Positions 1 through 64,000 of a stretch of DNA of 64,000 nucleotides are shown piece after piece. This DNA is from Acidobacteriota bacterium (GTDB lineage Bacteria; Acidobacteriota; Holophagae; Holophagales; Holophagaceae), in contig JACPUT010000006.1 of NCBI GenBank assembly GCA_016192145.1, positions 62,001 through 126,000 on the forward strand, given 5' to 3'. Both the position numbers and the translations under genes were made by a program. How positions within the stretch are numbered: the first letter of the stretch is position 1; the number at the start of each line of letters is the position of its first letter. The notes beneath the pieces are model-generated. The model saw nothing but the letters and a program-made list of their open reading frames with translations, had not been told where the DNA came from and did not search any database.

Positions 1-1365
1 CTGCTCCGCTTGAAGCGGGACTTCGATTCGGGTCTGCGGCGGGAGGCGGAGCTCTCGGATTCGAAGGGGAAGGCCCCCGGCCAGCGTTCCGTCGCCGTGC
101 TCTACTTCGAGAACCTCTCGGGCGTGAAGGAGGACGAGTACTTCCGGGATGGGGTCACGGAGGACATCATCACGGAGCTCTCCAAGATCCAGGGCATGCA
201 CGTGTTTTCCCGGCCCACGGTGCTCGCCTACCGCGATCGGCCTGTCACGCCCGCGCAGATCGGGCAGCAGTTGCGGGCCACCTTCGTGCTCACGGGAAGC
301 GTGCGCCGCTCGGGCAGCCGCCTGCGCATCACGGCCCAGCTCGTGGACACGCAGACGGACTTCCCCCTCTGGTCCGAGCGCTATGACCGGGAGATGCAGG
401 ACGTGTTCGAGGTGCAAGACGAGATCGCCCGGAAGATCGCGGAGGCCCTGCGCATCAAGCTCACGCCGCAGGAGCAGGAGGCCCTCTCCGCGAAGCCCAC
501 GGAGAACCTGCAGGCCTACGATCACTACCTCCGGGGGCGCAGCTACGCGCGCCGGCTCACCCGGCAGGATCTGGAATTCGCCCTCCAGATGTTCAACGAC
601 GCCGTGACGCAGGATCCGGAATTCGCCCTGGCCCATGCGGCCATCGCCAACGTCTGCGCCTACTACTTCAGCCACTACGATCGCGAGCCCTCCTGGATCG
701 ACCGGGCCCGGGCCGCGTCGGAGAAGGCGGTGGCCCTGCGGCCCGACGTCCCCGAGGTGATGGTGGCCCAGGCGTGGATCCTCTACTCCCGGGGCGAGTA
801 CCAGGACGCCGCCCGCATCCTGCGCTCCGTGGTGACCCGCAAGCGGGACTGCGAAGGGGCCTTCTACCTCCTGCTGCGCTGCCTCTTCGCTTCCGGGCAC
901 CACGCGGAGGTGGCGGCCCTGGCCGAGGAGGCCATCGAGGCCAGCGGCACCGACTACAACGTCTACGTCCCCATCCTGAATTCCCTGGGCGCCCTCTCGA
1001 AGCGGGAATCGCGGACGAACATCATGCAGCGGGCCATCCAGGCCTTCGAGCAGCACATCCGGGAGGTTCCGGAGGATGCTCGGGCCCGGAGCCTCCTCGC
1101 GGCCTACTATGCGGACCTCGGAAGGCCAGAGGATGCCAAACGGGAGGCCACCATGGCCATGACGCTGCGCCCCAACGAATCCTCCATCCTCTACAACGCG
1201 GCCTGCACCTTCTGCATGCTCAACCAGAAATCCGAGGCCCTGGACGCCATCACCAAAGCCTGGCGGGCGGGCTTCCGGGATCCCGACTGGGTCTGGGGGG
1301 ACCCGGACCTCACCCTCCTACATGGCGAGCCGGAGTTCGAGAAGCTGTATCCGCGGAAGACCTAA
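1..1365 (+). CDS. C-terminal part of a TolB-like/TPR protein, probably a Ser/Thr kinase (5' truncated by window edge)
   Basis: The reading frame is open from the first base and has no convincing start, so the gene begins upstream. The first residues (LKRDFDSG) resemble the linker that follows the kinase domain in acidobacterial serine/threonine kinases. Next comes a TolB-N-like domain at about residues 30-145 (SVAVLYFENLSG, LTGSVRRSGSRLRI). From about residue 170 to the end there are TPR-like helical repeats, a typical protein-protein interaction tail. The kinase domain itself is not in the window, so the kinase assignment is inference; a CadC-like winged-helix regulator with the same tail is the alternative. 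The stop overlaps the convergent asparaginase stop by 4 nt. Confidence 0.8.
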   Translation: MLRLKRDFDSGLRREAELSDSKGKAPGQRSVAVLYFENLSGVKEDEYFRDGVTEDIITELSKIQGMHVFSRPTVLAYRDRPVTPAQIGQQLRATFVLTGSVRRSGSRLRITAQLVDTQTDFPLWSERYDREMQDVFEVQDEIARKIAEALRIKLTPQEQEALSAKPTENLQAYDHYLRGRSYARRLTRQDLEFALQMFNDAVTQDPEFALAHAAIANVCAYYFSHYDREPSWIDRARAASEKAVALRPDVPEVMVAQAWILYSRGEYQDAARILRSVVTRKRDCEGAFYLLLRCLFASGHHAEVAALAEEAIEASGTDYNVYVPILNSLGALSKRESRTNIMQRAIQAFEQHIREVPEDARARSLLAAYYADLGRPEDAKREATMAMTLRPNESSILYNAACTFCMLNQKSEALDAITKAWRAGFRDPDWVWGDPDLTLLHGEPEFEKLYPRKT

Positions 1366-2450
1366 GCGCGATCCGCCCCCGCGAAGTCGTGCCAGTCGTA
1401 GTACCAGCGGTCCTGATCGGGATCCCAGTCGTCCCAGGTGGCCACCTTCTCCAGGGCGGGAAGGTAGGCTTCGGGCACGATGCCAGGCACGACGAAGGCC
1501 TTCTGGCGGCGCAGGCCGTAGGGGTTGCGAAGCTCGAAGCCGAGCACGCCGAGCACGGCCCGGGCCACGTACCAGGTGGCCTGCGGGTTCCAGCCGTGGG
1601 CGATCTTGATGACGACGCCGAGGCCGTTGGGGTAGTCCGGGTGGTCGATGGCGAGGCCCAGCAGGCCGTCGGCGCCCTCCTTGGCGATGACGCGGCCTTC
1701 GCAGGCCTTCATGACCGTGCTGTCCAGGCGGTTGAAGCCGCCCACGAGGTCGGGGTGGCGCACCATGGCCTCCCAGATCCAATCCTCGTTCCGCACCTTG
1801 GCGAGGCCCGCGTAGAGCACGGCCAGCTCGCCCACGGTGTTGCTCACGGTGGGCAGGCCGCAGCCGTCCTTGGCCGTGCGCAGGGGTTCCCAGGTAGGCC
1901 CAAGGAAGCGGCGCAGCTGCTCCAGGTAGGCGAGGAAGAAGGGGTGCTGGGGCAGCATGTAGCCGGCCCGATTCCAGCCCTTGCCGCGGCAGCCGCGGAG
2001 GATGGCGGCGTGCTCGCCGGAGCAGCAGTGGTACCAGCGGCGGGGGCGCCGCACTTGCCGGCCGAACTGGATGAGGGGCACGTCCAGGGGCGTGAGCATG
2101 AGGGGCTGTTCGCTCTCGGGCAGCAGGCTCGTGGCGGCGGCCACGTGTTCCGTATCGCCGTTGTGGCTGGCCACGCTGATGGCCTTCTGTTCCCAGGTGC
2201 AGCCTTCGAGTTCCTTCGTGAAGACCTTGATCATCAGGGGCTTCATCATCGAACGGCCGTAGCAGAGCACGTTGCCACCGAAGGAGTGGATGATCTCCGA
2301 TCCATGGGCCCAGGCCACGGCCCCGTGGATGGTCGTCTCCGACACGTCGAAGCGACGGTAGTCCACGAGGGGCTGCCAATCCACGTCGCGGCCCGTGGGG
2401 ATGCCCGCGATGTGTTCGCCGAGGGGGCTGCTGGGGTAGAAGGTCGTCAT
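1362..2450 (-). CDS. L-asparaginase II family (thermolabile, Rhizobium type)
   Basis: This 362-residue protein matches the AnsA/asparaginase II family (Pfam PF06089), which hydrolyses asparagine to aspartate and ammonia and is unrelated to E. coli AnsA/AnsB. Family features visible are the GRSMMKPLM stretch near residue 65, SVASHNGDTEH near 93, CCSGEHAAIL near 142 and a glycine-rich DGCGLPTVSN near 193. In most relatives the CSG motif reads CSGKHAxML; here Lys is Glu, so exact substrate preference is uncertain. No signal peptide is evident, so it is cytoplasmic. The start ATG at 2450 follows a GGAG-like site. A GCGAAT-type inverted repeat lies directly upstream. Confidence 0.85.
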   Translation of the reverse strand: MTTFYPSSPLGEHIAGIPTGRDVDWQPLVDYRRFDVSETTIHGAVAWAHGSEIIHSFGGNVLCYGRSMMKPLMIKVFTKELEGCTWEQKAISVASHNGDTEHVAAATSLLPESEQPLMLTPLDVPLIQFGRQVRRPRRWYHCCSGEHAAILRGCRGKGWNRAGYMLPQHPFFLAYLEQLRRFLGPTWEPLRTAKDGCGLPTVSNTVGELAVLYAGLAKVRNEDWIWEAMVRHPDLVGGFNRLDSTVMKACEGRVIAKEGADGLLGLAIDHPDYPNGLGVVIKIAHGWNPQATWYVARAVLGVLGFELRNPYGLRRQKAFVVPGIVPEAYLPALEKVATWDDWDPDQDRWYYDWHDFAGADRA

Positions 2451-2477
2451 GGGATCAACTCAGGAGAAACGATATTG

Positions 2478-2551
2478 AACCGCGAATGACGCGAATGGAC
2501 GCGAATCGAAATTTGGCCTTTCATTCGCGCAAATTCGCGTCATTCGCGGTT
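2478..2551. repeat. GCGAAT-type intergenic inverted repeat, copy 1
   Basis: The left arm starts AACCGCGAATGACGCGAAT and the right arm is its near-perfect reverse complement ending ATTCGCGTCATTCGCGGTT, with about 20 bases between them. The stop codon of the leftward flavin-oxidoreductase gene lies inside the right arm, so its last residues (INRE) are repeat-encoded. A second copy with the same arms lies at 23769-23847. Confidence 0.9.
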
Positions 2552-3778
2552 TATAGCTTTATGCACGCCCTGAACTCGCGGTGCCACTTCCGCCATGAAG
2601 GCCTCCATGCCCCGGATCACGCGATCGCAGTCGTGGTCGAAGAAATCGAACCAGAGCATGAGGCGATCCTCGGGGTGGAAGCGGGCGAGGATCTGCTGGG
2701 CCACGTCCTGGGGGTTGCCGATGAGGGCGTTGTCGGCGGCGCCTTCCACCTTCTTGGGGTCGAGGGTGCCGTCCAGGGCCTTCCAGTAGGCGCCGAGGGC
2801 CTTGGTGGCATGGGCCTTCGCCGCTTCGCGCTGGGCCTCGGGGGTCTTGTCCGCATCCGCGTTGAGGAAGACGAAGACCGTACGGGGCATGTAGTCCCGC
2901 TGCCAGGCCCCGCCCGCGGGATGGTAGGCCTTGGCCATGCGGCGGTGCGTGTCCTCGATGATCTCGGGCTTCGTGATGCTGAGGTTGAAGACCTGCACGG
3001 GGCTGAAGGTGTTGGCGAACTCCTGGAGCTTGGGGTCGTGGCTGCCGATCACCGGCTGCACGAGCTCCCGGCGCCACTCCGCCGGCACGATCTTGGTGAC
3101 CTCGAAGGTCCAGCGGCGGGGCAGGGGGATGAGGTCGCCCGCTACGGCGGCGAGGCCGCGGATGCGCTGCCATTCCTCTTCGGTGCGGAAGTCCTCGCGT
3201 TGAAGCGCGTACTCGGGGACCTCCTGGCTGGAGAAAGTGTCGCCCCGCAGGGCCCGGAGGAAGATCTCCGTGGCCTCCCAGAAGAGCTTGCCCTTCACCT
3301 GGGGCCAGGCGGCCTCCTCCCAATCGTTGCGGGCGTCCACGCCGGTGACGCGGTTCATGAAATCGAAGCGGCCGGCGCTGAAGCCCAGGTGCAGGCGGCG
3401 CTTCTCATCCCCGTTCAACCCGTGGTAGCTGGCCCAGGTGGCCACGCGTTCGGCGTGGGCCAGGGGTCCCCCGTTGCAGACGATGTTCATCACCGCCGGG
3501 CCCACCTCGATGCGCGTCGTGCGGTGGAAGACCTGGGTGGCCAGCTGGAGGATGTCCCCATTGAGCCCCACCTCCCCTTCCCAATGGGGCACCACGGGCT
3601 TGCGATGGGCCTTCTGCACCTCGCTGCTGTAGTGGCTCTCCGCCACCCAGGCCACCCCGTAGCCGAGGCGGTCCCCCGCCTCCACCTGCCGGAAGAAGTT
3701 GCGGAACATCGTCGCCTCGTCGGGAGTGTGACCGTCGACGGGGGTCTGGGAGATGGAGAAGAACAGATCGAAGCGCAT
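2540..3778 (-). CDS. LLM-class flavin-dependent oxidoreductase (luciferase-like)
   Basis: A 412-residue luciferase-like monooxygenase homologue. The N-terminal MRFDLFFSISQTP is a typical first beta strand of the TIM barrel. Further family features are GYGVAWVAESHYSSE near residue 45, QVFHRTTRIEVGPAVMNI near 85 and HLGFSAGRFDFMN near 132. Such enzymes use F420H2 or FMNH2, but substrate cannot be read from sequence. The frame extends 13 codons upstream, but those codons come from a heptad repeat, so the ATG at 3778 is chosen. The C-terminal residues INRE come from the GCGAAT repeat. Confidence 0.82.
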   Translation of the reverse strand: MRFDLFFSISQTPVDGHTPDEATMFRNFFRQVEAGDRLGYGVAWVAESHYSSEVQKAHRKPVVPHWEGEVGLNGDILQLATQVFHRTTRIEVGPAVMNIVCNGGPLAHAERVATWASYHGLNGDEKRRLHLGFSAGRFDFMNRVTGVDARNDWEEAAWPQVKGKLFWEATEIFLRALRGDTFSSQEVPEYALQREDFRTEEEWQRIRGLAAVAGDLIPLPRRWTFEVTKIVPAEWRRELVQPVIGSHDPKLQEFANTFSPVQVFNLSITKPEIIEDTHRRMAKAYHPAGGAWQRDYMPRTVFVFLNADADKTPEAQREAAKAHATKALGAYWKALDGTLDPKKVEGAADNALIGNPQDVAQQILARFHPEDRLMLWFDFFDHDCDRVIRGMEAFMAEVAPRVQGVHKAINRE

Positions 3779-4235
3779 GGGTCCTTGGTCCTTAGTCCTT
3801 AGTCCTTGGCTCCGCATGCGGAGACAGGGGCTTCGGTCCCTTCAATGAGGAATGCAGGCCTTTCAAAGCGGGGACGAGGTTGGTCCAGTCGCGATGGAGT
3901 TCGGAAGACCCATCCAGGTAACCAAGTCTAGAGGCGACTTCCAGGAGGTAGGCCAACTCCGAGGCCGAACCCAGGGAAATCGACACGAAATGACGAAACT
4001 CAGATTCCGTGTGTCGAGCACATCCCTCTACCAGGTTTGTGGCAACCGAGATTGCCGCGCGCCGGATTTGGGACTGGAGCCCGAACCTTTCCTCAGTGGG
4101 AAATCCTTTGGTTTCAAGGTACGTGGGTGCCAGAAGCCGATCGGCCTCCTGGAATACCTTCAATTTCCGGTGATCTCGGCTCATCGAATGGGTCGGCGCC
4201 AGCTAAGGACTAAGGACTAAAGACCAAGGACTAAA
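3779..4235. repeat. TCCTTAG-type heptad inverted repeat enclosing a gene
   Basis: The left arm (3779-3811) is built from period-7 TCCTTAG/TCCTTGG units and the right arm (4203-4235) from the complementary CTAAGGA/CCAAGGA units. Elsewhere in the window the same arms are about 30 bases apart (21295-21404, 40394-40487); here they are about 390 bases apart and enclose one gene. The stop codons of the enclosed gene (3792) and of the SDR gene (4231) are inside the arms. Confidence 0.85.
3792..4184 (-). CDS. Four-helix-bundle protein (S23 / 23S rRNA intervening-sequence family)
   Basis: A 130-residue protein of the family first found in intervening sequences of 23S rRNA (TIGR02436 type). Diagnostic stretches are LKVFQEADRLL, GLQSQIRRAAISVATNLVEG near residue 35, and SISLGSASELAYLLEVASRLGYL near 68. 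It is expected to fold as a helical bundle that may bind nucleic acid; function is not known. It is not in an rRNA gene here. It lies inside a heptad inverted repeat, and its last residues (EPRTKD) and stop are encoded by the repeat arm, so gene and element appear to travel together. That last point is inference. Confidence 0.85.
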   Translation of the reverse strand: MSRDHRKLKVFQEADRLLAPTYLETKGFPTEERFGLQSQIRRAAISVATNLVEGCARHTESEFRHFVSISLGSASELAYLLEVASRLGYLDGSSELHRDWTNLVPALKGLHSSLKGPKPLSPHAEPRTKD

Positions 4236-5022
4236 TCGCGTTCATCCTTCCGCCATCCACGGCGATGCTCTGTCCGCGGATATAGGCGGCATGGGGGCCG
4301 GCGAGGAAGGCGATCATGGCGGCGGTCTCGCGGGGGTCGGCCACGCGGCCCTCGGGGATGATCCGCACCATGTCCGCCTGAACTTCCGCCACGGTCTTGC
4401 CGGTGCGCGCGGCGGTGGCCTCCTCGATGGCCTCCAGGCGCTCGGTGGCCGTGGCGCCCGGGAGCACGTTGTTGATGGTCACGTGGGGGGGCAGTTCCTT
4501 GGAGAGGGTCTTGGCCCAGGAGGCCGTGGCGCCGCGGATGGTATTGGAGACGCCGAGGTTCGGCAGGGGCTCCCGGACGCTGGTGGAGATCACGTTGATG
4601 ATGCGGCCGTACTTGGCCTTCACCATGCCCGGAAGGAGAAGCTGCACGAGGAGGTGGGGGGCCATGAGCAGGCGGCCGAAGGCCAGGGCGAAGTCGGCTT
4701 CGGTCGCCTGGAGGATGGGGCCGCCGGGAGGGCCTCCGGCGTTGTTCACGAGGATGTCGACGGGGCCGTGGACGGCGAGGAACTCCTCCATTTGGATTTT
4801 GAGGCCGGCACGATCCTCCAGATCCGCCACCAGCACGTGGACCTGGGGTGCACCCGCGGCCTTGAGCACCTGCCGGAGTTCCTCAAGCTTGTCCTCCGAA
4901 CGGGCAACCACAGTGACGGCGGCGCCCTTGGCCGCGAGAGCCAGCGCGGCGGCGCGGCCGATGCCGGCGCTGGCGCCGGTGACCAGGGCGTGGTGCCCCA
5001 GGAGATCGTGATCATGCACCAT
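4231..5022 (-). CDS. SDR-family NAD(P)-dependent oxidoreductase
   Basis: A 263-residue classical short-chain dehydrogenase. Visible features are the cofactor motif TGASAGIGRA near residue 16, NNAGG near 92, a Ser in VISTSVRE near 145 and the C-terminal SIAVDGGRMNAI. The usual catalytic YxxxK is not obvious: the expected region reads NTIRGATASWAKTL, so Tyr appears to be replaced, as in some divergent SDRs. Substrate is unknown. It overlaps the upstream tryptophan dioxygenase gene by 11 nt, so the two are probably co-translated, although no link to kynurenine metabolism can be shown. The stop lies in the heptad repeat arm. Confidence 0.82.
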   Translation of the reverse strand: MVHDHDLLGHHALVTGASAGIGRAAALALAAKGAAVTVVARSEDKLEELRQVLKAAGAPQVHVLVADLEDRAGLKIQMEEFLAVHGPVDILVNNAGGPPGGPILQATEADFALAFGRLLMAPHLLVQLLLPGMVKAKYGRIINVISTSVREPLPNLGVSNTIRGATASWAKTLSKELPPHVTINNVLPGATATERLEAIEEATAARTGKTVAEVQADMVRIIPEGRVADPRETAAMIAFLAGPHAAYIRGQSIAVDGGRMNAI

Positions 5023-5836
5023 AGGTGCCTCCTCCCAAGCGGGAACGGACTTCCCACAGGAGGGGGAAGAAGCGGTGTTCGGTGCGGCCCTTGAGGTAGT
5101 TCACGCCGGGATCCTTGAAGGCATCCTCGCCGCTCATCTTCATCTGGTCCGTGTGCTGCACGCCGGTGCCCGGTTTGAAGCCGATCATGCGCTCGGCCAT
5201 GAGGTAGTGGCGGTTGCGCCAGATGCGGAAGGCCTCGTCGTACTCGATCATGGCCTCCGCCAGCTGGTGCAGATCGAGCATGCGCTCGTTGCCGTACACC
5301 TCGACGAGGGCGTGGAGCTGCTGCTCCTTGTCGGAAACCTGGAAGCCCCGGCTGTGCAGGAGATCCACGAAGCCATCCCAGAGGCTGGCGTCGTGGAGGG
5401 CCTCCTTGAGCAGGCCCGTGTTGGCGGGATCGCCGGGATAGAGCTGGAGGTAGCGGGGATCCTTCATGCCGGAGTAGAACTCCAGGGCCCGGAACTGGGC
5501 GCTCTGGAGGCCGGAGGCGGGTTTGAGGCAATCGCGGAATTCCAGGAACTTCGCCGGGCTCATGGTCTCCATGACGTGCATCTGCTGGATGAGCACCCGC
5601 GTGATCTCGATGCAGCGGCGCAGGAGCCAGTAGGCGGGGCCCGCATGGCCCTTCTGCAGATGCCCGATGGTGGCCCGGGCCTCGTGCAGGAGGAGCTTGA
5701 ACCAGAGCTCGTAGACCTGGTGGACGATGATGAACTGCATCTCGTCGTGGGCCTCGGGCTCGCTCAGCGGCTTCTGGAGGCTCAGAAGCCCCTGGATCTG
5801 GAGGTAGCTCTCATAGGAAGGCTGGGAGGTGGACAT
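5012..5836 (-). CDS. kynA: Tryptophan 2,3-dioxygenase
   Basis: A 274-residue haem dioxygenase that opens the indole ring of L-tryptophan to N-formylkynurenine, the first step of the kynurenine pathway. Hallmarks are MQFIIVHQVYELWFK near residue 33, containing the distal histidine, LLRRCIEITRVL near 70, QSAQFRALEFYSG near 107, and RNRHYLMAERMIGFKPGTG near 208, containing the proximal haem-ligand His. Length and motifs match the family over its whole extent. It is first in a two-gene unit with the SDR gene. No kynureninase or formamidase is present in the window. Confidence 0.95.
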   Translation of the reverse strand: MSTSQPSYESYLQIQGLLSLQKPLSEPEAHDEMQFIIVHQVYELWFKLLLHEARATIGHLQKGHAGPAYWLLRRCIEITRVLIQQMHVMETMSPAKFLEFRDCLKPASGLQSAQFRALEFYSGMKDPRYLQLYPGDPANTGLLKEALHDASLWDGFVDLLHSRGFQVSDKEQQLHALVEVYGNERMLDLHQLAEAMIEYDEAFRIWRNRHYLMAERMIGFKPGTGVQHTDQMKMSGEDAFKDPGVNYLKGRTEHRFFPLLWEVRSRLGGGTYGA

Positions 5837-5882
5837 GGCCCCAGTTTAACGGGGGTCCCGCGCGTCCGCCTGGTGGGAATCT

Positions 5883-7364
5883 TCAGCTCACCACCTGGTT
5901 TCGGCCCCGTTCCTTGGCCTCGTAGAGGCGGGCGTCGGCCCGGGCCAGGAGGGTGGGGACCTCGTCGCCCTCGCCGTCGAGCACGGCGATGCCCACGCTC
6001 ACGGTGACCACCTTTTGTTCCGGGAGCCCGGGCACTTCTTCCGCCTCCATACCTGCGCGGATGCGCTCGGCGAGGAGGCGGGCCCCCTCGAGGTCGGTCC
6101 GAGGGCAGAGCACGAGGAATTCCTCGCCGCCCATGCGGGCGAGGCGATCGACTTTCCGGAGGGCGAAGCTCATGCGCTGGGCGGCGACGCCGAGCACCTG
6201 ATCCCCGGCGGGATGCCCATAGGCGTCGTTGATGTGCTTGAACCGATCCAGATCCAGGGCCAGGACCGAAAGGGGCAGGCCGTAGCGGCGGGCCTGCTCC
6301 ACTTCGTGGTCCAGCAGCTCGATCATGTGGCGCCGGTTGTAGAGCCCCGTGAGGGGATCCCGGATGGCCTGCTGGTAGAGGAGGGCGTGGCTCCGCTCGA
6401 GGCCCATGACCCGGGCGAGCTCATCGAAGGCGATATCGAAGAGGCGCTGCTGATCCTCCCAGGTCTCCTCTTCCAGGAGCAGGGCGACGGCGCCCAGGTG
6501 GGCATGGCCCCGGAGCCCGATGGGCTGGCCGGCGACCACGGGATGGCGAAGCTGAAGGCCCCGCTCTTCCGAGCCATCGGCTTCCGTCCAGGCGATGGTG
6601 GGCGGGGCGTCGAGCTGGAGGCTCTCCTGGAGGCGGAGTTCCAGTTCCGTTCGGCGCGAAGCCGGCGCGCAGGGCCCGTGGATGCCCACGGCCTTGACGT
6701 GATCCCCTTCGAGGTAGGCCATGGCCACGGCCCCGGGCAGGATCAATTCCTGGACGACCCCCAGGAAGCCCTCCGCGAGGCTGCGCGAGTTGTGATCGGC
6801 GGTGTAGAGCGTGCTCACCGCGTTGCGCATGGCGCTCTCAAGCAGCCGCTGCTCCAGGGCCCGGCCCAGGTGGCGTTGGATGGATTCGATGGAGAAGTTG
6901 TCCTCGGCGATCTTGGGGACGAGCCCCTCCAGCCGGGGACGCCGGGGCACTTCCGCCAGGTGCTCGGCGGCGGCGACCACGCTGTTCATCTCGCGGCCCT
7001 TCACGAGGAACCGATCCGCCCCGCAGGTGCGGGCCCAGAACCGGCTCAGGCAACCGCCCTGGGCGGTGAGGAGGATGACGGGCAGATGCCTCGTGGCGCG
7101 ATCATCCTTGAGCAGCCGGCAGAGTTGATAGCCATCGAGCATGGGCATCTGGCAATCGCTGACGACGATATCGGGCATGGCCGACGAGATGAGGATCAGC
7201 GCCTCGGCCCCGTTCTTCGCCTCGGTGATCTGATGGCCCGCGTGCTGGAACAGGTAGCGCAACAGGGCCAGCTGAATGGGATTGTCATCCACCAGCAGAA
7301 CCTGGAGTCCCTTCGACGTGGGCGCGCTCATGGGGTTGATATCGGTGTCAAATTGCCCAGCCAT
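5883..7364 (-). CDS. Response regulator with C-terminal GGDEF diguanylate cyclase domain
   Basis: A 493-residue protein. The receiver is at about residues 18-135 (LLVDDNPIQLALLRY; phospho-acceptor Asp in IVVSDCQMPMLDGY). A middle GAF-like segment follows, then a GGDEF domain at about 325-490 with active-site GGEEF and the inhibitory RxxD site (RKVD) five residues before it. It is therefore expected to make c-di-GMP with product feedback. The ATG at 7364 is preceded by GAGGAAAATA, a good ribosome site, which favours it over the internal Met 12. It is encoded divergently from the NFACT gene with about 50 bases between them. No cognate kinase is adjacent. Confidence 0.93.
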   Translation of the reverse strand: MAGQFDTDINPMSAPTSKGLQVLLVDDNPIQLALLRYLFQHAGHQITEAKNGAEALILISSAMPDIVVSDCQMPMLDGYQLCRLLKDDRATRHLPVILLTAQGGCLSRFWARTCGADRFLVKGREMNSVVAAAEHLAEVPRRPRLEGLVPKIAEDNFSIESIQRHLGRALEQRLLESAMRNAVSTLYTADHNSRSLAEGFLGVVQELILPGAVAMAYLEGDHVKAVGIHGPCAPASRRTELELRLQESLQLDAPPTIAWTEADGSEERGLQLRHPVVAGQPIGLRGHAHLGAVALLLEEETWEDQQRLFDIAFDELARVMGLERSHALLYQQAIRDPLTGLYNRRHMIELLDHEVEQARRYGLPLSVLALDLDRFKHINDAYGHPAGDQVLGVAAQRMSFALRKVDRLARMGGEEFLVLCPRTDLEGARLLAERIRAGMEAEEVPGLPEQKVVTVSVGIAVLDGEGDEVPTLLARADARLYEAKERGRNQVVS

Positions 7365-7414
7365 TATTTTCCTCGGGGGTGCCTGTCAGGTTGGGAGGCT
7401 GGATACTGGATGCC

Positions 7415-8842
7415 ATGGATGCACCGTTGCTACTGAGTTTGGCCCAGGATCGGGTGCGCACGCATGGGGATCTCGGCCTGGAAGGGGCCTGGGCCAGCGG
7501 GCGGGCCCTGGGTCTCGCCTGGCGCAAGGAAGGCTGGGTACTGCTGCTGCAGCCTCGGCCGGAGCTCTGGCTGTTGCCCACGGCCCATCCCGCCTGGAAG
7601 CGGCTGGAATCCGAGGCGGGCAAGGACAGTGGGCGGGCCTGGGGGGCTTGGCTCAAGGGGGCCCGATTGCGGGAAGCGCAGGGGGATCCTCGCGAGCGAT
7701 GGATTGGCCTCATCTTCCAGCGCCGGGTCATCACGGGGCGCATGGAGACGGTCCGCGTCGCTTTCCAGGCCATCCCCGGCCGGGCCGGGATCCGCATGGA
7801 CGGGGTGGATGTCCAGTCGGGCCGCCTGGGCCTTGGCGTTCCCTTCGCGGCGGCCGCGCCGGAGCCCGGGGAGGATCCTCCGCCCCTGCGCCGGTGGCGG
7901 GAGACCTGGGGGGATCGGCTGGAGAAGGCCCTGGGGGGTCTCATCCCGGAGGTGATGGAGGGCGAGGGCTCCCTCGCGGAGCGGCACGGGCAGTGGTCCC
8001 AGCGTCGCGCCCAGGAGCTGATCCTGGGTCCGGTGGAAGCCGCCCGCCGGCGCCTCCTGGATCAGGAGGGAAAGCGGCTGGAGAAGCTGGCGACGGTGAT
8101 CGCCCAGGACCGGGTTCGCCACGAGGCCGGGCAGGCCATCCGAAACCAGGCCGCTCGCATCTCGGCGGAGTTGTGGCGCCTCAAGGGGGCCAGTGGCACC
8201 GTGGCCCTGCTCGATGGATCCAAAGTGGAACTCCCCGTGGGGGACACCGTCGAAGCCGCCGCCCAGCGCTGGTTCCAGCAGGCCAAGAAGGCGGAGCGCG
8301 GTCTGCAGCGGGTGGCGGAGCTGGAAGGGGAGCTGGCTCGGGGCCGAGCGGAGCACGCCCGGAAGGTCGCGGCCTTCGAAGGGGGTGAAACCGAGCCCGC
8401 TCCGGTGAAACTGAAGGCGTCCACCAAGGACAAGGGGAAGAAGCACGTGAAGGATGAACGGGGCGGCAAGCGGGCGGATGGCAAGGGCAAGGCCTTCCGC
8501 AGCGTGATGATCGAGGGCTTCGAAGTGCTCATCGGCAAGGGGGACGCCGAGAACGATCAGCTCACCTTCAAGGTGGCCGACAACCTGGATATCTGGCTGC
8601 ACGTGGCCTCCCATCCCGGCAGCCACGTCGTCATCCGCAACCCCGACAAGCTCAGCGAGCTGCCCCGGGAGGTGGTGGAGCGGGCCGCGGAGCTGGCGGC
8701 CTTCCACTCCAAGGCCAAGGACGGTGGCAAGGTGGAAGTGCACGTGGCCCGCATCGCCGACATCAGCAAGCCCAAGGGGTTCGCTCCGGGGAAGGTGATT
8801 TTGAAAAAGTGGACGGGAGTTCGGGTGTATCCGAAGCCTTAA
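7415..8842 (+). CDS. NFACT family protein (Rqc2/RqcH-like)
   Basis: A 475-residue protein with an N-terminal NFACT-N-like region, a central charged coiled-coil (about 200-320) and a clear C-terminal NFACT-R domain from about residue 360 (FRSVMIEGFEVLIGKGDAENDQL, DIWLHVASHPGSHVVI). Family members bind obstructed 50S subunits and tRNA in bacterial ribosome quality control, or bind fibronectin. NFACT-N is divergent and a Lys-rich linker precedes NFACT-R. The start is the ATG at 7415; an earlier in-frame Met lies too near the divergent gene. Its last codons are repeated 106 bases downstream. Confidence 0.85.
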   Translation: MDAPLLLSLAQDRVRTHGDLGLEGAWASGRALGLAWRKEGWVLLLQPRPELWLLPTAHPAWKRLESEAGKDSGRAWGAWLKGARLREAQGDPRERWIGLIFQRRVITGRMETVRVAFQAIPGRAGIRMDGVDVQSGRLGLGVPFAAAAPEPGEDPPPLRRWRETWGDRLEKALGGLIPEVMEGEGSLAERHGQWSQRRAQELILGPVEAARRRLLDQEGKRLEKLATVIAQDRVRHEAGQAIRNQAARISAELWRLKGASGTVALLDGSKVELPVGDTVEAAAQRWFQQAKKAERGLQRVAELEGELARGRAEHARKVAAFEGGETEPAPVKLKASTKDKGKKHVKDERGGKRADGKGKAFRSVMIEGFEVLIGKGDAENDQLTFKVADNLDIWLHVASHPGSHVVIRNPDKLSELPREVVERAAELAAFHSKAKDGGKVEVHVARIADISKPKGFAPGKVILKKWTGVRVYPKP

Positions 8843-8962
8843 GGGCGCCCGAAGCCAGTGGCCATTCCAGGTGTACGGTGTCTCGCGTATCGCCAGAGGC
8901 GATACTGAGAAAAAGTGGACGGGAGTGCGGGTGTATCCGAAGCCTTAAGGGCGCCCGAAGCC
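8804..8962 (+). repeat. Direct duplication of the NFACT gene 3' end
   Basis: About 53 bases (8804-8856) covering the last codons, stop and GGGCGCCC palindrome recur at 8910-8962 with one mismatch, an offset of 106. The spacer contains a perfect 8-bp hairpin (GTATCGCC/GGCGATAC, 8887-8905). The second copy is not part of any gene. Confidence 0.92.
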
Positions 8963-9009
8963 CTAGATCGAAGGAGCCAGGAACCAACGGCGGGAAAGGG
9001 GGGTCGTCA

Positions 9010-10023
9010 ATGGAATCGCGGATTCGCAGGCCTGCATTCCCAGTCCCTGAGGGGCCTTCCCGGGAGCGGGGGAGGAACCTGACGAATCGTCTAACCCTGT
9101 TGGCGCTTTGGATCCTCTTCGTGACGGGGGCTCACTTCAGCCTCGGCACCGACACCCATCGGGAGCATGTGTTGCACCTCGTGTTCGCGGGGCTCTACAT
9201 CCTGCCGATCGTGCTCTCCGCGCTGTGGTGGGGCCTTCGGGGGGGCTTGCCCACCAGCGCGGTGATATCCGGGATCTACCTGGTCCATATCCTGACCACC
9301 TGGGCAGGTCAGCCGATGGAGAACGCGAACCAGGCCGCCACCACGGGCGTATTCCTGTTCCTGGGAATCGTCACGGGCAGGCTCGTCGATCTGCAGGAGC
9401 GGGAGCGCCGCTTCCGGCTCGCCGAAGAGGCCCGCGCGCAGCGGCAAGCGGTTGTCCAGGGCTTGGCGAGCCTCGGGAATGCCCTTCACCACAGGGATGA
9501 ATCCACGCGCGAACACTGTGATCGGGTTGCGCAGGTGGCCGTCGGGATCGGCCGGCGGCGAGGTTTGTCCTCCGAGTCCCTGGAACTCCTCCGCCTGGCT
9601 GCCCTCGTGCATGACGTTGGGAAGATCGGCGTCCGGGACGACATCCTGCTCAAGGCGGAGGAACTGACGGCCGAGGAGCGCGCGCAGATCGAAAGGCATC
9701 CGGTCATCGCCGCCGAGATCCTGCGGCCGATCCAAGGGGCCGAGGTCATCGCGGAGATCGTCCTCTCCCACCATGAGTGCCCCGATGGCTCGGGATATCC
9801 CCGGGGCCTATCCGGCGAGGAAATCCTGATCGAAGCCAAGATCCTTCGGGTGGCCGATGTCCTGGACGCGCTGATGGAAGCCCGTCAGTACAAGCCCGCC
9901 ATGGAGCTCGAATCGGTGCTCGCCTTCATGGGCGGATGGGCCGGGACCAAGCTGGACCGGGCCAGCGTGGAGGAAGTCCAGGTCATGGGCCGAGAAGGAC
10001 TCCTGGGGCCTACTCCACCTTGA
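9010..10023 (+). CDS. Membrane HD-GYP domain protein (c-di-GMP phosphodiesterase)
   Basis: A 337-residue protein. The N-terminal half has about four hydrophobic segments (residues 25-120). A short linker leads to an HD-GYP domain at about 150-325 with HDVGKIGVRD near 201 and HHECPDGSGYPRGL near 254, the full metal and GYP signatures, so hydrolysis of c-di-GMP is likely. The frame runs upstream into the duplicated NFACT tail; the ATG at 9010, preceded by GGGAAAGGGGGG, is chosen. The 3' end overlaps the convergent SPOR gene by 14 nt. Confidence 0.9.
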   Translation: MESRIRRPAFPVPEGPSRERGRNLTNRLTLLALWILFVTGAHFSLGTDTHREHVLHLVFAGLYILPIVLSALWWGLRGGLPTSAVISGIYLVHILTTWAGQPMENANQAATTGVFLFLGIVTGRLVDLQERERRFRLAEEARAQRQAVVQGLASLGNALHHRDESTREHCDRVAQVAVGIGRRRGLSSESLELLRLAALVHDVGKIGVRDDILLKAEELTAEERAQIERHPVIAAEILRPIQGAEVIAEIVLSHHECPDGSGYPRGLSGEEILIEAKILRVADVLDALMEARQYKPAMELESVLAFMGGWAGTKLDRASVEEVQVMGREGLLGPTPP

Positions 10024-10510
10024 CGGCGAAGGCCTTGAATCCCGCCTTCTTCAGCTTCTCCGCAGTCTTGTCCATGGCGGCCTTTTCCGCGGGTTTGGCG
10101 AGGCGCACCTTGTGCTGACCCCCGTCCTTCAGGGTGATGGTAGTGAAGCCGGCGGACTTGGCCTTCTCGGCGACGCGCTTGGCTTCGGCGGCATCCTTGG
10201 TGGCCACGAGCTGGAGGGTCCACTTCTCGGGCGCCGCTTCCGATTTGGGTTCGGGCTTGGCGTCCGCCTTCGGCGGCTCGGGGCGCGTGTCCGCATCGGC
10301 GGCCTCGAGGGCCTTGAGCTGATCCGTGAGGCTCTCCGGCAGTTCCTTCAACTCCTCATCCAGGCTCTTGGCCTTGGGCCCGCGCAGGGCCGCGCCCTGC
10401 TTGCCCACCTGCACGCCCAGCACGAAGGCCAGGGCCAACAGCCCCGCGGCCATCATGGCGACCCAGGTGACGCTCCGGGGGTCGAGGGTGAGCTTGTCGC
10501 GGTTGGACAT
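10010..10510 (-). CDS. SPOR-domain membrane protein
   Basis: A 166-residue protein with a short cytoplasmic N terminus, one membrane segment (about residues 14-36), an acidic Pro/Lys-rich linker and a C-terminal SPOR-like domain (WTLQLVATKDAAEAKRVAEK through AFAVKVE). SPOR domains bind denuded septal peptidoglycan in division proteins such as FtsN. It is last in a minus-strand run that begins with an acyl carrier protein gene; the 5-base gap from the ketosynthase-like gene suggests one transcript, though a functional link is not evident. Confidence 0.85.
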   Translation of the reverse strand: MSNRDKLTLDPRSVTWVAMMAAGLLALAFVLGVQVGKQGAALRGPKAKSLDEELKELPESLTDQLKALEAADADTRPEPPKADAKPEPKSEAAPEKWTLQLVATKDAAEAKRVAEKAKSAGFTTITLKDGGQHKVRLAKPAEKAAMDKTAEKLKKAGFKAFAVKVE

Positions 10511-10515
10511 CGCCT

Positions 10516-11580
10516 CTAGCCTACAACCGCATCGAGGCGAAGGGCGTACTGGGGGCCGAAACTGGCGGGGCCGGTCACGAGCACGCTGGTGGCGGGCTCG
10601 AGCAGGGCCGCGCCGATGAGCTGGCCTCCGCAGCCGCAGAATTCGCCCCACAGGGCCTTGGGGGTGACGGGTTGGGGGAGGTTCGGCTGGGCCCAGAGTT
10701 CCCGCTCGGCGGCGTCCAATCGTCGCTCCCCGTTGGCGCCGCTGATCCAGCGTTCGGGCGGGGCCTGGAGCACCTCGCTCACGGCGGTGGTGAGACAGGC
10801 CGCCCGATCCGCGTATTCGTCTTCGGGGGCGAGCGAGGAGAGCCCGCCAATCGTGGCGCGGATGCGGGCGCCCCGGGCCCTGGCGTCGCCCTCGCGCTCC
10901 AGCAGGAAGGCCTGGGCGCCCTCGCCCATGAGCATGCCGCCGCCCTGCATGGGCTTGGGATCGCCGTGGCGGGCCGTCATGCGCGCGCCCTGCAGGATGT
11001 GGGTGAGCAGGGGGAAGATGGAGTCGAACCCGAGGACGAGCACCGCGTCGCAGCGGCCGGTGCGAAGCCAGCGCTGGGCCTGCTCCAGGGCTTCGAAGGC
11101 GGCCACTTCCCGCTCCAGCAGGGTGGCGCTGGGCCCCTTGATGCCGAAGGTGACGGCCACATACCCGCTGGGCGCGTTGGCCACGGAATTGGGGAAGAGC
11201 AGGGGGCTCGCCGCCTCGGGACCGCGCTCCAGGTAGGGGCGGTAGAAGGCCTCGCTGGCTTCGCTGCCGCCCGTGAGCGTGCCCGCCGAGAGGCCGATGC
11301 GCTCGCCGCCGAAGGCCTTGGGGTCCAGCCCCGCATCCGCGAAGGCCTGGGTGGCGGCCACCCAGGCGTAGCGGCTGGCGCGGTCGAGGCGTCGCAGCTG
11401 CATGGGCGGGATGATGCCCGCGGGCTTGAAGTCCGGGCACATGGCGGCCCGGCCGATGCCGGCTTCCGGGGCCAGTTCTTGGAAGCAGGGAAGGCCGGAG
11501 GCGAGGCTCGCGCGGGCGGCCTCGGGGCCGTCACCGCAGGGGAGCACGAGGCCGAGGCCCGTGATGGCGATGGTGCTCAT
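10516..11580 (-). CDS. Beta-ketoacyl synthase-like protein without catalytic residues (chain-length-factor-like)
   Basis: A 354-residue thiolase-fold protein (N terminus MSTIAITGLGLVLPCGDGPE). Aligned by eye to FabF, the active-site Cys region GPSxxxxxxC reads GPSATLLERE, giving Glu. The first catalytic His region reads ISGANG, and the second (GHxxGAAG in FabF) reads GEFCGCGG. All three catalytic residues are therefore missing. This is the pattern of the KS-beta/chain-length factor of type II polyketide and aryl-polyene systems, which pairs with an active ketosynthase. The gene overlaps the active KS by 4 nt, consistent with a heterodimer. The frame extends further upstream, but the ATG at 11580 starts the conserved fold. 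Confidence 0.85.
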   Translation of the reverse strand: MSTIAITGLGLVLPCGDGPEAARASLASGLPCFQELAPEAGIGRAAMCPDFKPAGIIPPMQLRRLDRASRYAWVAATQAFADAGLDPKAFGGERIGLSAGTLTGGSEASEAFYRPYLERGPEAASPLLFPNSVANAPSGYVAVTFGIKGPSATLLEREVAAFEALEQAQRWLRTGRCDAVLVLGFDSIFPLLTHILQGARMTARHGDPKPMQGGGMLMGEGAQAFLLEREGDARARGARIRATIGGLSSLAPEDEYADRAACLTTAVSEVLQAPPERWISGANGERRLDAAERELWAQPNLPQPVTPKALWGEFCGCGGQLIGAALLEPATSVLVTGPASFGPQYALRLDAVVG

Positions 11581-12755
11581 CGGCCCCCCCATCGGCCCAG
11601 CGCCAGGCTCACGTTGTTGCCGCCAAATGCAAACGCATTCACCAGCGCCACCCGGATCTCCCGCTGCTTGGCCACCAGGGGGGTGCAATCGAGATCGCAT
11701 TCGGGATCCTGCTCCTCCAGGCGCAGGGTGGGGCTCACCACCTGATCCCGCAGGGCCAGCACCGCCACGGCCGCGCTGAGGGCACCCGAAGCGCCCAGGG
11801 TGTGCCCGAACTGGCTCTTGGTGCTGGTGACGGAGACGCGATCGGCGGCTTCGCCCAGGGCGCGGCGGATGGCGCGGCATTCGGCCCCATCGTTGGCGGG
11901 GGTGGCCGTGCCGTGGGCGCAGACGAGATCCACGCGGGAGGGCTCCACCTGGGCCGTGCGCAGGGCCATGGCCATGGCGCGCCAGGCGCCCTCGCCTTCG
12001 GGGTGGGGGGCCGTGGGGTGGTGGGCGTCCATGGAGGCGCCGTAGCCGAGCACCTCCGCGAGGATCTCCGCGCCCCGGGCCCGGGCCAATTCCAGGGGTT
12101 CGAGGATGAGCTGCACGCCCCCTTCACCCAGGTTCAGACCCGCGCGATCCCTGGAGAAGGGGCGGCACTTGGCGGCGTCCACGGCCCGCAGGCTGGAGAA
12201 GCCGCTCCAGGTCATGCGGCAGAGGTTCTCGGCGCCCCCCGCCACGGCCAGATCCAGTTCGTCGGCCTGGATGCGCTCCAGGGCCTGGCCCAGCCCCAGG
12301 AGGCTGCTGGAGCAGGCGTTCATCACCGTGCTGCGGGCCCCCGAGGCGCCGAGCCGGGCGGCCAGGGCGTCCGTCACGGTATTCGGCGTGTTGTAGGCCA
12401 TGCGGGCGGCTTTGGGGCGACGCCCGACGGCCACTTCATCCAGGAAATGCTCGGCCCCCGGCAGGCTGGAGGTGCCGGCGCCCTGGAACACGCCCATGCG
12501 GCGGGGAGGGAGGTTCGGCTTCCAATCGTCCAGGGCCTCCTCCAGGGCCAGCAGGGCCTGGGTCTCGCAGAAACTGTTGGGGGAGGTGTCGGGGACGCGG
12601 ACCTCGCCGCCGATCTGGGCCGGTTCCTTGGGCAGGTGCAACTTGGTGAGGGGGCCCAGGCCGTCGCGGCCCTCGAGCATGCCCTGCCAGGTGGCCTCGC
12701 GGGTGGGGGCGATGCTGGAGACGAAACCGACGCCGGTGACGACGACGCGCCTCAA
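11577..12755 (-). CDS. Beta-ketoacyl-ACP synthase (FabF-like, active)
   Basis: A 392-residue condensing enzyme. Active Cys is in VMNACSSSLL near residue 143, the first His in VCAHGTATPAND near 276, and the second His in TKSQFGHTLGASG near 312; the C terminus NAFAFGGNNVSLAL is typical of FabF. It should catalyse decarboxylative Claisen condensation of malonyl-ACP with an acyl-ACP. It overlaps the dehydratase gene upstream and the non-catalytic KS downstream, each by 4 nt. The operon context points to a dedicated product rather than housekeeping fatty acid synthesis, but no ketoreductase or acyltransferase is adjacent. Confidence 0.92.
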   Translation of the reverse strand: MRRVVVTGVGFVSSIAPTREATWQGMLEGRDGLGPLTKLHLPKEPAQIGGEVRVPDTSPNSFCETQALLALEEALDDWKPNLPPRRMGVFQGAGTSSLPGAEHFLDEVAVGRRPKAARMAYNTPNTVTDALAARLGASGARSTVMNACSSSLLGLGQALERIQADELDLAVAGGAENLCRMTWSGFSSLRAVDAAKCRPFSRDRAGLNLGEGGVQLILEPLELARARGAEILAEVLGYGASMDAHHPTAPHPEGEGAWRAMAMALRTAQVEPSRVDLVCAHGTATPANDGAECRAIRRALGEAADRVSVTSTKSQFGHTLGASGALSAAVAVLALRDQVVSPTLRLEEQDPECDLDCTPLVAKQREIRVALVNAFAFGGNNVSLALGRWGGR

Positions 12756-13168
12756 GGGCCCACCTTCTTGACCATGAGCTTGGCGGAGCAGAGTACCCGG
12801 CCCTCGCAGGACACGGTGCCCGCGAGTTTCATCATCCCGGCGAAGGAGCCCTCGGACAGGACCTCCAGGCGCAGCCGGTCGCCGGGAAAGGCCGGGGCCT
12901 TGAAGCGGGCGTCCTGAACGCCGGCCAGGAAGATGGCCTTGCCCGTGAGGCTGTCCGTTTCCAGGAAGCCACCGGCCTGGGCCAGCATCTCGATCATCAG
13001 GACGCCGGGCACGAGGGGGCGGCCCTGGAAGTGGCCCTGGAGGATGGGATCCCCGTAGCTCACGAGCTTTTCAGCCACCACGCGCACGCCGGGTTCCCGC
13101 TCGAGGATCCGATCCACCAGCAGGAAGGGGTGCCGGTGGGGGAGGTGCTCCTGGATGCCGTCCGTCAC
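12752..13168 (-). CDS. 3-hydroxyacyl-ACP dehydratase (FabZ-like)
   Basis: A 138-residue hot-dog-fold protein with the FabZ signature: LPHRHPFLLVDRI near residue 9, catalytic His in GHFQGRPLVPG near 50, and Glu in VLMIEMLAQAGG near 64. It dehydrates 3-hydroxyacyl-ACP. It sits 3 bases after the acyl carrier protein gene and overlaps the ketosynthase gene by 4 nt. Confidence 0.92.
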   Translation of the reverse strand: MTDGIQEHLPHRHPFLLVDRILEREPGVRVVAEKLVSYGDPILQGHFQGRPLVPGVLMIEMLAQAGGFLETDSLTGKAIFLAGVQDARFKAPAFPGDRLRLEVLSEGSFAGMMKLAGTVSCEGRVLCSAKLMVKKVGP

Positions 13169-13171
13169 GGG

Positions 13172-13429
13172 TCAGGCGGTGCGGTGCTGGCCGATGTAGG
13201 TGGCGAGCGCTTCCGCGGACTTGAAGGCCTGCATCCCGGCGGCCTCGTCCTCGATCTTCACGCCGAAGGTCTGCTCGATCCCGAGCACCAGCTCCAGGGC
13301 GTCGATGCTGTCCAGGCCGAGGCCCTCACCGAACAGGGGCGCCTGATCGTCGATATCCGCGGGGGTCATGCCCTCCAGCTTCAGGCGCTGGATGATCATT
13401 TCTTTGACTTCGAGCTTCAGATCGGACAT
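13172..13429 (-). CDS. Acyl carrier protein
   Basis: An 85-residue acidic ACP with the phosphopantetheine attachment Ser in GLGLDSIDALEL near residue 40. Aspartate-Ser-Ile-Asp is the variant common in specialised ACPs, compared with DSLD in AcpP. It is the first gene of the operon ACP, dehydratase, KS, KS-like, SPOR, and is encoded divergently from nuoA. Confidence 0.93.
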   Translation of the reverse strand: MSDLKLEVKEMIIQRLKLEGMTPADIDDQAPLFGEGLGLDSIDALELVLGIEQTFGVKIEDEAAGMQAFKSAEALATYIGQHRTA

Positions 13430-13594
13430 GGGCGGCCTTGATGGAAGCCCCCATTGTAGCCCGGGCCTCCCGGCCCGATGGAGGCCCTTCCTGGAGATTT
13501 ACGGCCTGGAGACGGCCGGACGAGCGTCACGCCCGACCAACAAGGGGCCCCATTTCAGGCCCAGTGCACTAGAATGGGCGGTTGGGGTCCGACC

Positions 13595-13972
13595 ATGAAT
13601 CCTGCTGCTCCCTTTCTTCCCGTGCTCATCCTGATCGCGCTCGCCAGCGTGGTCGCGGTGGCGATCCTGGCCTTGTCCGGGTGGCTGCTGCCCAAGCTGA
13701 AGCCGAACAATCCGCAGGATGCCAAGCTCCTGCCCTTCGAGTGTGGCGTGCCGCCCGTGCAGGAAGGCGCCCGGCACCGCTACAGCGTGAAGTTCTACCT
13801 CGTCGCCATGCTCTTCATCCTGTTCGACGTGGAAGCGGCCTTCCTCCTGCCCTGGGCGGTGACCTACAAGGCCCACGCCTGGACCTTCTGGGCGATGCTG
13901 AGCTTCATGGCCACCTTGCTGGTGGGCTTCATCTACGCCTGGGGCAAGGGTGCCCTGGACTGGGAACGCTAG
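13595..13972 (+). CDS. nuoA: NADH-quinone oxidoreductase subunit A
   Basis: A 125-residue membrane subunit with three hydrophobic segments. Conserved features are [24 protein letters not shown] and [15 protein letters not shown], the signature of NuoA/ND3. The ATG at 13595 is chosen because an earlier in-frame start lacks NuoA similarity. It is first in a tightly spaced nuoABCD run. Confidence 0.96.
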
Positions 13973-13988
13973 GTCGGGGGATCAACAC

Positions 13989-14597
13989 ATGAGCGAGATG
14001 AACCTCCAAGAGGCCGTCGTCACCACGCGTCTGGATGCGGTGGTGAACTGGGGCCGCAAGAACAGCCTCTGGCCCCTGCCCTTCGGCACCGCCTGCTGCG
14101 CCATCGAGTTCATGAGCGTGATGGCTTCGAAGTACGACATGAGCCGCTTCGGCGCCGAGGCCATGCGCTTCAGCCCCCGCCAGAGCGACATGATGCTCGT
14201 GCTCGGCACCGTCACCAACAAAATGGCCCCCGTGCTGCGCACCATCTACGCCCAGATGGCCGAGCCCAAGTGGGTGATCAGCGTGGGCGTGTGCGCCAGC
14301 TCGGGCGGCATGTACCGCACCTACGCCACCCTGCAGGGCATCGACCGCATCATCCCCGTGGACGTCTACGTGCCCGGCTGCCCGCCCCGCCCCGAGAGCA
14401 TGCTCTACGGCGTGATGAAGCTGCAGGAGAAGATCGAGAAGGAGGGCCTCGGCATGCGCAAGGATCACATCCGGCGCTTCTACGAGAGCCTGGAGCGCCA
14501 GAAGGAGCTGGAGGCGCGAACGGGCCTCACGGGCCAGCAGGCCATCCGCGAAATGCTCCTGGACGCCGCCGCCACCGGCGCTCCCACCATCTTCTGA
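13989..14597 (+). CDS. nuoB: NADH-quinone oxidoreductase subunit B
   Basis: A 202-residue subunit carrying the N2 [4Fe-4S] cluster. The ligands are visible: tandem Cys in [10 protein letters not shown], Cys in VGVCASSGG and Cys in [10 protein letters not shown]2 is the terminal electron donor to quinone. The C-terminal 50 residues form a longer tail than in E. coli NuoB. The start at 13989 is 16 bases after nuoA. Confidence 0.97.
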
Positions 14598-14605
14598 GGC
14601 TGATC

Positions 14606-15088
14606 ATGGTTACCGAGCACATCGAAGAACAGCTCCCGGGCGCCGTGCAGGACAAGCACGACTTCCGGGGGGACCACACCATCGTCGTGGGCGCGGAGAA
14701 CCTCCTCGCCGTGGCGGACCTCCTCTTCAAGGAGGGCTTCCAGTTCCTCGTGGATGTCACCGCCGTGGATTGGCCCGAGCGTGAGGGTGCCCGCTTCGAC
14801 GTCGTCTACCACTGGCTGAACCTCACCTCCCAGGAGCGCCTGCGGGTGAAGGTGCCCGTGGCGGAGGGGGCCTCCGTCCCCAGCCTGGTGTCCCGCTTCA
14901 AGACGGCGGATTGGTATGAGCGCGAGGTCTACGACATGTTCGGCGTGATCTTCGACGGCCACCCCAACCTGCAGCGCCTCCTCACGTGGCCCGACTTCCC
15001 CGGCCACGCCCTTCGCAAGGACTTCCCGCTGGATGGCGGGGATGCCTTCTGCATGGATGGGTGCACCGCGCCCTACAACCGGGGTTAG
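14606..15088 (+). CDS. nuoC: NADH-quinone oxidoreductase subunit C
   Basis: A 160-residue peripheral-arm subunit with the NuoC signature: DVTAVDW, then TADWYEREVYDMFGVIFDGHPNLQRLL near residue 95 and GHALRKDFPL near 132. It is a separate gene and not fused to NuoD as in E. coli. Start at 14606, 8 bases after nuoB. Confidence 0.95.
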   Translation: MVTEHIEEQLPGAVQDKHDFRGDHTIVVGAENLLAVADLLFKEGFQFLVDVTAVDWPEREGARFDVVYHWLNLTSQERLRVKVPVAEGASVPSLVSRFKTADWYEREVYDMFGVIFDGHPNLQRLLTWPDFPGHALRKDFPLDGGDAFCMDGCTAPYNRG

Positions 15089-15097
15089 GTGACGACG

Positions 15098-16306
15098 ATG
15101 GACAGCATTGCAATCACCCGGCAGATGCTCGACGGCGATCGCATGATCGTCAACATGGGCCCCTCCCATCCCGTGACCCACGGGACGCTCCGCATCGTGC
15201 TGGAGCTGGAGGGCGAGCTCATCATGAAGGCCACCCCGGAAATGGGCTACCTCCACCGCGGCGTGGAGAAGCTGGGCGAGAACCTCAGCTACAACCAGTT
15301 CATCCCCCTCACGGATCGCCTGGACTACTGCTCCAGCATCCTCAACAACGTGGGCTACGCCGTGGCCGTGGAAAAGCTCCTGGGCATCCAGGATCCCCCG
15401 CGCAGCCGCGTCATCCGCGTGATGGTGAGCGAGCTGGCCCGCATCGCCGACCACATCGTCTGCCTCGGCATCAACGCCGTGGACATCGGCGCCTTCACGG
15501 CCTTCCTCTACCTCTTCAAGCAGCGCGAGACCATCTACGACCTCTTCGAGATGGCGGCCGGCCAGCGCATGCACACGAGCTTCACCCGCGTGGGTGGCCT
15601 CATGCGCGACCTGCCCCCGGAGTTCCTGCCCCTCTTCGACCGCTTCATGGAGGAGTGCCCCGCCGCCATCGATGAGCTGGAGACGCTGCTCACCCGCAAT
15701 CCCATCTGGCACGACCGCACCAAGGGCGTGGGCGCCATGAGCATCGAGGACGCCGTGAACTGGGGTTACACGGGCCCCTGCCTCCGCGCCAGCGGGCTCG
15801 CCCAAGACCTTCGCGTGGCCCAGCCCTACCTGGACTACGAGACCTACGACTTCGACATCCCCGTGGGCACCACGGGCGACGTGTTCGACCGCTACCTCGT
15901 CCGCGTGGAGGAGATGCGGCAGTCCCTGCGCATCCTCGCCCAGGCCAAGCGGAAGCTCGCCGAGGTGGGCCCCGGCCCCGTGATCGTCGAGGACTACAAG
16001 ATCGCCCTCCCCCCCAAGGAGAAGGTCTACACCCGGATGGAGAGCCTCATCCACCACTTCAAGCTCATCATGCACGGCATCGAGATGCCCGTCGGTGAGG
16101 TCTACAGCAGCACCGAGGCCGCCAACGGCGAGCTGGGCTTCTACATCGTCAGTGATGGCGGCAAGAACCCCTACCGCATCCGGGTGCGTCCCCCCTGCCT
16201 CCCCATCTTCAGCTCCTTCGATGAGAAGGTGCGAGGTCGGCTCATCGCTGATGCCGTCGCCGAGCTCGGCGCTATGAACGTCATTGCCGGCGAACTCGAT
16301 CGGTAG
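15098..16306 (+). CDS. nuoD: NADH-quinone oxidoreductase subunit D
   Basis: A 402-residue 49-kDa subunit, forming the quinone pocket with NuoB. Features are NMGPSHPVTHGTLR near residue 15, the conserved His and Tyr in MGYLHRGVEKL near 44, MRTSF-like MHTSFTRVGGLMRDLP near 157 and RPPCLPIFSS near the C terminus. ATG at 15098 has AGGTGA five bases upstream; a GTG at 15089 is a weaker alternative. The last codons and terminator are duplicated downstream. nuoEF follow only 3 kb later. Confidence 0.96.
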   Translation: MDSIAITRQMLDGDRMIVNMGPSHPVTHGTLRIVLELEGELIMKATPEMGYLHRGVEKLGENLSYNQFIPLTDRLDYCSSILNNVGYAVAVEKLLGIQDPPRSRVIRVMVSELARIADHIVCLGINAVDIGAFTAFLYLFKQRETIYDLFEMAAGQRMHTSFTRVGGLMRDLPPEFLPLFDRFMEECPAAIDELETLLTRNPIWHDRTKGVGAMSIEDAVNWGYTGPCLRASGLAQDLRVAQPYLDYETYDFDIPVGTTGDVFDRYLVRVEEMRQSLRILAQAKRKLAEVGPGPVIVEDYKIALPPKEKVYTRMESLIHHFKLIMHGIEMPVGEVYSSTEAANGELGFYIVSDGGKNPYRIRVRPPCLPIFSSFDEKVRGRLIADAVAELGAMNVIAGELDR

Positions 16307-16506
16307 GCGCTGAACAGGGGGCGATGAGCCTCCCTCCTATCGCGGGCCTCCACAGGAGGCCCGCTCCCGTTTCGCCTGCGGCTCAACGGAGTCGGGACAT
16401 CGCTGATGCCGTCGCCGAGCTCGGGGCCATGAACGTCATTGCTGGCGAACTCGATCGGTAGGCGCTGAACAGGGGGCGATGAGCCTCCCTCCTATCGCGG
16501 GCCTCC
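16243..16506 (+). repeat. Tandem duplication of the nuoD 3' end with its terminator
   Basis: Bases 16243-16351, covering the last 20 codons of nuoD, the stop and the first arm of its terminator, recur at 16398-16506 (offset 155) with about three mismatches. The second copy lacks the rest of the gene. Similarity also continues past the terminators and into about 16550-16605, which may be a decayed third copy. Confidence 0.93.
16342..16364 (+). terminator. Terminator after nuoD
   Basis: A perfect 10-bp stem GCGGGCCTCC/GGAGGCCCGC with a 3-base loop, then TCCCGTTT. It lies 36 bases after the nuoD stop. Confidence 0.75.
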
Positions 16507-16520
16507 TTTTGGAGGCCCGC
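16497..16520 (+). terminator. Duplicated copy of the nuoD terminator
   Basis: The same 10-bp stem as at 16342-16364, now with a TTTT loop, followed by TCTCGTT. It is part of the 155-base duplication, so the transcript meets two terminators in series. Confidence 0.7.
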
Positions 16521-16756
16521 TCTCGTTGCGCCCATGGCTTGGCGGAGCCAGGAGATCGCGGAGGCCTTCGCCTGGCTGGCCGTCCTGATCTCGAGGTTGA
16601 TCGGACGATTCTGCCGTGAGGGTCGGAAGGGGGCCCATGGCGCCCGGGACCTTGGTGGGAGAGGGTAGGTTAAAAGTGCCTTTGGTGGGATTTTCCCGGT
16701 AGCGATGGATTTTTAAATCAAGAAAACAAAGAAAGATAGATCCGCATCAGGTCCTC

Positions 16757-16771
16757 TGGCACGTCCAATGC
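16757..16771 (+). promoter_or_regulatory. Sigma-54 (RpoN) promoter of the flagellin gene
   Basis: TGGCACGTCCAATGC fits the -24/-12 consensus, with GG and GC separated by exactly 10 bases. A start of transcription near 16783 would leave a leader of about 90 bases. Sigma-54 control of flagellin is known in several phyla. Confidence 0.72.
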
Positions 16772-16874
16772 GAAAGGTCCCCGCCCCCACGGATGGGGGC
16801 CCCGGCCGAAGCCGGTCCAAGTCCATCACCGGCGCGGTGGCCCGCGCCCCGCGGGATTCCGCCAAGGAGGAGCC

Positions 16875-17693
16875 ATGACTTCCATTTTGAACAACGTGGC
16901 CGCGCTGGGGGCCAGCCGCCAGCTCGGCATCACCGGTAGCGGGCTCGAGCGCACCATCCAGCGCCTCACCACCGGCAAGCGCATCAACCAGGCTTCGGAC
17001 GACGCGGCCGGGTTGGGCATCAGCAACCTCCTCGGCGCGGACATCCGCATCGCCGTGCAAGGTCGCCGGAACGCCAATGACGGCATCAGCTACTTCCAGG
17101 TGGCGGATGGCGTGCTGGAAGAGGTGACGAGCCTGCTGACCCGCGCCGCGGAGCTCGCTCAGCAATCGCAGACGGGCACCATCAGCGCCACCAACCGCTC
17201 CAACATCGACGCCGAGTTCCAGAACATCATCACGACCATCGCCGACATCGGCCAGAGCACCACCTTCAATGGCCAGTCCGTATTCACGGGCGGGACCCTC
17301 ACCGTGGCCGTGGCCGGTTTCAGCCCGGTGGCCGTCTCCATCGCCACCATCAGCACGAGCTCCACCGCGGCCCTGGGCCTCACGGCGGGCGTGAGCAGCC
17401 TGACCACCCAGGCGGGTGCCGCCGGCGTGGCTGCGATCCTCACCGCCGCGTTGACCTCGGTGTCGAACGTCCGGGCGACCATCGGCGCCGGGCAGCAACA
17501 GCTCTCCTCGGTGGCCAACGCCCTGGGCATCCAGGTGGAGAACTTCACCGCGGCCTTCTCCCAGATCCGGGACGCGGACATCGCGGACGAGGTCATCAAG
17601 CTCAACAAGTTCCAGATCCTCAACCAGAGCGGCACCAGCGCCCTGCAACAGGCCAACCAGGCTCAGCAGAGCATCCTGAAGCTCCTGCAGTAG
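16875..17693 (+). CDS. fliC: Flagellin
   Basis: A 272-residue flagellar filament protein. The N-terminal D0/D1 region (LNNVAALGASRQL, then LTTGKRINQASDDAAGLGIS) and C-terminal D0/D1 region (QIRDADIADEVIKLNKFQIL, ending SILKLLQ) are canonical. The variable middle is short and rich in Ala, Thr and Ser. The ribosome site AAGGAGG at 16864-16870 is near perfect. The gene stands alone, with its own sigma-54 promoter and terminator, between the two halves of the nuo operon. A PseG-like protein that could contribute to flagellin glycosylation is encoded at 42.4 kb. Confidence 0.95.
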   Translation: MTSILNNVAALGASRQLGITGSGLERTIQRLTTGKRINQASDDAAGLGISNLLGADIRIAVQGRRNANDGISYFQVADGVLEEVTSLLTRAAELAQQSQTGTISATNRSNIDAEFQNIITTIADIGQSTTFNGQSVFTGGTLTVAVAGFSPVAVSIATISTSSTAALGLTAGVSSLTTQAGAAGVAAILTAALTSVSNVRATIGAGQQQLSSVANALGIQVENFTAAFSQIRDADIADEVIKLNKFQILNQSGTSALQQANQAQQSILKLLQ

Positions 17694-17710
17694 CGGCGGG
17701 GGAACCCGCA

Positions 17711-17740
17711 CGAAGGGCGGGCCGAGGGGCCCGCCCTTCG
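17711..17740 (+). terminator. Flagellin terminator
   Basis: A perfect 13-bp stem (CGAAGGGCGGGCC and complement) with loop GAGG, 18 bases after the stop. There is no clear T run; it may serve both convergent genes. Confidence 0.72.
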
Positions 17741-17754
17741 TCGCGTTGGGACGT

Positions 17755-18255
17755 TCAGTCCTTTTCGACGGTGCGAAGGCGTTCCCTCAGGCCATTCCGC
17801 AGCCGTTCGAGCAATTCCAGCAGGTGGGAGCGGTCCTCCTCGGAGAGGCCCTCGGCGACCTCCGCACACAGCTCATCGTGGCTGTTGTGGATCCGGGCCT
17901 CCAGGGCGAGGCCCTCGGAGGTGATGCGGATGCGGCTGCCCCGGCGGTCCGCGGGGTTTTCGCAGCGGGCCACGAGGCCCTGGGCGGCCAGGCGGTTCAC
18001 CAAGCGCGGGACGTCGGCGAAGCGGTAGATCATCCGGGTGCGGAGGTCCCGGATCAAGTAGCCCTCGGGAGGCCCCCCCTTCAGGATGCGGAGCACGTTG
18101 AACTGCTGATCCGTGATCCCGGCGCCTTCGAAGAGGGCCTTCTCGAAGAGCCGCCCCACGTATTCCCGGGTGAGGAGGACACCCAGGGCGAGTTCGTGGC
18201 CAGGAGCCAGGGGGCGGGTGATTTTGAGTTCGTCCCTTAGGTGCATGCCCTTCAT
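17755..18255 (-). CDS. MarR-family transcriptional regulator
   Basis: A 166-residue winged-helix regulator. Recognition features are ITDQQFNVLRILKG near residue 48, LVNRLAAQGLVARCENPADRRGSRIRIT near 85 (helix 3 and wing with the Asp-Arg-Arg motif), then the dimerisation helix. It is divergent from yceI and the shared promoter carries palindromes, so autoregulation plus control of yceI is likely. Start could be 18255 or 18246. Confidence 0.88.
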   Translation of the reverse strand: MKGMHLRDELKITRPLAPGHELALGVLLTREYVGRLFEKALFEGAGITDQQFNVLRILKGGPPEGYLIRDLRTRMIYRFADVPRLVNRLAAQGLVARCENPADRRGSRIRITSEGLALEARIHNSHDELCAEVAEGLSEEDRSHLLELLERLRNGLRERLRTVEKD

Positions 18256-18275
18256 CCTACTGGCATTCAAAAAAG

Positions 18276-18307
18276 ATGTTGCAACATTCAATTTGAATAC
18301 CTATGCT
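18276..18307. promoter_or_regulatory. yceI promoter with overlapping palindromic operators
   Basis: ATGTTGCAACAT (18276-18287) is a perfect 12-bp palindrome and ATTCAATTTGAAT (18286-18298) is a perfect palindrome around one central base, typical of MarR operators. A -35 TTGCAA (18279-18284) and -10 TATGCT (18302-18307) are spaced 17 bases and face yceI, so a bound regulator would cover the -35 and spacer. Confidence 0.65.
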
Positions 18308-18332
18308 GGGGATCTCTCATTAGGAGGCAATC

Positions 18333-18917
18333 ATGCGTTCCCTGTTCCGTACTTTCCTTCCCGCCCTGGTCTTGTTGGCTCCCCTGGCCGCCCAGGACAC
18401 CTACAAGATCGACGCGGTCCACAGCGAGGTCAGCTTCAAGGTCCGCCACCTGGTGGCCAAGACCAGTGGCCGGTTCACCAAGTTCGAAGGCACCGTGAAC
18501 GTCGACACCAAGGACATCACCAAGTCCACGGTGGAGGTGAAGATCGATGCCGCCAGCGTTAACACCGATAACGAAGGCCGCGACAAGCACCTGCGCACCG
18601 CGGATTTCTTCGATGTGGAGAAGTTCCCCACCATCACCTTCAAGAGCACCTCGGTGAAGGAAGTCGCCAAGGGCATGCTGGAGGTCACCGGTGACTTCAC
18701 GATGCGCGGCGTCACCAAGCGCATCACCTTCCCCATCAGCAACGCGGGCACCCGCGCGGGCATGCGCCCCGGCTCCGTGGTGGCCGGCTTCATCGATGGC
18801 GCCCTGAAGATCAAGCGCCAGGACTTTGGCATCACCTACGGGCCCGGCGTGTTGGGAGATGACATCGAGATCAGTCTCAACATCGAGGCCGGCAAGGTGG
18901 ACGAGGCCAAGAAGTAA
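18333..18917 (+). CDS. YceI-family periplasmic protein
   Basis: A 194-residue protein with a signal peptide (cleavage about LAAQ-D at 21) and a lipocalin-like YceI domain (YKIDAVHSEVSFKVRHLV, GTVNVDTKDITKSTVEVKI, FDVEKFPTITFKSTSV, GVTKRITFP). Family members bind polyisoprenoids in the periplasm. AGGAGG lies 5' of the ATG. It is divergently paired with a MarR gene. A strong terminator follows. Confidence 0.93.
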   Translation: MRSLFRTFLPALVLLAPLAAQDTYKIDAVHSEVSFKVRHLVAKTSGRFTKFEGTVNVDTKDITKSTVEVKIDAASVNTDNEGRDKHLRTADFFDVEKFPTITFKSTSVKEVAKGMLEVTGDFTMRGVTKRITFPISNAGTRAGMRPGSVVAGFIDGALKIKRQDFGITYGPGVLGDDIEISLNIEAGKVDEAKK

Positions 18918-18944
18918 GGCTGGCGCCCTCAGGTTGGAGGCCTA

Positions 18945-18970
18945 AGCTCCGGGGAGCCATCCCCGGAGCT
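18945..18970 (+). terminator. yceI terminator
   Basis: AGCTCCGGGG/CCCCGGAGCT, a perfect 10-bp stem with a 6-base loop, then TTTCCTTT. Confidence 0.9.
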
Positions 18971-18996
18971 TTTCCTTTGGGGGACCCGGAGGTCCT

Positions 18997-19233
18997 ATGC
19001 CCGAGCCCACCATCGCCGCCCGCCATCCCGCCAAGGCCGACCTGGCCCCCGGCACCTACTGGTGGTGCGCCTGCGGCCTCTCCAAGGCCCAGCCCTTCTG
19101 TGACGGATCCCACAAGGGATCGGGCATGGGGCCCCTGAAGCTGGAGGTCCCGGAGGCCCGCGAGTGCTGGCTTTGCCAGTGCAAACACAGCCAGGACAAG
19201 CCCTGGTGTGATGGCACCCACAAGACCCTGTGA
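18997..19233 (+). CDS. CDGSH iron-sulfur domain protein with two motifs
   Basis: A 78-residue protein carrying two CDGSH-type [2Fe-2S] sites: CACGLSKAQPFCDGSH and CQCKHSQDKPWCDGTH, each with three Cys and one His. Tandem CDGSH proteins are small soluble redox or cluster-transfer proteins. Its place 89 bases before nuoE is suggestive but no role in complex I assembly can be shown. Confidence 0.92.
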   Translation: MPEPTIAARHPAKADLAPGTYWWCACGLSKAQPFCDGSHKGSGMGPLKLEVPEARECWLCQCKHSQDKPWCDGTHKTL

Positions 19234-19321
19234 CGGGACTGGAGTTCGCAGGCCTCGCGGAGGGAGCGCCGGGCCCGGTACACTGATGGGTCCCCGATCC
19301 GGGGCTTCACACGGGTCCGCC

Positions 19322-19897
19322 ATGAACCATCCCATGCCCCCCGAAACCTCCGAAGCGCCCCTGGCCCCGGGCCAGCGGCTGCCGCGTTCCGAGCGGAAGG
19401 AGTTCAGCGCCGAGGCGCTGCAGGAGATCGCCGCCATCGCGGCGAAGTATCCCGACAAGCTCGCGGCCACGCTGCCCGCCCTGCACATCGCCCAGCGCGA
19501 GTTCGGTTTCACGAGCCTGGATGCCATGAAGGCCGTGGCCAAGGCCCTCTCCATCCCCGAGGGGCACGTCTTCGGCGTGGCGAGTTTCTACACCATGTAC
19601 CAGAAGCAACCCGTGGGTAAGTATCACCTGCAGGTGTGCACGAACATCAGCTGCGCCCTCAGCGGCGGCGCCCAGCTCCTCGAGAAGGTCTGCCAACGCG
19701 CGGGCGTGCAGCCCGGCGAAGGCCCCAGCAAGGACGGCCTCTGGAGCGTGGAGGAGGTGGAGTGCCTCGCCGCCTGCGGTTCGGGGCCCTGTCTGCAGGT
19801 GAACCACGACATCTACGACGAGTACGTGGACGAGCGGAAGCTCGACGAGATCATGCAGGCCTGCAAGCGCGGCGAGTACCGCGAATGGGCGAAGTGA
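19322..19897 (+). CDS. nuoE: NADH-quinone oxidoreductase subunit E
   Basis: A 191-residue thioredoxin-like subunit holding the N1a [2Fe-2S] cluster. Ligands are visible in VCTNISCAL near residue 105 and VECLAACGSGPC near 146. The N terminus has an extra Pro/Ser-rich segment of about 25 residues. Start at 19322 is chosen by homology. It lies 10 bases ahead of nuoF, 3 kb from nuoD. Confidence 0.95.
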   Translation: MNHPMPPETSEAPLAPGQRLPRSERKEFSAEALQEIAAIAAKYPDKLAATLPALHIAQREFGFTSLDAMKAVAKALSIPEGHVFGVASFYTMYQKQPVGKYHLQVCTNISCALSGGAQLLEKVCQRAGVQPGEGPSKDGLWSVEEVECLAACGSGPCLQVNHDIYDEYVDERKLDEIMQACKRGEYREWAK

Positions 19898-19907
19898 GGA
19901 TATGACG

Positions 19908-21275
<1,368 letters not shown>

Positions 21276-21294
21276 GGTCCCGCTAGGGACCTCG

Positions 21295-21404
21295 GGTCCT
21301 TGGTCGTCGGGTCCTTAGTCCTTAGTCCTTAGTCCTTAGTTGGGTACGGCCGCTCGAACGGCACGGATCAGCCAAGGACCAGGGACTAAGGACTAAGGGC
21401 TAAA
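21295..21404. repeat. TCCTTAG-type heptad inverted repeat
   Basis: Left arm 21295-21339 contains four consecutive TCCTTAG heptads. The right arm (21371-21404) carries the complementary CTAAGGA units, and the intervening 31 bases are GC-rich (TTGGGTACGGCCGCTCG). It lies between nuoF and a convergent gene. Confidence 0.9.
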
Positions 21405-21411
21405 GTCTTCT

Positions 21412-21909
21412 TCAGCCCTTGCTGAACAGGATCTCGTACTTCACGGGGTGCTGGAGGCGGTGGCTGACCACTTCAACGGCCATGCGGAGCGTCTTCCCGT
21501 CGGGGCCCACGATGAAGGTGTTCACGCGCCGGCCATCCTTGCCCTGGATGGTCTGGATCATCTTCTTGCCGTCGATCTTCATGGTGACCTGGAAGGTCTC
21601 CTTATCCTCGCGGGTCCAGGGCATGGGCTGCTTCAGGCTGAGGTGCAGGGCGGGGCGGTTGTCCATCTGCATGGAGAGGCCGTCGCCTTCCGTGGCGATG
21701 ACGAGCTTGTCGTAGAGCGGATTCACGGAGGTGAGCCGGTACTGGGCCCAGGAGCGCTCCAGGAAGGGCATGTGCTCGATGGCATCTTGGATGGAGGGGC
21801 CGGGATCCACGCGGCCGAGCTGGGTCCAGGTGCCGAGGAAGGGGGCGGGATCGCTGGCGGCGACGGGCATCACAAGGGCGGGGATAAGGGCGAGCAGGGA
21901 AAGGTTCAT
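21412..21909 (-). CDS. Secreted protein of unknown function
   Basis: A 165-residue protein with a signal peptide (MNLSLLALIPALVMPVAASD). The mature part begins PFLGTWTQLGRVDPG and is rich in beta strands (TFQVTMKIDGKKMIQTIQG, RRVNTFIVGPDGKTLRM), reminiscent of small lipocalin-like barrels. No family is recognised with confidence. AGGAGG precedes the ATG at 21909. It is divergent from a TetR regulator with about 64 bases between, so that regulator may control it. Confidence 0.75.
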   Translation of the reverse strand: MNLSLLALIPALVMPVAASDPAPFLGTWTQLGRVDPGPSIQDAIEHMPFLERSWAQYRLTSVNPLYDKLVIATEGDGLSMQMDNRPALHLSLKQPMPWTREDKETFQVTMKIDGKKMIQTIQGKDGRRVNTFIVGPDGKTLRMAVEVVSHRLQHPVKYEILFSKG

Positions 21910-21973
21910 GGCGGCCTCCTCGGGCGATACCCCTAGAATCGGACCTAGCCCCCCAACCTTGAAACTCGCATCC

Positions 21974-22576
21974 ATGACCCCCCTCTCGAACCGCCGAAAC
22001 CCACGCCAGGAAAGGGCCCGCGCCACCGTGGACGCCGTTCTGGAGGCGGCGGCTCAGGTTCTGGAGGCCAAGGGGCTCAAAGGCGCCACCACCAACGCCA
22101 TCGCCGAGCGGGCGGGGGTGAGCGTGGGCAGCCTGTATCAGTACTTTCCGGACAAGGGCTCCCTCGTGCTGGCCCTCTACGAGCGGCACCTGGCCCTGCT
22201 GGAGCCCGCCATGGCGGCCCGCTTCCGGGAGGCCGAGGGCCTGAGCCTGGAGGACGCCGTGCCCCACCTCATCGGCGGCCTGGTGGGCCTCTACCGGGCC
22301 CGCCCCTCCCTGCATCGGGTGCTGGTGGAGGAAGTGCCCCACCTGCATGGGGATGCCCGCACCCGGGAGGCGGAGGCGGCCCTGCTGGCGCGGGTGCTCG
22401 GCTTCCTGAAGGCCCGTCGCGACGAGGTGCGGCATCCGAATCCCGACCTGGCGGCCTCGGTGGTGGTGTCCACCGTGGAGGCCCTGACCCATGCGGCGGC
22501 GCGGGAAGGCCGGCTTCAGGAGGCGGAACTCCTGCCGGAGCTCACGCGCCTCGTGCTCGCCTACCTGCGGGGATGA
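21974..22576 (+). CDS. TetR/AcrR-family transcriptional regulator
   Basis: A 200-residue regulator. The N-terminal HTH is clear at about residues 15-60 (ATVDAVLEAAAQVLEAKGLK, TNAIAERAGVSVGSLYQYFP). The C-terminal ligand domain is of the TetR_C type. It is divergent from a secreted-protein gene, its likely target. The frame is open further upstream but ATG 21974 starts the canonical N terminus. Confidence 0.92.
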   Translation: MTPLSNRRNPRQERARATVDAVLEAAAQVLEAKGLKGATTNAIAERAGVSVGSLYQYFPDKGSLVLALYERHLALLEPAMAARFREAEGLSLEDAVPHLIGGLVGLYRARPSLHRVLVEEVPHLHGDARTREAEAALLARVLGFLKARRDEVRHPNPDLAASVVVSTVEALTHAAAREGRLQEAELLPELTRLVLAYLRG

Positions 22577-22612
22577 GCCGAGGAGAAATCACGGCAAGCC
22601 CAGGCGAAAAAA

Positions 22613-22648
22613 GATGAACCAGTGATGAACCAGTGATGAACAGTGATG
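22613..22648 (+). repeat. Short tandem repeat
   Basis: Three direct copies of an 11-base unit GATGAACCAGT, the last lacking one base, between the TetR gene and argF. It has no coding role that can be seen. Confidence 0.8.
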
Positions 22649-22746
22649 GGGTTCTCGAACTGACGTCACCGATCGGGGGGGGGGCCGCATTCCGACGCGT
22701 TGGCCCCCCTTCTCCCTTTTCGAATTCACCTTCCGGCGCGCCGGCC

Positions 22747-23679
22747 TCAGTCCTTCTTCATGAGGTGGTACATGATCGCCTTTTGCGCATGCAGGCGGTT
22801 CTCGGCCTCGTCGTAGATCAGGCTCTTGGGGCCGTCGATGACGTCCGCATCCACCTCGTAGCCGCGGTAGGCGGGGAGGCAGTGGAGGAAGATGGCGTCC
22901 TTGCCGGCGGCTTCCATGACTTCGTTGGTCACGCCGAAGCCCTTGAAGGCGGCCATGCGCTCGGCCTTCTCCTCCTCCATGCCCATGGAGATCCAGGTGT
23001 CGGTGATGACGATGTGGCTGCCGGCCACGCCGCCCATCACGTCATCCGTGAGCACGAGCTTCGTGCCCTGGGCGGCGTGGTCGGCCTCGGCGCCCGTGAT
23101 GATGTCGGCGTTGGGGTAGTACTTGGGATCCTTGGGGGTGATGATCGTGCAGTCCATCCCCACCTTGCCGGCGCCCTGCATGTAGGAGTGGGCCATGTTG
23201 TTGCCGTCGCCGAGGTAGGTCATCTTCAGGCCCTTGAGGGTGCCGAAGTGCTCCCGGATGGTCTGCAGGTCCGCCATGATCTGGCAGGGGTGCTCCAGAT
23301 CCGTGAGGCCGTTGATGACGGGCACGGTGCCGAACTTGGCGAGGTCCGTCACGGTCTGGTGGGCGAAGGTTCTAGCCATGATGCCCTGCACGTAGCGGCT
23401 CAGCACGGCGGCGGTGTCGGAGATGGGCTCGCCGCGGCCCAGCTGGATATCGCGGGAGGAGAGGAACTGGGCGGCGCCGCCCAGCTGGTACATGCCCGCC
23501 TCGAAGCTCACGCGGGTGCGCGTGGAGCTCTTCTCGAAGATCATCGCGAGCACCTGGCCCTTGAGCGCCTTGCGGAAGCGCTTGGGGTGCTTCTTGATCT
23601 CGGCGGCCGTATCAAGGAGCTCCTTGATCTCGGCGGCGGAGTAGTCGTTCAGGGACAGGAAATGGCGATTCTTGATCAC
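22747..23679 (-). CDS. argF: Ornithine carbamoyltransferase
   Basis: A 310-residue enzyme making citrulline from ornithine and carbamoyl phosphate in arginine synthesis. Signatures: carbamoyl phosphate site EKSSTRTRVSFE near residue 49, HPCQIMADL near 131 and catalytic Cys in HCLPAYRG near 268. Length and order match OTC; the ornithine-binding SMG motif (WISMGMEEE) is present near 230. No other arg genes lie nearby. Confidence 0.95.
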   Translation of the reverse strand: MIKNRHFLSLNDYSAAEIKELLDTAAEIKKHPKRFRKALKGQVLAMIFEKSSTRTRVSFEAGMYQLGGAAQFLSSRDIQLGRGEPISDTAAVLSRYVQGIMARTFAHQTVTDLAKFGTVPVINGLTDLEHPCQIMADLQTIREHFGTLKGLKMTYLGDGNNMAHSYMQGAGKVGMDCTIITPKDPKYYPNADIITGAEADHAAQGTKLVLTDDVMGGVAGSHIVITDTWISMGMEEEKAERMAAFKGFGVTNEVMEAAGKDAIFLHCLPAYRGYEVDADVIDGPKSLIYDEAENRLHAQKAIMYHLMKKD

Positions 23680-23768
23680 GAGACGCTCCCAAAGGAGCAG
23701 TTTAACGCCGCCTCGCGGGAGACCGGAGTCTCAGGTTGGCGGGGAGGGCCAGCTTGGGCGTGGAATTT

Positions 23769-23847
23769 AACCGCGAATGACGCGAATGAACGCGAATGGG
23801 ACACGGCCAGTGTCTTTCATTCGCGTAAATTCGCGTCATTCGCGGTT
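23769..23847. repeat. GCGAAT-type intergenic inverted repeat, copy 2
   Basis: The same arms as at 2478-2551 (AACCGCGAATGACGCGAAT and complement), with a loop of different sequence. It sits between argF and the epimerase-like gene. Confidence 0.9.
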
Positions 23848-23854
23848 CCAGCTA

Positions 23855-24976
23855 TTAGCCCACCTTCGGCTTTTGCGAAGCCCTGAAGTCGGCGATGACC
23901 TTGGCTTCCTGCTCGGGGGTGGGGCCGGCCAGCTTGGTGCGGCCCTTCTCCACGCCCAGCTGGGTCTGGTACCAGGCGAGGGTGTCCTTCACCGTCTGTT
24001 CGGCGCTCCTGAACTTCAGGCCGGCCTTCATCGCCCGGGCGTTGCTCCAGGTGTGGAAGCCCTTGGTATCCCCCACGGGGGGAGCCCAGATGGGGAAGTC
24101 GAGCCCCTCCTGCTTCACGACGAACTCGGTGGGGATCCACACGGGGGTGGCGGGTTTCGAGGCGCCCTTCACGCAGGCGTCGATGACGCGGCCCCAGCGC
24201 AGGGGCTTCTCGGGGCCGCAGGCGTTGAAGACGCCCGTGATGTTGGCTTCCGAGAGGTGGATGATCCACTCCGCCAGATCCCGCACGTCGATGATCTGGA
24301 GGGGATCCTCGGGCGTGCCGGGCACGGCCACTTCGCCGCCCTTGTCGAAGCGCACGGGCCAGTAGGTGAAACGGCCCGAGTAGTCATCGGGGCCCACGAT
24401 GTAGCCGGGGCGGATGATGGTGGTGCGGCCGGGCATGGCGGCCTGAGCCGCTTGTTCGCTGAGGGCCTTGAGTCCGCCGTAGTTCTGAAACTCCTTGCCC
24501 ATCTCCTCCACGGTGGGATCCGCCAGGGTGGCGGTGGGGGCGTCCTCCGTGCCGTTGACGGGATTCGGCTCCTTGTAGGCGGAGATGCTGGAGAGGTGGA
24601 TGTACTGGCGCACGCGCTTGGCCAGCAGCTCCGCCGAGGATTTCACGTGGCGGGGGTAGTGGCCGGAATCATCGATGACCACGTCCCACTCGCCCGTCTC
24701 CAGGCTCTTCAGGCCCTCGCCCTTTTTGGGATCGCGATCGCCCTGCCGCTTCTCGATGTCGGGGAAGAGGCCGGGGCGCGTCCTGCCGCGGTTGAACAGG
24801 GTGAGCTTGTGGCCCCGGGCCTGGGCGGCCAGCACGAGGGCGGGGCCCAGGAAGCCCGTGCCGCCCAGGATGAGGATGCGCAGGGGCTTGGGGGCGAGCG
24901 TCGTATGGCCGAGCAGGCGGGCGCCCGTGGCGGCCGCGGCGGAAGCGAGCAGGAAGGTGCGGCGGTCCAGGGTCAT
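23855..24976 (-). CDS. Tat-exported NAD-dependent epimerase/dehydratase-like protein
   Basis: A 373-residue extended SDR. It starts with a twin-arginine signal (DRRTFLLASAAAATGARLLG), then the Rossmann motif ILGGTGFLGPAL near residue 38. HLSSISAYKEPNP and NYGGLKALSE near 165 stand in the place of the catalytic Tyr-Lys (Y-GGLK). Export by Tat with folded cofactor is likely. Relatives are annotated as epimerases, and substrate is unknown. It is divergent from the transporter gene. Confidence 0.85.
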   Translation of the reverse strand: MTLDRRTFLLASAAAATGARLLGHTTLAPKPLRILILGGTGFLGPALVLAAQARGHKLTLFNRGRTRPGLFPDIEKRQGDRDPKKGEGLKSLETGEWDVVIDDSGHYPRHVKSSAELLAKRVRQYIHLSSISAYKEPNPVNGTEDAPTATLADPTVEEMGKEFQNYGGLKALSEQAAQAAMPGRTTIIRPGYIVGPDDYSGRFTYWPVRFDKGGEVAVPGTPEDPLQIIDVRDLAEWIIHLSEANITGVFNACGPEKPLRWGRVIDACVKGASKPATPVWIPTEFVVKQEGLDFPIWAPPVGDTKGFHTWSNARAMKAGLKFRSAEQTVKDTLAWYQTQLGVEKGRTKLAGPTPEQEAKVIADFRASQKPKVG

Positions 24977-25111
24977 GGTTCCTCCGGAGGGGATGGAAGG
25001 AGCATCCTCCCAATCGGACCCAGCCTCAAATCAAGGGGACCAAGTGCATCGGGGCGGGGGTCAATCCAAGAGGGCCTGCCCGTACTCTGGAGGGGCCATC
25101 TTCGGAGCCCC

Positions 25112-26368
25112 ATGCGCGCCCTTCGCCGACTCGTGATGCTGGAGCCGGAGGAAGGTCCCCTCCTCGGCTGGGCCACGGCCTACTTCTTTCTCCTGCTCCT
25201 GAGCTTCTACCTGCTGCGGCCCCTGCGCGAGGCCATGGGCATCGCCCGGGGCGCGGACAAGCTGCCCTGGCTCATGACGGGCACCATGCTGGCGATGCTG
25301 CTGTCCAATCCCATCTATGCCGCCCTGGTGAGCCGCTGGCCCCGGCGCACCTTCCTGCCCGCCACCTGCCGCTTCTTCGCGCTGAACATGCTGCTGCTGG
25401 CCCTGCTCTTCAAGGTGCTGCCCGGCCACGGCGGCACGACCCTGGGTTACGTGTTCTACATCTGGGTGAGCGTCTTCAACCTCTTCGTCGTGGCGGGGTT
25501 CTGGGGCCTCATGGCGGATGTGTTCGCGGAGGGCCAAGGCCGCCGCCTCTTCGGCTTCATCTCCGTGGGGGGCACGCTGGGGGCCATGGCGGGGGCGGCG
25601 CTCACGGATGCGCTCAGCCGCCGGGTTCCGCCCGCGGTGTTCTTCCTCGTGGCGGCGGTCGCCTTGGAAGGCGCCACCCGCTGCATGCTGGCGCTCCTGG
25701 CCAAGGGGGCCCTGGATCGCCCGGGCAGCCGTGAGCCGGGGCCCAAGCCCCTGGAGGGCCTGCGGCTGATCTGGAAGTCGAGCTACCTGCAGAACCTCGT
25801 GGCCTACATGCTGCTCTTCACCATCACCTCCACGCTGCTGTACCTGAAGCAGGGGGAGATCGTCGCCAAGTCCTTCGCCACCCAGGCCGCGCGCACCAGC
25901 GCCTTCGCGCGCATCGACATCTGGACGAACGCCCTCACGCTCACGACGCAGCTCTTCCTCACGAGCCGCGTGGTCACGCGCTTTGGCGTGGCGCCCGTGT
26001 TGGTGATGCTGCCCCTCCTCACCCTGCTGGGTTTCGGCGCCCTGTGGATCTGGCCCCTCTTCGGCACCCTAGCCGCCGTGATGGTGCTCCGGCGCGGCCT
26101 CCATTACGCCCTCGATCGCCCGGCCCGGGAGCTGCTCTACATCCCCCTGGGGCCCGAGGAGAAGTACAAGAGCAAGGCCTTCATCGACACCTTCATCTTC
26201 CGCGCCGGCGACGTGATGGGCGTATGGCTGCCCACCTTGCTGGCCTCCGTCGCGGTGGCCCTTGCGCCCATCGCCCTGGCCCTCTCCGGCACCTGGATCG
26301 GGTGCAGTCTCTGGCTGGGGCGCCTCCGCTCTAGAATGGGAGCATGCGACGGCACCTCCGCCTCCTGA
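25112..26368 (+). CDS. Tlc-like (ATP/ADP translocase-type) MFS transporter
   Basis: A 418-residue membrane protein with about 10-12 hydrophobic segments. Features include SFYLLRPLREAMGI near residue 32, typical of the NTP/NDP exchanger-like family, FVVAGFWGLMADVF near 133 and YIPLGPEEKYKSKAFIDTFI near 345. In parasites this family imports host ATP; in free-living acidobacteria the substrate is unknown. The ATG at 25112 is chosen because the long upstream frame is antisense to another gene. It overlaps the next gene by 25 nt. Confidence 0.85.
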   Translation: MRALRRLVMLEPEEGPLLGWATAYFFLLLLSFYLLRPLREAMGIARGADKLPWLMTGTMLAMLLSNPIYAALVSRWPRRTFLPATCRFFALNMLLLALLFKVLPGHGGTTLGYVFYIWVSVFNLFVVAGFWGLMADVFAEGQGRRLFGFISVGGTLGAMAGAALTDALSRRVPPAVFFLVAAVALEGATRCMLALLAKGALDRPGSREPGPKPLEGLRLIWKSSYLQNLVAYMLLFTITSTLLYLKQGEIVAKSFATQAARTSAFARIDIWTNALTLTTQLFLTSRVVTRFGVAPVLVMLPLLTLLGFGALWIWPLFGTLAAVMVLRRGLHYALDRPARELLYIPLGPEEKYKSKAFIDTFIFRAGDVMGVWLPTLLASVAVALAPIALALSGTWIGCSLWLGRLRSRMGACDGTSAS

Positions 26369-26640
26369 TGACCCCGAGCCTCGCGGCGATGGCGCTGCTC
26401 CTGGCCACCGCCTGCGACACGACGCGATCCACGGTCCTGCCCGATTTCCGAGCCAAGGCCGTGGAGGCGGTGCGCTCCACCTTCGACGCCCGGGCGGCGC
26501 GGGTGGAAACCCACAAGGCCAAGCACCTGTACGAAGTGAAACTTTGGATGAAGGATCCTACCTCCGGCCGAGAGCGCCTGGCGGCCACCTGCTGGTTCGA
26601 CGAAAACCGGCGGCTCGTGCTCGTCCGCTACGCGGAGTGA
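26344..26640 (+). CDS. Small putative lipoprotein
   Basis: A 98-residue protein with a signal sequence and lipobox (LLLATAC, Cys 24). The mature part (FRAKAVEAVRSTFDARAARV ... AATCWFDENRRLVLVRYAE) is not recognised. It starts inside the 3' end of the transporter gene, so translation may be coupled. Confidence 0.65.
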   Translation: MRRHLRLLMTPSLAAMALLLATACDTTRSTVLPDFRAKAVEAVRSTFDARAARVETHKAKHLYEVKLWMKDPTSGRERLAATCWFDENRRLVLVRYAE

Positions 26641-26662
26641 AACGGCGTACCCCGCTTTAACA

Positions 26663-27109
26663 TCAGGTCCCGAACTGGGTGAGGTGATGGTTGAAGTGCT
26701 TGTAGCAGAACACCCCCCAATCGCGGCCGGTCATGGGGCCGAACAGGGCGTGGGGAGGCCAGGGGCCCAGGGGATCAGCCTCCGCGAACCGTTCGACCAG
26801 GGCGCGAAGCGCGGCGAGGTCCACATCCCAGGCGGTCGGTCGCGAGATAAAGGCGTCCGGGGGCCCCTGAACCCATCCCCTTGGCCAGGGGAAGAGGTAG
26901 ATCGACGCGAATCGGATCGGAGCCCATCGGAGCAGGCCAGGCACCGGCCTGCTCGGGATATCCCCAAGGGCATGGCGCATCTGATCGGTCAGGTGGGCGA
27001 CCATGCGCGGCGCGTCCATGCGGCCCCACCGGGCCGGGGCATCAGGGCTGAGGTTCGCCAAGCGGCGAAGAATCGCCTGATGGTCCGGGGGGTTGAAGAA
27101 GGTCCGCAT
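26663..27109 (-). CDS. DUF1569/DinB-like protein
   Basis: A 148-residue protein matching the DUF1569 group of DinB-like four-helix proteins: NLSPDAPARWGRMDAPRMVAHLTDQMRHAL near residue 18 and FCYKHFNHHLTQFG at the C terminus, with His residues that could bind metal. Function unknown. It follows the VOC gene by 25 bases on the same strand. Confidence 0.8.
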   Translation of the reverse strand: MRTFFNPPDHQAILRRLANLSPDAPARWGRMDAPRMVAHLTDQMRHALGDIPSRPVPGLLRWAPIRFASIYLFPWPRGWVQGPPDAFISRPTAWDVDLAALRALVERFAEADPLGPWPPHALFGPMTGRDWGVFCYKHFNHHLTQFGT

Positions 27110-27134
27110 CACGGGTTTAGGGCGCTTGGAGTGG

Positions 27135-27512
27135 CTAGGAACCAGCGCTCGGTTGAACCTGCCAAAGCCCCTGTTGAATGCCGCCGATCTCGAAGATGGA
27201 GATCCGCCCCCAACCCGCCAGATCCATGGACTCCAGAAGGATCTGGCCGCCGGCCTGCTCCGCCGCGCGGGTAGCCGCGTCGAGATCGGGCACCCGGATG
27301 TAGGTGCGGACGACGGGCACCTCAGATTCATGGAGCGGTGCCCGGATGCCGCACAACGAACCGCCTGGGAGCGCAGCCACCACCGCCTGGCCAAGCTCCG
27401 GCACCGCGGCCTGGAACCGCCAGCCCAGGGCCGTGGTGTAAAGCAGGCGGGCCCGGTCGACCTCCGGCGTGACGATTTCCAGATAGTGGATCGGGCTCTC
27501 GGGGGCAGCCAT
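27135..27512 (-). CDS. VOC-family (glyoxalase-like) protein
   Basis: A 125-residue protein with two beta-alpha-beta-beta-beta modules: HYLEIVTPEVDRARLLYTTALGW at the N terminus and VVRTYIRVPDLDAATRAAEQAGG near residue 75. Members include glyoxalase I and dioxygenases, and substrate cannot be told. The ATG at 27512 begins the domain. It lies just beyond the last attC site, so it may be the chromosomal neighbour of the array or a terminal cassette. Confidence 0.85.
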   Translation of the reverse strand: MAAPESPIHYLEIVTPEVDRARLLYTTALGWRFQAAVPELGQAVVAALPGGSLCGIRAPLHESEVPVVRTYIRVPDLDAATRAAEQAGGQILLESMDLAGWGRISIFEIGGIQQGLWQVQPSAGS

Positions 27513-27568
27513 GGGAGCGCCTCTTCGTGATTGTCGTTGAGCGGAGGGTTCTCGAACTTCGGACTGAT

Positions 27569-27634
27569 ATCTAACAATCGAAACCACCAGCGACGCCGCA
27601 TATCGGCAACGTCTGGTGCATTGAGTGGTTAGGC
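27569..27634 (-). repeat. attC site 1
   Basis: Boxes ATCTAAC and GTTAGGC flank paired arms CACCAG/CTGGTG and CGACGCCG/CGGCAACG. It lies 14 bases after the stop of the 155-residue cassette gene. Confidence 0.87.
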
Positions 27635-27648
27635 GAGAGATCGAATAT

Positions 27649-28116
27649 TCATTTTTGTTTTGCCCGCAAGTACCCAGGGATATTGACCACCCCAGAGCCA
27701 ACAACTTTCAATCCATTCTTGGTTGTCACAACGCGAACTATGACAGTGAACTCAGGCCAGTCCACTCCTTGCAGGAGGACATAACCCCTCTGATCAAGGC
27801 ATCGAAGAAATTTAACCCCCTTATCCGGATAATCCTGACTGTCGAGAACCACATCACTGTCCCAGCCTAGCTCAGGATCTTGTGCTAAGCCTTTTGCCTC
27901 TTCGGCCTTGTAGCTCGAAATAAATCCCTTCGTGACAAGTTGGTTGGAACCAAGCCAGCCTTCAGTGTTCATCGTTTGTCCCGCTTTCACACTTTTCTCG
28001 CGGAAGGCGATGTACTGATTCAGGAATGCAATAGCCACCTGAGCCCGTTCCTTGCAATCACCAGAGCGGCCTATGGATGAGGAAAGTAGAACGATGAGGA
28101 GGATGAAATGTCTCAT
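27649..28116 (-). CDS. Cassette-borne secreted protein, unknown function
   Basis: A 155-residue protein with a signal peptide (MRHFILLIVLLSSSIGRSGD). The mature part starts with a helical stretch (ERAQVAIAFLNQYIAFREKS) reminiscent of DUF3828-type periplasmic proteins, then ends in a beta-rich segment (FTVIVRVVTTKNGLKVVGSG). The family assignment is weak. The ATG is 8 bases from attC2 and the AGGCGAG of the attC box may act as ribosome site. The gene and attC1 form one cassette. Confidence 0.8.
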   Translation of the reverse strand: MRHFILLIVLLSSSIGRSGDCKERAQVAIAFLNQYIAFREKSVKAGQTMNTEGWLGSNQLVTKGFISSYKAEEAKGLAQDPELGWDSDVVLDSQDYPDKGVKFLRCLDQRGYVLLQGVDWPEFTVIVRVVTTKNGLKVVGSGVVNIPGYLRAKQK

Positions 28117-28123
28117 GGGACTC

Positions 28124-28189
28124 GCCTAACTTTCGAAATCACCAGCGGTGGCGCGTAGCGCCAGCGTCAGGTGCATTGAGTGGTTAGCC
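28124..28189 (-). repeat. attC site 2
   Basis: Boxes GCCTAAC and GTTAGCC, with arms around a GGCGC-GTA-GCGCC tip. It is nearly identical to attC4 between the boxes. Confidence 0.9.
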
Positions 28190-28198
28190 GATGAGCCG

Positions 28199-28936
28199 CT
28201 AGCAACCAACAGAGTAATGCTCAGCAATCCAAGTCACTATTTCTTTGCTACTCCCTTTCGGGCTGACAAATAGCGTTGGCTTTGAGACGTTGTAGTGATC
28301 CGTTAGATCAATCAACAAATCTATTGCTCCGTCTGCGTTCAGATCTCCAGCCCACAGCAGTTTGACCCTCCCCCCATCCCCTCGGCCATCGTAGCGACCA
28401 CCCTCGTACGAGACCTCAAAGGAGATCAATGATTGCTTCGTGGCCCCTGTTTGGAGCAATAGAGCAGCGGCACATTTCTCGTACCGGCCTGTACCCATGG
28501 GTGGTGCACAAACTAGGGTAAGAGAATATGATTTGCCCGCCTTGGTTGTAAGGCGAAGGGGCTTGTTGGGAATTAATTCTCGTGCCGATGAATTTGTTTC
28601 GGCTGGGCCTGCGGTGGTTCCAGGGATTCCGCGGAAGAGGAGTATTGGGTTGCCGAGTTTTTCTTTGATGGAAATGCGTTTCCCCGACTTGGTACCTACT
28701 GGATCCACGCCTGCATCCTCAAATGCTCTGACTCGTATCGTCACATCGGCTATCTCGGACTTTCCTCTGCCCGTTTGGACAACCGCAAGCCAATGCTCGC
28801 CAGATGCGACAGATACTTCATCCCCGTGGTAATCGCCGGGTGGCATGATTTGCGGCTTTGGCACCTTCGGGTCGCCTGCAGTCATGGCCTGAGAAACGAT
28901 CAATGCCATGAAGAATTTGAAGCAATTGGATCGCAA
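28199..28936 (-). CDS. Cassette-borne secreted protein, unknown function
   Basis: A 245-residue protein with an N-terminal signal sequence (FFMALIVSQAMTAGD). The C-terminal half has LLWAGDLNADGAIDLLID, an FG-GAP or EF-hand-like Asp-rich turn seen in secreted proteins, followed by DHYNVSKPTLFVSP. No family is recognised. The likely start is TTG at 28936, five bases after AAGGGGAG; an internal ATG nine codons on is possible. attC2 follows the stop by 9 bases. Confidence 0.78.
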   Translation of the reverse strand: MRSNCFKFFMALIVSQAMTAGDPKVPKPQIMPPGDYHGDEVSVASGEHWLAVVQTGRGKSEIADVTIRVRAFEDAGVDPVGTKSGKRISIKEKLGNPILLFRGIPGTTAGPAETNSSARELIPNKPLRLTTKAGKSYSLTLVCAPPMGTGRYEKCAAALLLQTGATKQSLISFEVSYEGGRYDGRGDGGRVKLLWAGDLNADGAIDLLIDLTDHYNVSKPTLFVSPKGSSKEIVTWIAEHYSVGC

Positions 28937-28986
28937 GGTGACTCCCCTTCTGCATAAGCTTCAAGTCGTCCCAATCAAACATCATC

Positions 28987-29053
28987 GGCTAACGTTCCGA
29001 CATCACCGGCGTGGCCGCTCGCGGCCACGTCCGAGTGCATGGAGCGGTTGGGC
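28987..29053 (-). repeat. attC site 3
   Basis: Boxes GGCTAAC and GTTGGGC, with a long GC stem GTGGCCGC/GCGGCCAC. It diverges more from the other three sites. Confidence 0.85.
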
Positions 29054-29065
29054 CGGGAATCGCGC

Positions 29066-29287
29066 TCATGAGACCTCCGCCAATAGTGATGCCGGGATGT
29101 GGTGAGGGGAAAACTGCTTAACGAAGACGGATCTTGTTGAGGTGGGAACGGCTGATGAGATCTTACCGACCAAAGAAGCCTGAGTGGGAACGATGGATGA
29201 GAATGCCGGAATCAAGAACAGGCCAGCGAACGAACAACACCCGGCGATGGAACCGATGATCGTGCGACGAGCGGACGGGTGGAGCAA
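29066..29287 (-). CDS. Possible small cassette ORF, membrane protein
   Basis: A 73-codon frame between attC4 and attC3, on the cassette-sense strand, with one hydrophobic segment (IIGSIAGCCSFAGLFLIPAF). The only start is a TTG with no clear ribosome site, so coding status is doubtful. Stop lies 13 bases before attC3, as expected of a cassette gene. Confidence 0.35.
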   Translation of the reverse strand: MLHPSARRTIIGSIAGCCSFAGLFLIPAFSSIVPTQASLVGKISSAVPTSTRSVFVKQFSPHHIPASLLAEVS

Positions 29288-29303
29288 GAAATCTTACCGA
29301 GCG

Positions 29304-29369
29304 GCCCAACTTTCGAAATCACCAGCGGTGGCGCGTAGCGCCAGCGTCTGGTGCATTGAGTGGTTAGGC
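29304..29369 (-). repeat. attC site 4
   Basis: Boxes GCCCAAC and GTTAGGC; the interior matches attC2 in all but one or two bases. Between this site and the array edge at 29610, a 240-base cassette holds no convincing gene. Confidence 0.9.
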
Positions 29370-29622
29370 GCCAGGCTCGATCAACATCGACCGAAGGGCG
29401 AAGACCACCTGGGATGGAAAGAACTTAAGGTTGGGCAGGAAAAGTTGCCAGCGAACTCGGTGTTGAATTTGTGTGCGCTGGACGGGCGGAGCGTGAGCTT
29501 GAGTAAAGAATGGCAGGGGCCGAAAGAACTGTGAATCGAAGTCGTGGACCCAAAATCGTCGTGGAGAAGATGATGGCGTGGTGCCTGACCGATGCCCGAT
29601 TCGGGGGGCGACTAACTTTGCA

Positions 29623-30273
29623 TTAAGCCGGCCCATCCGCGATAAGGATGGCGGGCTCGAAGGGCAGGCCTTCGGCTTCCTTCGGGGTCTTCATGCCCCA
29701 GAGGACGAGGCGGTGGGCGTAGGGGGCCCAGAGTTCGGGGCGGGCCTTCACGGCGGCGAGGGGCGGGTGGAGCATCAGCTCGGGGGGCAGGTCGCCCAGC
29801 TCGTCGGCGGTGAGGTCCATGGCTTCGTCGGGCTCCCACAGGAAGCCGCAGCGGGCCTCGGGGCACTCGGCCCAGAGCTGCAGCACTTCGGTGTGTTCGA
29901 AGCTGGAGAAGAGCACGCGGGGGAGGGCGTCTTCCGCATCCACGGCGGCGAGGGCCTGCTGCCAGCCGGGCTCGCCCTTGAGCTCCACGTTGATGAGCTT
30001 GGCGGGGAGTTCCAGCACGTCCGAGAGGCGGGGCACGGGCTCGCCGTTGGTGAGCTTGGGCAGCTCCGAGGCCTTCATCTGCCGCAGGGTGCCGCCGCCC
30101 TGGGCGGTGCGGTCCAGGGTGTCATCGTGGAGCACGGCGCAGACGCCATCGCGGGTGGGCTGCACATCCAGCTCGAAGCCATCCATGCCCGCGGCGAGGG
30201 CGGCGCGGAAGGCTTCCATGGAGTTCTCAAGGTGCTTCGAGGAATAACCGCGGTGGCCGAGGATGAGGGGCAT
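29623..30273 (-). CDS. Glycerophosphodiester phosphodiesterase family protein
   Basis: A 216-residue GDPD TIM barrel. Catalytic features are LGHRGYSSKHLENSMEAF at the N terminus (His 7, Arg, Glu), ELDVQPTRDGVCAVLHDDTLDRT near residue 34 with metal-ligand Glu and Asp and the second His, and NVELKGE near 95. It hydrolyses glycerophosphodiesters to glycerol 3-phosphate and alcohols. There is no signal peptide. The ATG at 30273 begins the fold. The cassette array joins just after its stop codon. Confidence 0.9.
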   Translation of the reverse strand: MPLILGHRGYSSKHLENSMEAFRAALAAGMDGFELDVQPTRDGVCAVLHDDTLDRTAQGGGTLRQMKASELPKLTNGEPVPRLSDVLELPAKLINVELKGEPGWQQALAAVDAEDALPRVLFSSFEHTEVLQLWAECPEARCGFLWEPDEAMDLTADELGDLPPELMLHPPLAAVKARPELWAPYAHRLVLWGMKTPKEAEGLPFEPAILIADGPA

Positions 30274-30301
30274 GGGGACTCCTGGGAATTCCAAGGAAGA
30301 G

Positions 30302-30405
30302 GCTGGACACAGAGGACACGGAGCGAGCACAGAGGACGCGGAGGAAAAGCCTATGGGCCCTTATTCTGCGTCCTCTGTGGATTTTCTGGGTCCTCCGTGT
30401 CCAGC
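30302..30405. repeat. ACAGAGG-type intergenic inverted repeat
   Basis: The left arm (30303-30345) reads GGACACAGAGGACACGGAG with a second partial repeat, and the right arm (30366-30405) is the complement ending CCTCCGTGTCCAGC. It lies between the GDPD and ThrE-like genes, nearly touching the latter's stop. Confidence 0.85.
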
Positions 30406-30409
30406 GGTT

Positions 30410-31627
30410 TTAGATCGGCGGCCGCTCCGGCCCCGCCAGGTGCGCCAGCAGCAGGCCGAAGAGCAGGGCCACGGCGAGGAAGAGCATCTGGAAGGCGGTG
30501 TCGAGGCCCGAGACCACCTGGTTCTGGAAGATGCTGGCGAGGCCGCGGAAACCGAGGGAGCCGGGCACGAGCACGAGGAGGCCCGGCAGCAGCGTGAGGG
30601 AGGGGGTGCGGTGGGTGAACTGGCTGAGGAGGTTGCTGCCCAGGGTGATGGCGAAGGCGCCCATGGCGGCGCCGAAGCTGGCGCCGAGCCAGTGGGCGCC
30701 GAGGCGCGTGCCGGCCATGGCGAGGAGGCAGCCGCCGAGGATCCAGGGGTAGTCGCGCCACCGGGCCTGGAAGAGCACGAGCAGGCCCAGCGCGAGGCCC
30801 GCCACGGGGAGGTACTGGAAGGCCTCCGGCAGGGGATGCACCACGTGGAGGTGCTGATGGATGGGAAGCAGCTTCAGGGCGCTGATGCCCAGATGCTGGC
30901 CGAGGGCCGCGCCGAAGGCCAGCTGCACGAGGGTGATGCCCACGTCGGCGAGGCGGGCTGCGCCGGCCACGAGGTTGCCCGTGGAGAGCTCGTTGAGGGA
31001 GATGAGCAGCTTGAGCCCGGGGAAGAGGATGATGAGGCCCGCGAGCACCACCAGCTTCACCGAGGCGTAGGGCGCCATGAGCGCACCGGCCAGGGCCACG
31101 AGGGTGGCCGCCAGGGCGGGCAACACCCGGGCGAGGGTGGGCCGGAAGTCGGAACCCACGGCGAGCACGCCCACGAGGAGGCCCAAGGGGATGGCCACCA
31201 GCATCTCGTGCCACCCGCCGCCCAGCACGCCCGCGGCCGCGCAGGAGACGAGGCCGAAGCAGGGCACGACGACCTTCAGCGGGTGGCGGGAGGGCCGCGC
31301 CATCAGGGAGCGCAGGCGATGCAGCCCGCCCTCGGGCGTGAGGTGCCCGCGCATGACGGCATCGGTGAGGAACTTCAGCTCATCGAGTTTCGAGAGATCG
31401 GGGTTGCCCGCGCCCTGCCGCACCACGTGGGTGCGGTGCTGCTCGCCTTCCTGGAGGTTGGCGATGAAGGCCGTGGGCAGGGCGAAGAAGTCGCCCTCGA
31501 TGCCCAGCGACGTGCACATCTCCTCCAGGGCCTCCTCGAAGCGGTGCGCGGGCACGCCCAGGGTCTGCATGGCCTTACCCAGCTCGAGCACGAAGGCGGA
31601 GCGGATATCCGCGGCGGGAACGCTCAT
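30410..31627 (-). CDS. ThrE-like threonine/serine exporter family protein
   Basis: A 405-residue membrane protein with the two ThrE parts. The first (PF06738 type) has a cytoplasmic N-terminal segment VPAHRFEEALEEMCTSLGIEG and about five membrane segments. The second (PF12821 type) supplies about five more, ending in a hydrophobic helix near the C terminus. Known relatives export threonine and serine. Start at 31627 is chosen; upstream codons derive from a heptad repeat. Confidence 0.85.
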   Translation of the reverse strand: MSVPAADIRSAFVLELGKAMQTLGVPAHRFEEALEEMCTSLGIEGDFFALPTAFIANLQEGEQHRTHVVRQGAGNPDLSKLDELKFLTDAVMRGHLTPEGGLHRLRSLMARPSRHPLKVVVPCFGLVSCAAAGVLGGGWHEMLVAIPLGLLVGVLAVGSDFRPTLARVLPALAATLVALAGALMAPYASVKLVVLAGLIILFPGLKLLISLNELSTGNLVAGAARLADVGITLVQLAFGAALGQHLGISALKLLPIHQHLHVVHPLPEAFQYLPVAGLALGLLVLFQARWRDYPWILGGCLLAMAGTRLGAHWLGASFGAAMGAFAITLGSNLLSQFTHRTPSLTLLPGLLVLVPGSLGFRGLASIFQNQVVSGLDTAFQMLFLAVALLFGLLLAHLAGPERPPI

Positions 31628-31643
31628 GCGAGATCCTGTGGGA

Positions 31644-31758
31644 GGCTCTGGGCTATCGGCTCTCGGCTCTGGCTGGGTGCGGCAATTCCGGTCGGTGAGG
31701 CCAGGGTCGAATCCTTGAACGCCCGGGATCTGCAAGAGCCCAGAGCCCAGAGCCCATG
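31644..31758. repeat. GGCTCTG-type heptad inverted repeat
   Basis: The left arm (about 31644-31674) has GGCTCTG, GGCTATC and GGCTCTC heptads. The right arm (31734-31758) has the complementary CAGAGCC units. It lies between the ThrE-like and FAD-oxidase genes. Confidence 0.85.
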
Positions 31759-31793
31759 GCCCCTCAGGGGTGCGCCCTCAGCTCGAATCGGTT

Positions 31794-33128
31794 TCATAGC
31801 ACCTTCCCGGGGTTGAAGATGTTCCGGGGATCCAGGGCCGCCTTGAGGGCGCGGAACTGGGCGAGGTCGGCGGCGGGGGTGAAGGCGATGAGCGCCTCCC
31901 GTTTGGCGAGGCCCACGCCGTGCTCGCCGCTGAGCGTGCCGCCGAGTTCCACGCAAAGGCGGAACAGGGCCATGAGCTTGGTCTCGAGGGTGGCCGCGTC
32001 GAGCTCGCCCGCGGAGAGGAGGTTCACGTGCAGGTTGCCATCGCCCAGGTGGCCGTAGGTGACGCAGGGGATTTCCAGGCGCTGGAGACCCTCAAAGAAC
32101 TCCGGCAGCCGCGAGCGGGGCACCACCACGTCCTCGCTGACCTTGCGGGGGTAGCGCTCCTTGAGGAAGACGGAGGTCATGCGCCGGATGGCCCAGAGCG
32201 CCTCGCGCTGGCGGTGGTCCGTGGCGGCCTGGAGCTCAGCGGCGGCATCCCCGAGCACCGCCACGAGCCCGTCGAGGAAGGCCTCCGACGTGCATCCGCG
32301 ATCGTCGAACTCCAGGAGGGCGAGGGCTTCGCCGGGCATGCGGCGGGCGGCCTCGGGGCCGTGGGCGCGGAGCTCCGCGAGCACGGCGGGATCCCAGAAC
32401 TCGAAGGCGCAGGGGAGGTAGCCCGCGGCGCAGAGGCGGCCGGGAAGCTCCAGCAGCTCCTCGAAGCGGGCCACGGGCAGCAGCAGGGTGAGGCGCTCGA
32501 TGGGCTTCGGCGCGAGGCGCACCGTGGCGCCAAGGATCATCCCGAAGATGCCCTCGCTGCCCAGGAGGAGCTGGCCCATGCAGGGCCCCGCGTTGGCCTT
32601 CACGCTGGCGATGCCGAAATGGTGGATCTCGCCGTCGGCCAGGAGCGCTTCCACGGCCAGCACCCAGTGGCGCGTCATGCCGTACTTGCAGGCGTTGGGG
32701 CCGCCGGCGTTGGTGGCGAGTGTGCCGCCGAAGGCGCACTGGTCCCAGGAGTTCGGATCGGGGGGATAGAAGAAGCCCGCCGCGTCGGCGGCCGCCTTCA
32801 CGTCCTTCAGGAGGGCGCTGGCCGGCGCCGTGAGGCAGAGATCCCGTGGGTTCACCTCGATGGCTCCCGGCCAGGCCCCCAGATCCACCACGATGTCCTG
32901 GGGTCGCGCGAGGCAACCGCCGGCCTTGCCCGTGCCCGTGCCCCGGGGGACGAGCCCGATGCCCTCGGCCGTGGCCCAGGCCACGAGGGCCCGCAGATCC
33001 TCCGGGCTCGTGGGGCGGGCCGCGGCCCGGGGCCGCGCGCCGGGGACGTGGCTCTCATCGGCCATGAAGGGCGCCAGGTCGGCTTCATCCACGATCCATT
33101 GGCCGTGGGGCATGCGGGGAAGCGGCAT
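31794..33128 (-). CDS. FAD-linked oxidase (GlcD/D-lactate dehydrogenase family)
   Basis: A 444-residue flavoenzyme of the VAO/PCMH superfamily. The FAD-binding domain is at about residues 35-215 (LVPRGTGTGKAGGCLA; GGTLATNAGGPNACKYGMTR). The C-terminal FAD-oxidase domain has YGHLGDGNLHVNLL near 357 and the conserved GTLSGEHGVGLAKR near 398. GlcD-type enzymes oxidise 2-hydroxyacids; no glcE or glcF gene is adjacent, so it may be a stand-alone D-lactate dehydrogenase-like enzyme. Confidence 0.88.
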   Translation of the reverse strand: MPLPRMPHGQWIVDEADLAPFMADESHVPGARPRAAARPTSPEDLRALVAWATAEGIGLVPRGTGTGKAGGCLARPQDIVVDLGAWPGAIEVNPRDLCLTAPASALLKDVKAAADAAGFFYPPDPNSWDQCAFGGTLATNAGGPNACKYGMTRHWVLAVEALLADGEIHHFGIASVKANAGPCMGQLLLGSEGIFGMILGATVRLAPKPIERLTLLLPVARFEELLELPGRLCAAGYLPCAFEFWDPAVLAELRAHGPEAARRMPGEALALLEFDDRGCTSEAFLDGLVAVLGDAAAELQAATDHRQREALWAIRRMTSVFLKERYPRKVSEDVVVPRSRLPEFFEGLQRLEIPCVTYGHLGDGNLHVNLLSAGELDAATLETKLMALFRLCVELGGTLSGEHGVGLAKREALIAFTPAADLAQFRALKAALDPRNIFNPGKVL

Positions 33129-33171
33129 GGCCCAAGTGTGCCCCAGCTATGTGGCCGGGATACACTCGCAT

Positions 33172-35679
33172 ATGCGTCTCCGTTCCCGGCCCGAGGGTAC
33201 CCGGCCCCGTCGCAGCGGGTGGCCCAGGCCCCTTCTGACGTTGGTTCCACTGGTGGTGCTCCTGGTGGGCCTGGCGGGCTCCCTGTTGGCCTCCCGGGCC
33301 CTGGAACGGAATGAGGCCGCGGCCCGGGTGAGCCTGCTCGCGAGCGGCCTCGCCCAGGCCCTGGAGGGGCTCACCCACCGGTTGGACGAGCTGGAGGCGA
33401 CCTTCTCCTCCCTCGCGGTGGTCGCGGCGGCGGGGCCCGATCCCACGGCGGCCGAATGGGAAGAGCGGGTGGAATCGGTGCGAGCCCTCCGCAATCCGGG
33501 CACGCAGTTCCTGGCCTGGGTTCCGCTGAAGGGCGGTGTGCTCCCGCGGGTCTCCCCCTCCTCGCGATCGGATCTCATGGATCAGGCCCTGGCGGGGCCC
33601 CTGCCGCCCTCGCTGATGGCCCTGCTGCAAACAGCCCGGCAGGAGACGGATGGCGCGGCCTCGGCCGTCCTGGATCTGCCGGCTTCCTGGGGGCTGCCGC
33701 GCTCCCTGGTGATGGCCGCCTTCGGGCGCCGGAACCGGGAGGCCCGGGGCTGGGTGGTGGCATTCCTCAACCCTCGCGAGGCCTTCCGAGGCCTCATGGG
33801 CAGCCGGCCCGTGGCCGGGGTGCGCTTCCAGATCCTGGAGGCGGGTGCGACGGGCCCTCGCGCCCTGCTCTACACCTCGAGCGCCAGCCCCCGCCAGGAA
33901 CTGCTGCCCTCCGAGGGGCCGCTGATCCGGGAGGGGCTCCTCCGGCAGGCCTCGCTGAACTGGGTGCTCCGCATGGAGCTCATTCCTTCGGAATCGGCGG
34001 AAGGCACGACCTGGCCCTTCCACCGGCGGGTGCTCGCAAGCGGGATCGCGGGCACCTTCATCTGCTTCCTGCTCACCCTCTTCCTGGCCCGTGGCCGGGC
34101 CCGCATGGAGGATCTGGCCGTCCGGCTGCATGAGTCGGAGGAGGGCTTCCGGGCCATGACCGAGGCGGCCACGTGCATGATCGTGATTTACGCCGATCGG
34201 CTGGAGTACATCAATCGCGCCGGCGCCGAGGTGCTCGGCTGGCGGCCGGAGGAGATGGTGGGCCGCTCCCGGCTGGATTTCGTGCATCCCCTGGATCGGG
34301 AGTGGGTCGCCCAGCGTTGGGAGGCGCGCCGCCGCGGGGAGCCCGTGCCCGACCACTATGAGTTCCGGATCCTGAACCGCAGCGGGGAGGCCCGGTGGGT
34401 GGACTTCTCCGCCACGACGATCACGCTGCGGGGCGCCACCTATGGGCTCGGCACGGCGCTCGACATCACGGAGCGGGTGCGGGCCCACGAGGATCGGCTC
34501 CAGATGGAGCGGAAGCTCCTGGATGCGCAGAAGCTGGAGAGCCTGGGGCTGCTGGCCGGGGGCATCGCCCACGACTTCAACAACCTCCTGGCCGTGATCC
34601 AGGGCCATGCCGGGATTCTGCGGGAACGGGAGGAGGGCCTGGCCCCGGGTCAGGCGGAGGAGAGCCTCGCCAAGATCGAGGAGACCTGCCGGCGCGCCGC
34701 GGAGCTGGTGCGCCAGATGCTCGCCTACAGCGGCCGGGGTCGCTTCCAGGTGGAGGCCATGGACCTCAACAAGGAGTTGGAGGGCATCGCCCACCTGCTC
34801 ACCGTGAGCCTGCCGAAGGACGTGGTGCTGCGCTTCGAATTGGGCCACCACCTGCCACCTGTGGAGGCCGATCCCAGCCAGGTGCAACAGGTGGTGTTGA
34901 ACCTCGTCACCAACGCGGCGGAGGCGATGGTGGATGGCGGCGGGCAGATCTCGCTGCGCACGGGCGTGAAGTCCATGGACGCGGCGGCCATCGCCGGGCT
35001 CAAGGCCGCCGAGGCCATGGTGCCGGGCCGCTTCCTCTGGCTGGAGGTCGAGGACGAGGGCTGCGGCATGGACGAGGCCACCCAGGCCCGCGTGTTCGAT
35101 CCCTTCTTCACGACGAAGTTCACGGGCCGGGGATTGGGGCTGGCGGCCATGCAGGGCATCGTGCGGGGGCACCAGGGCGGCGTGAGCCTCCAAAGCACGC
35201 CGGGGCAGGGCACGCGCTTCCGGATCTACTTCCCGGCCCTGGAGGGCAGCCTGCCGGAGGCGACGCTCCTGGAGACCCAGCGGGCGAAGTTCAAAGGCGA
35301 GGGTCTCGTGCTGGTGGTGGATGACGAGCCCGCCATCCGGGATCTGGGGCGCACGCTGCTGGAGCGGGTGGGCTTCCAGGTGATCCTGGCCAGCGATGGA
35401 TTCGAAGCCCTGGACCTCTACCGCGTGCACCACGGGGAGCTGGCCCTGGTGCTCATGGACGTGGTGATGCCCCGCATGGGCGGCATCGAAGCCCTCCATC
35501 GCATGCGGGAATTCGACGCCGGGGTGCCCGTGCTCATGGTCAGCGGCTACGGCCAGGAGGAGGCGCTGGCCGAGCTGGAAGCCCGGGGGGAGGTGGGCTT
35601 CCTGTCCAAGCCCTTCAGCCGGCAGGCCCTCATGGACGCCGTGGCGAAGCTGGCGCGGAAGGTGGAATCGCGGGCTTGA
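33172..35679 (+). CDS. Membrane-bound hybrid sensor histidine kinase
   Basis: An 835-residue kinase. Membrane segments at about 18-38 and 286-306 enclose a 250-residue periplasmic sensor with CHASE-like features. PAS follows at about 325-440, HisKA with GGIAHDFNNLLAVIQGHAG near 462, and HATPase at about 560-690 (NLVTNAAEAM, GRGLGLAAMQGIV). A receiver occupies about 714-830 (VLVVDDEPAIRD; Asp in VLMDVVMPRMGG). The architecture resembles NtrB-like kinases with a fused receiver. ATG 33172 is preferred. It is divergent from the FAD-oxidase gene by 43 bases. No separate regulator gene is adjacent. Confidence 0.92.
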   Translation: MRLRSRPEGTRPRRSGWPRPLLTLVPLVVLLVGLAGSLLASRALERNEAAARVSLLASGLAQALEGLTHRLDELEATFSSLAVVAAAGPDPTAAEWEERVESVRALRNPGTQFLAWVPLKGGVLPRVSPSSRSDLMDQALAGPLPPSLMALLQTARQETDGAASAVLDLPASWGLPRSLVMAAFGRRNREARGWVVAFLNPREAFRGLMGSRPVAGVRFQILEAGATGPRALLYTSSASPRQELLPSEGPLIREGLLRQASLNWVLRMELIPSESAEGTTWPFHRRVLASGIAGTFICFLLTLFLARGRARMEDLAVRLHESEEGFRAMTEAATCMIVIYADRLEYINRAGAEVLGWRPEEMVGRSRLDFVHPLDREWVAQRWEARRRGEPVPDHYEFRILNRSGEARWVDFSATTITLRGATYGLGTALDITERVRAHEDRLQMERKLLDAQKLESLGLLAGGIAHDFNNLLAVIQGHAGILREREEGLAPGQAEESLAKIEETCRRAAELVRQMLAYSGRGRFQVEAMDLNKELEGIAHLLTVSLPKDVVLRFELGHHLPPVEADPSQVQQVVLNLVTNAAEAMVDGGGQISLRTGVKSMDAAAIAGLKAAEAMVPGRFLWLEVEDEGCGMDEATQARVFDPFFTTKFTGRGLGLAAMQGIVRGHQGGVSLQSTPGQGTRFRIYFPALEGSLPEATLLETQRAKFKGEGLVLVVDDEPAIRDLGRTLLERVGFQVILASDGFEALDLYRVHHGELALVLMDVVMPRMGGIEALHRMREFDAGVPVLMVSGYGQEEALAELEARGEVGFLSKPFSRQALMDAVAKLARKVESRA

Positions 35680-35750
35680 AGCTAATTCAGGCTCCAGGCA
35701 GGGGCTTGCCAGCCACGAGATCAATTGTTGGGGTGCAGGCGGGATTCATC

Positions 35751-35771
35751 ATACATCGTTATATTATGTAT
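35751..35771. promoter_or_regulatory. AT-rich inverted repeat upstream of the metalloprotease gene
   Basis: ATACAT and ATGTAT arms separated by 9 AT-rich bases, in a 100-base patch (35745-35840) much poorer in GC than the neighbourhood. The region could hold the promoter of the downstream gene. Confidence 0.4.
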
Positions 35772-35850
35772 AAATCCCTTCCTAATTACTTATCTGCCTA
35801 TTTGTTGATTTGGGTAAGCTGGTCTGAAATATTCAAAACAGGTGGACCCA

Positions 35851-38088
35851 ATGATGCAGCGGCTGCTTTCCCTGGTCTGGTACTTGGTCTTGGCCCTCCC
35901 GGCCCTTGCCCAAACCACCACCATCCAAAACCCGGGCACCTGGAGTGCCGGAGGGGGCACCTTGGCGGACTTCCCCTCGACCGCCCCGGGATGGGCCTTC
36001 GATTTCAACGCCATGGCTTGGGGCGATCTGGACTAGGCCACCCTTCAGGTCTATGGCGTCAAGCGGATCCGGGTCTGTGATAGCCCGACGCTGATCGATG
36101 GGAACTGCTATTTCTACAACAGCCGGACGGAACTTCTCGCAAGGCTGATCCAACCGCCATCAGACGCTGTTTTTAACACTCCGATCCCAATCGACTCGAC
36201 AGAGGCACTCGGTCTCGGAGTTTCGCAGGATCAGTTGAACGCCTTCTTCGAACAGGATCCCTCGGAGCCCTACCTTTCCGCTCGCCTGTACAAGGCCTAC
36301 CTGGGCGCCACTCCGGCCCCGAGCCCCTATACCCAATTCACAAAACAGGGCAGCCTCGTCCTCATGGTGGAAATTCCCATGGCGGGCGCCTGGCGGATTC
36401 GCGTCACCGATAGCCTGTTTCAGACGAAGAGCGGGGTGGTGTCCGTGCCTTCATCGGGGATCTACGGGTTCCAGATCAATAACGTCCAAGCGGGAAACGT
36501 TCGGGTGGATCTCCTTACCCACGCCTCCGGCGCCTTCTTCCGCCAGGAGCCCCTGGTCGTCCAGCCCTCGGCCACGGCGGGGGTAGGCATCCGGTTTGTG
36601 ACGGACCCCGCAGATCGGAAGAGGTTCGTCCTCAAACATGTGTCCGTCGGCCAAGGGAGCCAGGCGACCCATGGCTTCATGCCCTTGCTTCTGGGGAAGG
36701 AGGCCATGGTTCGCGTGATGCTTCAGGATTCGAAGGGGGAATTCTCGCCTGGCGCCCCTCCCAGGGACCTGATCTTTCCCGTTCGAATCGAATACGGGAA
36801 CCCCTCAAATGGAACCTTCTCCCAAACGGTCATGCTGCGGGCGAGCGCCCTTCCCATAGGAACTGGCGTGGTGGATGGGACGAATCTCCCGGCTGCGATC
36901 ATCCCCGGCCACCTGATTGCCGAGGGCTTCTTCCTTCGAGTGAAACTGATGGATGGCTCCGGGGCCATCCTCGATGAAAGGGAGGCCCAGCCCTGGCTCG
37001 CCAAGGGCATGTTCGAGGGGCGCCCCCTCGTCATCCACCCCTACAGCATCCGGCCACCGACCGGGGGTTACGATTACGTCGCGGATCCTGTGGAGTTTCA
37101 AACCAAGATCGGGCGATGGGCCGCGGAGCGGTTCCCCAACCAGGGCCTTTCGGTGCTGCCTGTGCAAGTGGTCTTCGTCCGCTCGACCCGGCCTCCCTGG
37201 CAGCCTCCCCAGCCGGATGACCTTTTGAGCGCGACCCTCGGCATGATGAACTACCTGGCCTCGCTGCAGGGGTATACCAGCGCCACGCAGAACCACATCT
37301 TCGTGGGCATCATCGACGACCACTACTACGTGTCCGGGGCCAGCGGAGGAATGGCGAGTTACGGCAGGCCGGGCGTGGCCATGCATGGATACAACTTTTC
37401 AGATGGGGGGAATGTCTCCGGCCACATCTTCACCCATGAGGTGGGCCATTGCTTCGGCCTGCGCCATGCCCCGAGCGTCAGTGGCGGGGGAATCGTAGCC
37501 GGGGATCCCGACGTCAACTATCCCTACAGCGGGAACGGGCTCAGCTCCGGATATGCCTACAGCCCGGCTCTCCAGTTTTTCAATCGCGAGATCACCCAGA
37601 ATTGGGATCATATGTCGTACACGGGGCCCTACTCCAACTACCAGCGTTTCTTCTCGGACTACAACTATTGGCAGTTGTTCAATGTCCAGCTCCCGCCCTT
37701 CGGGGAACCGGTTCCCGTGAACCTGAGCTTCCCACAAGATGCGCAAGGGACCTTCTTGTTCGGAAGGTCCGAAACTCAGAAACTCAAGCAATGGATGGCC
37801 AGGAATATGAGTGAAAAGGACATCTGCCGCCTGGGCCCGCCCATGGTGGTGGGGGCTGAGGGGCAATTCCTCCAGCAGGCTTCCGCTGGATTACAGGGGA
37901 ACCAACATCTTTCAGGTTTTCCATCCATGGGTCCTGCAAGCCTGGTCCCCCCTTCGAAGGCGCCCCCTGGCGGTTCAGCCCTGCTCGGTCGAAGCGGTTC
38001 TTTCGAGTGCTGGTTCCATTGCCCCCACATCCCTATACGGAGTCAATCCAGCCGCCCCTGGCTGATCATGACTCCCGACGCACCTTGA
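35851..38088 (+). pseudogene. Secreted zincin metalloprotease gene interrupted by one in-frame TAG
   Basis: A signal peptide (MMQRLLSLVWYLVLALPALA) leads into a frame that meets TAG at 36034-36036. The same frame then stays open through to 38088 with no further stop. The codons around the TAG (WGDLD-stop-ATLQVYGVKRIRV) read naturally through it, so a CAG-to-TAG change is likely. The C-terminal half carries HIFTHEVGHCFGLRH near residue 532, the HExxHxxGxxH zinc motif of metzincin-type peptidases. The last 70 residues look degenerate, and another frame there reads LDYRGTNIFQVFHPW, so a second lesion near 37.86 kb is possible. Two truncated products (61 residues, and from an internal start the catalytic half) cannot be excluded. 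Confidence 0.75.
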
Positions 38089-38101
38089 GAGGGGGGAGAC
38101 C

Positions 38102-38851
38102 ATGCGAATCAGGGAATTCCTTCTATCGGTCGTGATCGGCTTGGGCGTGGCCTGTTCCAGCTCCGCAGGCCAGCAGCCTCCGCCCCCTCCACCCCCACCT
38201 CCGCCGCCCTTCAGGCTGGAAATAACAGGTAATAATATCTATTTTGCGGGAGAGAAGGCTACGGTCGTATCCGCAATCCGCGCCATCGAGTCCCCCGAAC
38301 CCATCTATTGGACCGTCGAGGGGCCGGGCTACTTGGCCAAGGACCAACTGGGGCTGGAACCCACGACCCAGTGGGGTTCGCCCTATTACATACCCCCCGC
38401 TTCAGTCCCCGGCGGGGGCGATACCACGGCCAAGGTCTACTTTACGACCAAGGATCTCTACTACGGGGGCATGGCCAAGTCTCCGGAGCTGATCATGCAG
38501 ATCCGGACCCTGAAGGAGCCCATGAAGTTCGAGGGAAACAACGCCCTGGAACTGGTGGTGGGTCCGGGTGGAAAAATTGATCTGGGGGCCCGTGTCCTTC
38601 CGCCCCCCTTTCTCTTCAATTCCCGGACCTCCATCGTTTGGAACATCGCCAGCACGGCTCCGGCCGTCGCGGATCCTGGGCAGGTGGCCCTCGACCCCAT
38701 CCAAAACGATTACCGGGGTTGCCTGGCGGTTTACACGGCTCCGGGAGTGGTTTCGGAAGATCTCATCGTGACGATCACGGCCATCACCCACGATCCCTGG
38801 TTCAATCTGGACCCCGTGCTGACTTGGAAGGTGCGGGTCAAGAAACCCTAA
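38102..38851 (+). CDS. Putative lipoprotein with polyproline segment
   Basis: A 249-residue protein with a signal and lipobox (GLGVACSSSAG, Cys 18) and an 11-proline run that would act as a rigid spacer from the membrane. The rest is beta-rich (FRLEITGNNIYFAGEKATVV; VVSEDLIVTITAITHDPW), reminiscent of immunoglobulin-like domains of secreted proteins. No family is recognised. AGGGGGGAG precedes the ATG. It lies 13 bases after the metalloprotease frame, so they probably form one transcription unit. Polyproline translation would need EF-P, which is encoded at 46.4 kb. Confidence 0.8.
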   Translation: MRIREFLLSVVIGLGVACSSSAGQQPPPPPPPPPPPFRLEITGNNIYFAGEKATVVSAIRAIESPEPIYWTVEGPGYLAKDQLGLEPTTQWGSPYYIPPASVPGGGDTTAKVYFTTKDLYYGGMAKSPELIMQIRTLKEPMKFEGNNALELVVGPGGKIDLGARVLPPPFLFNSRTSIVWNIASTAPAVADPGQVALDPIQNDYRGCLAVYTAPGVVSEDLIVTITAITHDPWFNLDPVLTWKVRVKKP

Positions 38852-38857
38852 GGTGGC

Positions 38858-39562
38858 TCAGGACACCAGCGTTCCCACGACCTCGCCCTTCACAGCGGCA
38901 AGCAGATTCCCGGGCTTGTTCATGTCGAAGACGAGGATGGGGAGCTTGTTCTCCATGCACAGGGCGATGGCCGCGGCATCCATGACTTTGAGGCCGCGCT
39001 CCAGCACTTCCTGGTAGCTCACCTTGTCGTACTTGGTGGCGGTGGGATCCTGCTTGGGGTCGGCGGTGTAGATGCCATCCACGTTGGTGGCCTTCATCAC
39101 CACCTGGGCGCCGATCTCGTTGCCACGCAGGGCGGCGGCGGTGTCGGTGCTGAAGTAGGGGTTGCCGGTTCCGGCGCCGAAGATGACGACGCGTCCCTTC
39201 TCCAGGTGGCGGGTGGCCCGGCGGCGGATGTAGCTCTCGGCCACCTTGGGCATCTCGAGCCCGCTGAGGGTGCGGGTGTGCACGCCCTTGGCCTCCAGGG
39301 CGTCCTGCAGGGCCAGGGCGTTGATCATGGTGGCGAGCATGCCCATGTGGTCGGCGGTGGTGCGGTCCATGCCCTTGGTGGCGCCCGCGACACCGCGGAA
39401 GATGTTGCCCCCGCCGATGACCAGGCTCACCTGCACGTCCAGGGCCTGGATGGCCTTCACCTGGTCGGCGATCATGTTCACCACCGCGGGATCGATGCCG
39501 TACTTCTGCTCGCCCATGAGGGCTTCGCCGGAGAGTTTCAGAAGGATGCGGTCATAGGCCAT
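38858..39562 (-). CDS. pyrH: UMP kinase
   Basis: A 234-residue bacterial UMP kinase of the amino acid kinase fold, converting UMP to UDP. Signatures: [12 protein letters not shown] at the N terminus, [10 protein letters not shown] near residue 48, [20 protein letters not shown] near 69, and [19 protein letters not shown] near 126. It is the last gene of rplM-rpsI-rpsB-tsf-pyrH. A CTGGAGA-type repeat separates it from tsf. Confidence 0.96.
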
Positions 39563-39578
39563 GGGGAATCTCGGAAAG

Positions 39579-39654
39579 TAGGCTGGAGACTGGAGACCGG
39601 AGGCTGGAGTGGGTTGGGGCTAGCCTCCAGCCTACAGCCTCCAGTCTCCAGTCC
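39579..39654. repeat. CTGGAGA-type heptad inverted repeat
   Basis: Arms of GGCTGGAGACTGGAGA-type heptads (39579-39611) and the complement (39621-39654), with a loop of about 9 bases. It lies between pyrH and tsf in an otherwise tight operon. Confidence 0.9.
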
Positions 39655-39704
39655 AAAAAAAGGGGCGACATCTCTGCCGCCCCTCGATGCATGGTGCGAA
39701 TGAA

Positions 39705-40361
39705 TCAGAGGCCGGCCTGGGCGGCGACTTCGGCGGCGAAGTCGTCCTTGCGCTTCTCGAGGCCCTCGCCGAGGACGTACTTGGTGAAGCGGCGGATGGA
39801 GAGCTTCTCGCCGATCTCGGCGGTCTTGGTGGCCAGGTGCTGGGCCACGGTGACGTCGGGATTCATGATGAAGGGCTGCTCGAGGAGGCAGACGTCCTTG
39901 TAGATGGAGTTCATCTTGCCCTCGACGATCTTCTCGACGATGGCGGCGGGCTTGCCGGTGGCCAGGGCCTGCGCGCGAGCGATCTCCTTCTCCTTCTCGA
40001 TGAAGTCGGCGGTGACTTCTTCCTTGGTGACGAAGTGGGGCACGGGATCGGCGGCGGCGATGTGCATGGCGATTTCCTTGACCATGCGCTGGAAGGCCTC
40101 GTTGCGGGCCACGAAGTCGGTCTCGGAGTTCACTTCGAGCAGCACGCCCACGCGGCCGCCGGGGTGGATGTAGGCCTCGACGATGCCTTCGGTGGCGATG
40201 CGGTCGGACTTCTTGGCGGCGTTCGCCATGCCCTTCTTGCGCAGCCAGTCGATGGCCTGCTCCATGTTGCCGTCGTTCTCTTCGAGGGCCTTCTTGCAGT
40301 CCATCATCCCGAGACCGGTCTTCTCGCGGAGTTCCTTCACGTCCTGGGCGGTGTAAGCCAT
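39705..40361 (-). CDS. tsf: Elongation factor Ts
   Basis: A 218-residue nucleotide exchange factor for EF-Tu. It has the N-terminal UBA-like region (VKELREKTGLGMMDCKKALEE), the core NSETDFVARNEAFQ near residue 78 and a C-terminal EQPFIMNPDVTVAQHL. It is about 60 residues shorter than E. coli EF-Ts, the single-core form common outside proteobacteria. Start at 40361. Separated from rpsB by a heptad repeat element. Confidence 0.96.
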   Translation of the reverse strand: MAYTAQDVKELREKTGLGMMDCKKALEENDGNMEQAIDWLRKKGMANAAKKSDRIATEGIVEAYIHPGGRVGVLLEVNSETDFVARNEAFQRMVKEIAMHIAAADPVPHFVTKEEVTADFIEKEKEIARAQALATGKPAAIVEKIVEGKMNSIYKDVCLLEQPFIMNPDVTVAQHLATKTAEIGEKLSIRRFTKYVLGEGLEKRKDDFAAEVAAQAGL

Positions 40362-40393
40362 TGCGATTCTCCTGCTGGGGCTGAATGAAAAAG

Positions 40394-40487
40394 GGTCCTT
40401 GGTCCTTAGTCCTTCGTCCTTAGCTTGGCCGAGCAGTTCGATCGTGCGGCGCCAGCCAAGGACCAAGGACCAAGGACCAAGGACCAA
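40394..40487. repeat. TCCTTAG-type heptad inverted repeat
   Basis: Left arm 40394-40424 (TCCTTGG and TCCTTAG heptads), right arm 40456-40487 (CCAAGGA x4), loop about 31 bases ending GGCGCCAGCC. It lies between rpsB and tsf and would form a hairpin in the operon mRNA. Confidence 0.9.
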
Positions 40488-40494
40488 TCAGTGT

Positions 40495-41247
40495 TTAGCC
40501 TTCGGCTTCCATCTTCTCGGCCATCATTTGCTTCATGGCGTCGGTGTTGCCCTTGTCCTGGAAGGACGCACGGCCCTCGAGGATGCTGTCCGCGGCGCGC
40601 TCGGCGAAGAGCAGGATGGAGCGGATGGCGTCGTCGTTGCCGGGGATCACGTAGTCGATCTTGTCGGGGTCGCAGTTGGTGTCGACGATGCCGACCACGG
40701 TGAGGCCGAGCTTCTTGGCCTCGGTCACGGCGATGTCCTCACGGTGGGGATCGACGACGAAGATGACGTCGGGGAGGCCGCGCATGTCCTTGATGCCGTG
40801 GAAGGCGGCATCGAACTTCTCGCGCTGGCGCGTGAGGGTGAGGATCTCCTTCTTGGAGAGCTGCGCGGTGCGGGCGGGATCGGCCAGCATGGCGTCCAGC
40901 TCGCGGAACTTCTCGAGGCTCTTCTTGATGGTGGAGAAGTTGGTGAGCATGCCGCCCAGCCAACGGTTGTTCACGTAGAAGGCGCCGCAGCGGGCGGCCT
41001 GCTCGGCGATGAGCTCCTGGGCCTGGGGCTTGGTGCCCACGAAGAGGAAGGTCTTGCCCTGGGAGGCGGACTTCGTGAAGAAGTTCGCGGCCTGGTTCCA
41101 GAGACGCAGGGTCTTCTGCAGGTCGATGATGTAGATGCTGTTGCGCGCGCCGAAGATGTACTGCTTCATCTTGGGGTTCCAGCGCTTGGTCTGGTGACCG
41201 AAGTGGACGCCCGCTTCGAGCAGTTCCTTCATTTGAATGGCAGCCAT
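40495..41247 (-). CDS. rpsB: 30S ribosomal protein S2
   Basis: A 250-residue S2: [22 protein letters not shown] at the N terminus, [15 protein letters not shown] near residue 94, [17 protein letters not shown] near 158 and [10 protein letters not shown] near 201. AGGAGG-like GGGAGGCCTC lies before the ATG at 41247. Confidence 0.97.
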
Positions 41248-41326
41248 GAGGCCTCCCTGTGAGGTGGGATGAAGGCGGGGGATATGCCCGCCCGATTCGA
41301 CCGTCTGCGACGGCCCGGTGAAACAT

Positions 41327-41356
41327 GGAAAGGGGGATCCGGAGATCCCCCTTTCC
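41327..41356 (-). terminator. Hairpin between rpsI and rpsB
   Basis: A perfect 13-bp stem GGAAAGGGGGATC/GATCCCCCTTTCC with a 4-base loop, 11 bases after the rpsI stop. There is no long T run, so it may attenuate rather than end transcription. Confidence 0.7.
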
Positions 41357-41366
41357 AAGAAAGGAC

Positions 41367-41759
41367 TTAGCGCTTGCTGTATTGGAACCGGCGACGGGCG
41401 GCCTTCTGGCCGGGCTTCTTACGTTCCTTCATGCGGGGGTCGCGGGTCAGGAGACCGGCGTTGCGCAGCATGGAACGGAGCTGCTCGTTGTAGCCCAGCA
41501 GGGCGCGGGAGATGCCCATGCGAATCGCGGCGGCCTGAGCGGAGCTGCCACCGCCGGCGACGGTCACGTGGAGATCGAACTTGCCGGTGAGCTCGGCGAG
41601 CACCAGCGCCTGGTGCACCATCATGCGGAGCACGGCGTTGGGGAAGTAGTTTTCCAGCGTGCGACCGTTGACGCTGACCTTGCCGGTGCCGGGGCGCAGG
41701 AAGGCGCGGGCGGCGGCGGTCTTGCGGCGGCCGGTTCCGTAGTAGGTGGGGTTAGCCAT
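41367..41759 (-). CDS. rpsI: 30S ribosomal protein S9
   Basis: A 130-residue S9 with [21 protein letters not shown] at the N terminus, [22 protein letters not shown] near residue 68 and the C-terminal [17 protein letters not shown] that reaches the P-site tRNA. It follows rplM by 14 bases. Confidence 0.97.
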
Positions 41760-41773
41760 GGATGCCTCTGCTC

Positions 41774-42217
41774 TTACTTGGACTTGATGACTTCAAGGGG
41801 CTGGGGGGCCTGGGCGGCGTGATCGTGGCTGGCGCCGGCGTACACCTTCAGCTTGCGGTACATCTGGCGGCCGAGGGGGCCCTTGGGCAGCATGCCCTTG
41901 ACGGCCTTCTCGACGATGCGCTCAGGGTGGGATTCCATCATCACCTTGGCCGGGATGCTCTTCATGGAGCCGGGCTGGGTGTTGGGGACCTCGTGGTAGA
42001 CCTTCTGCACGATCTTCTTGCCGGTGAAGACGGCCTTGTCGGCGTTGATCACGATGACGTGGTCGCCGGTATCGATGAAGGGGGTCCAGGTGGGCTTGTT
42101 CTTGCCCGCCAGCACCTCGGCCACGAGGGAGCTCAGGCGGCCCACGGGCACGCCGGCGGCATCCACCAGGAACCACTGGCGCTTCAGTTCATTGCCTTTG
42201 GGGAAGAAAGTGCTCAT
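41774..42217 (-). CDS. rplM: 50S ribosomal protein L13
   Basis: A 147-residue L13: [24 protein letters not shown] near residue 15, [18 protein letters not shown] near 52, and [21 protein letters not shown] near 108. First gene of the minus-strand ribosomal operon. Start at 42217 is set by the conserved N terminus. Confidence 0.97.
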
Positions 42218-42353
42218 GGAATGCTCCGGATTCGGCTCTGTCCGCATCGACACGTCCCGCAGGGTCGGGTCGTCGCAGAAGGAAGATCCTATCGCTCGGG
42301 GGCGGAGGGGTCAAGGTGGATTTTCGGGGAAGGCCCTGGGATGCGCCTCAGCT

Positions 42354-43430
42354 TTATGGCGATTCTGCCCGTTCAGCCAGGCGCCAGAGTTCCTGGGCCA
42401 CCCGTTGGGCGCCGAGGCCATCGAAGAGCTGCATGCCGTCCCGCACCTGCTCCTGGCGGGTCTCCTGGCCCTCGGGGCCCAACCACTGCTCCAGGGCGTC
42501 GGCCACGATGACGGGGTCGGCCTCGGTGCCCACGCCGAGGGTGAAACAGGCGTTGGCCTGGGCCAGATCCCCCAGGATGCCGCCCTGGCGCTCGTTCTGG
42601 CCCCAGGCGGCGGCGGGGATCCCCATGCAGATGGCCTCCGCAAGGGTGACGCCTCCGGCGCACCAGAGGGCGTCGTAGTCAGGGAGGCGGCGGGTGAGGT
42701 TGGGCAGGTTTTGGGCGATGGTGAGGCCGGGCAGGGGCCCGCCTTGGATGCCGTTGGGGGCCAGCAGGGTGCAGGTGCCGCGCCAGCGATCCTCGGCCAC
42801 GAGGCCCCGGATCACGTCGTAGGCCCGTTGAGCGAGGCCGGGGCCGTCGCTCCCGCCGAAGGTGACGAGCAGCTTGTGCACGGCCAGGGGCTGGAGGGGC
42901 TCCCGCTTGGGACGCTGCTCCAGGGCCGCCTTGTCCACCACCACGAAGGCCGCGCCGCGCACCACGCGGCATTGGTCGTGCATGGTTTCGAAGGGGCGCA
43001 CCTTCTGGCCGTTCACCACCTTCACGGGGTGGTCATCCCACTTCACGCCCTCCAGATAGGGCTGGAAGAGGAGGTCCGCGGCCTCGTGGGCGTCGCCGTC
43101 ATCCTCATAGACGGCCAGCTTGGCGGGGCGCAGGGCCTGCAATTGGGCGGCGGTGGTATCCCACTGATCCACGAGGATAACGTCGGCCTTGGGCGTGCCG
43201 AGCCCCGCGTGGAGGTCGGCGCCGAGGTAGGCGGCTTCGCAGGCGAGGGGCTGATCCAGGAAGGGATGGGTGCCTTTGCCCACGCGCTCGGCGCGGGCAT
43301 CGCCACTCACGGCAATGAGGGCCGTTCCGCCCAGCGCGCGCCAGGCCTCCTGGATGGCCAGGGCGCGGGCGACGTGGCCCAATCCCAGACGCTGGTCCGC
43401 GTGAACGCGCAGGATCAAATGGGGGGACAT
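42354..43430 (-). CDS. PseG/SpsG-like nucleotide-sugar hydrolase or glycosyltransferase
   Basis: A 358-residue GT-B-fold protein. HADQRLGLGHVARALAIQEAW at the N terminus is the PseG/SpsG signature (GxGHxxR). VDQWDTTAAQLQAL is near residue 107, LLVTFGGSDGPGLAQRA near 188, and the C-terminal GGVTLAEAICMGIPAAAW near 257 is the nucleotide-binding region. PseG cleaves UDP from a pseudaminic acid precursor used for flagellin glycosylation. No other pseudaminic acid genes are adjacent, so substrate is open. Confidence 0.78.
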   Translation of the reverse strand: MSPHLILRVHADQRLGLGHVARALAIQEAWRALGGTALIAVSGDARAERVGKGTHPFLDQPLACEAAYLGADLHAGLGTPKADVILVDQWDTTAAQLQALRPAKLAVYEDDGDAHEAADLLFQPYLEGVKWDDHPVKVVNGQKVRPFETMHDQCRVVRGAAFVVVDKAALEQRPKREPLQPLAVHKLLVTFGGSDGPGLAQRAYDVIRGLVAEDRWRGTCTLLAPNGIQGGPLPGLTIAQNLPNLTRRLPDYDALWCAGGVTLAEAICMGIPAAAWGQNERQGGILGDLAQANACFTLGVGTEADPVIVADALEQWLGPEGQETRQEQVRDGMQLFDGLGAQRVAQELWRLAERAESP

Positions 43431-43555
43431 TCGGGAAGTCTAATCAAAGGTGGTCCTGGTTGGGGAGGGGCAACCCTTCATCGGCCCCCGTTCAGGCCCC
43501 TTGAGGAAGGGGTGCCTCGCTGGGATGCTGGGGGATCCACCCGAAAGGCCCCCCC

Positions 43556-44275
43556 ATGTACGAGACGCCCCAGGCGTCCCCGTTCGATCCTGCCCTGGAG
43601 CCTGCCCCCGGCGCCAAGGCGGCCAAGGTCTGCGGCATCCTCGCCATCTGCTTCGCCCTGACCTGCCTGGGCATCCCCGTGGCCATCATCCTGGGCATCG
43701 TGGCCGTAGTGCAGCAGGCCAAGGCCAAGCGCGCCGTGCAGGCGGAGCCGGGCCGCTTCGCCCCCGTCCCGGCCACGGGCCTCGTCACAGGCATCCTCGG
43801 GCTCGTGCTGGCCGCCGTGATCCTGCCCTTCGTGGGCATCGTCAGCGCCCTCGCCATCCCGGGGCTCCTCAATCAGCGTGGGCAGGCCAGGTCCCGGGCC
43901 TTGCGCATGAACCTCGGCTCGGTGATGCAGGACCTGGTGACGCGGCAGAACACCCTGGCCAGCGAAGGCGTGCCGACGGACCAGTGGGCCGGGGAGTTCG
44001 ACAAGGTGCTCGAGGTGTCCGCCCCGGCGCTGCGCAATCCCGTGGATCCTGCCCTCCCCTCCATGGAGGCCCACGTGCGGGTGGTGGATGCGGGAACGCC
44101 CGAGGAGGCCGAGGCGGCCGCGCGGGCCTCGGCGGTGCGGCCGGGCGTGCTCACCTTCGTGGTGTCCCTGCCCCGCACGGATGGGCGGCTCACGGGCTTT
44201 CTCGCCGGCGCCGCGCAAACGGCTGCGCCGCGCGGGATGCCCCCCGTCGTTTCCAAGGTGGTGGAGATCGATTGA
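43556..44275 (+). CDS. Membrane protein of unknown function (DUF4190-like N terminus)
   Basis: A 239-residue protein with two hydrophobic segments (about 25-50, CGILAICFALTCLGIPVAII, and about 73-98). These resemble the DUF4190 hairpin often joined to pilin-like domains. Then comes NQRGQARSRALRMNLGSVMQDLV, suggestive of a pseudopilin helix, and a soluble C-terminal domain. No function is known. It stands alone between convergent and divergent neighbours. Confidence 0.72.
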   Translation: MYETPQASPFDPALEPAPGAKAAKVCGILAICFALTCLGIPVAIILGIVAVVQQAKAKRAVQAEPGRFAPVPATGLVTGILGLVLAAVILPFVGIVSALAIPGLLNQRGQARSRALRMNLGSVMQDLVTRQNTLASEGVPTDQWAGEFDKVLEVSAPALRNPVDPALPSMEAHVRVVDAGTPEEAEAAARASAVRPGVLTFVVSLPRTDGRLTGFLAGAAQTAAPRGMPPVVSKVVEID

Positions 44276-44282
44276 GCCCGGC

Positions 44283-44864
44283 TCAGGGGTAGGGGTGCCC
44301 ATGCTCGAAGCCGGGGCGCTCGTCCTCGACCTTCGGTGATTCCGCGAGGGGCCACCCATCCCGGAAGTAGGCTTCCTTGTAGCGCACGTAGTTGGTCCAG
44401 ATCTTGGCCACGAGGGCCTTCTGGGCCTCCTTGAGCTCCCCCTTCACGGTGGCGGGCCAACCGCTTACCAGGGTGTTGGGCGGGGCCACGAAGCCCTCTT
44501 TGATCAGGCTTCCCGCGGCCACGAGGCAGCCCTCGCCGATGACGGCGCCATCCATGATCGTGGTGCTCATGCCGATCATGGCGCCGCGCTTGAGGGTGCA
44601 GCCATGGAGCATGACGTTGTGGGCCACGCTCACCTCATCCTCCAGGATGGTGGGGAACTTCCCGTTGGTGACGTGGATGCAGCAGGCATCCTGCACGTTG
44701 GCCCGGGCGCCGATGCGGATGAAGTTCACGTCGCCCCGGATCACGCAGTTGAACCAGACGGAGGCATCATCGCCCAACTCGACGTCGCCCATCACTAGGG
44801 CGCTGTCGGCCACGAACACGCGGGAGCCGAGCTTGGGAACCATGCCTTGGAAGGGGCGGATCAT
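44283..44864 (-). CDS. Gamma carbonic anhydrase-family protein (YrdA-like)
   Basis: A 193-residue left-handed beta-helix protein with hexapeptide repeats (residues 20-150). The metal-binding His pattern of gamma carbonic anhydrases is present: CCIHVTNG near residue 63 and VAHNVMLHG near 81 (His, His). Most YrdA-like members lack measured carbonic anhydrase activity. The C-terminal 40 residues form a helix then a charged tail. Confidence 0.9.
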   Translation of the reverse strand: MIRPFQGMVPKLGSRVFVADSALVMGDVELGDDASVWFNCVIRGDVNFIRIGARANVQDACCIHVTNGKFPTILEDEVSVAHNVMLHGCTLKRGAMIGMSTTIMDGAVIGEGCLVAAGSLIKEGFVAPPNTLVSGWPATVKGELKEAQKALVAKIWTNYVRYKEAYFRDGWPLAESPKVEDERPGFEHGHPYP

Positions 44865-44880
44865 GGGGACCTCATGAGGG

Positions 44881-44993
44881 CTCTTGGCTCTGGGCTATAG
44901 GCTTTAGCTGCCTCCGACCCAGCCTACCTGTGATGCACGCCCGAGTGGGTCGATCTCAGCTAGAGCCAAGAGCCTAGAGCCTATAGCCTAAAG
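44881..44993. repeat. GGCTCTG-type heptad inverted repeat
   Basis: Left arm 44881-44910 (CTTGGCT, CTGGGCT, ATAGGCT heptads) and right arm 44959-44993 (AGAGCCA, AGAGCCT, ATAGCCT). The loop holds an inner GACCCA/TGGGTCG pair. It ends 2 bases before the aminotransferase ATG and so forms its 5' leader; AAAGG at its edge is the ribosome site. Confidence 0.9.
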
Positions 44994-44995
44994 GA

Positions 44996-46288
44996 ATGGT
45001 CGACCAGCTCATTCCCTCCCGCCGCGCCTTCGATGGACAGGATCCCATCTTCAAACTCAACGCCGAGGCCCAGGCCATGGCGTCCCAGGGCCAGCCGGTG
45101 GTCAACGCCACCGTGGGTGCCTTGCTGGATGACGCGGGCAAGCTCGTGGTGCTGGAGCCGGTGATGGAGCTCTACGGCCAGCTCACGGGGCACGAGGTGG
45201 CGCCCTATGCGCCCATCGCAGGCGACGTGGTCTACCTTTCGACCCTGGCCCGGCGCCACTGGCCCGAGCTGAACGGCTACGGCGTGGGCTGCGCCACCCC
45301 CGGCGGCACCGGGGCCCTGGCCCTCTCCCTCAAGAACCTGCTGGAACCGGGCATGAGCCTGCTCACGGCGGCGCCCTTCTGGGGGCCCTACGCCACGCTG
45401 GCCCAGGAAAACGGCGTGAAGCTGCGCACCGTCCCCTATCCCGAACCCGGCAAGCGCCTGGATGTGGCCACCTGGAAGGGCACGGCCCAGGTGTTGCTGG
45501 AGCAGCAGGGCCGCCTGCTCCTGTGGTTGAACGATCCCTGCCACAACCCCACGGGGCGCAGCCTCGCTCGCGAGGATCGCCGGGCCCTCCTGCAGGCCCT
45601 GCGCGAGCTGGCGCCCCTGGGGCCCATCACGCTCCTGCTGGACTTCGCCTATCTGGACTACGCCCGAGACAAGGCCGCCGTGGCTGAGGCCCTGGCGGAT
45701 TACCGGGCCTTTGGTGAAGAAGGAACGGTGCTTGTCGCCGCGAGCCTCAGCCTCTCCAAGGCCCTCACGCTCTACGGCGCCCGGGCCGGCGCCCTGGTCT
45801 TCCCCTGGTGCAAGGACGAGGCCCTGCAGGCGGCCCTCTCCATCAGCTGCCGCGGCACCTACTCCAACTGCGCCCGGGCCCCCATGTCCCTCCTGCTCCG
45901 CCTGGAGAAGGATCCCGCCGCCCAGGCCAAGCTCGCCGCCCAGCAGGCCCACTGGGCCGAGGTGCTCCGCCAGCGGGCCGAGGCCCTGGATACGGCCCTC
46001 AGGGCTGAGGGCATGGAAGGCGCCCCCTGGGAGGGCGGCTTCTTCGTCACCCTCACGGTGGAAGAACCCTTCGCCGTGTGTGAGCGGCTCAAGGCCCACG
46101 GCGTCTTCGTCGTGCCCATGCCCGAGGGGCTGCGGGTGGGCATCTGCGGCATGAAGGCGGCGGATGCGGGTCGCTTCGCCAAGGCGCTCAAGGCGTCCCT
46201 CCGCGACCTCCGCGTTCCGCTTTTCCCTCTAGGCAATCCGGCCCTTTCTGGTAGTCTGGTGAGCCGCGGGGATATAACTCAGCGGTAG
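44996..46288 (+). CDS. Class I/II aminotransferase (aspartate/aromatic-type)
   Basis: A 430-residue PLP enzyme. It has GVGCATPGGTGALALSL near residue 98, the NDPCHNPTGR motif near 178, the Asp-Tyr pair LLDFAYLDYA near 217 and PLP Lys in SLSLSKALTLYGAR near 252, then the Arg-containing GLRVGICGMK near 381. Substrate is probably an amino acid such as aspartate or an aromatic one; not resolved. Its stop codon (46286-46288) lies in the D-loop of the downstream tRNA-Val gene, so the last 7 codons overlap the tRNA. The ATG follows AAAGG from the repeat element. Confidence 0.88.
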   Translation: MVDQLIPSRRAFDGQDPIFKLNAEAQAMASQGQPVVNATVGALLDDAGKLVVLEPVMELYGQLTGHEVAPYAPIAGDVVYLSTLARRHWPELNGYGVGCATPGGTGALALSLKNLLEPGMSLLTAAPFWGPYATLAQENGVKLRTVPYPEPGKRLDVATWKGTAQVLLEQQGRLLLWLNDPCHNPTGRSLAREDRRALLQALRELAPLGPITLLLDFAYLDYARDKAAVAEALADYRAFGEEGTVLVAASLSLSKALTLYGARAGALVFPWCKDEALQAALSISCRGTYSNCARAPMSLLLRLEKDPAAQAKLAAQQAHWAEVLRQRAEALDTALRAEGMEGAPWEGGFFVTLTVEEPFAVCERLKAHGVFVVPMPEGLRVGICGMKAADAGRFAKALKASLRDLRVPLFPLGNPALSGSLVSRGDITQR

Positions 46289-46342
46289 AGTGCTTCCTTC
46301 ACACGGAAGAAGTCCCAGGTTCGAATCCTGGTATCCCCACCA
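46268..46342 (+). tRNA. tRNA-Val(CAC)
   Basis: A 75-base cloverleaf with encoded CCA. Acceptor GGGGATA/TATCCCC, D-stem ACTC/GAGT, anticodon stem CTTCC/GGAAG with loop TTCACAC (anticodon CAC), T-stem CCAGG/CCTGG with TTCGAAT loop, then A-CCA. It reads GUG valine codons, which are frequent in this GC-rich genome. It overlaps the aminotransferase gene by 21 bases. Confidence 0.96.
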
Positions 46343-46346
46343 GCGA

Positions 46347-46374
46347 AAAGGCCCTGATCCCCATCGGGGCCTTT
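46347..46374 (+). terminator. Terminator after tRNA-Val
   Basis: AAAGGCCC/GGGCCTTT hairpin with a 12-base loop, then CCTTCG. It lies 4 bases after the tRNA and ahead of efp. Confidence 0.75.
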
Positions 46375-46394
46375 CCTTCGTCAGGAGTTCGACC

Positions 46395-46961
46395 ATGGCC
46401 AACATCAACGCGACCCAGTGCCGGGCCGGGATGATCATCAACTACGAAAACGAGCTCTGCCGCGTGATCAGCGTGGAGCACCAGACCCCCGGCAACCTGC
46501 CGGCCCGGGTCGTCGTGAAGATGAAGCGCCTCAAGGACGGCATCAACCGCGAGAACCGCTTCGGCTCCTCCGACAAGATCGACAAGGCGAGCCTCGAGCA
46601 GCACATGCTCGAGTACCTCTACGAGGACGGCGACCACCTCGTCTTCATGAACAACGAGACCTACGAGCAGATGGAAGTCAGCAAGGAAGTGCTGGGCGAC
46701 GACCTCGTCTTCCTCACGCCCAACATGCAGGTGGAACTCGAGTTCTACGGAGAGGAACCCCTCTCCGCCACCCTGCCCGTGTCCGTGGTTCTGGAGATCG
46801 TGGAGACGGACCCCGTCATGAAGAACGCCAACGCCACGGGTTCCTACAAGCCCGCCAAACTGGAGAACGGCGTCATCGTGCAGGTGCCCCCTTACATGGA
46901 GACGGGCGAAAAGGTCCGCGTGAAGGTGGAAGACCGCACATACATGGAGCGCGTGAAGTAG
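46395..46961 (+). CDS. efp: Elongation factor P
   Basis: A 188-residue three-domain EF-P, which relieves ribosome stalling at proline runs. N domain MANINATQCRAGMIINYENE, OB domains with VSVVLEIVETDP near residue 132 and the C-terminal GVIVQVPPYMETGEKVRV. The tip of domain I reads HQTPGNLPARV, so the residue at position 34 is Asn, compared with Lys (E. coli, beta-lysylated) or Arg (rhamnosylated). No epmA/epmB or earP is nearby. The start at 46395 follows AGGAG. Confidence 0.95.
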   Translation: MANINATQCRAGMIINYENELCRVISVEHQTPGNLPARVVVKMKRLKDGINRENRFGSSDKIDKASLEQHMLEYLYEDGDHLVFMNNETYEQMEVSKEVLGDDLVFLTPNMQVELEFYGEEPLSATLPVSVVLEIVETDPVMKNANATGSYKPAKLENGVIVQVPPYMETGEKVRVKVEDRTYMERVK

Positions 46962-46981
46962 TCCCGCGCGACCTACCTGAA

Positions 46982-47010
46982 GGAAAGGCCCCGCTTGGCG
47001 GGGCTTTTCC
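46982..47010 (+). terminator. efp terminator
   Basis: GGAAAGGCCCCGC pairs with GCGGGGCTTTTCC (one G-T) around a TTG loop, then TTT. It lies 20 bases after the efp stop. Confidence 0.88.
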
Positions 47011-47109
47011 TTTGGGGAGGGTGGGGAAAAAGAAGGAGGCATCCCTTTCGGGTCCATTTGGGTGAGAATGGAGGATCTGCTCCAAGACCGGGGGCGACGG
47101 GGATCATCG

Positions 47110-47784
47110 ATGCCACAGGCCATCCAGCACTTGCGCAGCATCACCTTCCTGGCGGGGATCCCCCCGGCGGCGGCTGAGGAGCTGGCGAGCCTCTCCCAGA
47201 TTCGGCGCTACGAGGATGGGCAGCGGGTCTATGGCATCGGCGACAAGGTGCCCGGGATCTTCGTGGTCGTGCGCGGCAGCCTCAAGATCTTCCGCACGGA
47301 TGGCCGCGGTCACGTGCAGGTGCTCGACTTCCTGAAGCCCGGCCAGTGCGTGGGCGAGGTGCCCGTCTTCGACGGCAGCCCCATCGCCTCCAATGCCGAG
47401 GCCCATGGCGAGACGGAGCTCTGGCTCGTGCCCGCCGATGCCCTCCGCCGCGTGGCCCACCGCACGCCCGAGGTGGCCGAGGCCATGATCCAGCACTTCG
47501 CGGGCAAGATCCGCCACCTCGTGAGCCTCGTGGACGCCCTCAGCCTCCACAGCGTGCCCGAGCGCGTGGCCCAGCTGCTGCTGGAAGAACAGGTCAAGAA
47601 TCCCAGCCGCACCCTCGTGGAGTTCGCCGAGACTCAGGAGGATCTGGCCCAGTGCATCGGCGCCAGCCGCGAAGCCTTCTCCCGCGCCCTGCGGCTGCTG
47701 ACGGATCTGGGCCTCATCCAGAGCACCTTCCCCGTGGTGCGCATCCTGGACGTGCCCAAGCTCCAGCGCTACGCCAAGGGCTGA
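47110..47784 (+). CDS. Crp/Fnr-family transcriptional regulator
   Basis: A 224-residue regulator. The cyclic-nucleotide-binding-type beta barrel is at about residues 15-125 (YGIGDKVPGIFVVVRGSLKI), then the dimer helix, then an HTH_Crp domain (TQEDLAQCIGASREAFSRAL near 183). No cluster of four Cys as in Fnr is present, so oxygen sensing by an iron-sulfur centre is unlikely. The ATG at 47110 starts the fold; a longer in-frame start exists at 47062. Confidence 0.9.
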   Translation: MPQAIQHLRSITFLAGIPPAAAEELASLSQIRRYEDGQRVYGIGDKVPGIFVVVRGSLKIFRTDGRGHVQVLDFLKPGQCVGEVPVFDGSPIASNAEAHGETELWLVPADALRRVAHRTPEVAEAMIQHFAGKIRHLVSLVDALSLHSVPERVAQLLLEEQVKNPSRTLVEFAETQEDLAQCIGASREAFSRALRLLTDLGLIQSTFPVVRILDVPKLQRYAKG

Positions 47785-47864
47785 GCGCCTAGGCCCGATG
47801 CCGATGCATCGAAGATGGGACCGCCCCCTTCCATCCGGGCCCCGCTTTCGGTTTAGGTGAGGGG

Positions 47865-49256
47865 ATGGATTTGAAAGCTGGGCATACTTCGAGGCTGACA
47901 AGCCTGCTCCGGGCTGGCGTGCTCTCCCTTGGGGGAATGGCCCTTGCGGGGGCCTCCCCGACTGGGGCGGAGCCTCAAGCCCTGCCACCTTCGGTGCTGG
48001 GGGCCCGCGCCAGCGTGCTGAAGGTGACCGTTCCCCTCTCGAAGGCCAGCTTCCAGACCGCCGTGGGGAGCGGTGTGGTGGTGGCGCCGGGCCTCGTGGC
48101 CACCAACGCCCACGTCGTCATGGATGGCGAGACCATCCGGGTGGATCAGAACGGCCAGGCCTGGCCCGCCCATCTGCGGACGCTCGATCCGCTCCACGAC
48201 ATCGCCCTCCTCGAAGTACCGGGTCTCGCCCTACCTCCCGCGGCGATGGCCGAGGGGGTGCCCCTCGAAGGCGATCCGGTTTTCAGTTGGAGCTACCCGG
48301 GAGGCCTGGGACCCTCCCTCAGCTCGGGGACGCTCGGCTACAGCTGGGCCTACCGTGGCGATCGGATGCTCCAGGCGGAGCTGGAAGTGGCCCGGGGAAG
48401 CAGTGGAGGCGGCCTCTTCGATCAGGAGGGGCGGCTTCTGGGCCTCACGACCTTTGTCCTGGATAGCAGCCCCCATAGCGTGTTCGCGGTGCCCGTGGGC
48501 TGGATCCGGGAGCTGGTGGCGAGGGCCCCTTCTCCCGGGCAGCGAAGTGGATCCAGGACCCTCTTGCTGCAGGGCTTCCTGGAGCAGATGAGCCAAGACC
48601 CTGAGAACCAGGATCGCTGGCTGCGCTTCACGGGGGCCTGGGCCCGCAAGGCCCCGGGAGATCCCGAAGCGTGGTCCGCGCATGCCCAGGCCCTCCAATC
48701 GGGTCGGGGCACCGCCCGGGCAGGGGAGGATGAGGGCGCCGATATGGCTCGCCGGGAACTGCAGGTGCGCGACGCGCTGGAGAGGGCCTTGGCCCTGGAC
48801 CGGAACCGGGCCGTGGATTGGCACAACCTGGGCGTGAGCCTCGATGCGGAGAACCGCTTTGGGGAGGCCGCCAAGGCCTTCGAAGAAGCGCTTCGGCTGC
48901 GCCCGAACCATGCGCCGTCCTGGGCCGGGCTGGGTTGCACCCTCTTCAACGCGCGGGACTACCCCGGTGCCCGGAAGGCCCTCCTGCGGGCCTCGGGGCT
49001 GGCCCCGGATAACGCGGTGGCCTGGTCCATCCTGGCATTCTCGGAAATGCATTCGAAGCAGTGGATCGAGGCCACCGAGCACTTCCGCGTGGCGCTGGGC
49101 CTTTCCCCCTTCCGCGCGGCTTGGTGGCAGGCCTACGGCGAATGTGCCGCGCGCTGCCAGGACTCGGCCGCCTTGGCTCGCGCGCTGGCCCGGCTCCAGG
49201 AGCTCGACCCGAAGGCGGCGAAGGAGCTGGGGCGCAAGGCCAAGGTTCCCCGCTGA
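47865..49256 (+). CDS. Secreted trypsin-like serine protease fused to TPR repeats
   Basis: A 463-residue protein with a signal region (residues 5-35). A trypsin/DegP-like domain is at about 45-220. The triad is visible: His in ATNAHVVMDG near 83, Asp in DPLHDIALLEV near 108, Ser in ARGSSGGGLFD near 184. There is no PDZ domain. From about 290 to the end there are TPR motifs (AVDWHNLGVSLDAENRFGEA, HAPSWAGLGCTLFNARDYPG). Protease plus TPR suggests periplasmic quality control with a docking platform; substrate unknown. Confidence 0.85.
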   Translation: MDLKAGHTSRLTSLLRAGVLSLGGMALAGASPTGAEPQALPPSVLGARASVLKVTVPLSKASFQTAVGSGVVVAPGLVATNAHVVMDGETIRVDQNGQAWPAHLRTLDPLHDIALLEVPGLALPPAAMAEGVPLEGDPVFSWSYPGGLGPSLSSGTLGYSWAYRGDRMLQAELEVARGSSGGGLFDQEGRLLGLTTFVLDSSPHSVFAVPVGWIRELVARAPSPGQRSGSRTLLLQGFLEQMSQDPENQDRWLRFTGAWARKAPGDPEAWSAHAQALQSGRGTARAGEDEGADMARRELQVRDALERALALDRNRAVDWHNLGVSLDAENRFGEAAKAFEEALRLRPNHAPSWAGLGCTLFNARDYPGARKALLRASGLAPDNAVAWSILAFSEMHSKQWIEATEHFRVALGLSPFRAAWWQAYGECAARCQDSAALARALARLQELDPKAAKELGRKAKVPR

Positions 49257-49276
49257 GGCGGACTTGAGCCGGGGCC

Positions 49277-50224
49277 TTACTTGATCAACCCGATCTCCCG
49301 CAGCCGCTGCATGAGGAAGTCATGGGCGGTGATGGGCTCGAACATCTTCCGCTCGCCGGGACCGAGGAGCGAGGCCGGGCAATCCAGCATCACCTCGGGG
49401 CGGGGGTGGCAGAAGAAGGGCATGGAGTAACGCACCGTATCGGGGCTGCTGGGGTTCACCACGCGGTGGGTGGTGGAGGGCAGTCGAAGGTTCACGTGGC
49501 GGCTCAGCATGTCGCCGACATCGGCCACGATCTCGCCCTCCAGGCCATCCACGGCATGCCAGTTGCCATCCCGGTCCAGCAGCTGCAGGCCGCTCTCGGT
49601 GGCGGCGGGGAGGAGGGTGATGAGGTTGATGTCCTCGTGGGCGGAAGCGCGTACGCCGCCCTCGATGAAGCGGTCCTTGAGGGCGGGGTAGTGGATGAGG
49701 CGAAGGATGCTGTTGCCGCCGCTGATCATGTCCGCGAGGTGCCGCTGGGGCAGGTGGAGGTAGAGGGCCAGGGCCTCGAGCAGGGTGCCGGCGCAGGCTT
49801 CGAGGTCCTGGTAGAGGCCGAGGATGCTGTCCTTGAAGGTGGGCACCTCCGCGGGCCAGAGGTTGGGGAAGAGGCCGCCCTCGAACTTGCCGCCGGGCGG
49901 GTTGTCCTGGCCCACGTGCCAGAACTCCTTGAGGTCCCCCACGGGGTTGTCCTTGGCGTGCTCCTCACCGAACGCGGTGAAGCCCCGGGCGCCCCCGGTG
50001 CCGGGCACCAGGTACTGGCGCTTGGTGGCCTCGGGCAGATCGAAGAAGGCCTTCACATCGGCGTAGGCGGCCTTCACCCGTTCGGGCGTGACCTTGTGGC
50101 CCGAGACCTTCACGAAGCCAGTGTCGCGGAAGCTCTCCCCGAGGATCCGCACGAACTCGGCGCGCTCGCGCTCAGAGCCCTCCGTGAACTGGGCCAGGTG
50201 GACGGTATCGACGTGGAAGGGCAT
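49277..50224 (-). CDS. 2-oxoglutarate/Fe(II)-dependent oxygenase (isopenicillin N synthase-like)
   Basis: A 315-residue enzyme. The N-terminal DIOX_N-like part has GFVKVSGHKV near residue 36. The catalytic barrel shows the iron triad H-x-D in ASAHEDINLITLL near 195 and His in STTHRVVNPS near 252, and the 2-oxoglutarate Arg-x-Ser in RYSMPFF near 267. Members oxidise small metabolites or plant-type compounds; substrate is not evident. ATG at 50224. Confidence 0.9.
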   Translation of the reverse strand: MPFHVDTVHLAQFTEGSERERAEFVRILGESFRDTGFVKVSGHKVTPERVKAAYADVKAFFDLPEATKRQYLVPGTGGARGFTAFGEEHAKDNPVGDLKEFWHVGQDNPPGGKFEGGLFPNLWPAEVPTFKDSILGLYQDLEACAGTLLEALALYLHLPQRHLADMISGGNSILRLIHYPALKDRFIEGGVRASAHEDINLITLLPAATESGLQLLDRDGNWHAVDGLEGEIVADVGDMLSRHVNLRLPSTTHRVVNPSSPDTVRYSMPFFCHPRPEVMLDCPASLLGPGERKMFEPITAHDFLMQRLREIGLIK

Positions 50225-50293
50225 GGGAACCTCGGAGTTCCAATCATAGTGGGATGGCCGGTTCGGGACACGCTGGGCCTGCAGCGGGTTGCC

Positions 50294-51316
50294 TCAGGGG
50301 AGGCTGGGGCCGTAGTTCAGCGATCGATCGAAGCCCTCGAAAATGCCATCACCTTCCCCTGAGGGATTCAGGACGGAAACGTGGAGATCCATCCATCGGC
50401 CGCGAAACGCGAAGAAGTAGTTCACGTTGCGTTGAAGGTAGGGCTTACCTTGATAGGTGCCTCGGCAATCGTACTGGACCCGGTGGTACGTGGGCGATTG
50501 GGAGATGCGGATCGACCTCGTGTCCAGGGTGGGATTCCGGCTGCTGAGCGGCCAGTAGTGATCGAAGCAGGCTTGGTGCGTCGGGCCCCCGGCGGGAGTC
50601 TCGGCGAAGAACGAAATGACGAAGGGAGCGGCATTCGCCATCCATTGGAATCCACCCTCCCGGGTCGCCTGCTTTTTTTGGGTCAAGCGGGGGGCTTGAA
50701 AGGAGAGGGACCATCCCTCGCCGGGGACTTCGATCCGAGCGGTTTCCAGCCCGGAGGTCGCATCAGGGGGGACCGGATCCACGGTGGCCAAGGCGAGGGC
50801 CGCCAGGGCTTCGCGCGCCACCACGTCATCCTTGGCATTGCCGAGGATGGTGAAGATCAACACCACCTGGCCCGCCCCTAGACTCCCCTCCGTGAGGATG
50901 GGGAATTGGCCGGGGGCGGGCTTGAAGTCCCGATCCGTGGCGCTGAAGTGGAAGCCCGGTCCTTTGGCCCCGGTGAAGGGGAGGAGAGGGAGCTCCTTCT
51001 CCACGGCGCCCTCCAACACCCGGGCCCGGGAGAGGAGGACCAAGTCACGGACGCCCTTTTCAAGCCCGAAGGCGGGATCCGGCTTTGGGCTCCACATCGC
51101 CGTGACTTGGAGACTTCCTTCCGCCGGCCCCGAACGTTTGAATTCGATCATCGGGGGGAGGCCCTCAGGCGTCTCCCGACGAGCTTCCTCCCATCCGGAA
51201 GGAAGCGCGATACGGAGCACGCCGTGGCCCGGGACGGGCAGTCTGGATCCCGTCGCGCCCAGGGCGGCCGTTGATCCGACGAGCAGAAGGGTGCCTAAAA
51301 GGTTGCCGATGCGCAT
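50294..51316 (-). CDS. Secreted protein of unknown function
   Basis: A 340-residue protein with a signal peptide (MRIGNLLGTLLLVGSTAALGA). The mature part is beta-rich with two similar halves: LRIALPSGWEEAR near residue 35 and IEVPGEGWSLSFQAP near 197 look like repeated domains. No family is recognised. Start 51316 gives the compact signal peptide; 51343 is possible. It is the last of a minus-strand run of two-component and peroxidase genes and may belong with them. Confidence 0.7.
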   Translation of the reverse strand: MRIGNLLGTLLLVGSTAALGATGSRLPVPGHGVLRIALPSGWEEARRETPEGLPPMIEFKRSGPAEGSLQVTAMWSPKPDPAFGLEKGVRDLVLLSRARVLEGAVEKELPLLPFTGAKGPGFHFSATDRDFKPAPGQFPILTEGSLGAGQVVLIFTILGNAKDDVVAREALAALALATVDPVPPDATSGLETARIEVPGEGWSLSFQAPRLTQKKQATREGGFQWMANAAPFVISFFAETPAGGPTHQACFDHYWPLSSRNPTLDTRSIRISQSPTYHRVQYDCRGTYQGKPYLQRNVNYFFAFRGRWMDLHVSVLNPSGEGDGIFEGFDRSLNYGPSLP

Positions 51317-51415
51317 GCCGTGGAACTCCGAGGAACGATCCATACTCGAGGGGACGGGGGGCGTTGCCCTCCAGTTTGTCCCGAACGGAACCTTCAGGAC
51401 AGGCCTGCGCGAAGC

Positions 51416-52144
51416 CTACTCCAGCCCCAGCCGCTCCTTGAGCTTCGGAGTGGCGCCTCGGCTCGCTTCGACTTCGGCACCGCCGGCCAGTCGCACCATG
51501 ACGCGGGCGCCGTTGCCGCTGGACCACACGCCGATGACGGCCTCGGGGCGGATGAGGAGGTGGCGGTGGATGCGCAGGAGGCCCGCGTCGGGGAAGGCGG
51601 CCTCCACTTCGCCAAGGCTCTTCCACTTGGTGCGGAACTTTTCCCCGGCGTAGGCCCACACCACCTGCTCCTCCACCTCGAAGTGGGTGGTCTTGGCGAG
51701 GTCCAGCAGCAGCACCCCGCCCCCGGCGGTGACGGGATAGCGGGGCTTCTTCGCCTGGGTGGGATCGGGCGCCGAGCCAGGAACGGCCAGGGCCTTGCGG
51801 ACCCGGTTGAGCGCCTTGGCGAGGCGGGGGGTGGTGACGGGCTTCAGGAGGAAGTCCACGGCTTCCAGATCGAAGGCTTCCACGGCGTGCTCCGCGTGGG
51901 CGGTGACGAAGACCACGGGATAGCGCTCCGGAATCGAGGCGCGCAAACTCAGGCCGTCCAGCCCCGGCATCTGGATGTCCAGGAAGAGGGCATCCACCTC
52001 GGGCTCCGTGCGAAGCCACTCCTCCAGATCGAGGCCGTTGCCGAAGGTGCCGGCGATCTCACAGCCACAATCCTCCAATAGCCGCGCGAGCCGCTTGAGG
52101 TTCAGCGGCTCATCTTCGGCCAGGGCGACGCGGAGGGCCCTCAT
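51416..52144 (-). CDS. LytTR-family response regulator
   Basis: A 242-residue regulator. The receiver is at about residues 4-118 (VALAEDEPLNLKRL; Asp in ALFLDIQMPGLDG near 54; Lys in FLLKPVTTP near 99). A LytTR DNA-binding domain follows at about 140-240 (FRTKWKSLGEVEAAFP, LLRIHRHLLIRPEAVIGV). The partner is the upstream LytS-type kinase. Its ATG overlaps the TGA of a 25-codon mini-ORF (ATGA), and GGAGG lies in the loop of a 7-bp hairpin just before the start, so translational control is possible. Confidence 0.92.
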   Translation of the reverse strand: MRALRVALAEDEPLNLKRLARLLEDCGCEIAGTFGNGLDLEEWLRTEPEVDALFLDIQMPGLDGLSLRASIPERYPVVFVTAHAEHAVEAFDLEAVDFLLKPVTTPRLAKALNRVRKALAVPGSAPDPTQAKKPRYPVTAGGGVLLLDLAKTTHFEVEEQVVWAYAGEKFRTKWKSLGEVEAAFPDAGLLRIHRHLLIRPEAVIGVWSSGNGARVMVRLAGGAEVEASRGATPKLKERLGLE

Positions 52145-52364
52145 GGCGCACCTCCTGTGCGCCACCGCTTCGCGGCCGAGCTGCGCTCGGTGGCCCTTCG
52201 CTCCTGCTGCGGCCTCATGGCGTACCCCCTGGGCGCCAGCGCTTCGCGGCCGAGCTGCGCTCGGTGGCCCTTCGCTCCTGCTGCGGCCTCATGGCGCACC
52301 TCCTGTGCGCCACCGCTTCGCGGCCGAGCTGCGCTCGGTGGCCCTCCGCTCCTGCTGCGGCCTC
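52142..52364 (-). repeat. 74-bp tandem triplication between kinase and regulator genes
   Basis: Units start at 52142, 52216 and 52290 on the plus strand, each 74 bases, with a few differences. On the minus strand each runs from (A)TGAGGCCGCAGC to a hairpin GGCGCAC-AGGAG-GTGCGCC and the next ATG. Copies 1 and 3 keep the hairpin intact; copy 2 has changes in it. Two 25-codon mini-ORFs (52292-52215 and 52218-52141) result, each ending at the next ATGA. Confidence 0.93.
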
Positions 52365-53559
52365 ACACCTCCTCCGGAAGCGGCAGCCACAGTTCGGCCA
52401 CGGTGCGATCGGTATCGCGGGCGATGCGGAAGCGGCCCTTGGGCTGGAGCATGGCCAGCCGTTCCTCCAGGTTGCGGTGGCCCATGCCGTGGCCTTGGGC
52501 CTTCGAATCCGTGGCGCCGGTGTTGGCCACGCTCAGGTGGAGCTGACGCCCTTGGCGGGTCGCGGCGATGCGGAGATCCCCGCCTTGGGGGTTCTGGGCG
52601 ATGCCGTGCTTGATGGCGTTTTCGACGAGGGGCATGAGGAGGAGGGGCGGGTAGCGGAGGCCATCCACCCAATCGGGCCATTCCCACGCCACCGTGAGCT
52701 GGGCGCCGAGGCGGATCTTCTCGAGGGTGAGGTAGCTGCGGATGAGCTCGCGTTCGTCCCGGAGGGGCAGCAGGGGCTGGTTCGACTGATGGAGGAGCAG
52801 GCGGAGCATCCGCGTGAGCTCCAGCAGCGCCTCCTCGGCTGCGTCGGGGTCCTCGTGCACGAGCTCCGTGAGTCCACTTAGCGCATTGAAGAGGACGTGG
52901 GGATGCATCTGGGCCTGGAGGGAGGTGGCCCGGGCAGCTTCGGCGAGCCGCTGGAACTTCCGTTCGGAGGATTCACTGCGCTCGCGATCCGCCAGGAACC
53001 AGCCCAGCAGCAGGACGAGGGGCAGGTTCGTGAGGCCCACGGCGAGGGGGCCGGGCCCCTGACCCTGCGCCGGGCCTTGGGCGCGGGGCCCCTGGGGCCG
53101 TGGCCGGAGGGGACGGGGACGATCCCACTCGGGGCGGGGCGGGCGGTCCCACGCCTGGGGGCCCTGGGGCGCGGGCGGCGGGGGTGCCTCCTCCTGGGGC
53201 GGCGCGGGCGCCGAGAGCAGGCCGGAGCGCGGACCCACGGGCACGCCAAGGCCCGCGAGCAGGGCGAGGCTCAGGAGGATCCACGCGGCGTTCCAGGGGA
53301 TGGCCTGAAGGAGGCCCCGGAGGAAGGGGGCCATGGGGGCCTCATCGCCAGTCCACTGCCAGGGCAGGGGTCCCAACAGCAGGGTGCCGATGAGCAGGGC
53401 CAGGGGGATCACCGTTTCGCCGAGGCCGAAGCCCTGGAACGGTACGCCCATGACCGCCCGCATGCCCAGCCACGCGGCGCCGAAGAGCAGGGCGGCGACC
53501 CAGGTGGATCGCCGCTGCAATCGATGGAGCACGGCATTCACAAGGTCCGGGCTGCGCAT
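52363..53559 (-). CDS. LytS-type sensor histidine kinase
   Basis: A 398-residue kinase. About four hydrophobic segments (residues 15-110 and 172-190) are split by a 60-residue Pro/Arg/Gln-rich insert (about 113-172). The His_kinase domain (PF06580) follows with QAQMHPHVLFNALSGL near 218 containing the phospho-His, then a HATPase with LLLMPLVENAIKHGI near 306 and GMGHRNLEERLAML near 360. It pairs with the LytTR regulator downstream. Its TGA stop is the first base block of the 74-bp repeat. Confidence 0.9.
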   Translation of the reverse strand: MRSPDLVNAVLHRLQRRSTWVAALLFGAAWLGMRAVMGVPFQGFGLGETVIPLALLIGTLLLGPLPWQWTGDEAPMAPFLRGLLQAIPWNAAWILLSLALLAGLGVPVGPRSGLLSAPAPPQEEAPPPPAPQGPQAWDRPPRPEWDRPRPLRPRPQGPRAQGPAQGQGPGPLAVGLTNLPLVLLLGWFLADRERSESSERKFQRLAEAARATSLQAQMHPHVLFNALSGLTELVHEDPDAAEEALLELTRMLRLLLHQSNQPLLPLRDERELIRSYLTLEKIRLGAQLTVAWEWPDWVDGLRYPPLLLMPLVENAIKHGIAQNPQGGDLRIAATRQGRQLHLSVANTGATDSKAQGHGMGHRNLEERLAMLQPKGRFRIARDTDRTVAELWLPLPEEV

Positions 53560-53594
53560 TCGGCTCCTGGAGAGGGGTGGCCTACGTTAGCAGG

Positions 53595-54038
53595 TCAGCG
53601 CCGGGGCTCGGGGCGCCCGTCGGGACCGCCCTTGGAGCGGGGGCCGCGCGGGCCTTCGGGCGGGAAGGCGGGCTTCAGCCGGGCTGCCGCCTGGCGTTGC
53701 TCCGGGCGCAGGACCTTGGCGGCTTCGACCAGCAGTGCGTGGGCCGCCAGGGCCTGGGCGCGGTGGGCCTCGGCCTCCCGCGCCAAGGGGGCTTCCAGAT
53801 CGGCAGTGGTGCGGGTGGGATCGCTCAGGGCCTCGCGCAGGGCCTTGCGGGCCTCTTCCCAAGCTTCATGGCGCGCGTGAAGCGCGTCCCGGTGGCTGGC
53901 CAGGAGGGCCTCGAGGGCCTGGCGCTGGTCGGGATCGAGTCCGAGCCGGGGATCCAGCAAAGGGAAGGGCGGAGGGGGAGGGGGAGGGGGAGCCTGCAGG
54001 GACGCGGGGCCTTGGAGGAGGGCGAGGAGGATGGACAT
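53595..54038 (-). CDS. Spy/CpxP-like (heavy-metal sensor-type) periplasmic protein
   Basis: A 147-residue protein with a short hydrophobic N terminus that may be a signal peptide, an eight-proline run, then a helical region with LDPDQRQALEALLASHRDAL near residue 35 and LRPEQRQAAARLKPAF near 109, the LTxxQ-like repeats of Spy/CpxP family chaperones. The C terminus is basic and Pro/Gly-rich. It lies 31 bases after the peroxidase gene and 35 before the kinase gene, so these genes probably form one operon. Confidence 0.72.
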   Translation of the reverse strand: MSILLALLQGPASLQAPPPPPPPPFPLLDPRLGLDPDQRQALEALLASHRDALHARHEAWEEARKALREALSDPTRTTADLEAPLAREAEAHRAQALAAHALLVEAAKVLRPEQRQAAARLKPAFPPEGPRGPRSKGGPDGRPEPRR

Positions 54039-54069
54039 GGGGACTCCTGAGTGAGTGAGGGAGGGAGGG

Positions 54070-55269
54070 TTACTTCTTGAACGGATTGCTGAAGCGGGGA
54101 TCCGTCGCGAGGGCCGGATCCTGGAGGGTCTTCATGAAATCGACGAGGGCGGCCCGATCCGCGGCGCTGAGGTTCAGGCGCTGGGGCAGGCCATTGGGCC
54201 CCCGGAGGCGGGGATCGAGGGCGGGGCCATCCTGGATGCCGTGGTCGTAGTGATCCACCACGGCCTCCAGGGTGGCGAGGGAACCGTTATGCATGTAGGG
54301 ACCGGTGGCGGACACGCCCTTCAAGGAGGGGGATTTGTAGATGTCGGGATCCCCGGCCGTCACGCCGTTGCTCAATGAGTTGGGGGCGAGGGCGAAGGTG
54401 GGGGCGGTGTGGCAGGCGATGCAGCCGGCGCCACCGTCGGCCTTGCCGGTGAAGAAGAGTTGTTGGCCCCGGTTTTCAGAGGCCGTGAAATTCGGCTTGG
54501 GTGCACCCGCGCCCTTCCCCGGCACCGCGGGGTTGTAAGTGAGCGCGGCCCCGTCATCCCAGCGGCTGTGAGTGGAGACCATGCTGCGCACGTACTGGGC
54601 CAGCGCTTTCTGCATGCGGTCTTCGGTGATGGCGGCGTCGCCGTAGACGGCTTTGAACAGCTCGGGATAGTAGGGCAGGGACTGCATTTTGGTGAGCAGG
54701 GCAGAGATGCCGCCGTGGGCCGCGTCGAAGCCCATCTCCACGGAGCTCTGGATGGGCTGGGTGGTCTGAAATTCCAGGCTGGGGGCGCGCTTGTCCCAGA
54801 ACATGGTGCCGGGGGCGTAGAAGCGGGCGTTGTGCAGGCGCATGGCGTGGGCGGCGGTCACCAGGCCGGGGGCGAAGCCCGCACTGAAGGTGGCGCTGTC
54901 GCCCATGCCCAGGGATTGCTGGTGGCAGCTCGCGCAGGAGAGGGTGTCGCTCACGCTGAGGCGGCGGTCGTGGAAGAGCACCCGGCCCAGGGTCGCGCCC
55001 CGGTCCGTGACGACGTTGGTGGGCAGCTGGTTGTCGGTGACCAGCGCCTGGGAGTCGTAGTGCACCGGAAAGGTGGGCTGCGCGTAGTTGGAGAAGGTCG
55101 CCAGGTCGAGGGTGAGGTACTCGGCCACCCCGGGCGCGGTGGCGGCGGAGCTCGCCGGGGTCGATCCCGGGGTCGTGGTGGCTCCCGTTCCCCCGCAGCC
55201 CAGGGCGAGGAGCAACCCGAGGGCGGTCAGCCCGGTGGCCTGGATGGTCTTTCCCGTCGACGAGCCCAT
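54070..55269 (-). CDS. Di-haem cytochrome c peroxidase family lipoprotein
   Basis: A 399-residue protein with a signal and lipobox (LLALGCGG, Cys 25). Two haem c sites are seen: CASCHQQ near residue 112 and CIACHTAP near 275, with GRVLFHDRRLSVSDTLS before the first and SLKGVSATGPYMHNGSLATL near 305 holding a distal Met/His region. CcpA/MauG-like proteins reduce peroxide or modify protein residues. AGGAGG lies before the ATG at 55269. It is first in the peroxidase, Spy-like, LytS, LytTR run. Confidence 0.9.
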   Translation of the reverse strand: MGSSTGKTIQATGLTALGLLLALGCGGTGATTTPGSTPASSAATAPGVAEYLTLDLATFSNYAQPTFPVHYDSQALVTDNQLPTNVVTDRGATLGRVLFHDRRLSVSDTLSCASCHQQSLGMGDSATFSAGFAPGLVTAAHAMRLHNARFYAPGTMFWDKRAPSLEFQTTQPIQSSVEMGFDAAHGGISALLTKMQSLPYYPELFKAVYGDAAITEDRMQKALAQYVRSMVSTHSRWDDGAALTYNPAVPGKGAGAPKPNFTASENRGQQLFFTGKADGGAGCIACHTAPTFALAPNSLSNGVTAGDPDIYKSPSLKGVSATGPYMHNGSLATLEAVVDHYDHGIQDGPALDPRLRGPNGLPQRLNLSAADRAALVDFMKTLQDPALATDPRFSNPFKK

Positions 55270-55404
55270 GGGCGCCTCCTGAGGGGGGCCGTGGGGCCCG
55301 CGCACAGGTCAAGGATCGGAAGGGGGACGGGAAGGTTGGGGGCTCCGTTCCCGATGGCGGGGGGGAAGGGCTGAACTGCAGGTGGGTGGGGCTCGATGGC
55401 GGAG

Positions 55405-55534
55405 ATGGTGATCGATGGGAGGCTCCATCTCCGCGAGCGCAGCGAGTAGGAGCCATGCGCGAGCATGGTGATCGATGGGAGGCTCCATCTCCGCGAGCGC
55501 AGCGAGTGGGAGCCATGCGCGAGCATGGTGATCG
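55405..55534. repeat. 60-bp tandem repeat
   Basis: Two full copies and a partial third of a 60-base unit that starts ATGGTGATCGATGGGAGGCT. It holds GGAGATGG/CCATCTCC and CATGCGCGAGCATG inverted repeats. Copies differ at about two positions (AGTAGG/AGTGGG). The period is a multiple of three, which gives spurious repeated reading frames. Confidence 0.9.
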
Positions 55535-55622
55535 ATGGAGGAGCCGTAACGAAACAGGCCGCGCTGGGCGCGGAAGAAGAGGTGAGCAGCTGGAGGCACG
55601 CGCCGGCCTGCGGCCGGCATAA

Positions 55623-55677
55623 GGGACCGTAACGAATCAGGCCGCGCCAAGCGCGGCCTGATTCGCAACGGTCCCTA
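55623..55677. repeat. Long inverted repeat downstream of recA
   Basis: Arms of about 26 bases, beginning AGGGACCGTAACGAATCAGG and ending GATTCGCAACGGTCCCT, fold around a CAA tip with one unpaired base. A half copy (CCGTAACGAAACAGGCCGCG) lies at about 55545-55565. Confidence 0.88.
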
Positions 55678-55684
55678 AAAAAAC

Positions 55685-55710
55685 AGCGGGGGGATCGCTC
55701 CCCCCGCTGC
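55685..55710 (-). terminator. recA terminator
   Basis: CAGCGGGGGG/CCCCCCGCTG 10-bp stem with a 6-base loop; on the minus strand it is followed by seven T. Confidence 0.92.
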
Positions 55711-55750
55711 CATTGCCCACCCCTTCCACAGAGCGCAGCAATGAGCTTGG

Positions 55751-56821
55751 TCAGGCCCCGACGGCCTTCAAACCGATCTTTTCCCGGATCTGGATTTCGA
55801 TTTCCTCCGCCAGCTCGGGGTTGTCCCCGAGGAGCTTCTTCACGTTCTCGGCGCCCTGGCCCAGGCGGCTGTCCTTGTAGGAGTACCAGGAACCGCTCTT
55901 TTGGATGATCTCCAGCTGGGTGCCCAGTTCGATGATCTCGCCCAGGCGGCTGATGCCTTCGCCGTACATGATGTCGAAGGTCGCGATCTTGAGGGGCGGG
56001 GCCACCTTGTTCTTGACGACCTTGACCTTGGTCTTCTTGCCGATGACGGAGGAATCCTCGTCCTTGGCGGCGACCAGGGGGTCGTTGGTGTTGCCCTTGA
56101 TGCTCTGGATGGAGCGGACGTCCAGGCGCACCGAGGCGTAGAACTTGAGGGCGTTGCCGCCGGTGGTCGTTTCGGGGTTGCCGAACATGACGCCGATCTT
56201 CATGCGGATCTGGTTGATGAAGATGAGGCAGGTGTTCGTCTTGCTGATGGTGCTGGTCATCTTGCGCAGGGCCTGGCTCATGAGCCGGGCCTGGAGGCCC
56301 ACGTGGCTGTCGCCCATCTCGCCGTCGATTTCCGCCTTGGGCACGAGGGCCGCCACGGAGTCGATGACGATGATGTCCAGGGCGCCGCTTCGCACGAGCT
56401 GGTCGGCGATCTCCAGGGCCTGTTCGCCGCTATCGGGCTGGCTGATGAAGAGGTTGTCGATATCCACGCCCAGCTTGCGGGCGTACTCGGGATCCAGGGC
56501 GTGCTCGGCGTCGATGTAGGCGGCGAGGCCGCCCTTCTTCTGGGCCTGGGCCACGGCGTGGAGGGCCAGGGTGGTCTTACCGGAGGATTCGGGGCCGTAG
56601 ATCTCCACGACCCGGCCCTTGGGGAGGCCGCCCACGCCCAGGGCGCTGTCCAGGGAGATGGAGCCGGTGGAGATGACCTCGATGCCCTCGGCACCGTTCA
56701 TCCGATCGCCGAGCTTCATGATGGAGCCCTTGCCGAAGGACCGTTCGATATCGGCGAGGGTCCGGCTCAGGACCTTGAGGCGTTCGTCTTGCTCAGTGGC
56801 GTTGGTGACGGCGGGGGGCAC
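55751..56821 (-). CDS. recA: Recombinase A
   Basis: A 356-residue RecA. Walker [10 protein letters not shown] near residue 72, Walker [18 protein letters not shown] near 145, the L2-adjacent [22 protein letters not shown] near 192 and the DNA-binding [14 protein letters not shown] near 224. It promotes strand exchange and LexA cleavage. The start is GTG at 56821 with GGAGGAAAC just upstream. No clear SOS box was found upstream by eye. Confidence 0.97.
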
Positions 56822-57077
56822 GTTTCCTCCGGGAAGGGGTCTCCCGAGTATGAGGGCAAAGGCGAAAAAAACAAGAAAATCTTTCCGCCCCCGGGGAGAG
56901 CCATTCTAGGCCCCTGGGGGCGGGGTTGGACCTCAAAATTTTCGGACGGGAGGGTGTTCAAAAATGGTCAAAAATTATATAAGTATTTTAAAAACAACAA
57001 ATTGATGAATAGCACCAAGCAAAGGTTCCCTTCCCTGGCGCCGATGAGGTGGGTGTCCCCCGAGGATCCCCCTGTCC

Positions 57078-59477
57078 ATGCACCCCCTATTGGAGCGCCA
57101 CATCGAAGCCCTGCGGGCGGCTGGGACTCTCCCCGAGGGTCCGGCCTGGCAGGCCTTCCTGGATTCGGTGGAGGAACTCGCCCAGCGCACGGACCCGTCG
57201 GTGGGTCTCGATGCGGGCAAGTTGCGCTCCCTGGTGGATCACCTCCGCTCCGTGATCTTCCAGATCGATCGGGAGGGCAACTGGTCCTACCTCAACAAGG
57301 CCTGGACCGAGGCCATGGGGTACTCCCTCGATGAGAGCCTGGGCACCCCCTACCTGGAATACTTCCACCCCAACGACACCACCTCCTACCTGAACCTCCT
57401 GACCTACGCCATGGAGACGGGGCAGCGGGAGGTGCAAGGGGAGCTGCGCATGCTGGCCAAGGACGGCAGCCTCCGCTGGATGGAGCTCTTCCAGCGGGTG
57501 ACCCAGGATGAGCACGGCACCATCGTGGGGGTGTCGGGCACCCTGCACGACGTCACCGAGCGCAAGCAGGCCGAGTGGGTGCTGCGCACGGCCACCACCC
57601 GGTTGCGCACCCTCATCGAGCACATGCGGGCGGGCATCCTCGTGGAGACCCAGGAGGGCCGCATCGCCCTCATCAACGAGGAGTTCTGCCAGATCTTCCA
57701 GGTGCCCGTGCCGGCCCACCTCCTCGTGGATACGGACTCCCAGGAGCTCTTCGAGGAGTGCCGCCCCCTCCTGCCCAAGGCGGAAGCGGCCCAGCGCCGC
57801 CACGGGGAGATCCGCGATCAGAAGGGCACCCTCCACGGCGAGGAGCTGCCGCTTTCGGATGGCCGCGTGCTGAGCATGGACGCCATCCCCATCATGGTGG
57901 GCGAGGATTACCTGGGCCACCTCTGGATGTTCCACGACATCACGGAGCGCAAGGCCTGGGAGGCCAAGCTGGAGCAGGCCAACGCCGAGCTGGCCGTGGC
58001 GAGGGATCGGGCCGTGGCGGGCTCCAACCTCAAGAGCGAGTTCCTCGCCAACATGAGCCACGAGATCCGCACCCCCATGAACGGCATCATCGGGATGACG
58101 AACCTGCTCCTGGACACGCCCCTCAACGTCGAGCAGATGCAGTATGCGGAAACGGTGCGCAGCTGCGGCGACGCCCTCCTCCTCCTCATCAACGACATCC
58201 TCGATTTCTCCAAGATCGAGGCGGGCAAGCTCATGCTGGAGGCCATCGACTACAACGTGGGCAGCGTGCTGGAGGACACCCTCGCCGTGGTGGGCGTGAA
58301 GGCCTTCCACAAGGGCGTGGAGCTGGGCTCGCTCATCGCGCCGGGCACGCCCTTGGACGTGGTGGGCGATCCCGTCCGCCTCCGTCAGATCCTCACCAAC
58401 CTGGTGGACAACGCCATCAAGTTCACGGAGAAGGGCGGGGTGCAGGTCCGCCTCTCCGCCCAGGAGATGGGCGCGGACGAGGTGCACCTCCGCTTCGAGA
58501 TCCAGGATTCGGGTGTTGGCATGCGGCCCGATGTCAGCGCCAAGCTGTTCAGCTCCTTCTTCCAGGGCGACGCCTCCACCACCCGCAAGTACGGCGGCAC
58601 CGGCCTGGGGCTCGCCATCTGCCGCCGCCTGGCGGAGATGCAGGGGGGGGCCATCGGCGTGGATAGCGAGGTGGGGAAGGGCAGCACCTTCTGGTTCACC
58701 CTCCGCCTCAAGCGCCGGATTTCGGCCGGGGCCAAGCCCGCGCCGCGATCCGTGGTGCTGGCGGGGGTGGGGGCCCTCACCTCCGAGCTCCTCCGGCAGC
58801 AGCTCGAGGGGTGGGGATGCCGGGTGACAGCCCTTGAATCGCCGGGCGCCGCCGTTCCCGCCGCGGATCTGGTGCTGTACGGGAACCGGGCCTTCGAAGC
58901 CCAGCGCCTCCCGGGCGCCCGTTGGGTACTCCTCCACCCCCTCTATGACAACGAGCTGAGGGATGGCGCCCGAGCCGCGGGCATCGCCGAATCCCTCAGC
59001 TCCCCCGTGCGGGCCAGCCAGCTGGCCCGGCTCCTCGAGGGGCCCCTCGCGGCGGACGCTCCCTTGGCCGTGGCCAAGGGGCCCGTGGAGAAACGCGAGT
59101 TGAAGGTGCTTCTGGCCGAAGACAACCTCGTGAACCAGAAAGTGGCCCTCAAGATCCTCGAGAAGTTCGGCCTCCACGCCGAGGTGGCGGCCACCGGCCA
59201 GGAAGCCCTGGATCGCCTGGATCGCACCCCCTACGATCTGATCTTCATGGATTGCCAGATGCCCGAGATGGATGGATTTGAAGCCACGCGCCTCATCCGC
59301 AGCCGGGAAATCGGCCACGTGCCCATCATCGCCATGACGGCCAACGCCATGGTGGGCGACCGGGAGCGCTGCTTGGATGCCGGAATGGACGACTACATCT
59401 CCAAACCCGTGCGGGTGGAGGCCGTCCAGGGAGCTCTGGAGCGATGGCTTCCGAGTGCCGTGGGGGAGCTGGAATGA
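57078..59477 (+). CDS. Soluble PAS-PAS hybrid histidine kinase (BarA-like)
   Basis: A 799-residue kinase without membrane segments. PAS domains are at about 55-165 (SVIFQIDREGNWSYLNKAW) and 175-290. HisKA with NMSHEIRTPMNGIIGM near 325 and a HATPase (ILTNLVDNAIKFTEKGG, GTGLGLAICRRL) follow. A degenerate receiver-like segment at about 555-655 lacks the phospho-Asp; a true receiver is at about 675-795 (VLLAEDNLVNQKV; Asp in FMDCQMPEMDGFEA). Its TGA overlaps the ATG of the next gene (ATGA), so the two are translated together. Confidence 0.93.
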   Translation: MHPLLERHIEALRAAGTLPEGPAWQAFLDSVEELAQRTDPSVGLDAGKLRSLVDHLRSVIFQIDREGNWSYLNKAWTEAMGYSLDESLGTPYLEYFHPNDTTSYLNLLTYAMETGQREVQGELRMLAKDGSLRWMELFQRVTQDEHGTIVGVSGTLHDVTERKQAEWVLRTATTRLRTLIEHMRAGILVETQEGRIALINEEFCQIFQVPVPAHLLVDTDSQELFEECRPLLPKAEAAQRRHGEIRDQKGTLHGEELPLSDGRVLSMDAIPIMVGEDYLGHLWMFHDITERKAWEAKLEQANAELAVARDRAVAGSNLKSEFLANMSHEIRTPMNGIIGMTNLLLDTPLNVEQMQYAETVRSCGDALLLLINDILDFSKIEAGKLMLEAIDYNVGSVLEDTLAVVGVKAFHKGVELGSLIAPGTPLDVVGDPVRLRQILTNLVDNAIKFTEKGGVQVRLSAQEMGADEVHLRFEIQDSGVGMRPDVSAKLFSSFFQGDASTTRKYGGTGLGLAICRRLAEMQGGAIGVDSEVGKGSTFWFTLRLKRRISAGAKPAPRSVVLAGVGALTSELLRQQLEGWGCRVTALESPGAAVPAADLVLYGNRAFEAQRLPGARWVLLHPLYDNELRDGARAAGIAESLSSPVRASQLARLLEGPLAADAPLAVAKGPVEKRELKVLLAEDNLVNQKVALKILEKFGLHAEVAATGQEALDRLDRTPYDLIFMDCQMPEMDGFEATRLIRSREIGHVPIIAMTANAMVGDRERCLDAGMDDYISKPVRVEAVQGALERWLPSAVGELE

Positions 59478-60634
59478 GCAGCACCAACCTGGAAGATGCC
59501 CAGGCCATCCGGATGGTGCTTCAGCGCCTGATCCTGGCCGGCGGCAAGGTGGGGATGGCCTATCAGAGCCAGCGCGCCGAGTTCCCCGTCCACCTGGAGG
59601 ACGGCGCCCGCCTGTCGCTGAAGATGAGCGCGGAGGAGATCCAGAAGTGGGCCCTCAAGGCCGGGGAGAGCGTGAGTCTCCGCTTGGAGGATCGGGGGCT
59701 CAAATACGAATCCGTCACGGCCTTCCAGGCGCCCGTCAACCTGGATGGGGTGGAGGTCGCGAGCCTCGTCATTCCCCGGGTGCTTCGGCGGGCGGATGCG
59801 CACCGCATGGCGGCCTTCATTCCGGAACCCTCCACCCGGGCGGCCTTCACCAATGCCCGGGGCGGCCTCTTCGATGGCTCCGTGAAGAGCTTCGGGCTGG
59901 AGGGCCTGGAGCTGGCCCTGAGGGACCCCAAGCAGAACATCCAGGAGGCCTTCCGCATGGGCGAGCAGAGCCTCGTCGATGTCCGCCTCACCGAGACCTT
60001 GCAGTTGAAGGCCAAGACCACCGTCGCCTACTTCGGCGAGGATTACGTCGGCTTGAAACTGAACAAGGACAACGATCCCCGGCTGCTCAACCAGTACCAG
60101 GCCTGGCTCCAGGAACAGGAGCGCATGCAGGCCCAGAAGGACAGCTCGGACTTCAATCCCGAGGGCGTCGTGGCGCCCATGGTGCGGGCCAACCAGGCGG
60201 CCGTGCTACCCAAGCTGCGGATCCTCGTGGACAAGACGCCCATGCTGATCCTCCTCACGGAGAAGGCGGACTTCGCCCAGCGCATGGGCGAGGCCCTGGG
60301 CCGGAAATATGGCCTCGCCCACTTGGACTACGTGAAGGGCCCCCTCAAGGCCCAGCTGGGCGAGCTGGCCACGGAAGAGAAGCCCTGGGGCGGCGCCTGC
60401 CTCCTGCTGCTGCACAACCAGCTCCGCCTCACGAGCCCCCTGGAACTCTGCCGCCAGGTGCTGGAGAAGGAGAAGTGCTCCCTGCCCGTGCTCCTCCTGG
60501 GCACGGAGGAGGATGCGGACAAGAAGCGCCACCGCGCCCTCGAAGCGGGCGCCGTGGACTACCTCGTCGTGGAACCCTTCAAGGTGCTGCAGGTGCTGCG
60601 CAAGGTGGACGAGATGGTGGCGCTGACGCAGTAG
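59474..60634 (+). CDS. PilZ-like protein with C-terminal receiver-like domain
   Basis: A 386-residue protein. The N-terminal region resembles YcgR/PilZ: beta-rich residues 1-95, then VIPRVLRRADAHRMAAFIPE with an RxxxR-like motif near 102 and DGSVKSFGLEGLEL near 133 in place of the [D/N]xSxxG motif. The C-terminal part (about 255-385: PKLRILVDKTPMLILLTEK, HRALEAGAVDYLVVEPFKV) has the shape of a receiver, with a Pro/Lys-type end, but the phospho-Asp is not obvious. A c-di-GMP effector role is inferred. It is coupled to the upstream hybrid kinase by ATGA overlap. Confidence 0.65.
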   Translation: MSSTNLEDAQAIRMVLQRLILAGGKVGMAYQSQRAEFPVHLEDGARLSLKMSAEEIQKWALKAGESVSLRLEDRGLKYESVTAFQAPVNLDGVEVASLVIPRVLRRADAHRMAAFIPEPSTRAAFTNARGGLFDGSVKSFGLEGLELALRDPKQNIQEAFRMGEQSLVDVRLTETLQLKAKTTVAYFGEDYVGLKLNKDNDPRLLNQYQAWLQEQERMQAQKDSSDFNPEGVVAPMVRANQAAVLPKLRILVDKTPMLILLTEKADFAQRMGEALGRKYGLAHLDYVKGPLKAQLGELATEEKPWGGACLLLLHNQLRLTSPLELCRQVLEKEKCSLPVLLLGTEEDADKKRHRALEAGAVDYLVVEPFKVLQVLRKVDEMVALTQ

Positions 60635-60642
60635 GGTCCAGG

Positions 60643-60755
60643 ACTCTTGGCTCTTGGCTCTTGGCTTTGGGCTCTGGCTCGATGCGACCCACAGGGGCGG
60701 AAGGGCTCGGGTGGGTCGGCGGCAGCAGGAGCCCAGAGCCTAAAGCCTAAAGCCC
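60643..60755. repeat. GGCTCTG-type heptad inverted repeat
   Basis: Left arm 60643-60680 (CTCTTGG x3, CTTTGGG, CTCTGGC) and right arm 60728-60755 (AGCCCAG, AGCCTAA units). The loop includes CGACCCAC and GTGGGTCG, shared with the element at 44.9 kb. It lies between convergent genes. Confidence 0.9.
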
Positions 60756-60763
60756 TGCTGCGC

Positions 60764-61885
60764 TCAGCCCAGCTTCACGCTCCGACCCCGCCAGTGGTTG
60801 ATCCCCCGCAGGCGATCCCAGAAGGCCCAGGCCTGGCCCAGCGCGAGGGGCGGTCCCAGCAGGGGCCAGAGGGCCCAGAGGAGATCCATGGGGCGGCGGG
60901 TCATGCGCTGGGCCACGTGGCCGAGGAGGGCGGGAACCAGCAGCCAGAGGAGGATCCCCAGGGTGGGCCGGCCCGCGAGGGGTATCCAGATGGGGGCGAG
61001 GAAAAGCAGCAGGGTGCTGGCGACGCCGAGGGGCCCCAGGGGCCAGAGCGGCAGGGCCATGGCGTTCTTGCGCATGGCGCGGATGACGGACCAGAGGCCG
61101 TGGTACATCCGCAGGTGGAGCGCGGGCCCGCCCCGGGCCACCCGGTTGATGAACCCCGCGGCCTTGGCGCGGCGGGCGAGCATCATATCGTCGATGGCCT
61201 CGAGGGGCGCGGCGGCGTGGCCGCCGATGGCGTCATAGGCGCCGCGCCGGATCAGGGTGAAGGCGCCCACCCCGCAGAAGGCCATCGCCTTGGGGTCCGG
61301 CACTTTGTGGGGGGGCACGAGCATGAGGAAACCCGCCGAGGCGAGCGGCAGGGCGAGGCGTTCTCCGGGCGTGGCGGTATCGATGGCGGGCAGCAACGCC
61401 AGCACGTCCGTGACCTGCGCCCCGGCAAAGGCGAGGGCCCGACAGAGAAGGCTTGGATCCGCCTGGACGTCGGCGTCGGCGAGCAGAAGCCATGTGGCTT
61501 CCCGGGCCCATGCGTGGGCCTGGGCGAGGTGCATCGCGTGGTTCTTTCCGAGCCAGCCGCTGGGGAGGTGGTCGTTGCGGATCACGGCGAGGCGCTGGGG
61601 ATGGACCGCCTCCAGCTCCCGCAGGATCTCCGGGGTGCCGTCCGTGCTGCCGTCGTCGACGACGACGATCCGCAGGGGGCCGTGATCCTGGGCCACCCAG
61701 GAGGCGATGGCGGCCTGGATCTCCCGCGCCTCGTCCCGGGCGGGAACGAGGAGGCAAACGCTGGCCTCGGAAGGCGCGGGGTCCTCCGGCAGCTCCGGCA
61801 GCTTCGCGTCATGCCGCAGCACCAGGCCGAGGCCCGTGAGGATGGGGAGCGCGGTGCCCCATGCGATCCAGTCCAGTGGTTGCAT
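60764..61885 (-). CDS. Membrane glycosyltransferase family 2 (HpnB/CrtQ-like)
   Basis: A 373-residue GT2 enzyme. The N-terminal anchor is followed by LLVPARDEAREIQAAI near residue 47, IVVVDDGSTDGT near 75, SGWLGKNHAMHLAQ near 109, LLLADADVQ near 134 (DxD) and EAIDDMMLARRAKAAG near 230. Three to four C-terminal membrane helices follow. The GWLGKNxA motif is shared with hopanoid-associated HpnB and carotenoid glycosyltransferases; acceptor unknown. ATG at 61885. Confidence 0.87.
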   Translation of the reverse strand: MQPLDWIAWGTALPILTGLGLVLRHDAKLPELPEDPAPSEASVCLLVPARDEAREIQAAIASWVAQDHGPLRIVVVDDGSTDGTPEILRELEAVHPQRLAVIRNDHLPSGWLGKNHAMHLAQAHAWAREATWLLLADADVQADPSLLCRALAFAGAQVTDVLALLPAIDTATPGERLALPLASAGFLMLVPPHKVPDPKAMAFCGVGAFTLIRRGAYDAIGGHAAAPLEAIDDMMLARRAKAAGFINRVARGGPALHLRMYHGLWSVIRAMRKNAMALPLWPLGPLGVASTLLLFLAPIWIPLAGRPTLGILLWLLVPALLGHVAQRMTRRPMDLLWALWPLLGPPLALGQAWAFWDRLRGINHWRGRSVKLG

Positions 61886-61910
61886 GCCCTCAGGATGACC
61901 GGACTCGGGG

Positions 61911-63179
61911 TTAATCCCACTCCTGGGCCACGAGGTAGGCCACCGTCGTGGCCACGAGGGCGGGCACCACGAGGGAGGCCTGGGCCGTGGTCTCCGCGAG
62001 AAAGACCACGGGCACGAGCAGGGTTCCGTGGAAGGCCCCCGTGAGGGCGGTGGCGCCGATCACCGTCATGAGGCCTCCGTACCCCGGCAGGAGCCAGGCG
62101 TCGAAGGCGGCGCCGAGGGCCGCCCCCAGAGCGGCACAGGGCAGCCAGGTTCCCCCCACGCCACCACAGGCCAGCGTCAACGCGGTGGCCACCAGCTTGA
62201 GGGCCAGGAAGAGCAGGGCCAGCTTCAGATTCGGGGGCAGGGCCAACAGGTGATTGATGAGTTCCACCCCCCCGCCGAGGGTGATGGGCAGATCGTGGAA
62301 CTGCAGGTGGCCGGGCAAGAGGAGCGCGCAGAGTCCCAGGGCGCCGATGACTCCGCGCCATTGAAGCGGTATGGGAGCGAGGGCCCGCCGCATCCAGGCC
62401 TGCAGGGCGCTGAACAGGCTGGACGTGAGGCCACAGGCGAGGCCCAGAGGCAGGGCGTAGAGGATCTCCGTCCACCGTAGGCCGTAGGGCCGGGTCATCT
62501 GGAGGAGGGGCCCGTGGCCCATGAGCGCGGCGAAGGCGAGGTACCCCCCGGCCGCCGCAACGAGGGGGCCGATGAGGTGCTCCGTGCGGAGGTTTCCGTC
62601 ATGTTCCGCCGCGAAGAGGGCCCCGGAGAGGGGTGCGCGGAATACGGCGGCGAGGGCCCCTGCCGCGCCGCTGGTCACCATGGTGCGCGCGGAGGTGAGG
62701 AAGCGCCGGATGGGGCGGAAGGTAACGGAAAGGGCGGCGGTGGCTCGGTGCAGCTGTAGGCCCAAGGCGGCGCCCATCCACTTGCCCGGGCCTTCCAGCC
62801 CGCTGGACCCTCCGAGCCCCACGGTGGCGGCGCAGGCTGCGGCCTTGATGAGAGAGGCGCGGAAGGGGAAGGCCACGTAGGGATCCGCGTGGCCCATGTG
62901 GACGTCCTCGGCCAGGCTCACTTCACCCACCCTACTGCGGGAGAGCAGGTTGGTGGCCAGGAACAGGCCCACCAGGGGGAGAAGGAGGATCAGGTGGCTC
63001 GGGGCCAAGTGGTGGACGAGGGCTTCCGCGAGGTGCTGGAAGCCGCGGATGGTCCAGGCCATGATCCACCCGGCAAGCACGCCAAGGGGGAACACGAGCA
63101 GGAGCAGGCGCCGCGTGTGGGAGAGGAGGCGCAGGTTGCGGCTCCGGGTGAGGAACAATGGTTTGATCGCCACGGCCAC
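61911..63179 (-). CDS. CLC-family chloride channel/transporter
   Basis: A 422-residue membrane protein with about 10-12 helices. The CLC signatures are GLGGSSGLEGPGKWMGA near residue 127 (GREGP-like selectivity motif with Glu retained) and GGVGGTWLPCAALGAALG near 342. No C-terminal CBS domains are present. The GTG at 63179, preceded by AGGAAGG, is preferred over upstream ATG codons that would overlap the divergent MarR start. A MarR palindrome lies 35 bases upstream. Confidence 0.87.
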   Translation of the reverse strand: MAVAIKPLFLTRSRNLRLLSHTRRLLLLVFPLGVLAGWIMAWTIRGFQHLAEALVHHLAPSHLILLLPLVGLFLATNLLSRSRVGEVSLAEDVHMGHADPYVAFPFRASLIKAAACAATVGLGGSSGLEGPGKWMGAALGLQLHRATAALSVTFRPIRRFLTSARTMVTSGAAGALAAVFRAPLSGALFAAEHDGNLRTEHLIGPLVAAAGGYLAFAALMGHGPLLQMTRPYGLRWTEILYALPLGLACGLTSSLFSALQAWMRRALAPIPLQWRGVIGALGLCALLLPGHLQFHDLPITLGGGVELINHLLALPPNLKLALLFLALKLVATALTLACGGVGGTWLPCAALGAALGAAFDAWLLPGYGGLMTVIGATALTGAFHGTLLVPVVFLAETTAQASLVVPALVATTVAYLVAQEWD

Positions 63180-63213
63180 GGTATTCCTTCCTGGGATCCA
63201 TTGTGGCAGATTG

Positions 63214-63227
63214 ATTGGCATGCCAAT
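63214..63227. promoter_or_regulatory. Palindromic operator between the CLC and MarR genes
   Basis: ATTGGCATGCCAAT is a perfect 14-bp palindrome. It lies between the CLC start and the internal MarR start, overlapping the first MarR ATG. MarR proteins usually bind such sites in divergent promoters. Confidence 0.6.
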
Positions 63228-63711
63228 TAAAAGGACCTTCGACTCCGCGAAGCCCGACCTCGTCGAGGCTTCCATGAATCATTTGCGACGCATCGTCCAG
63301 GCCCTTGAACTGTATTCGAAGGAAGTGGAGGCCAATTTTGGCCTCACGGGCCCTCAGCTGTGGGCCCTGTGGGAGCTGGGTCAGGGTGGGCCCATGGCGC
63401 TGAAGGAACTGGCGGCTCGAATGCACCTGCACCCGAGCACGGTGGTGGGAGTGGTGGATCGTCTATCGGCCAAGAACCTCGTCGTGCGGGCCGAGGATCC
63501 GCTGGATCGCCGCCGGGTGCGCGTGAGCCTCACGGCGAAAGGCAAGACGACCCTTCGCAAGGCACCGCACCCAGCCCAAGGCAGGCTCGTTCACGGCCTG
63601 AGATCCATGTCTTCGCGTCAATTGAGTTCCCTGCACAGGTCTCTTGGGAGGTTGGTGCAAATCATGGAGGCAGATGATTTGGAAGCTCGCTTCTTCTTCT
63701 CTCCCGAGTAG
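63220..63711 (+). CDS. MarR-family transcriptional regulator
   Basis: A regulator of up to 163 residues. The winged helix is clear: FGLTGPQLWALWELGQGG, ELAARMHLHPSTVVGVVDRL (recognition helix) and DPLDRRRVRVSLTAKG (wing). The start is uncertain: ATG 63220 lies inside a palindrome with no ribosome site, whereas ATG 63274 has GAGG five bases upstream and would give 145 residues with the operator in its leader. It is divergent from the CLC gene, its likely target. Confidence 0.85.
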   Translation: MPIKRTFDSAKPDLVEASMNHLRRIVQALELYSKEVEANFGLTGPQLWALWELGQGGPMALKELAARMHLHPSTVVGVVDRLSAKNLVVRAEDPLDRRRVRVSLTAKGKTTLRKAPHPAQGRLVHGLRSMSSRQLSSLHRSLGRLVQIMEADDLEARFFFSPE

Positions 63712-63851
63712 CTCCACCGACCTGGGATTCGATGCCGCCCGACCCGGGCGACCGACCGTTCGAGGGGGCGAATGAACGCTTGCCCTGGGCCAGGGTTGTT
63801 CGGTGAGGGGAGGGGCGGACCCTGGGTTCGGAACAACCAGCGAGGGATCCG

Positions 63852-64000
63852 ATGACGACCAGCATCCATCCTCTCGGAGGAGCACTTGTCCTTGAGAATG
63901 TCGGCACCTTGGTGCGTGTCCGGCAGTTACGGAGTGAAGACCTCCCCCGGATTCCGGGCCTCATGCGCCGGGTCTACGCCCCTCCCCAGTACGGCCCGGA
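63852..64000 (+). CDS. Start of a GNAT-like acetyltransferase gene (3' truncated by window edge)
   Basis: Forty-nine codons are visible. LVRVRQLRSEDLPRIPGLMR followed by RVYAPPQYGP resembles the first strand and helices of GNAT N-acetyltransferases (RxxxxxDlpxi). The acetyl-CoA motif would lie beyond the window. Assignment is tentative. Confidence 0.5.
   Translation, partial: MTTSIHPLGGALVLENVGTLVRVRQLRSEDLPRIPGLMRRVYAPPQYGP

Follow-up and report, generated by a model that had tools for sequence, protein, structure and literature searches.

An S23-family gene enclosed by inverted heptad repeats in an Acidobacteriota genome, and a possible role of S23 proteins in the spread of short tandem repeats

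The window analysed here, a stretch of 64,000 nucleotides from an Acidobacteriota bacterium of the family Holophagaceae, carries near its beginning a small gene enclosed by inverted arrays of a seven-nucleotide repeat. The gene (3792..4184, minus strand) encodes a four-helix-bundle protein of 130 aa, which belongs to the S23 or 23S_rRNA_IVP family according to its matches to PF05635 (1.5e-27; 96.3 bits against a curated cut-off of 33.8) and TIGR02436 (91.9 bits against a cut-off of 24). The left heptad array (GGTCCTTGGTCCTTAGTCCTTAGTCCTTGG, 3780..3809, plus strand) consists of about 4.3 units and the right array, its inverted complement (CTAAGGACTAAGGACTAAAGACCAAGGACTAA, 4203..4234, minus strand), of about 4.5 units. 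Both form the core of longer inverted arms at 3766-3811 and 4201-4246, which are 46 nt long, 80% complementary and 389 nt apart, with the S23 ORF as the sole gene between them. An earlier note on this DNA had described arms about 390 bases apart around a single S23-family gene whose stop codon and last residues come from one arm, and both statements hold: the stop codon TAA (3792-3794) and the four terminal residues RTKD are read from heptads of the left array. A conserved inner segment (TGGGTCGGCGCCAGC, 4188..4202, minus strand) separates the S23 start from the right array and is common to several gene-less elements, and a short terminator-like palindrome (CTCCGCATGCGGAG, 3808..3823, no strand assigned) is located at the 3' end of the gene.

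The arrays fill the space between the two neighbouring genes with almost zero bases to spare. The right array supplies the stop codon (4231-4233) of an SDR gene, and a mere 1-2 nt separate the beginning of the left array from the likely start codon of a luciferase-like gene (ATG, 3776-3778). By profile search, the genes adjoining the element encode a luciferase-like monooxygenase, an SDR protein and a tryptophan 2,3-dioxygenase. No nuclease, transposase or reverse transcriptase was found between the arms, and a search of positions 3000-5200 with Rfam gave no rRNA family match and nothing else above the gathering score. As a separate observation, the minus-strand reading of the heptads at 3776-3790 contains AAGGA, a Shine-Dalgarno-like core, directly in front of the likely start of the luciferase-like gene; the arrays could act as ribosome-binding sites.

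The repeat is not restricted to this gene. The TCCTTAG heptad pattern, with three mismatches allowed, has 19 matches in the window compared with 0.09 expected, and 0 shuffles reached 19, which excludes chance. In the whole 3.8-Mb assembly 38 double-heptad matches were counted, against 0 for the reversed control pattern. Two gene-less inverted-heptad hairpins are located in the window at 21310..21408 and 40394..40487, each with a loop of 32 nt, in agreement with the spacing of about 31 bases noted earlier for two other TCCTTAG loci. The earlier observation that the sequence just inside the right arm matches the loop of the 40.4-kb copy is likewise correct, and extends further: GGCGCCAG is common to this copy and to others, and the 40.4-kb hairpin has GGCGCCAGC in common with the S23 element.

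A second PF05635 gene, which completes the set of two in the assembly, is found at G000:C1:468701-469009. It is flanked by inverted period-7 arrays of GCTGGAG/CTCCAGC, a heptad with 118 matches in the genome compared with 1 for the reversed control pattern, and one gene-less GCTGGAG element lies in the window (39583..39653). Different S23 genes, even within one genome, have different heptads. Both types are also present away from S23 genes as inverted pairs or gene-less hairpins; the copies examined are mostly hairpins of about 50-180 nt, some are single arrays, and the number of units varies. Inverted elements of a third type, GGCTCTN, occur in the window at 31644..31756, 44884..44990 and 60644..60754, and no PF05635 gene of this type is present in the assembly. 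We also observed that the GGCTCTN elements resemble the arms of two S23 loci in related genomes (L043 and L115). A further side observation concerns an inner palindrome, CGACCCA...TGGGTCG, which recurs in this genome within heptad elements of each of the three types. Its motifs are found in the window at 44915-44952 and 60685-60718, inside the second and third GGCTCTN elements, and at 4189-4195, and besides at L013, L014, L017, L027, L293 and L304; both paired occurrences in the window fall within heptad arms. Since the TCCTTAG loops have this core in common, some TCCTTAG hairpins may move as whole units.

Arrays of this kind accompany S23 genes far beyond the genome under study. Of 77 family genomes, 23 contain PF05635 genes. 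In the sample of the phylum Acidobacteriota the figure is 186 of 396, or about half, and such genes occur in many other phyla as well. We scored 175 loci from genomes of this family and phylum, from GTDB contigs of many phyla, from viral contigs and from plasmids. Arrays of 6-9-nt units (mostly 7 nt) or inverted arms lie at most 300 nt from the gene at 129 of these loci (74%), whereas only 10 of 132 control windows contain them, which answers the question, raised earlier, of whether other copies of the gene carry flanking arms. With the strict criterion of tandem and inverted repeats, 89 loci stand against 0 control windows. Period-7 arrays occupy 116 of 327 flank sides compared with 8 of 293 windows taken 900-1400 nt away, and at 60% of the loci the sequence upstream of the gene matches the reverse complement of that downstream, a share that falls to 2.8% when flanks are swapped between loci. 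Chance or artefact as the source of the linkage is ruled out by the window statistics, the control windows and the swapped-flank test. About a quarter of the S23 loci are without arrays by the tests applied.

The arms commonly have four to five units. The median span from arm to arm at S23 loci is 479 nt, so that only the S23 gene fits inside. Among plasmid loci, mostly cyanobacterial but including Azospirillum, hepta- or octamer arrays were found beside the gene in 12 of 12 cases and, judged by eye, are inverted in 10. On cyanobacterial plasmids (L379, L380, L381 and L386) the gene and its arrays are placed between cas6 and cas4, between cas10 and a Cmr3-family gene, or between the ribonucleotide reductase beta and alpha genes. 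One genome (G053) has ten PF05635 matches, and the one examined (L051) is flanked by arrays of a 6-nt unit (CGTGCC) that run in the same direction on either side.

The heptads also have a common form. Those of 75 loci align to RG-N5 without flipping, with G at the second position in 95%, and the information content of this alignment is 3.93 bits compared with at most 3.28 when polarity is randomised and at most 2.67 when positions are shuffled. The heptads thus keep a fixed polarity relative to the S23 gene. Heptad similarity rises steadily with the identity of the S23 proteins (Mantel p 0.002), a correlation to which co-inheritance of gene and arms contributes and of which it would alone produce some part. 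Unit length (7 versus 8) did not track the protein clade significantly (p 0.068).

Dispersed copies follow the cognate gene as well. Within the set of 77 family genomes, a single TCCTTAG match falls outside this genome. The six genomes that carry an S23 gene flanked by AGCTATC have 36-83 matches to this heptad, and other genomes mostly 0-2 (6 versus 41 genomes, p 3e-5), and AGTCTTC is most frequent in G007 and G048, both of which hold AGTCTTC-flanked S23 genes. Exceptions include G049 and G013, which are rich in AGCTATC (61 and 31 matches) and have no cognate S23 gene. A strict rule of one heptad type per S23 gene was rejected, as orphan heptads exist. The earlier note had suggested that the gene is either cargo of the repeat or a partner in spreading it. 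Its second option is supported by the finding that the same kind of arms flank S23 genes across phyla, each with its own heptad, and further from the abundance of dispersed heptads where the cognate gene is present.

Purely neutral dynamics are hard to reconcile with this pattern. Slippage and quasi-palindrome correction would build arms at hairpins, and S23 genes would insert preferentially beside such repeats; unpaired single arrays are indeed common, as is variation in the number of units, and the arms are imperfect and turn over fast in comparisons of orthologues. Slippage, however, cannot put one heptad at dozens of loci, and the model leaves unexplained why heptad identity tracks the protein, why two S23 genes in one genome have two heptads and why polarity is fixed. 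We consider it barely credible.

Comparison of orthologous sites separates the history of the gene from that of the heptads. In a genome of the same genus (G054), the orthologue of the window locus has neither S23 nor TCCTTAG, and the 70-nt gap (L068:1431-1500) is occupied by another kind of hairpin, made of CGCAGATTA-like units, in place of the S23 element. Another short-unit hairpin, CGCGAAAAT-like, was observed in G005 (L326) at the L322 site. The AGCTATC-type S23 gene of a related genus occupies one orthologous site in G012, G007, G033, G046 and G042, and in G039 as far as the contig reaches. Many relatives show clean gaps of 35-122 nt at this site, some of them with 88-92% identity in the flank, and the orthologous genes are under purifying selection (dN/dS 0.07-0.31). 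One fixed site together with clean gaps indicates that this gene is resident and is either kept or lost, whereas hairpins without the gene occur in large numbers at dispersed sites. Empty orthologous positions, to which the earlier note had pointed as a check, therefore exist in clean form for the AGCTATC-type locus; the window locus has an orthologue that lacks the S23 element and carries another hairpin. The reading of the gene as cargo is not supported in the related genus, where it is testable.

Gene-less sites reveal how the heptads themselves change. For eleven AGCTATC loci of G012 that hold no gene, we aligned the orthologous sites of G006 and G005. At several of them the central terminator-like hairpin is conserved and the heptads alone differ, and the loops are specific for each locus. 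One of these hairpin sites (L320) was followed through 30 genomes, and nearly all of them retain CAGTCTAAAAGCAACGGCGCCC...GGGCGCCG. About one third of the genomes have no heptads on its flanks; among the rest, some have AGCTATC-type units, others AGTCTTC/AGTCCTC-type units and one AGGCTTC-type units, and in G008 the types are mixed. Where both sides could be typed, the type was the same on the two sides of the hairpin in 13 of 14 genomes; in G031 and G014 it differs from that of the genome's own S23 gene. A conserved hairpin with the same type on both sides is unlike the trace left by insertion of a ready-made element, and these alignments point to heptads being gained and replaced on both feet of a standing hairpin. 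The earlier note had named arms that occur independently of the gene at orthologous loci as evidence against its view. This is what we see at gene-less sites, where hairpins stay and heptads change, so that the repeat is not a fixed unit carrying the S23 gene. In the case of L356 (G008), a hybrid array was observed in which the right-side units nearest the hairpin read CTGAAGG and the outer ones CTGATGG and CTGACAG, as if added outside.

These comparisons bear directly on a composite element, in which an S23 unit with heptad terminal inverted repeats would be moved by a putative transposase and the gene-less hairpins would be MITE-like derivatives by internal deletion. Such an element would account for the empty orthologous sites, for the inner GGCGCCGACCCA segment found beside the arm in both the TCCTTAG S23 element and gene-less copies, and for plasmid S23 genes that are located inside cas, nrd and cmr clusters. 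However, the S23 gene did not move in the genus tested, no transposase lies between the arms, and the 11 orthologous comparisons, inspected by eye, showed no constant target duplication, although in them the intergenic sequence is usually replaced, which blurs the ends. The differing loops of the AGCTATC loci and the native hairpins kept at several sites speak against it too. The switch of heptad type around a fixed hairpin has already weakened this explanation, which appears quite improbable.

A different possibility is that the heptad hairpins are selected binding sites at gene ends and terminators, with S23 as a DNA- or RNA-binding regulator, its own arms as autoregulatory sites and spread as a secondary effect. 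Arrays are often found at stop codons or terminator-like hairpins, the fixed polarity and the RG-N5 anchor would suit a binding site, and in Geobacter metallireducens tandem repeats of seven or eight nucleotides that form pairs on opposite strands have already been proposed as sites of a global regulator (PMC2700814). Conserved regulation would nevertheless not be expected to let the heptad type change freely at an orthologous site or to leave it often absent in close relatives. The neighbouring genes in the annotated plasmid loci have no common theme, and the association of S23 with arrays holds in very distant hosts with unrelated neighbours. We therefore regard a primarily regulatory role as unlikely.

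The S23 family has no known function (PMC4990558). The AF2 model of the window protein is a four-helix bundle (pLDDT 88.5) closest to XCC0516 (2gsc; Z 18.5, rmsd 2.1 over 112 residues), followed by a further S23 protein, 2rld, and by Avd. The match to Avd (Z 13.8-15.0, 6% identity) is just above that of unrelated helical bundles (11-13.6), and the NCBIfam Avd profile gives 16 bits against a cut-off of 80. XCC0516 was reported as a homopentameric toroid (PMC4990558). By analogy to this closest solved relative, the window protein would probably form a pentameric ring, and arms of four to five units would suit one unit per subunit.

The resemblance to Avd also belongs to a third alternative, an RNA-level element that would be the intergenic counterpart of rRNA intervening sequences (IVS): RNase III would cut the transcript stem and S23 would bind the released RNA, possibly with Avd-like retro-mobility by a reverse transcriptase. 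The 23S IVS of Coxiella, with the same protein family, a stem-flanked ORF and tandem heptamers (PMC4990558), fits this idea, and the hairpins are very stable as RNA. Yet no reverse transcriptase was found among the checked window neighbours of the S23 gene, and G.U pairs are not in excess over A.C mismatches when the arms are read on the S23 sense strand (101 versus 93, p 0.21). Pairing in the arms is thus not apparently selected at the RNA level, a candidate we rejected for this reason; pairing at the DNA level is favoured. Overall, the RNA-level explanation seems very improbable.

On balance we lean, with modest confidence, towards the view that S23 gene and heptad arrays together make up a single, two-part system for propagating repeats, in which the protein acts in trans on its cognate heptads. 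The S23 ring would bind a tandem array of its own heptad, each subunit taking one unit, and might promote annealing, template switching or copying of heptad strands beside hairpins. Once a hairpin has gained an array on one side, the array could be copied across to the other, which would render the two arms complementary. The S23 gene would persist because it lies inside such a site and the repeats depend on its product. As nuclease, transposase and reverse transcriptase are lacking between the arms, cutting and synthesis would have to come from replication and repair enzymes of the host. Against such a two-part system speak heptad-rich genomes without a cognate S23 gene (G049 and G013) and the GGCTCTN type without any S23 gene; past loss or another actor is needed here. 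The non-cognate type at the L320 site in G031 and G014, the S23 loci without arrays and the inner core common to TCCTTAG loops count against it as well.

In the literature, which we searched with coverage of few subscription papers or preprints, no link between S23 genes and heptamer arrays was found, nor do the published accounts, in their accessible text, explain where the heptamer repeats of cyanobacteria and other bacteria come from. The link described here gives the S23 family and the heptamer repeats one testable hypothesis, namely that each S23 protein binds its own heptad. If this is true, short tandem repeats can be spread in trans beside hairpins at transcript ends without a known transposase, and the S23-bearing rRNA intervening sequences become a special case of a trans-acting repeat system. 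More tentatively, and as a possibility we rate below an even chance, S23 proteins and their cognate 7- or 8-nt words may form a widespread, previously unrecognised class of systems that write tandem repeats in trans onto both flanks of intergenic hairpins. The cyanobacterial STRRs, the TAACTGA repeats of Beggiatoa, the GGGAATC repeats of Xanthomonas, the paired repeats of Geobacter and the heptamers of rRNA IVS would then be products or relatives.

Known systems resemble parts of this arrangement. A transposon of the MITE/TIR kind differs in its transposase, as the window element holds S23 only. With Avd of diversity-generating retroelements the predicted model has its fold in common, but sequence identity and profile score are low and the checked window neighbours include no reverse transcriptase. 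The rRNA IVS with an S23p ORF have the same protein family, and the ORF is likewise placed within a stem of complementary inverted ends; the window element, in contrast, lies outside rRNA genes, between the SDR and luciferase-like genes, and has dispersed gene-less relatives with the same heptad. The relationship to rRNA IVS, to which the earlier note had referred, is strengthened by the three tandem GACAGAT heptamers just upstream of S23p in the Coxiella IVS (PMC4990558), which in another register read AGATGAC and fit RG-N5. The tandem heptamers of cyanobacteria, marine Beggiatoaceae, Xanthomonas and Geobacter are, in the available parts of these reports, largely intergenic, partly arranged as inverted pairs and specific for each genome (PMC4692102, PMC4679880, PMC2700814). 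In those same parts they are described without a link to S23, whereas here such arrays flank S23 genes of cyanobacterial plasmids. A parallel in organisation is offered by the RAYT/REP/REPIN system, where a resident gene is flanked by its own repeat class, gene-less inverted doublets are dispersed, and each gene in one genome has a different class (PMC3116915). RAYT, however, is a Y1 HUH transposase, whereas the protein described here, a small S23 bundle, matches PF05635 only and has no known catalytic domain. REPs are fixed palindromes; the elements described here are tandem heptad arrays that surround locus-specific hairpins and switch their type.

Follow-up and report, generated by a model that had tools for sequence, protein, structure and literature searches.

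We found that the window (a 64-kb stretch of DNA, G000:C7:62001-126000) contains a short array of integron cassettes directly behind a GDPD gene and far from any integron integrase, and we propose that it was probably seeded by an integrase (IntI) acting in trans, which would have inserted a cassette at a chromosomal G|TT site behind the GDPD stop codon. There are four attC sites in the array, two IntI genes on other contigs, and further cassette islands with the same type of attC site; the left edges of these islands resemble the core of an attI site, and in three of them the consensus of the terminal attC site is lost at the crossover. The genome (G000; 3.8 Mb in 19 contigs) belongs to the family Holophagaceae (Acidobacteriota), which includes Geothrix, and is from a different genus. 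By the definition used in IntegronFinder, a CALIN has at least two attC sites and no integrase nearby (PMC9024848). The first-pass annotation had given the array this name, and the name fits, as there are four sites (at least two are needed, spaced by <4 kb) that are 316-864 bp apart, with no intI nearby.

All of the features of the array are on the minus strand. The GDPD gene (PF03009; 29623..30330) is conserved in the family, lies upstream of the array, and runs in the same direction as the cassettes. The left junction (29608..29627) reads TTAATGCAAAG|TTAGTCG, with the crossover between G 29616 and T 29615; it lies 7 bases past the GDPD stop codon and looks like an attI-core-like (attG-type) target half. 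With the crossovers set at G|TT, the cassettes are, in order, cassette 1 (306 bp; 29310..29615) with attC4 (29304..29370), cassette 2 (317 bp; 28993..29309) with attC3 (28988..29054), cassette 3 (863 bp; 28130..28992) with attC2 (28124..28190), and cassette 4 (555 bp; 27575..28129) with attC1 (27569..27635), which is the terminal site. At attC1, the crossover falls between 27575 and 27574, and the right junction reads GATTG|TTAGATAT. The GC content of the cassettes is 50-59%, versus 66-72% for the adjoining sequence. Downstream of the array is a VOC-family gene (27135..27512, minus strand) with host-like GC content and no attC site after it; it was not found in the sole congener, whose genome is 76% complete. 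On the other side of the GDPD gene, between it and the next gene, there is an imperfect 50-nt inverted repeat around ACACAGAGGACACGGAG (30302-30405). Parts of it recur at C1:367757, C7:657978, and C9:3825 (90-96%), so this is probably a dispersed repeat family.

The four sites had been described as attC hairpins with RYYYAAC and GTTRRRY end boxes. All four are indeed copies of a 67-nt repeat, but the strict boxes are present only in attC1 and attC4; attC2 and attC3 are each one letter off (on the gene strand, R'' of attC2 is GGCTAAC and R' of attC3 is GTTAGCC). The claim about folding held up: on both strands of all four repeats, the hairpin beats nearly all shuffles, and for the plus strand, folded as DNA, the number of shuffles (out of 200) that fold equally well was 5 for attC1, 2 for attC2, 10 for attC3, and 0 for attC4. 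We also agree that attC2 and attC4 are nearly identical (98% over 60 nt) and that attC3 is divergent (61% identical to attC2); attC3 has one extra unpaired T in L''. The hairpins are imperfect, with L'' and L' arms, and on the gene strand a bulged A and a bulged G are found on the L'' arm only. In class 1 attC sites, it is the L'' arm (gene strand) that carries the extrahelical bases, so the bulges agree with the direction of the cassette genes. The second bulged base is usually C in attC sites and is G in these repeats.

A search with an attC covariance model, which the first-pass annotation had named as the way to check its claim, came out in its favor. Model R2 was built from 15 Geothrix attC sites and from none in the window, and its top four matches in the 64-kb window (with filters off) were these repeats, each of them on the minus strand (E = 2.0e-7 for attC4, 1.9e-5 for attC2, 5.8e-5 for attC3, and 0.029 for attC1); the fifth match had E = 0.51. 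Model R1 was built from seven sites of the window's genome and from no Geothrix site, and it recovers sites that are adjacent to intI in Geothrix (six sites in G046 C4, at 36.8-42.3 bits, and also sites in G068 C1). Across 27 distinct sites, 88.8% of cells are paired, as compared to 75.4% if shuffled and 20-41% if slid, and 13 base pairs are changed on both sides, but the alignment was fitted to the structure and so the pairing figures lean toward it. There was no match in Rfam, and none in Pfam for the cassette ORFs.

Because the repeats are short hairpins that recur in several places, they might instead belong to another hairpin family, such as a REP-like element or a terminator. We consider this extremely improbable. 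R2, which is an independent attC model, recovers the repeats, and a search of ~85,000 genomes for the type pattern found just two Geothrix records and 19 unrelated matches. (We dismissed these 19 of the 21 matches as chance; they do not have attC ends.) Furthermore, the RYYYAAC and GTTRRRY ends, the bulges on one arm, the low-GC intervals, and the intI-linked arrays of the same architecture in Geothrix all argue against hairpins of some other kind. Judging from their sequences, the repeats are genuine attC sites, and we predict that IntI can recombine them.

As claimed by the first-pass annotation, the cassette ORFs point the same way (minus strand). Their stop codons lie 13 bases (155-aa protein), 8 bases (245-aa protein), and 11 bases (73-aa ORF) before an attC site, versus the claimed 9-14 bases. 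Cassettes 1 and 2 are gene-poor. One cassette had been said to lack a credible gene, and this is true of cassette 1, as its 90-aa ORF (29364-29636) begins outside the cassette; cassette 2 is likewise unconvincing, with only a doubtful 73-aa ORF (29066-29287) that has a TTG start. Cassettes 3 and 4 encode a 245-aa protein (28199..28936) and a 155-aa protein (27649..28116). Both proteins have apparent signal peptides (as read from the sequence) and neither has a Pfam or NCBIfam family, as the annotation had suspected. We searched 92 other genomes of the class for the 245-aa protein and found a single relative (45% identity), in another genus of Holophagaceae (G006). That relative sits in a low-GC region; we considered whether it is a cassette as well, and rejected this because no attC site is nearby. 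When the 245-aa protein was compared to plasmids, the sole match was of 54 residues, to one plasmid, and its structure prediction gave no usable fold (pLDDT 30). For the 155-aa protein, a single-sequence model (pLDDT 67; best Z 7.6) tentatively suggests an NTF2/cystatin-like fold. The cassettes are a pool of apparently secreted proteins without a known family. Cassettes of other islands encode a DUF6624 protein (L036:8585-9388) and a protein that ends in a SEC-C metal-binding motif (L102:5884-6507).

The first-pass annotation reported no IntI gene in the window, and there is no match to TIGR02249 (IntI) in the window or anywhere on contig C7. The array is integrase-less by its position only, however: a search of the whole genome identified two IntI genes above the curated TIGR02249 cut-off of 265 bits, at C6:186626 (460 bits) and at C5:73499 (397 bits). 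Both are full-length and retain the catalytic residues as well as the insert that is specific to IntI. Four Geothrix IntI were compared most closely, and the C6 IntI shares 73-76% identity with them. The second IntI (G000:C5:73499-74440) is only ~57% identical to the first. Within 18-20 kb on each side of either gene, neither R1 nor R2 found an attC site, and a regex-plus-fold scan around both genes gave no convincing attC site. Upstream of both intI genes, there is no recognizable attI or attC site, so the activity of the two IntI is presumptive.

Elsewhere in the genome, R1 identified further sites at C7:455700, C7:570815, C1:506097, C9:40381, and C5:78, the last of which is at a contig end (C5:78-146), as well as a relic attC at C7:454688. 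The sites at C7:570815 and C1:506097 are outside the R1 training set (E = 9e-5 and 2e-4, respectively). With the window array, this gives five readable islands, the other four being C7b (at C7:455700), C7c (at C7:570815), C1, and C9. The attC type is common to all of the islands, and across the five, the GC content is 47-53% for the inserts and 60-72% for the flanks. Each of the five follows a host gene of the same direction (the chance of this for all five is 1 in 32). In the smaller islands, the attC sites are degraded, so the activity may be old. In island C7b, there is a 174-aa gene (L034:8142-8666) beyond the relic attC and then a sequence resembling a decayed attC site, GCCCAACCACTCGATTCGCCGG; this island may hold three cassettes.

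The left edges of the islands share a short core. On the gene strand, they read GCAAAG|TTAGTC (window), ACAAAG|TTAGGG (C9), TCAAAG|TTATGT (C1), CCAAAG|TTAGGC (C7c), and CCAAAA|TTAGGC (C7b, in which A replaces G at the crossover). CAAAG|TTA is at the left edge of 4 of the 5 readable islands, where the edges were located partly by motif search. In 436 kb of strand positions of the genome's own sequence, CAAAGTTR occurs five times, and four of the five are island edges; 3.1 occurrences would be expected from composition in the whole 436 kb. The stretches from the host stop codon to the first cassette gene or attC site amount to just ~600 bases in total (our own sum), so the number expected there by chance is far below one. 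The likely attI site of the family, which is upstream of intI in most relatives, is CCAATTCAAAG|TTAGGC or a close variant of it. For delta-attI1 sites, a minimal core of AAACAAAG|TTRRRY has been published (PMC12901181). Past ~8-12 bases, the left flanks no longer look like attI, do not look like attC, and differ from each other, which speaks for separate insertion events. At the other end, the terminal attC sites of three islands match L' as far as the G, after which they diverge (CTAAGG in C9, CTAGTC in C1, and TCAAAT in C7c). This loss of the consensus past the crossover G is expected if the remainder is target DNA. The terminal attC of the window retains TTAG after the G, so no break is visible there.

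These edges bear on two other explanations for the islands. First, they might be remnants of complete integrons that have lost both intI and attI by deletion. In the literature, CALINs are proposed to arise by loss of intI, among other routes (PMC8618304), and some Geothrix CALINs start with a long attI-like stretch next to which we found no intI (G021 C1, G021 C2, and G045; L165:2416, L171 minus strand 6374, and L166:2842). In the window's genome, however, the likeness to attI covers just ~8-12 bases before each left edge, while true attI sites share a longer stretch; the left edge in the window is 7 bases past the GDPD stop codon; and intI and attI would have to be lost from four or more separate integrons. 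We therefore view this explanation as unlikely. Second, a single ancestral array near intI could have been scattered by chromosomal rearrangements. All of the islands have one attC type, which fits, and the attC site at the contig end (C5:78-146) implies that part of an array may be unassembled. But fragments of an array should begin within a cassette or at the R' box of an attC site, and the left edges are instead unrelated, non-attC sequence up to CAAAG. Also, neither intI gene retains a nearby attC site. This second explanation seems to us very unlikely, even more so than the first.

We prefer insertion in trans, in which the acting recombinase would be an IntI encoded elsewhere in the same genome. 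The cassettes would enter as folded single-stranded attC bottom strands, and the target would be a chromosomal G|TT just past the GDPD stop codon that resembles the attI core of the family; the predicted original target site is TTAATGCAAAG|TTAGATATC, and those predicted for C9, C1, and C7c are ACAAAG|CTAAGG, TCAAAG|CTAGTC, and CCAAAG|TCAAAT. Later cassettes would then have been added by attC recombination, if we have the order of events right. As expected for attG-type insertion, IntI is encoded in the same genome and the edges are at G|TT positions that are neither attC nor attI (with A before TT in C7b). A complete integron would have intI and attI adjacent to the array; here, the intI genes are on other contigs and the left edge has only an attI-like core. 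The cassettes run in the same direction as the host gene upstream of them, so read-through from it may drive their expression. The system may still be active.

We found no empty site in genomes of the family, either for the array region or for the joined flanks of three other islands; single flanks match, but never side by side. The reason is that the genera differ in how genes are ordered around the islands and that the only congener for comparison (n = 1) is incomplete. Many related genomes keep the GDPD gene and none has the array there, where the comparison is to other genera and to the one incomplete congener.

A broader idea is that this is an integron without a fixed platform. The orphan IntI, which have no attI or array, would insert cassettes at, and shuttle them between, attI-core-like sites that follow co-directional host genes. 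The entire chromosome would then act as the array, with host promoters taking the place of the integron promoter. We offer this as a speculation that has some chance of being right but is more probably wrong.

The window array is a known kind of element. Like CALINs in general, it has clustered attC sites, co-directional cassettes, and no integrase nearby; what the definition of a CALIN does not include is that this genome has two IntI as well as small islands whose edges suggest direct off-target insertion. In 2024, Loot et al. reportedly demonstrated, by experiment, the insertion of cassettes into the chromosome at sites other than attC and attI (attG). Here too, cassettes are found at such sites with IntI in trans. 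In contrast to that work, CAAAG is common to the target halves in the window's genome and the family's attI core, and the proposed insertions are natural, probably old, and in Acidobacteriota. The insertion at attG sites has been cited (PMC12444791 and PMC12901181), and three origins have been proposed for CALINs, off-target insertion among them (PMC8618304). Because integrons in Acidobacteriota have already been listed (PMC8618304), an Acidobacteria-specific attC model exists (PMC8352920), and CALINs away from intI are common, as in Xanthomonas (PMC12444791), the array is not new in kind. In the papers searched, we found no description of integrons in Geothrix or Holophaga. Off-target insertion is an already-described process that is seldom so readable in nature: several islands in one genome, with a common attI-like core and the integrase in trans, allow the origin of a CALIN to be read at the level of bases. 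This makes one of the three proposed origins testable in a phylum whose integrons are little studied. The Holophagaceae are good ground for such tests (of 77 genomes, 46 have an IntI above the cut-off and 33 have attC sites according to R2). Two things might interest a specialist: that such a set of edges occurs in a single genome, and that large arrays are abundant in Geothrix.

Geothrix limicola Red804 (G046) and other Geothrix, from the same family, have attC sites with the same architecture as in the window and IntI that are 73-76% identical to the C6 IntI. In G. limicola Red804, an array begins at attI beside intI and the genome has at least 25 attC sites, whereas the window's genome has short arrays away from intI. 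In three Geothrix genomes (G021, G068, and G004), there are also cassette arrays of 13-19 kb and more that are far from intI (L165, L167, L169, and L170). In the long Geothrix arrays, the length of an attC site is about 68, 110, or 126 nt. G004 and G068 are single-contig genomes, and the arrays of G068 are at C1:692-719 kb, which adjoins intI, and at 1.20 Mb and 2.68 Mb.
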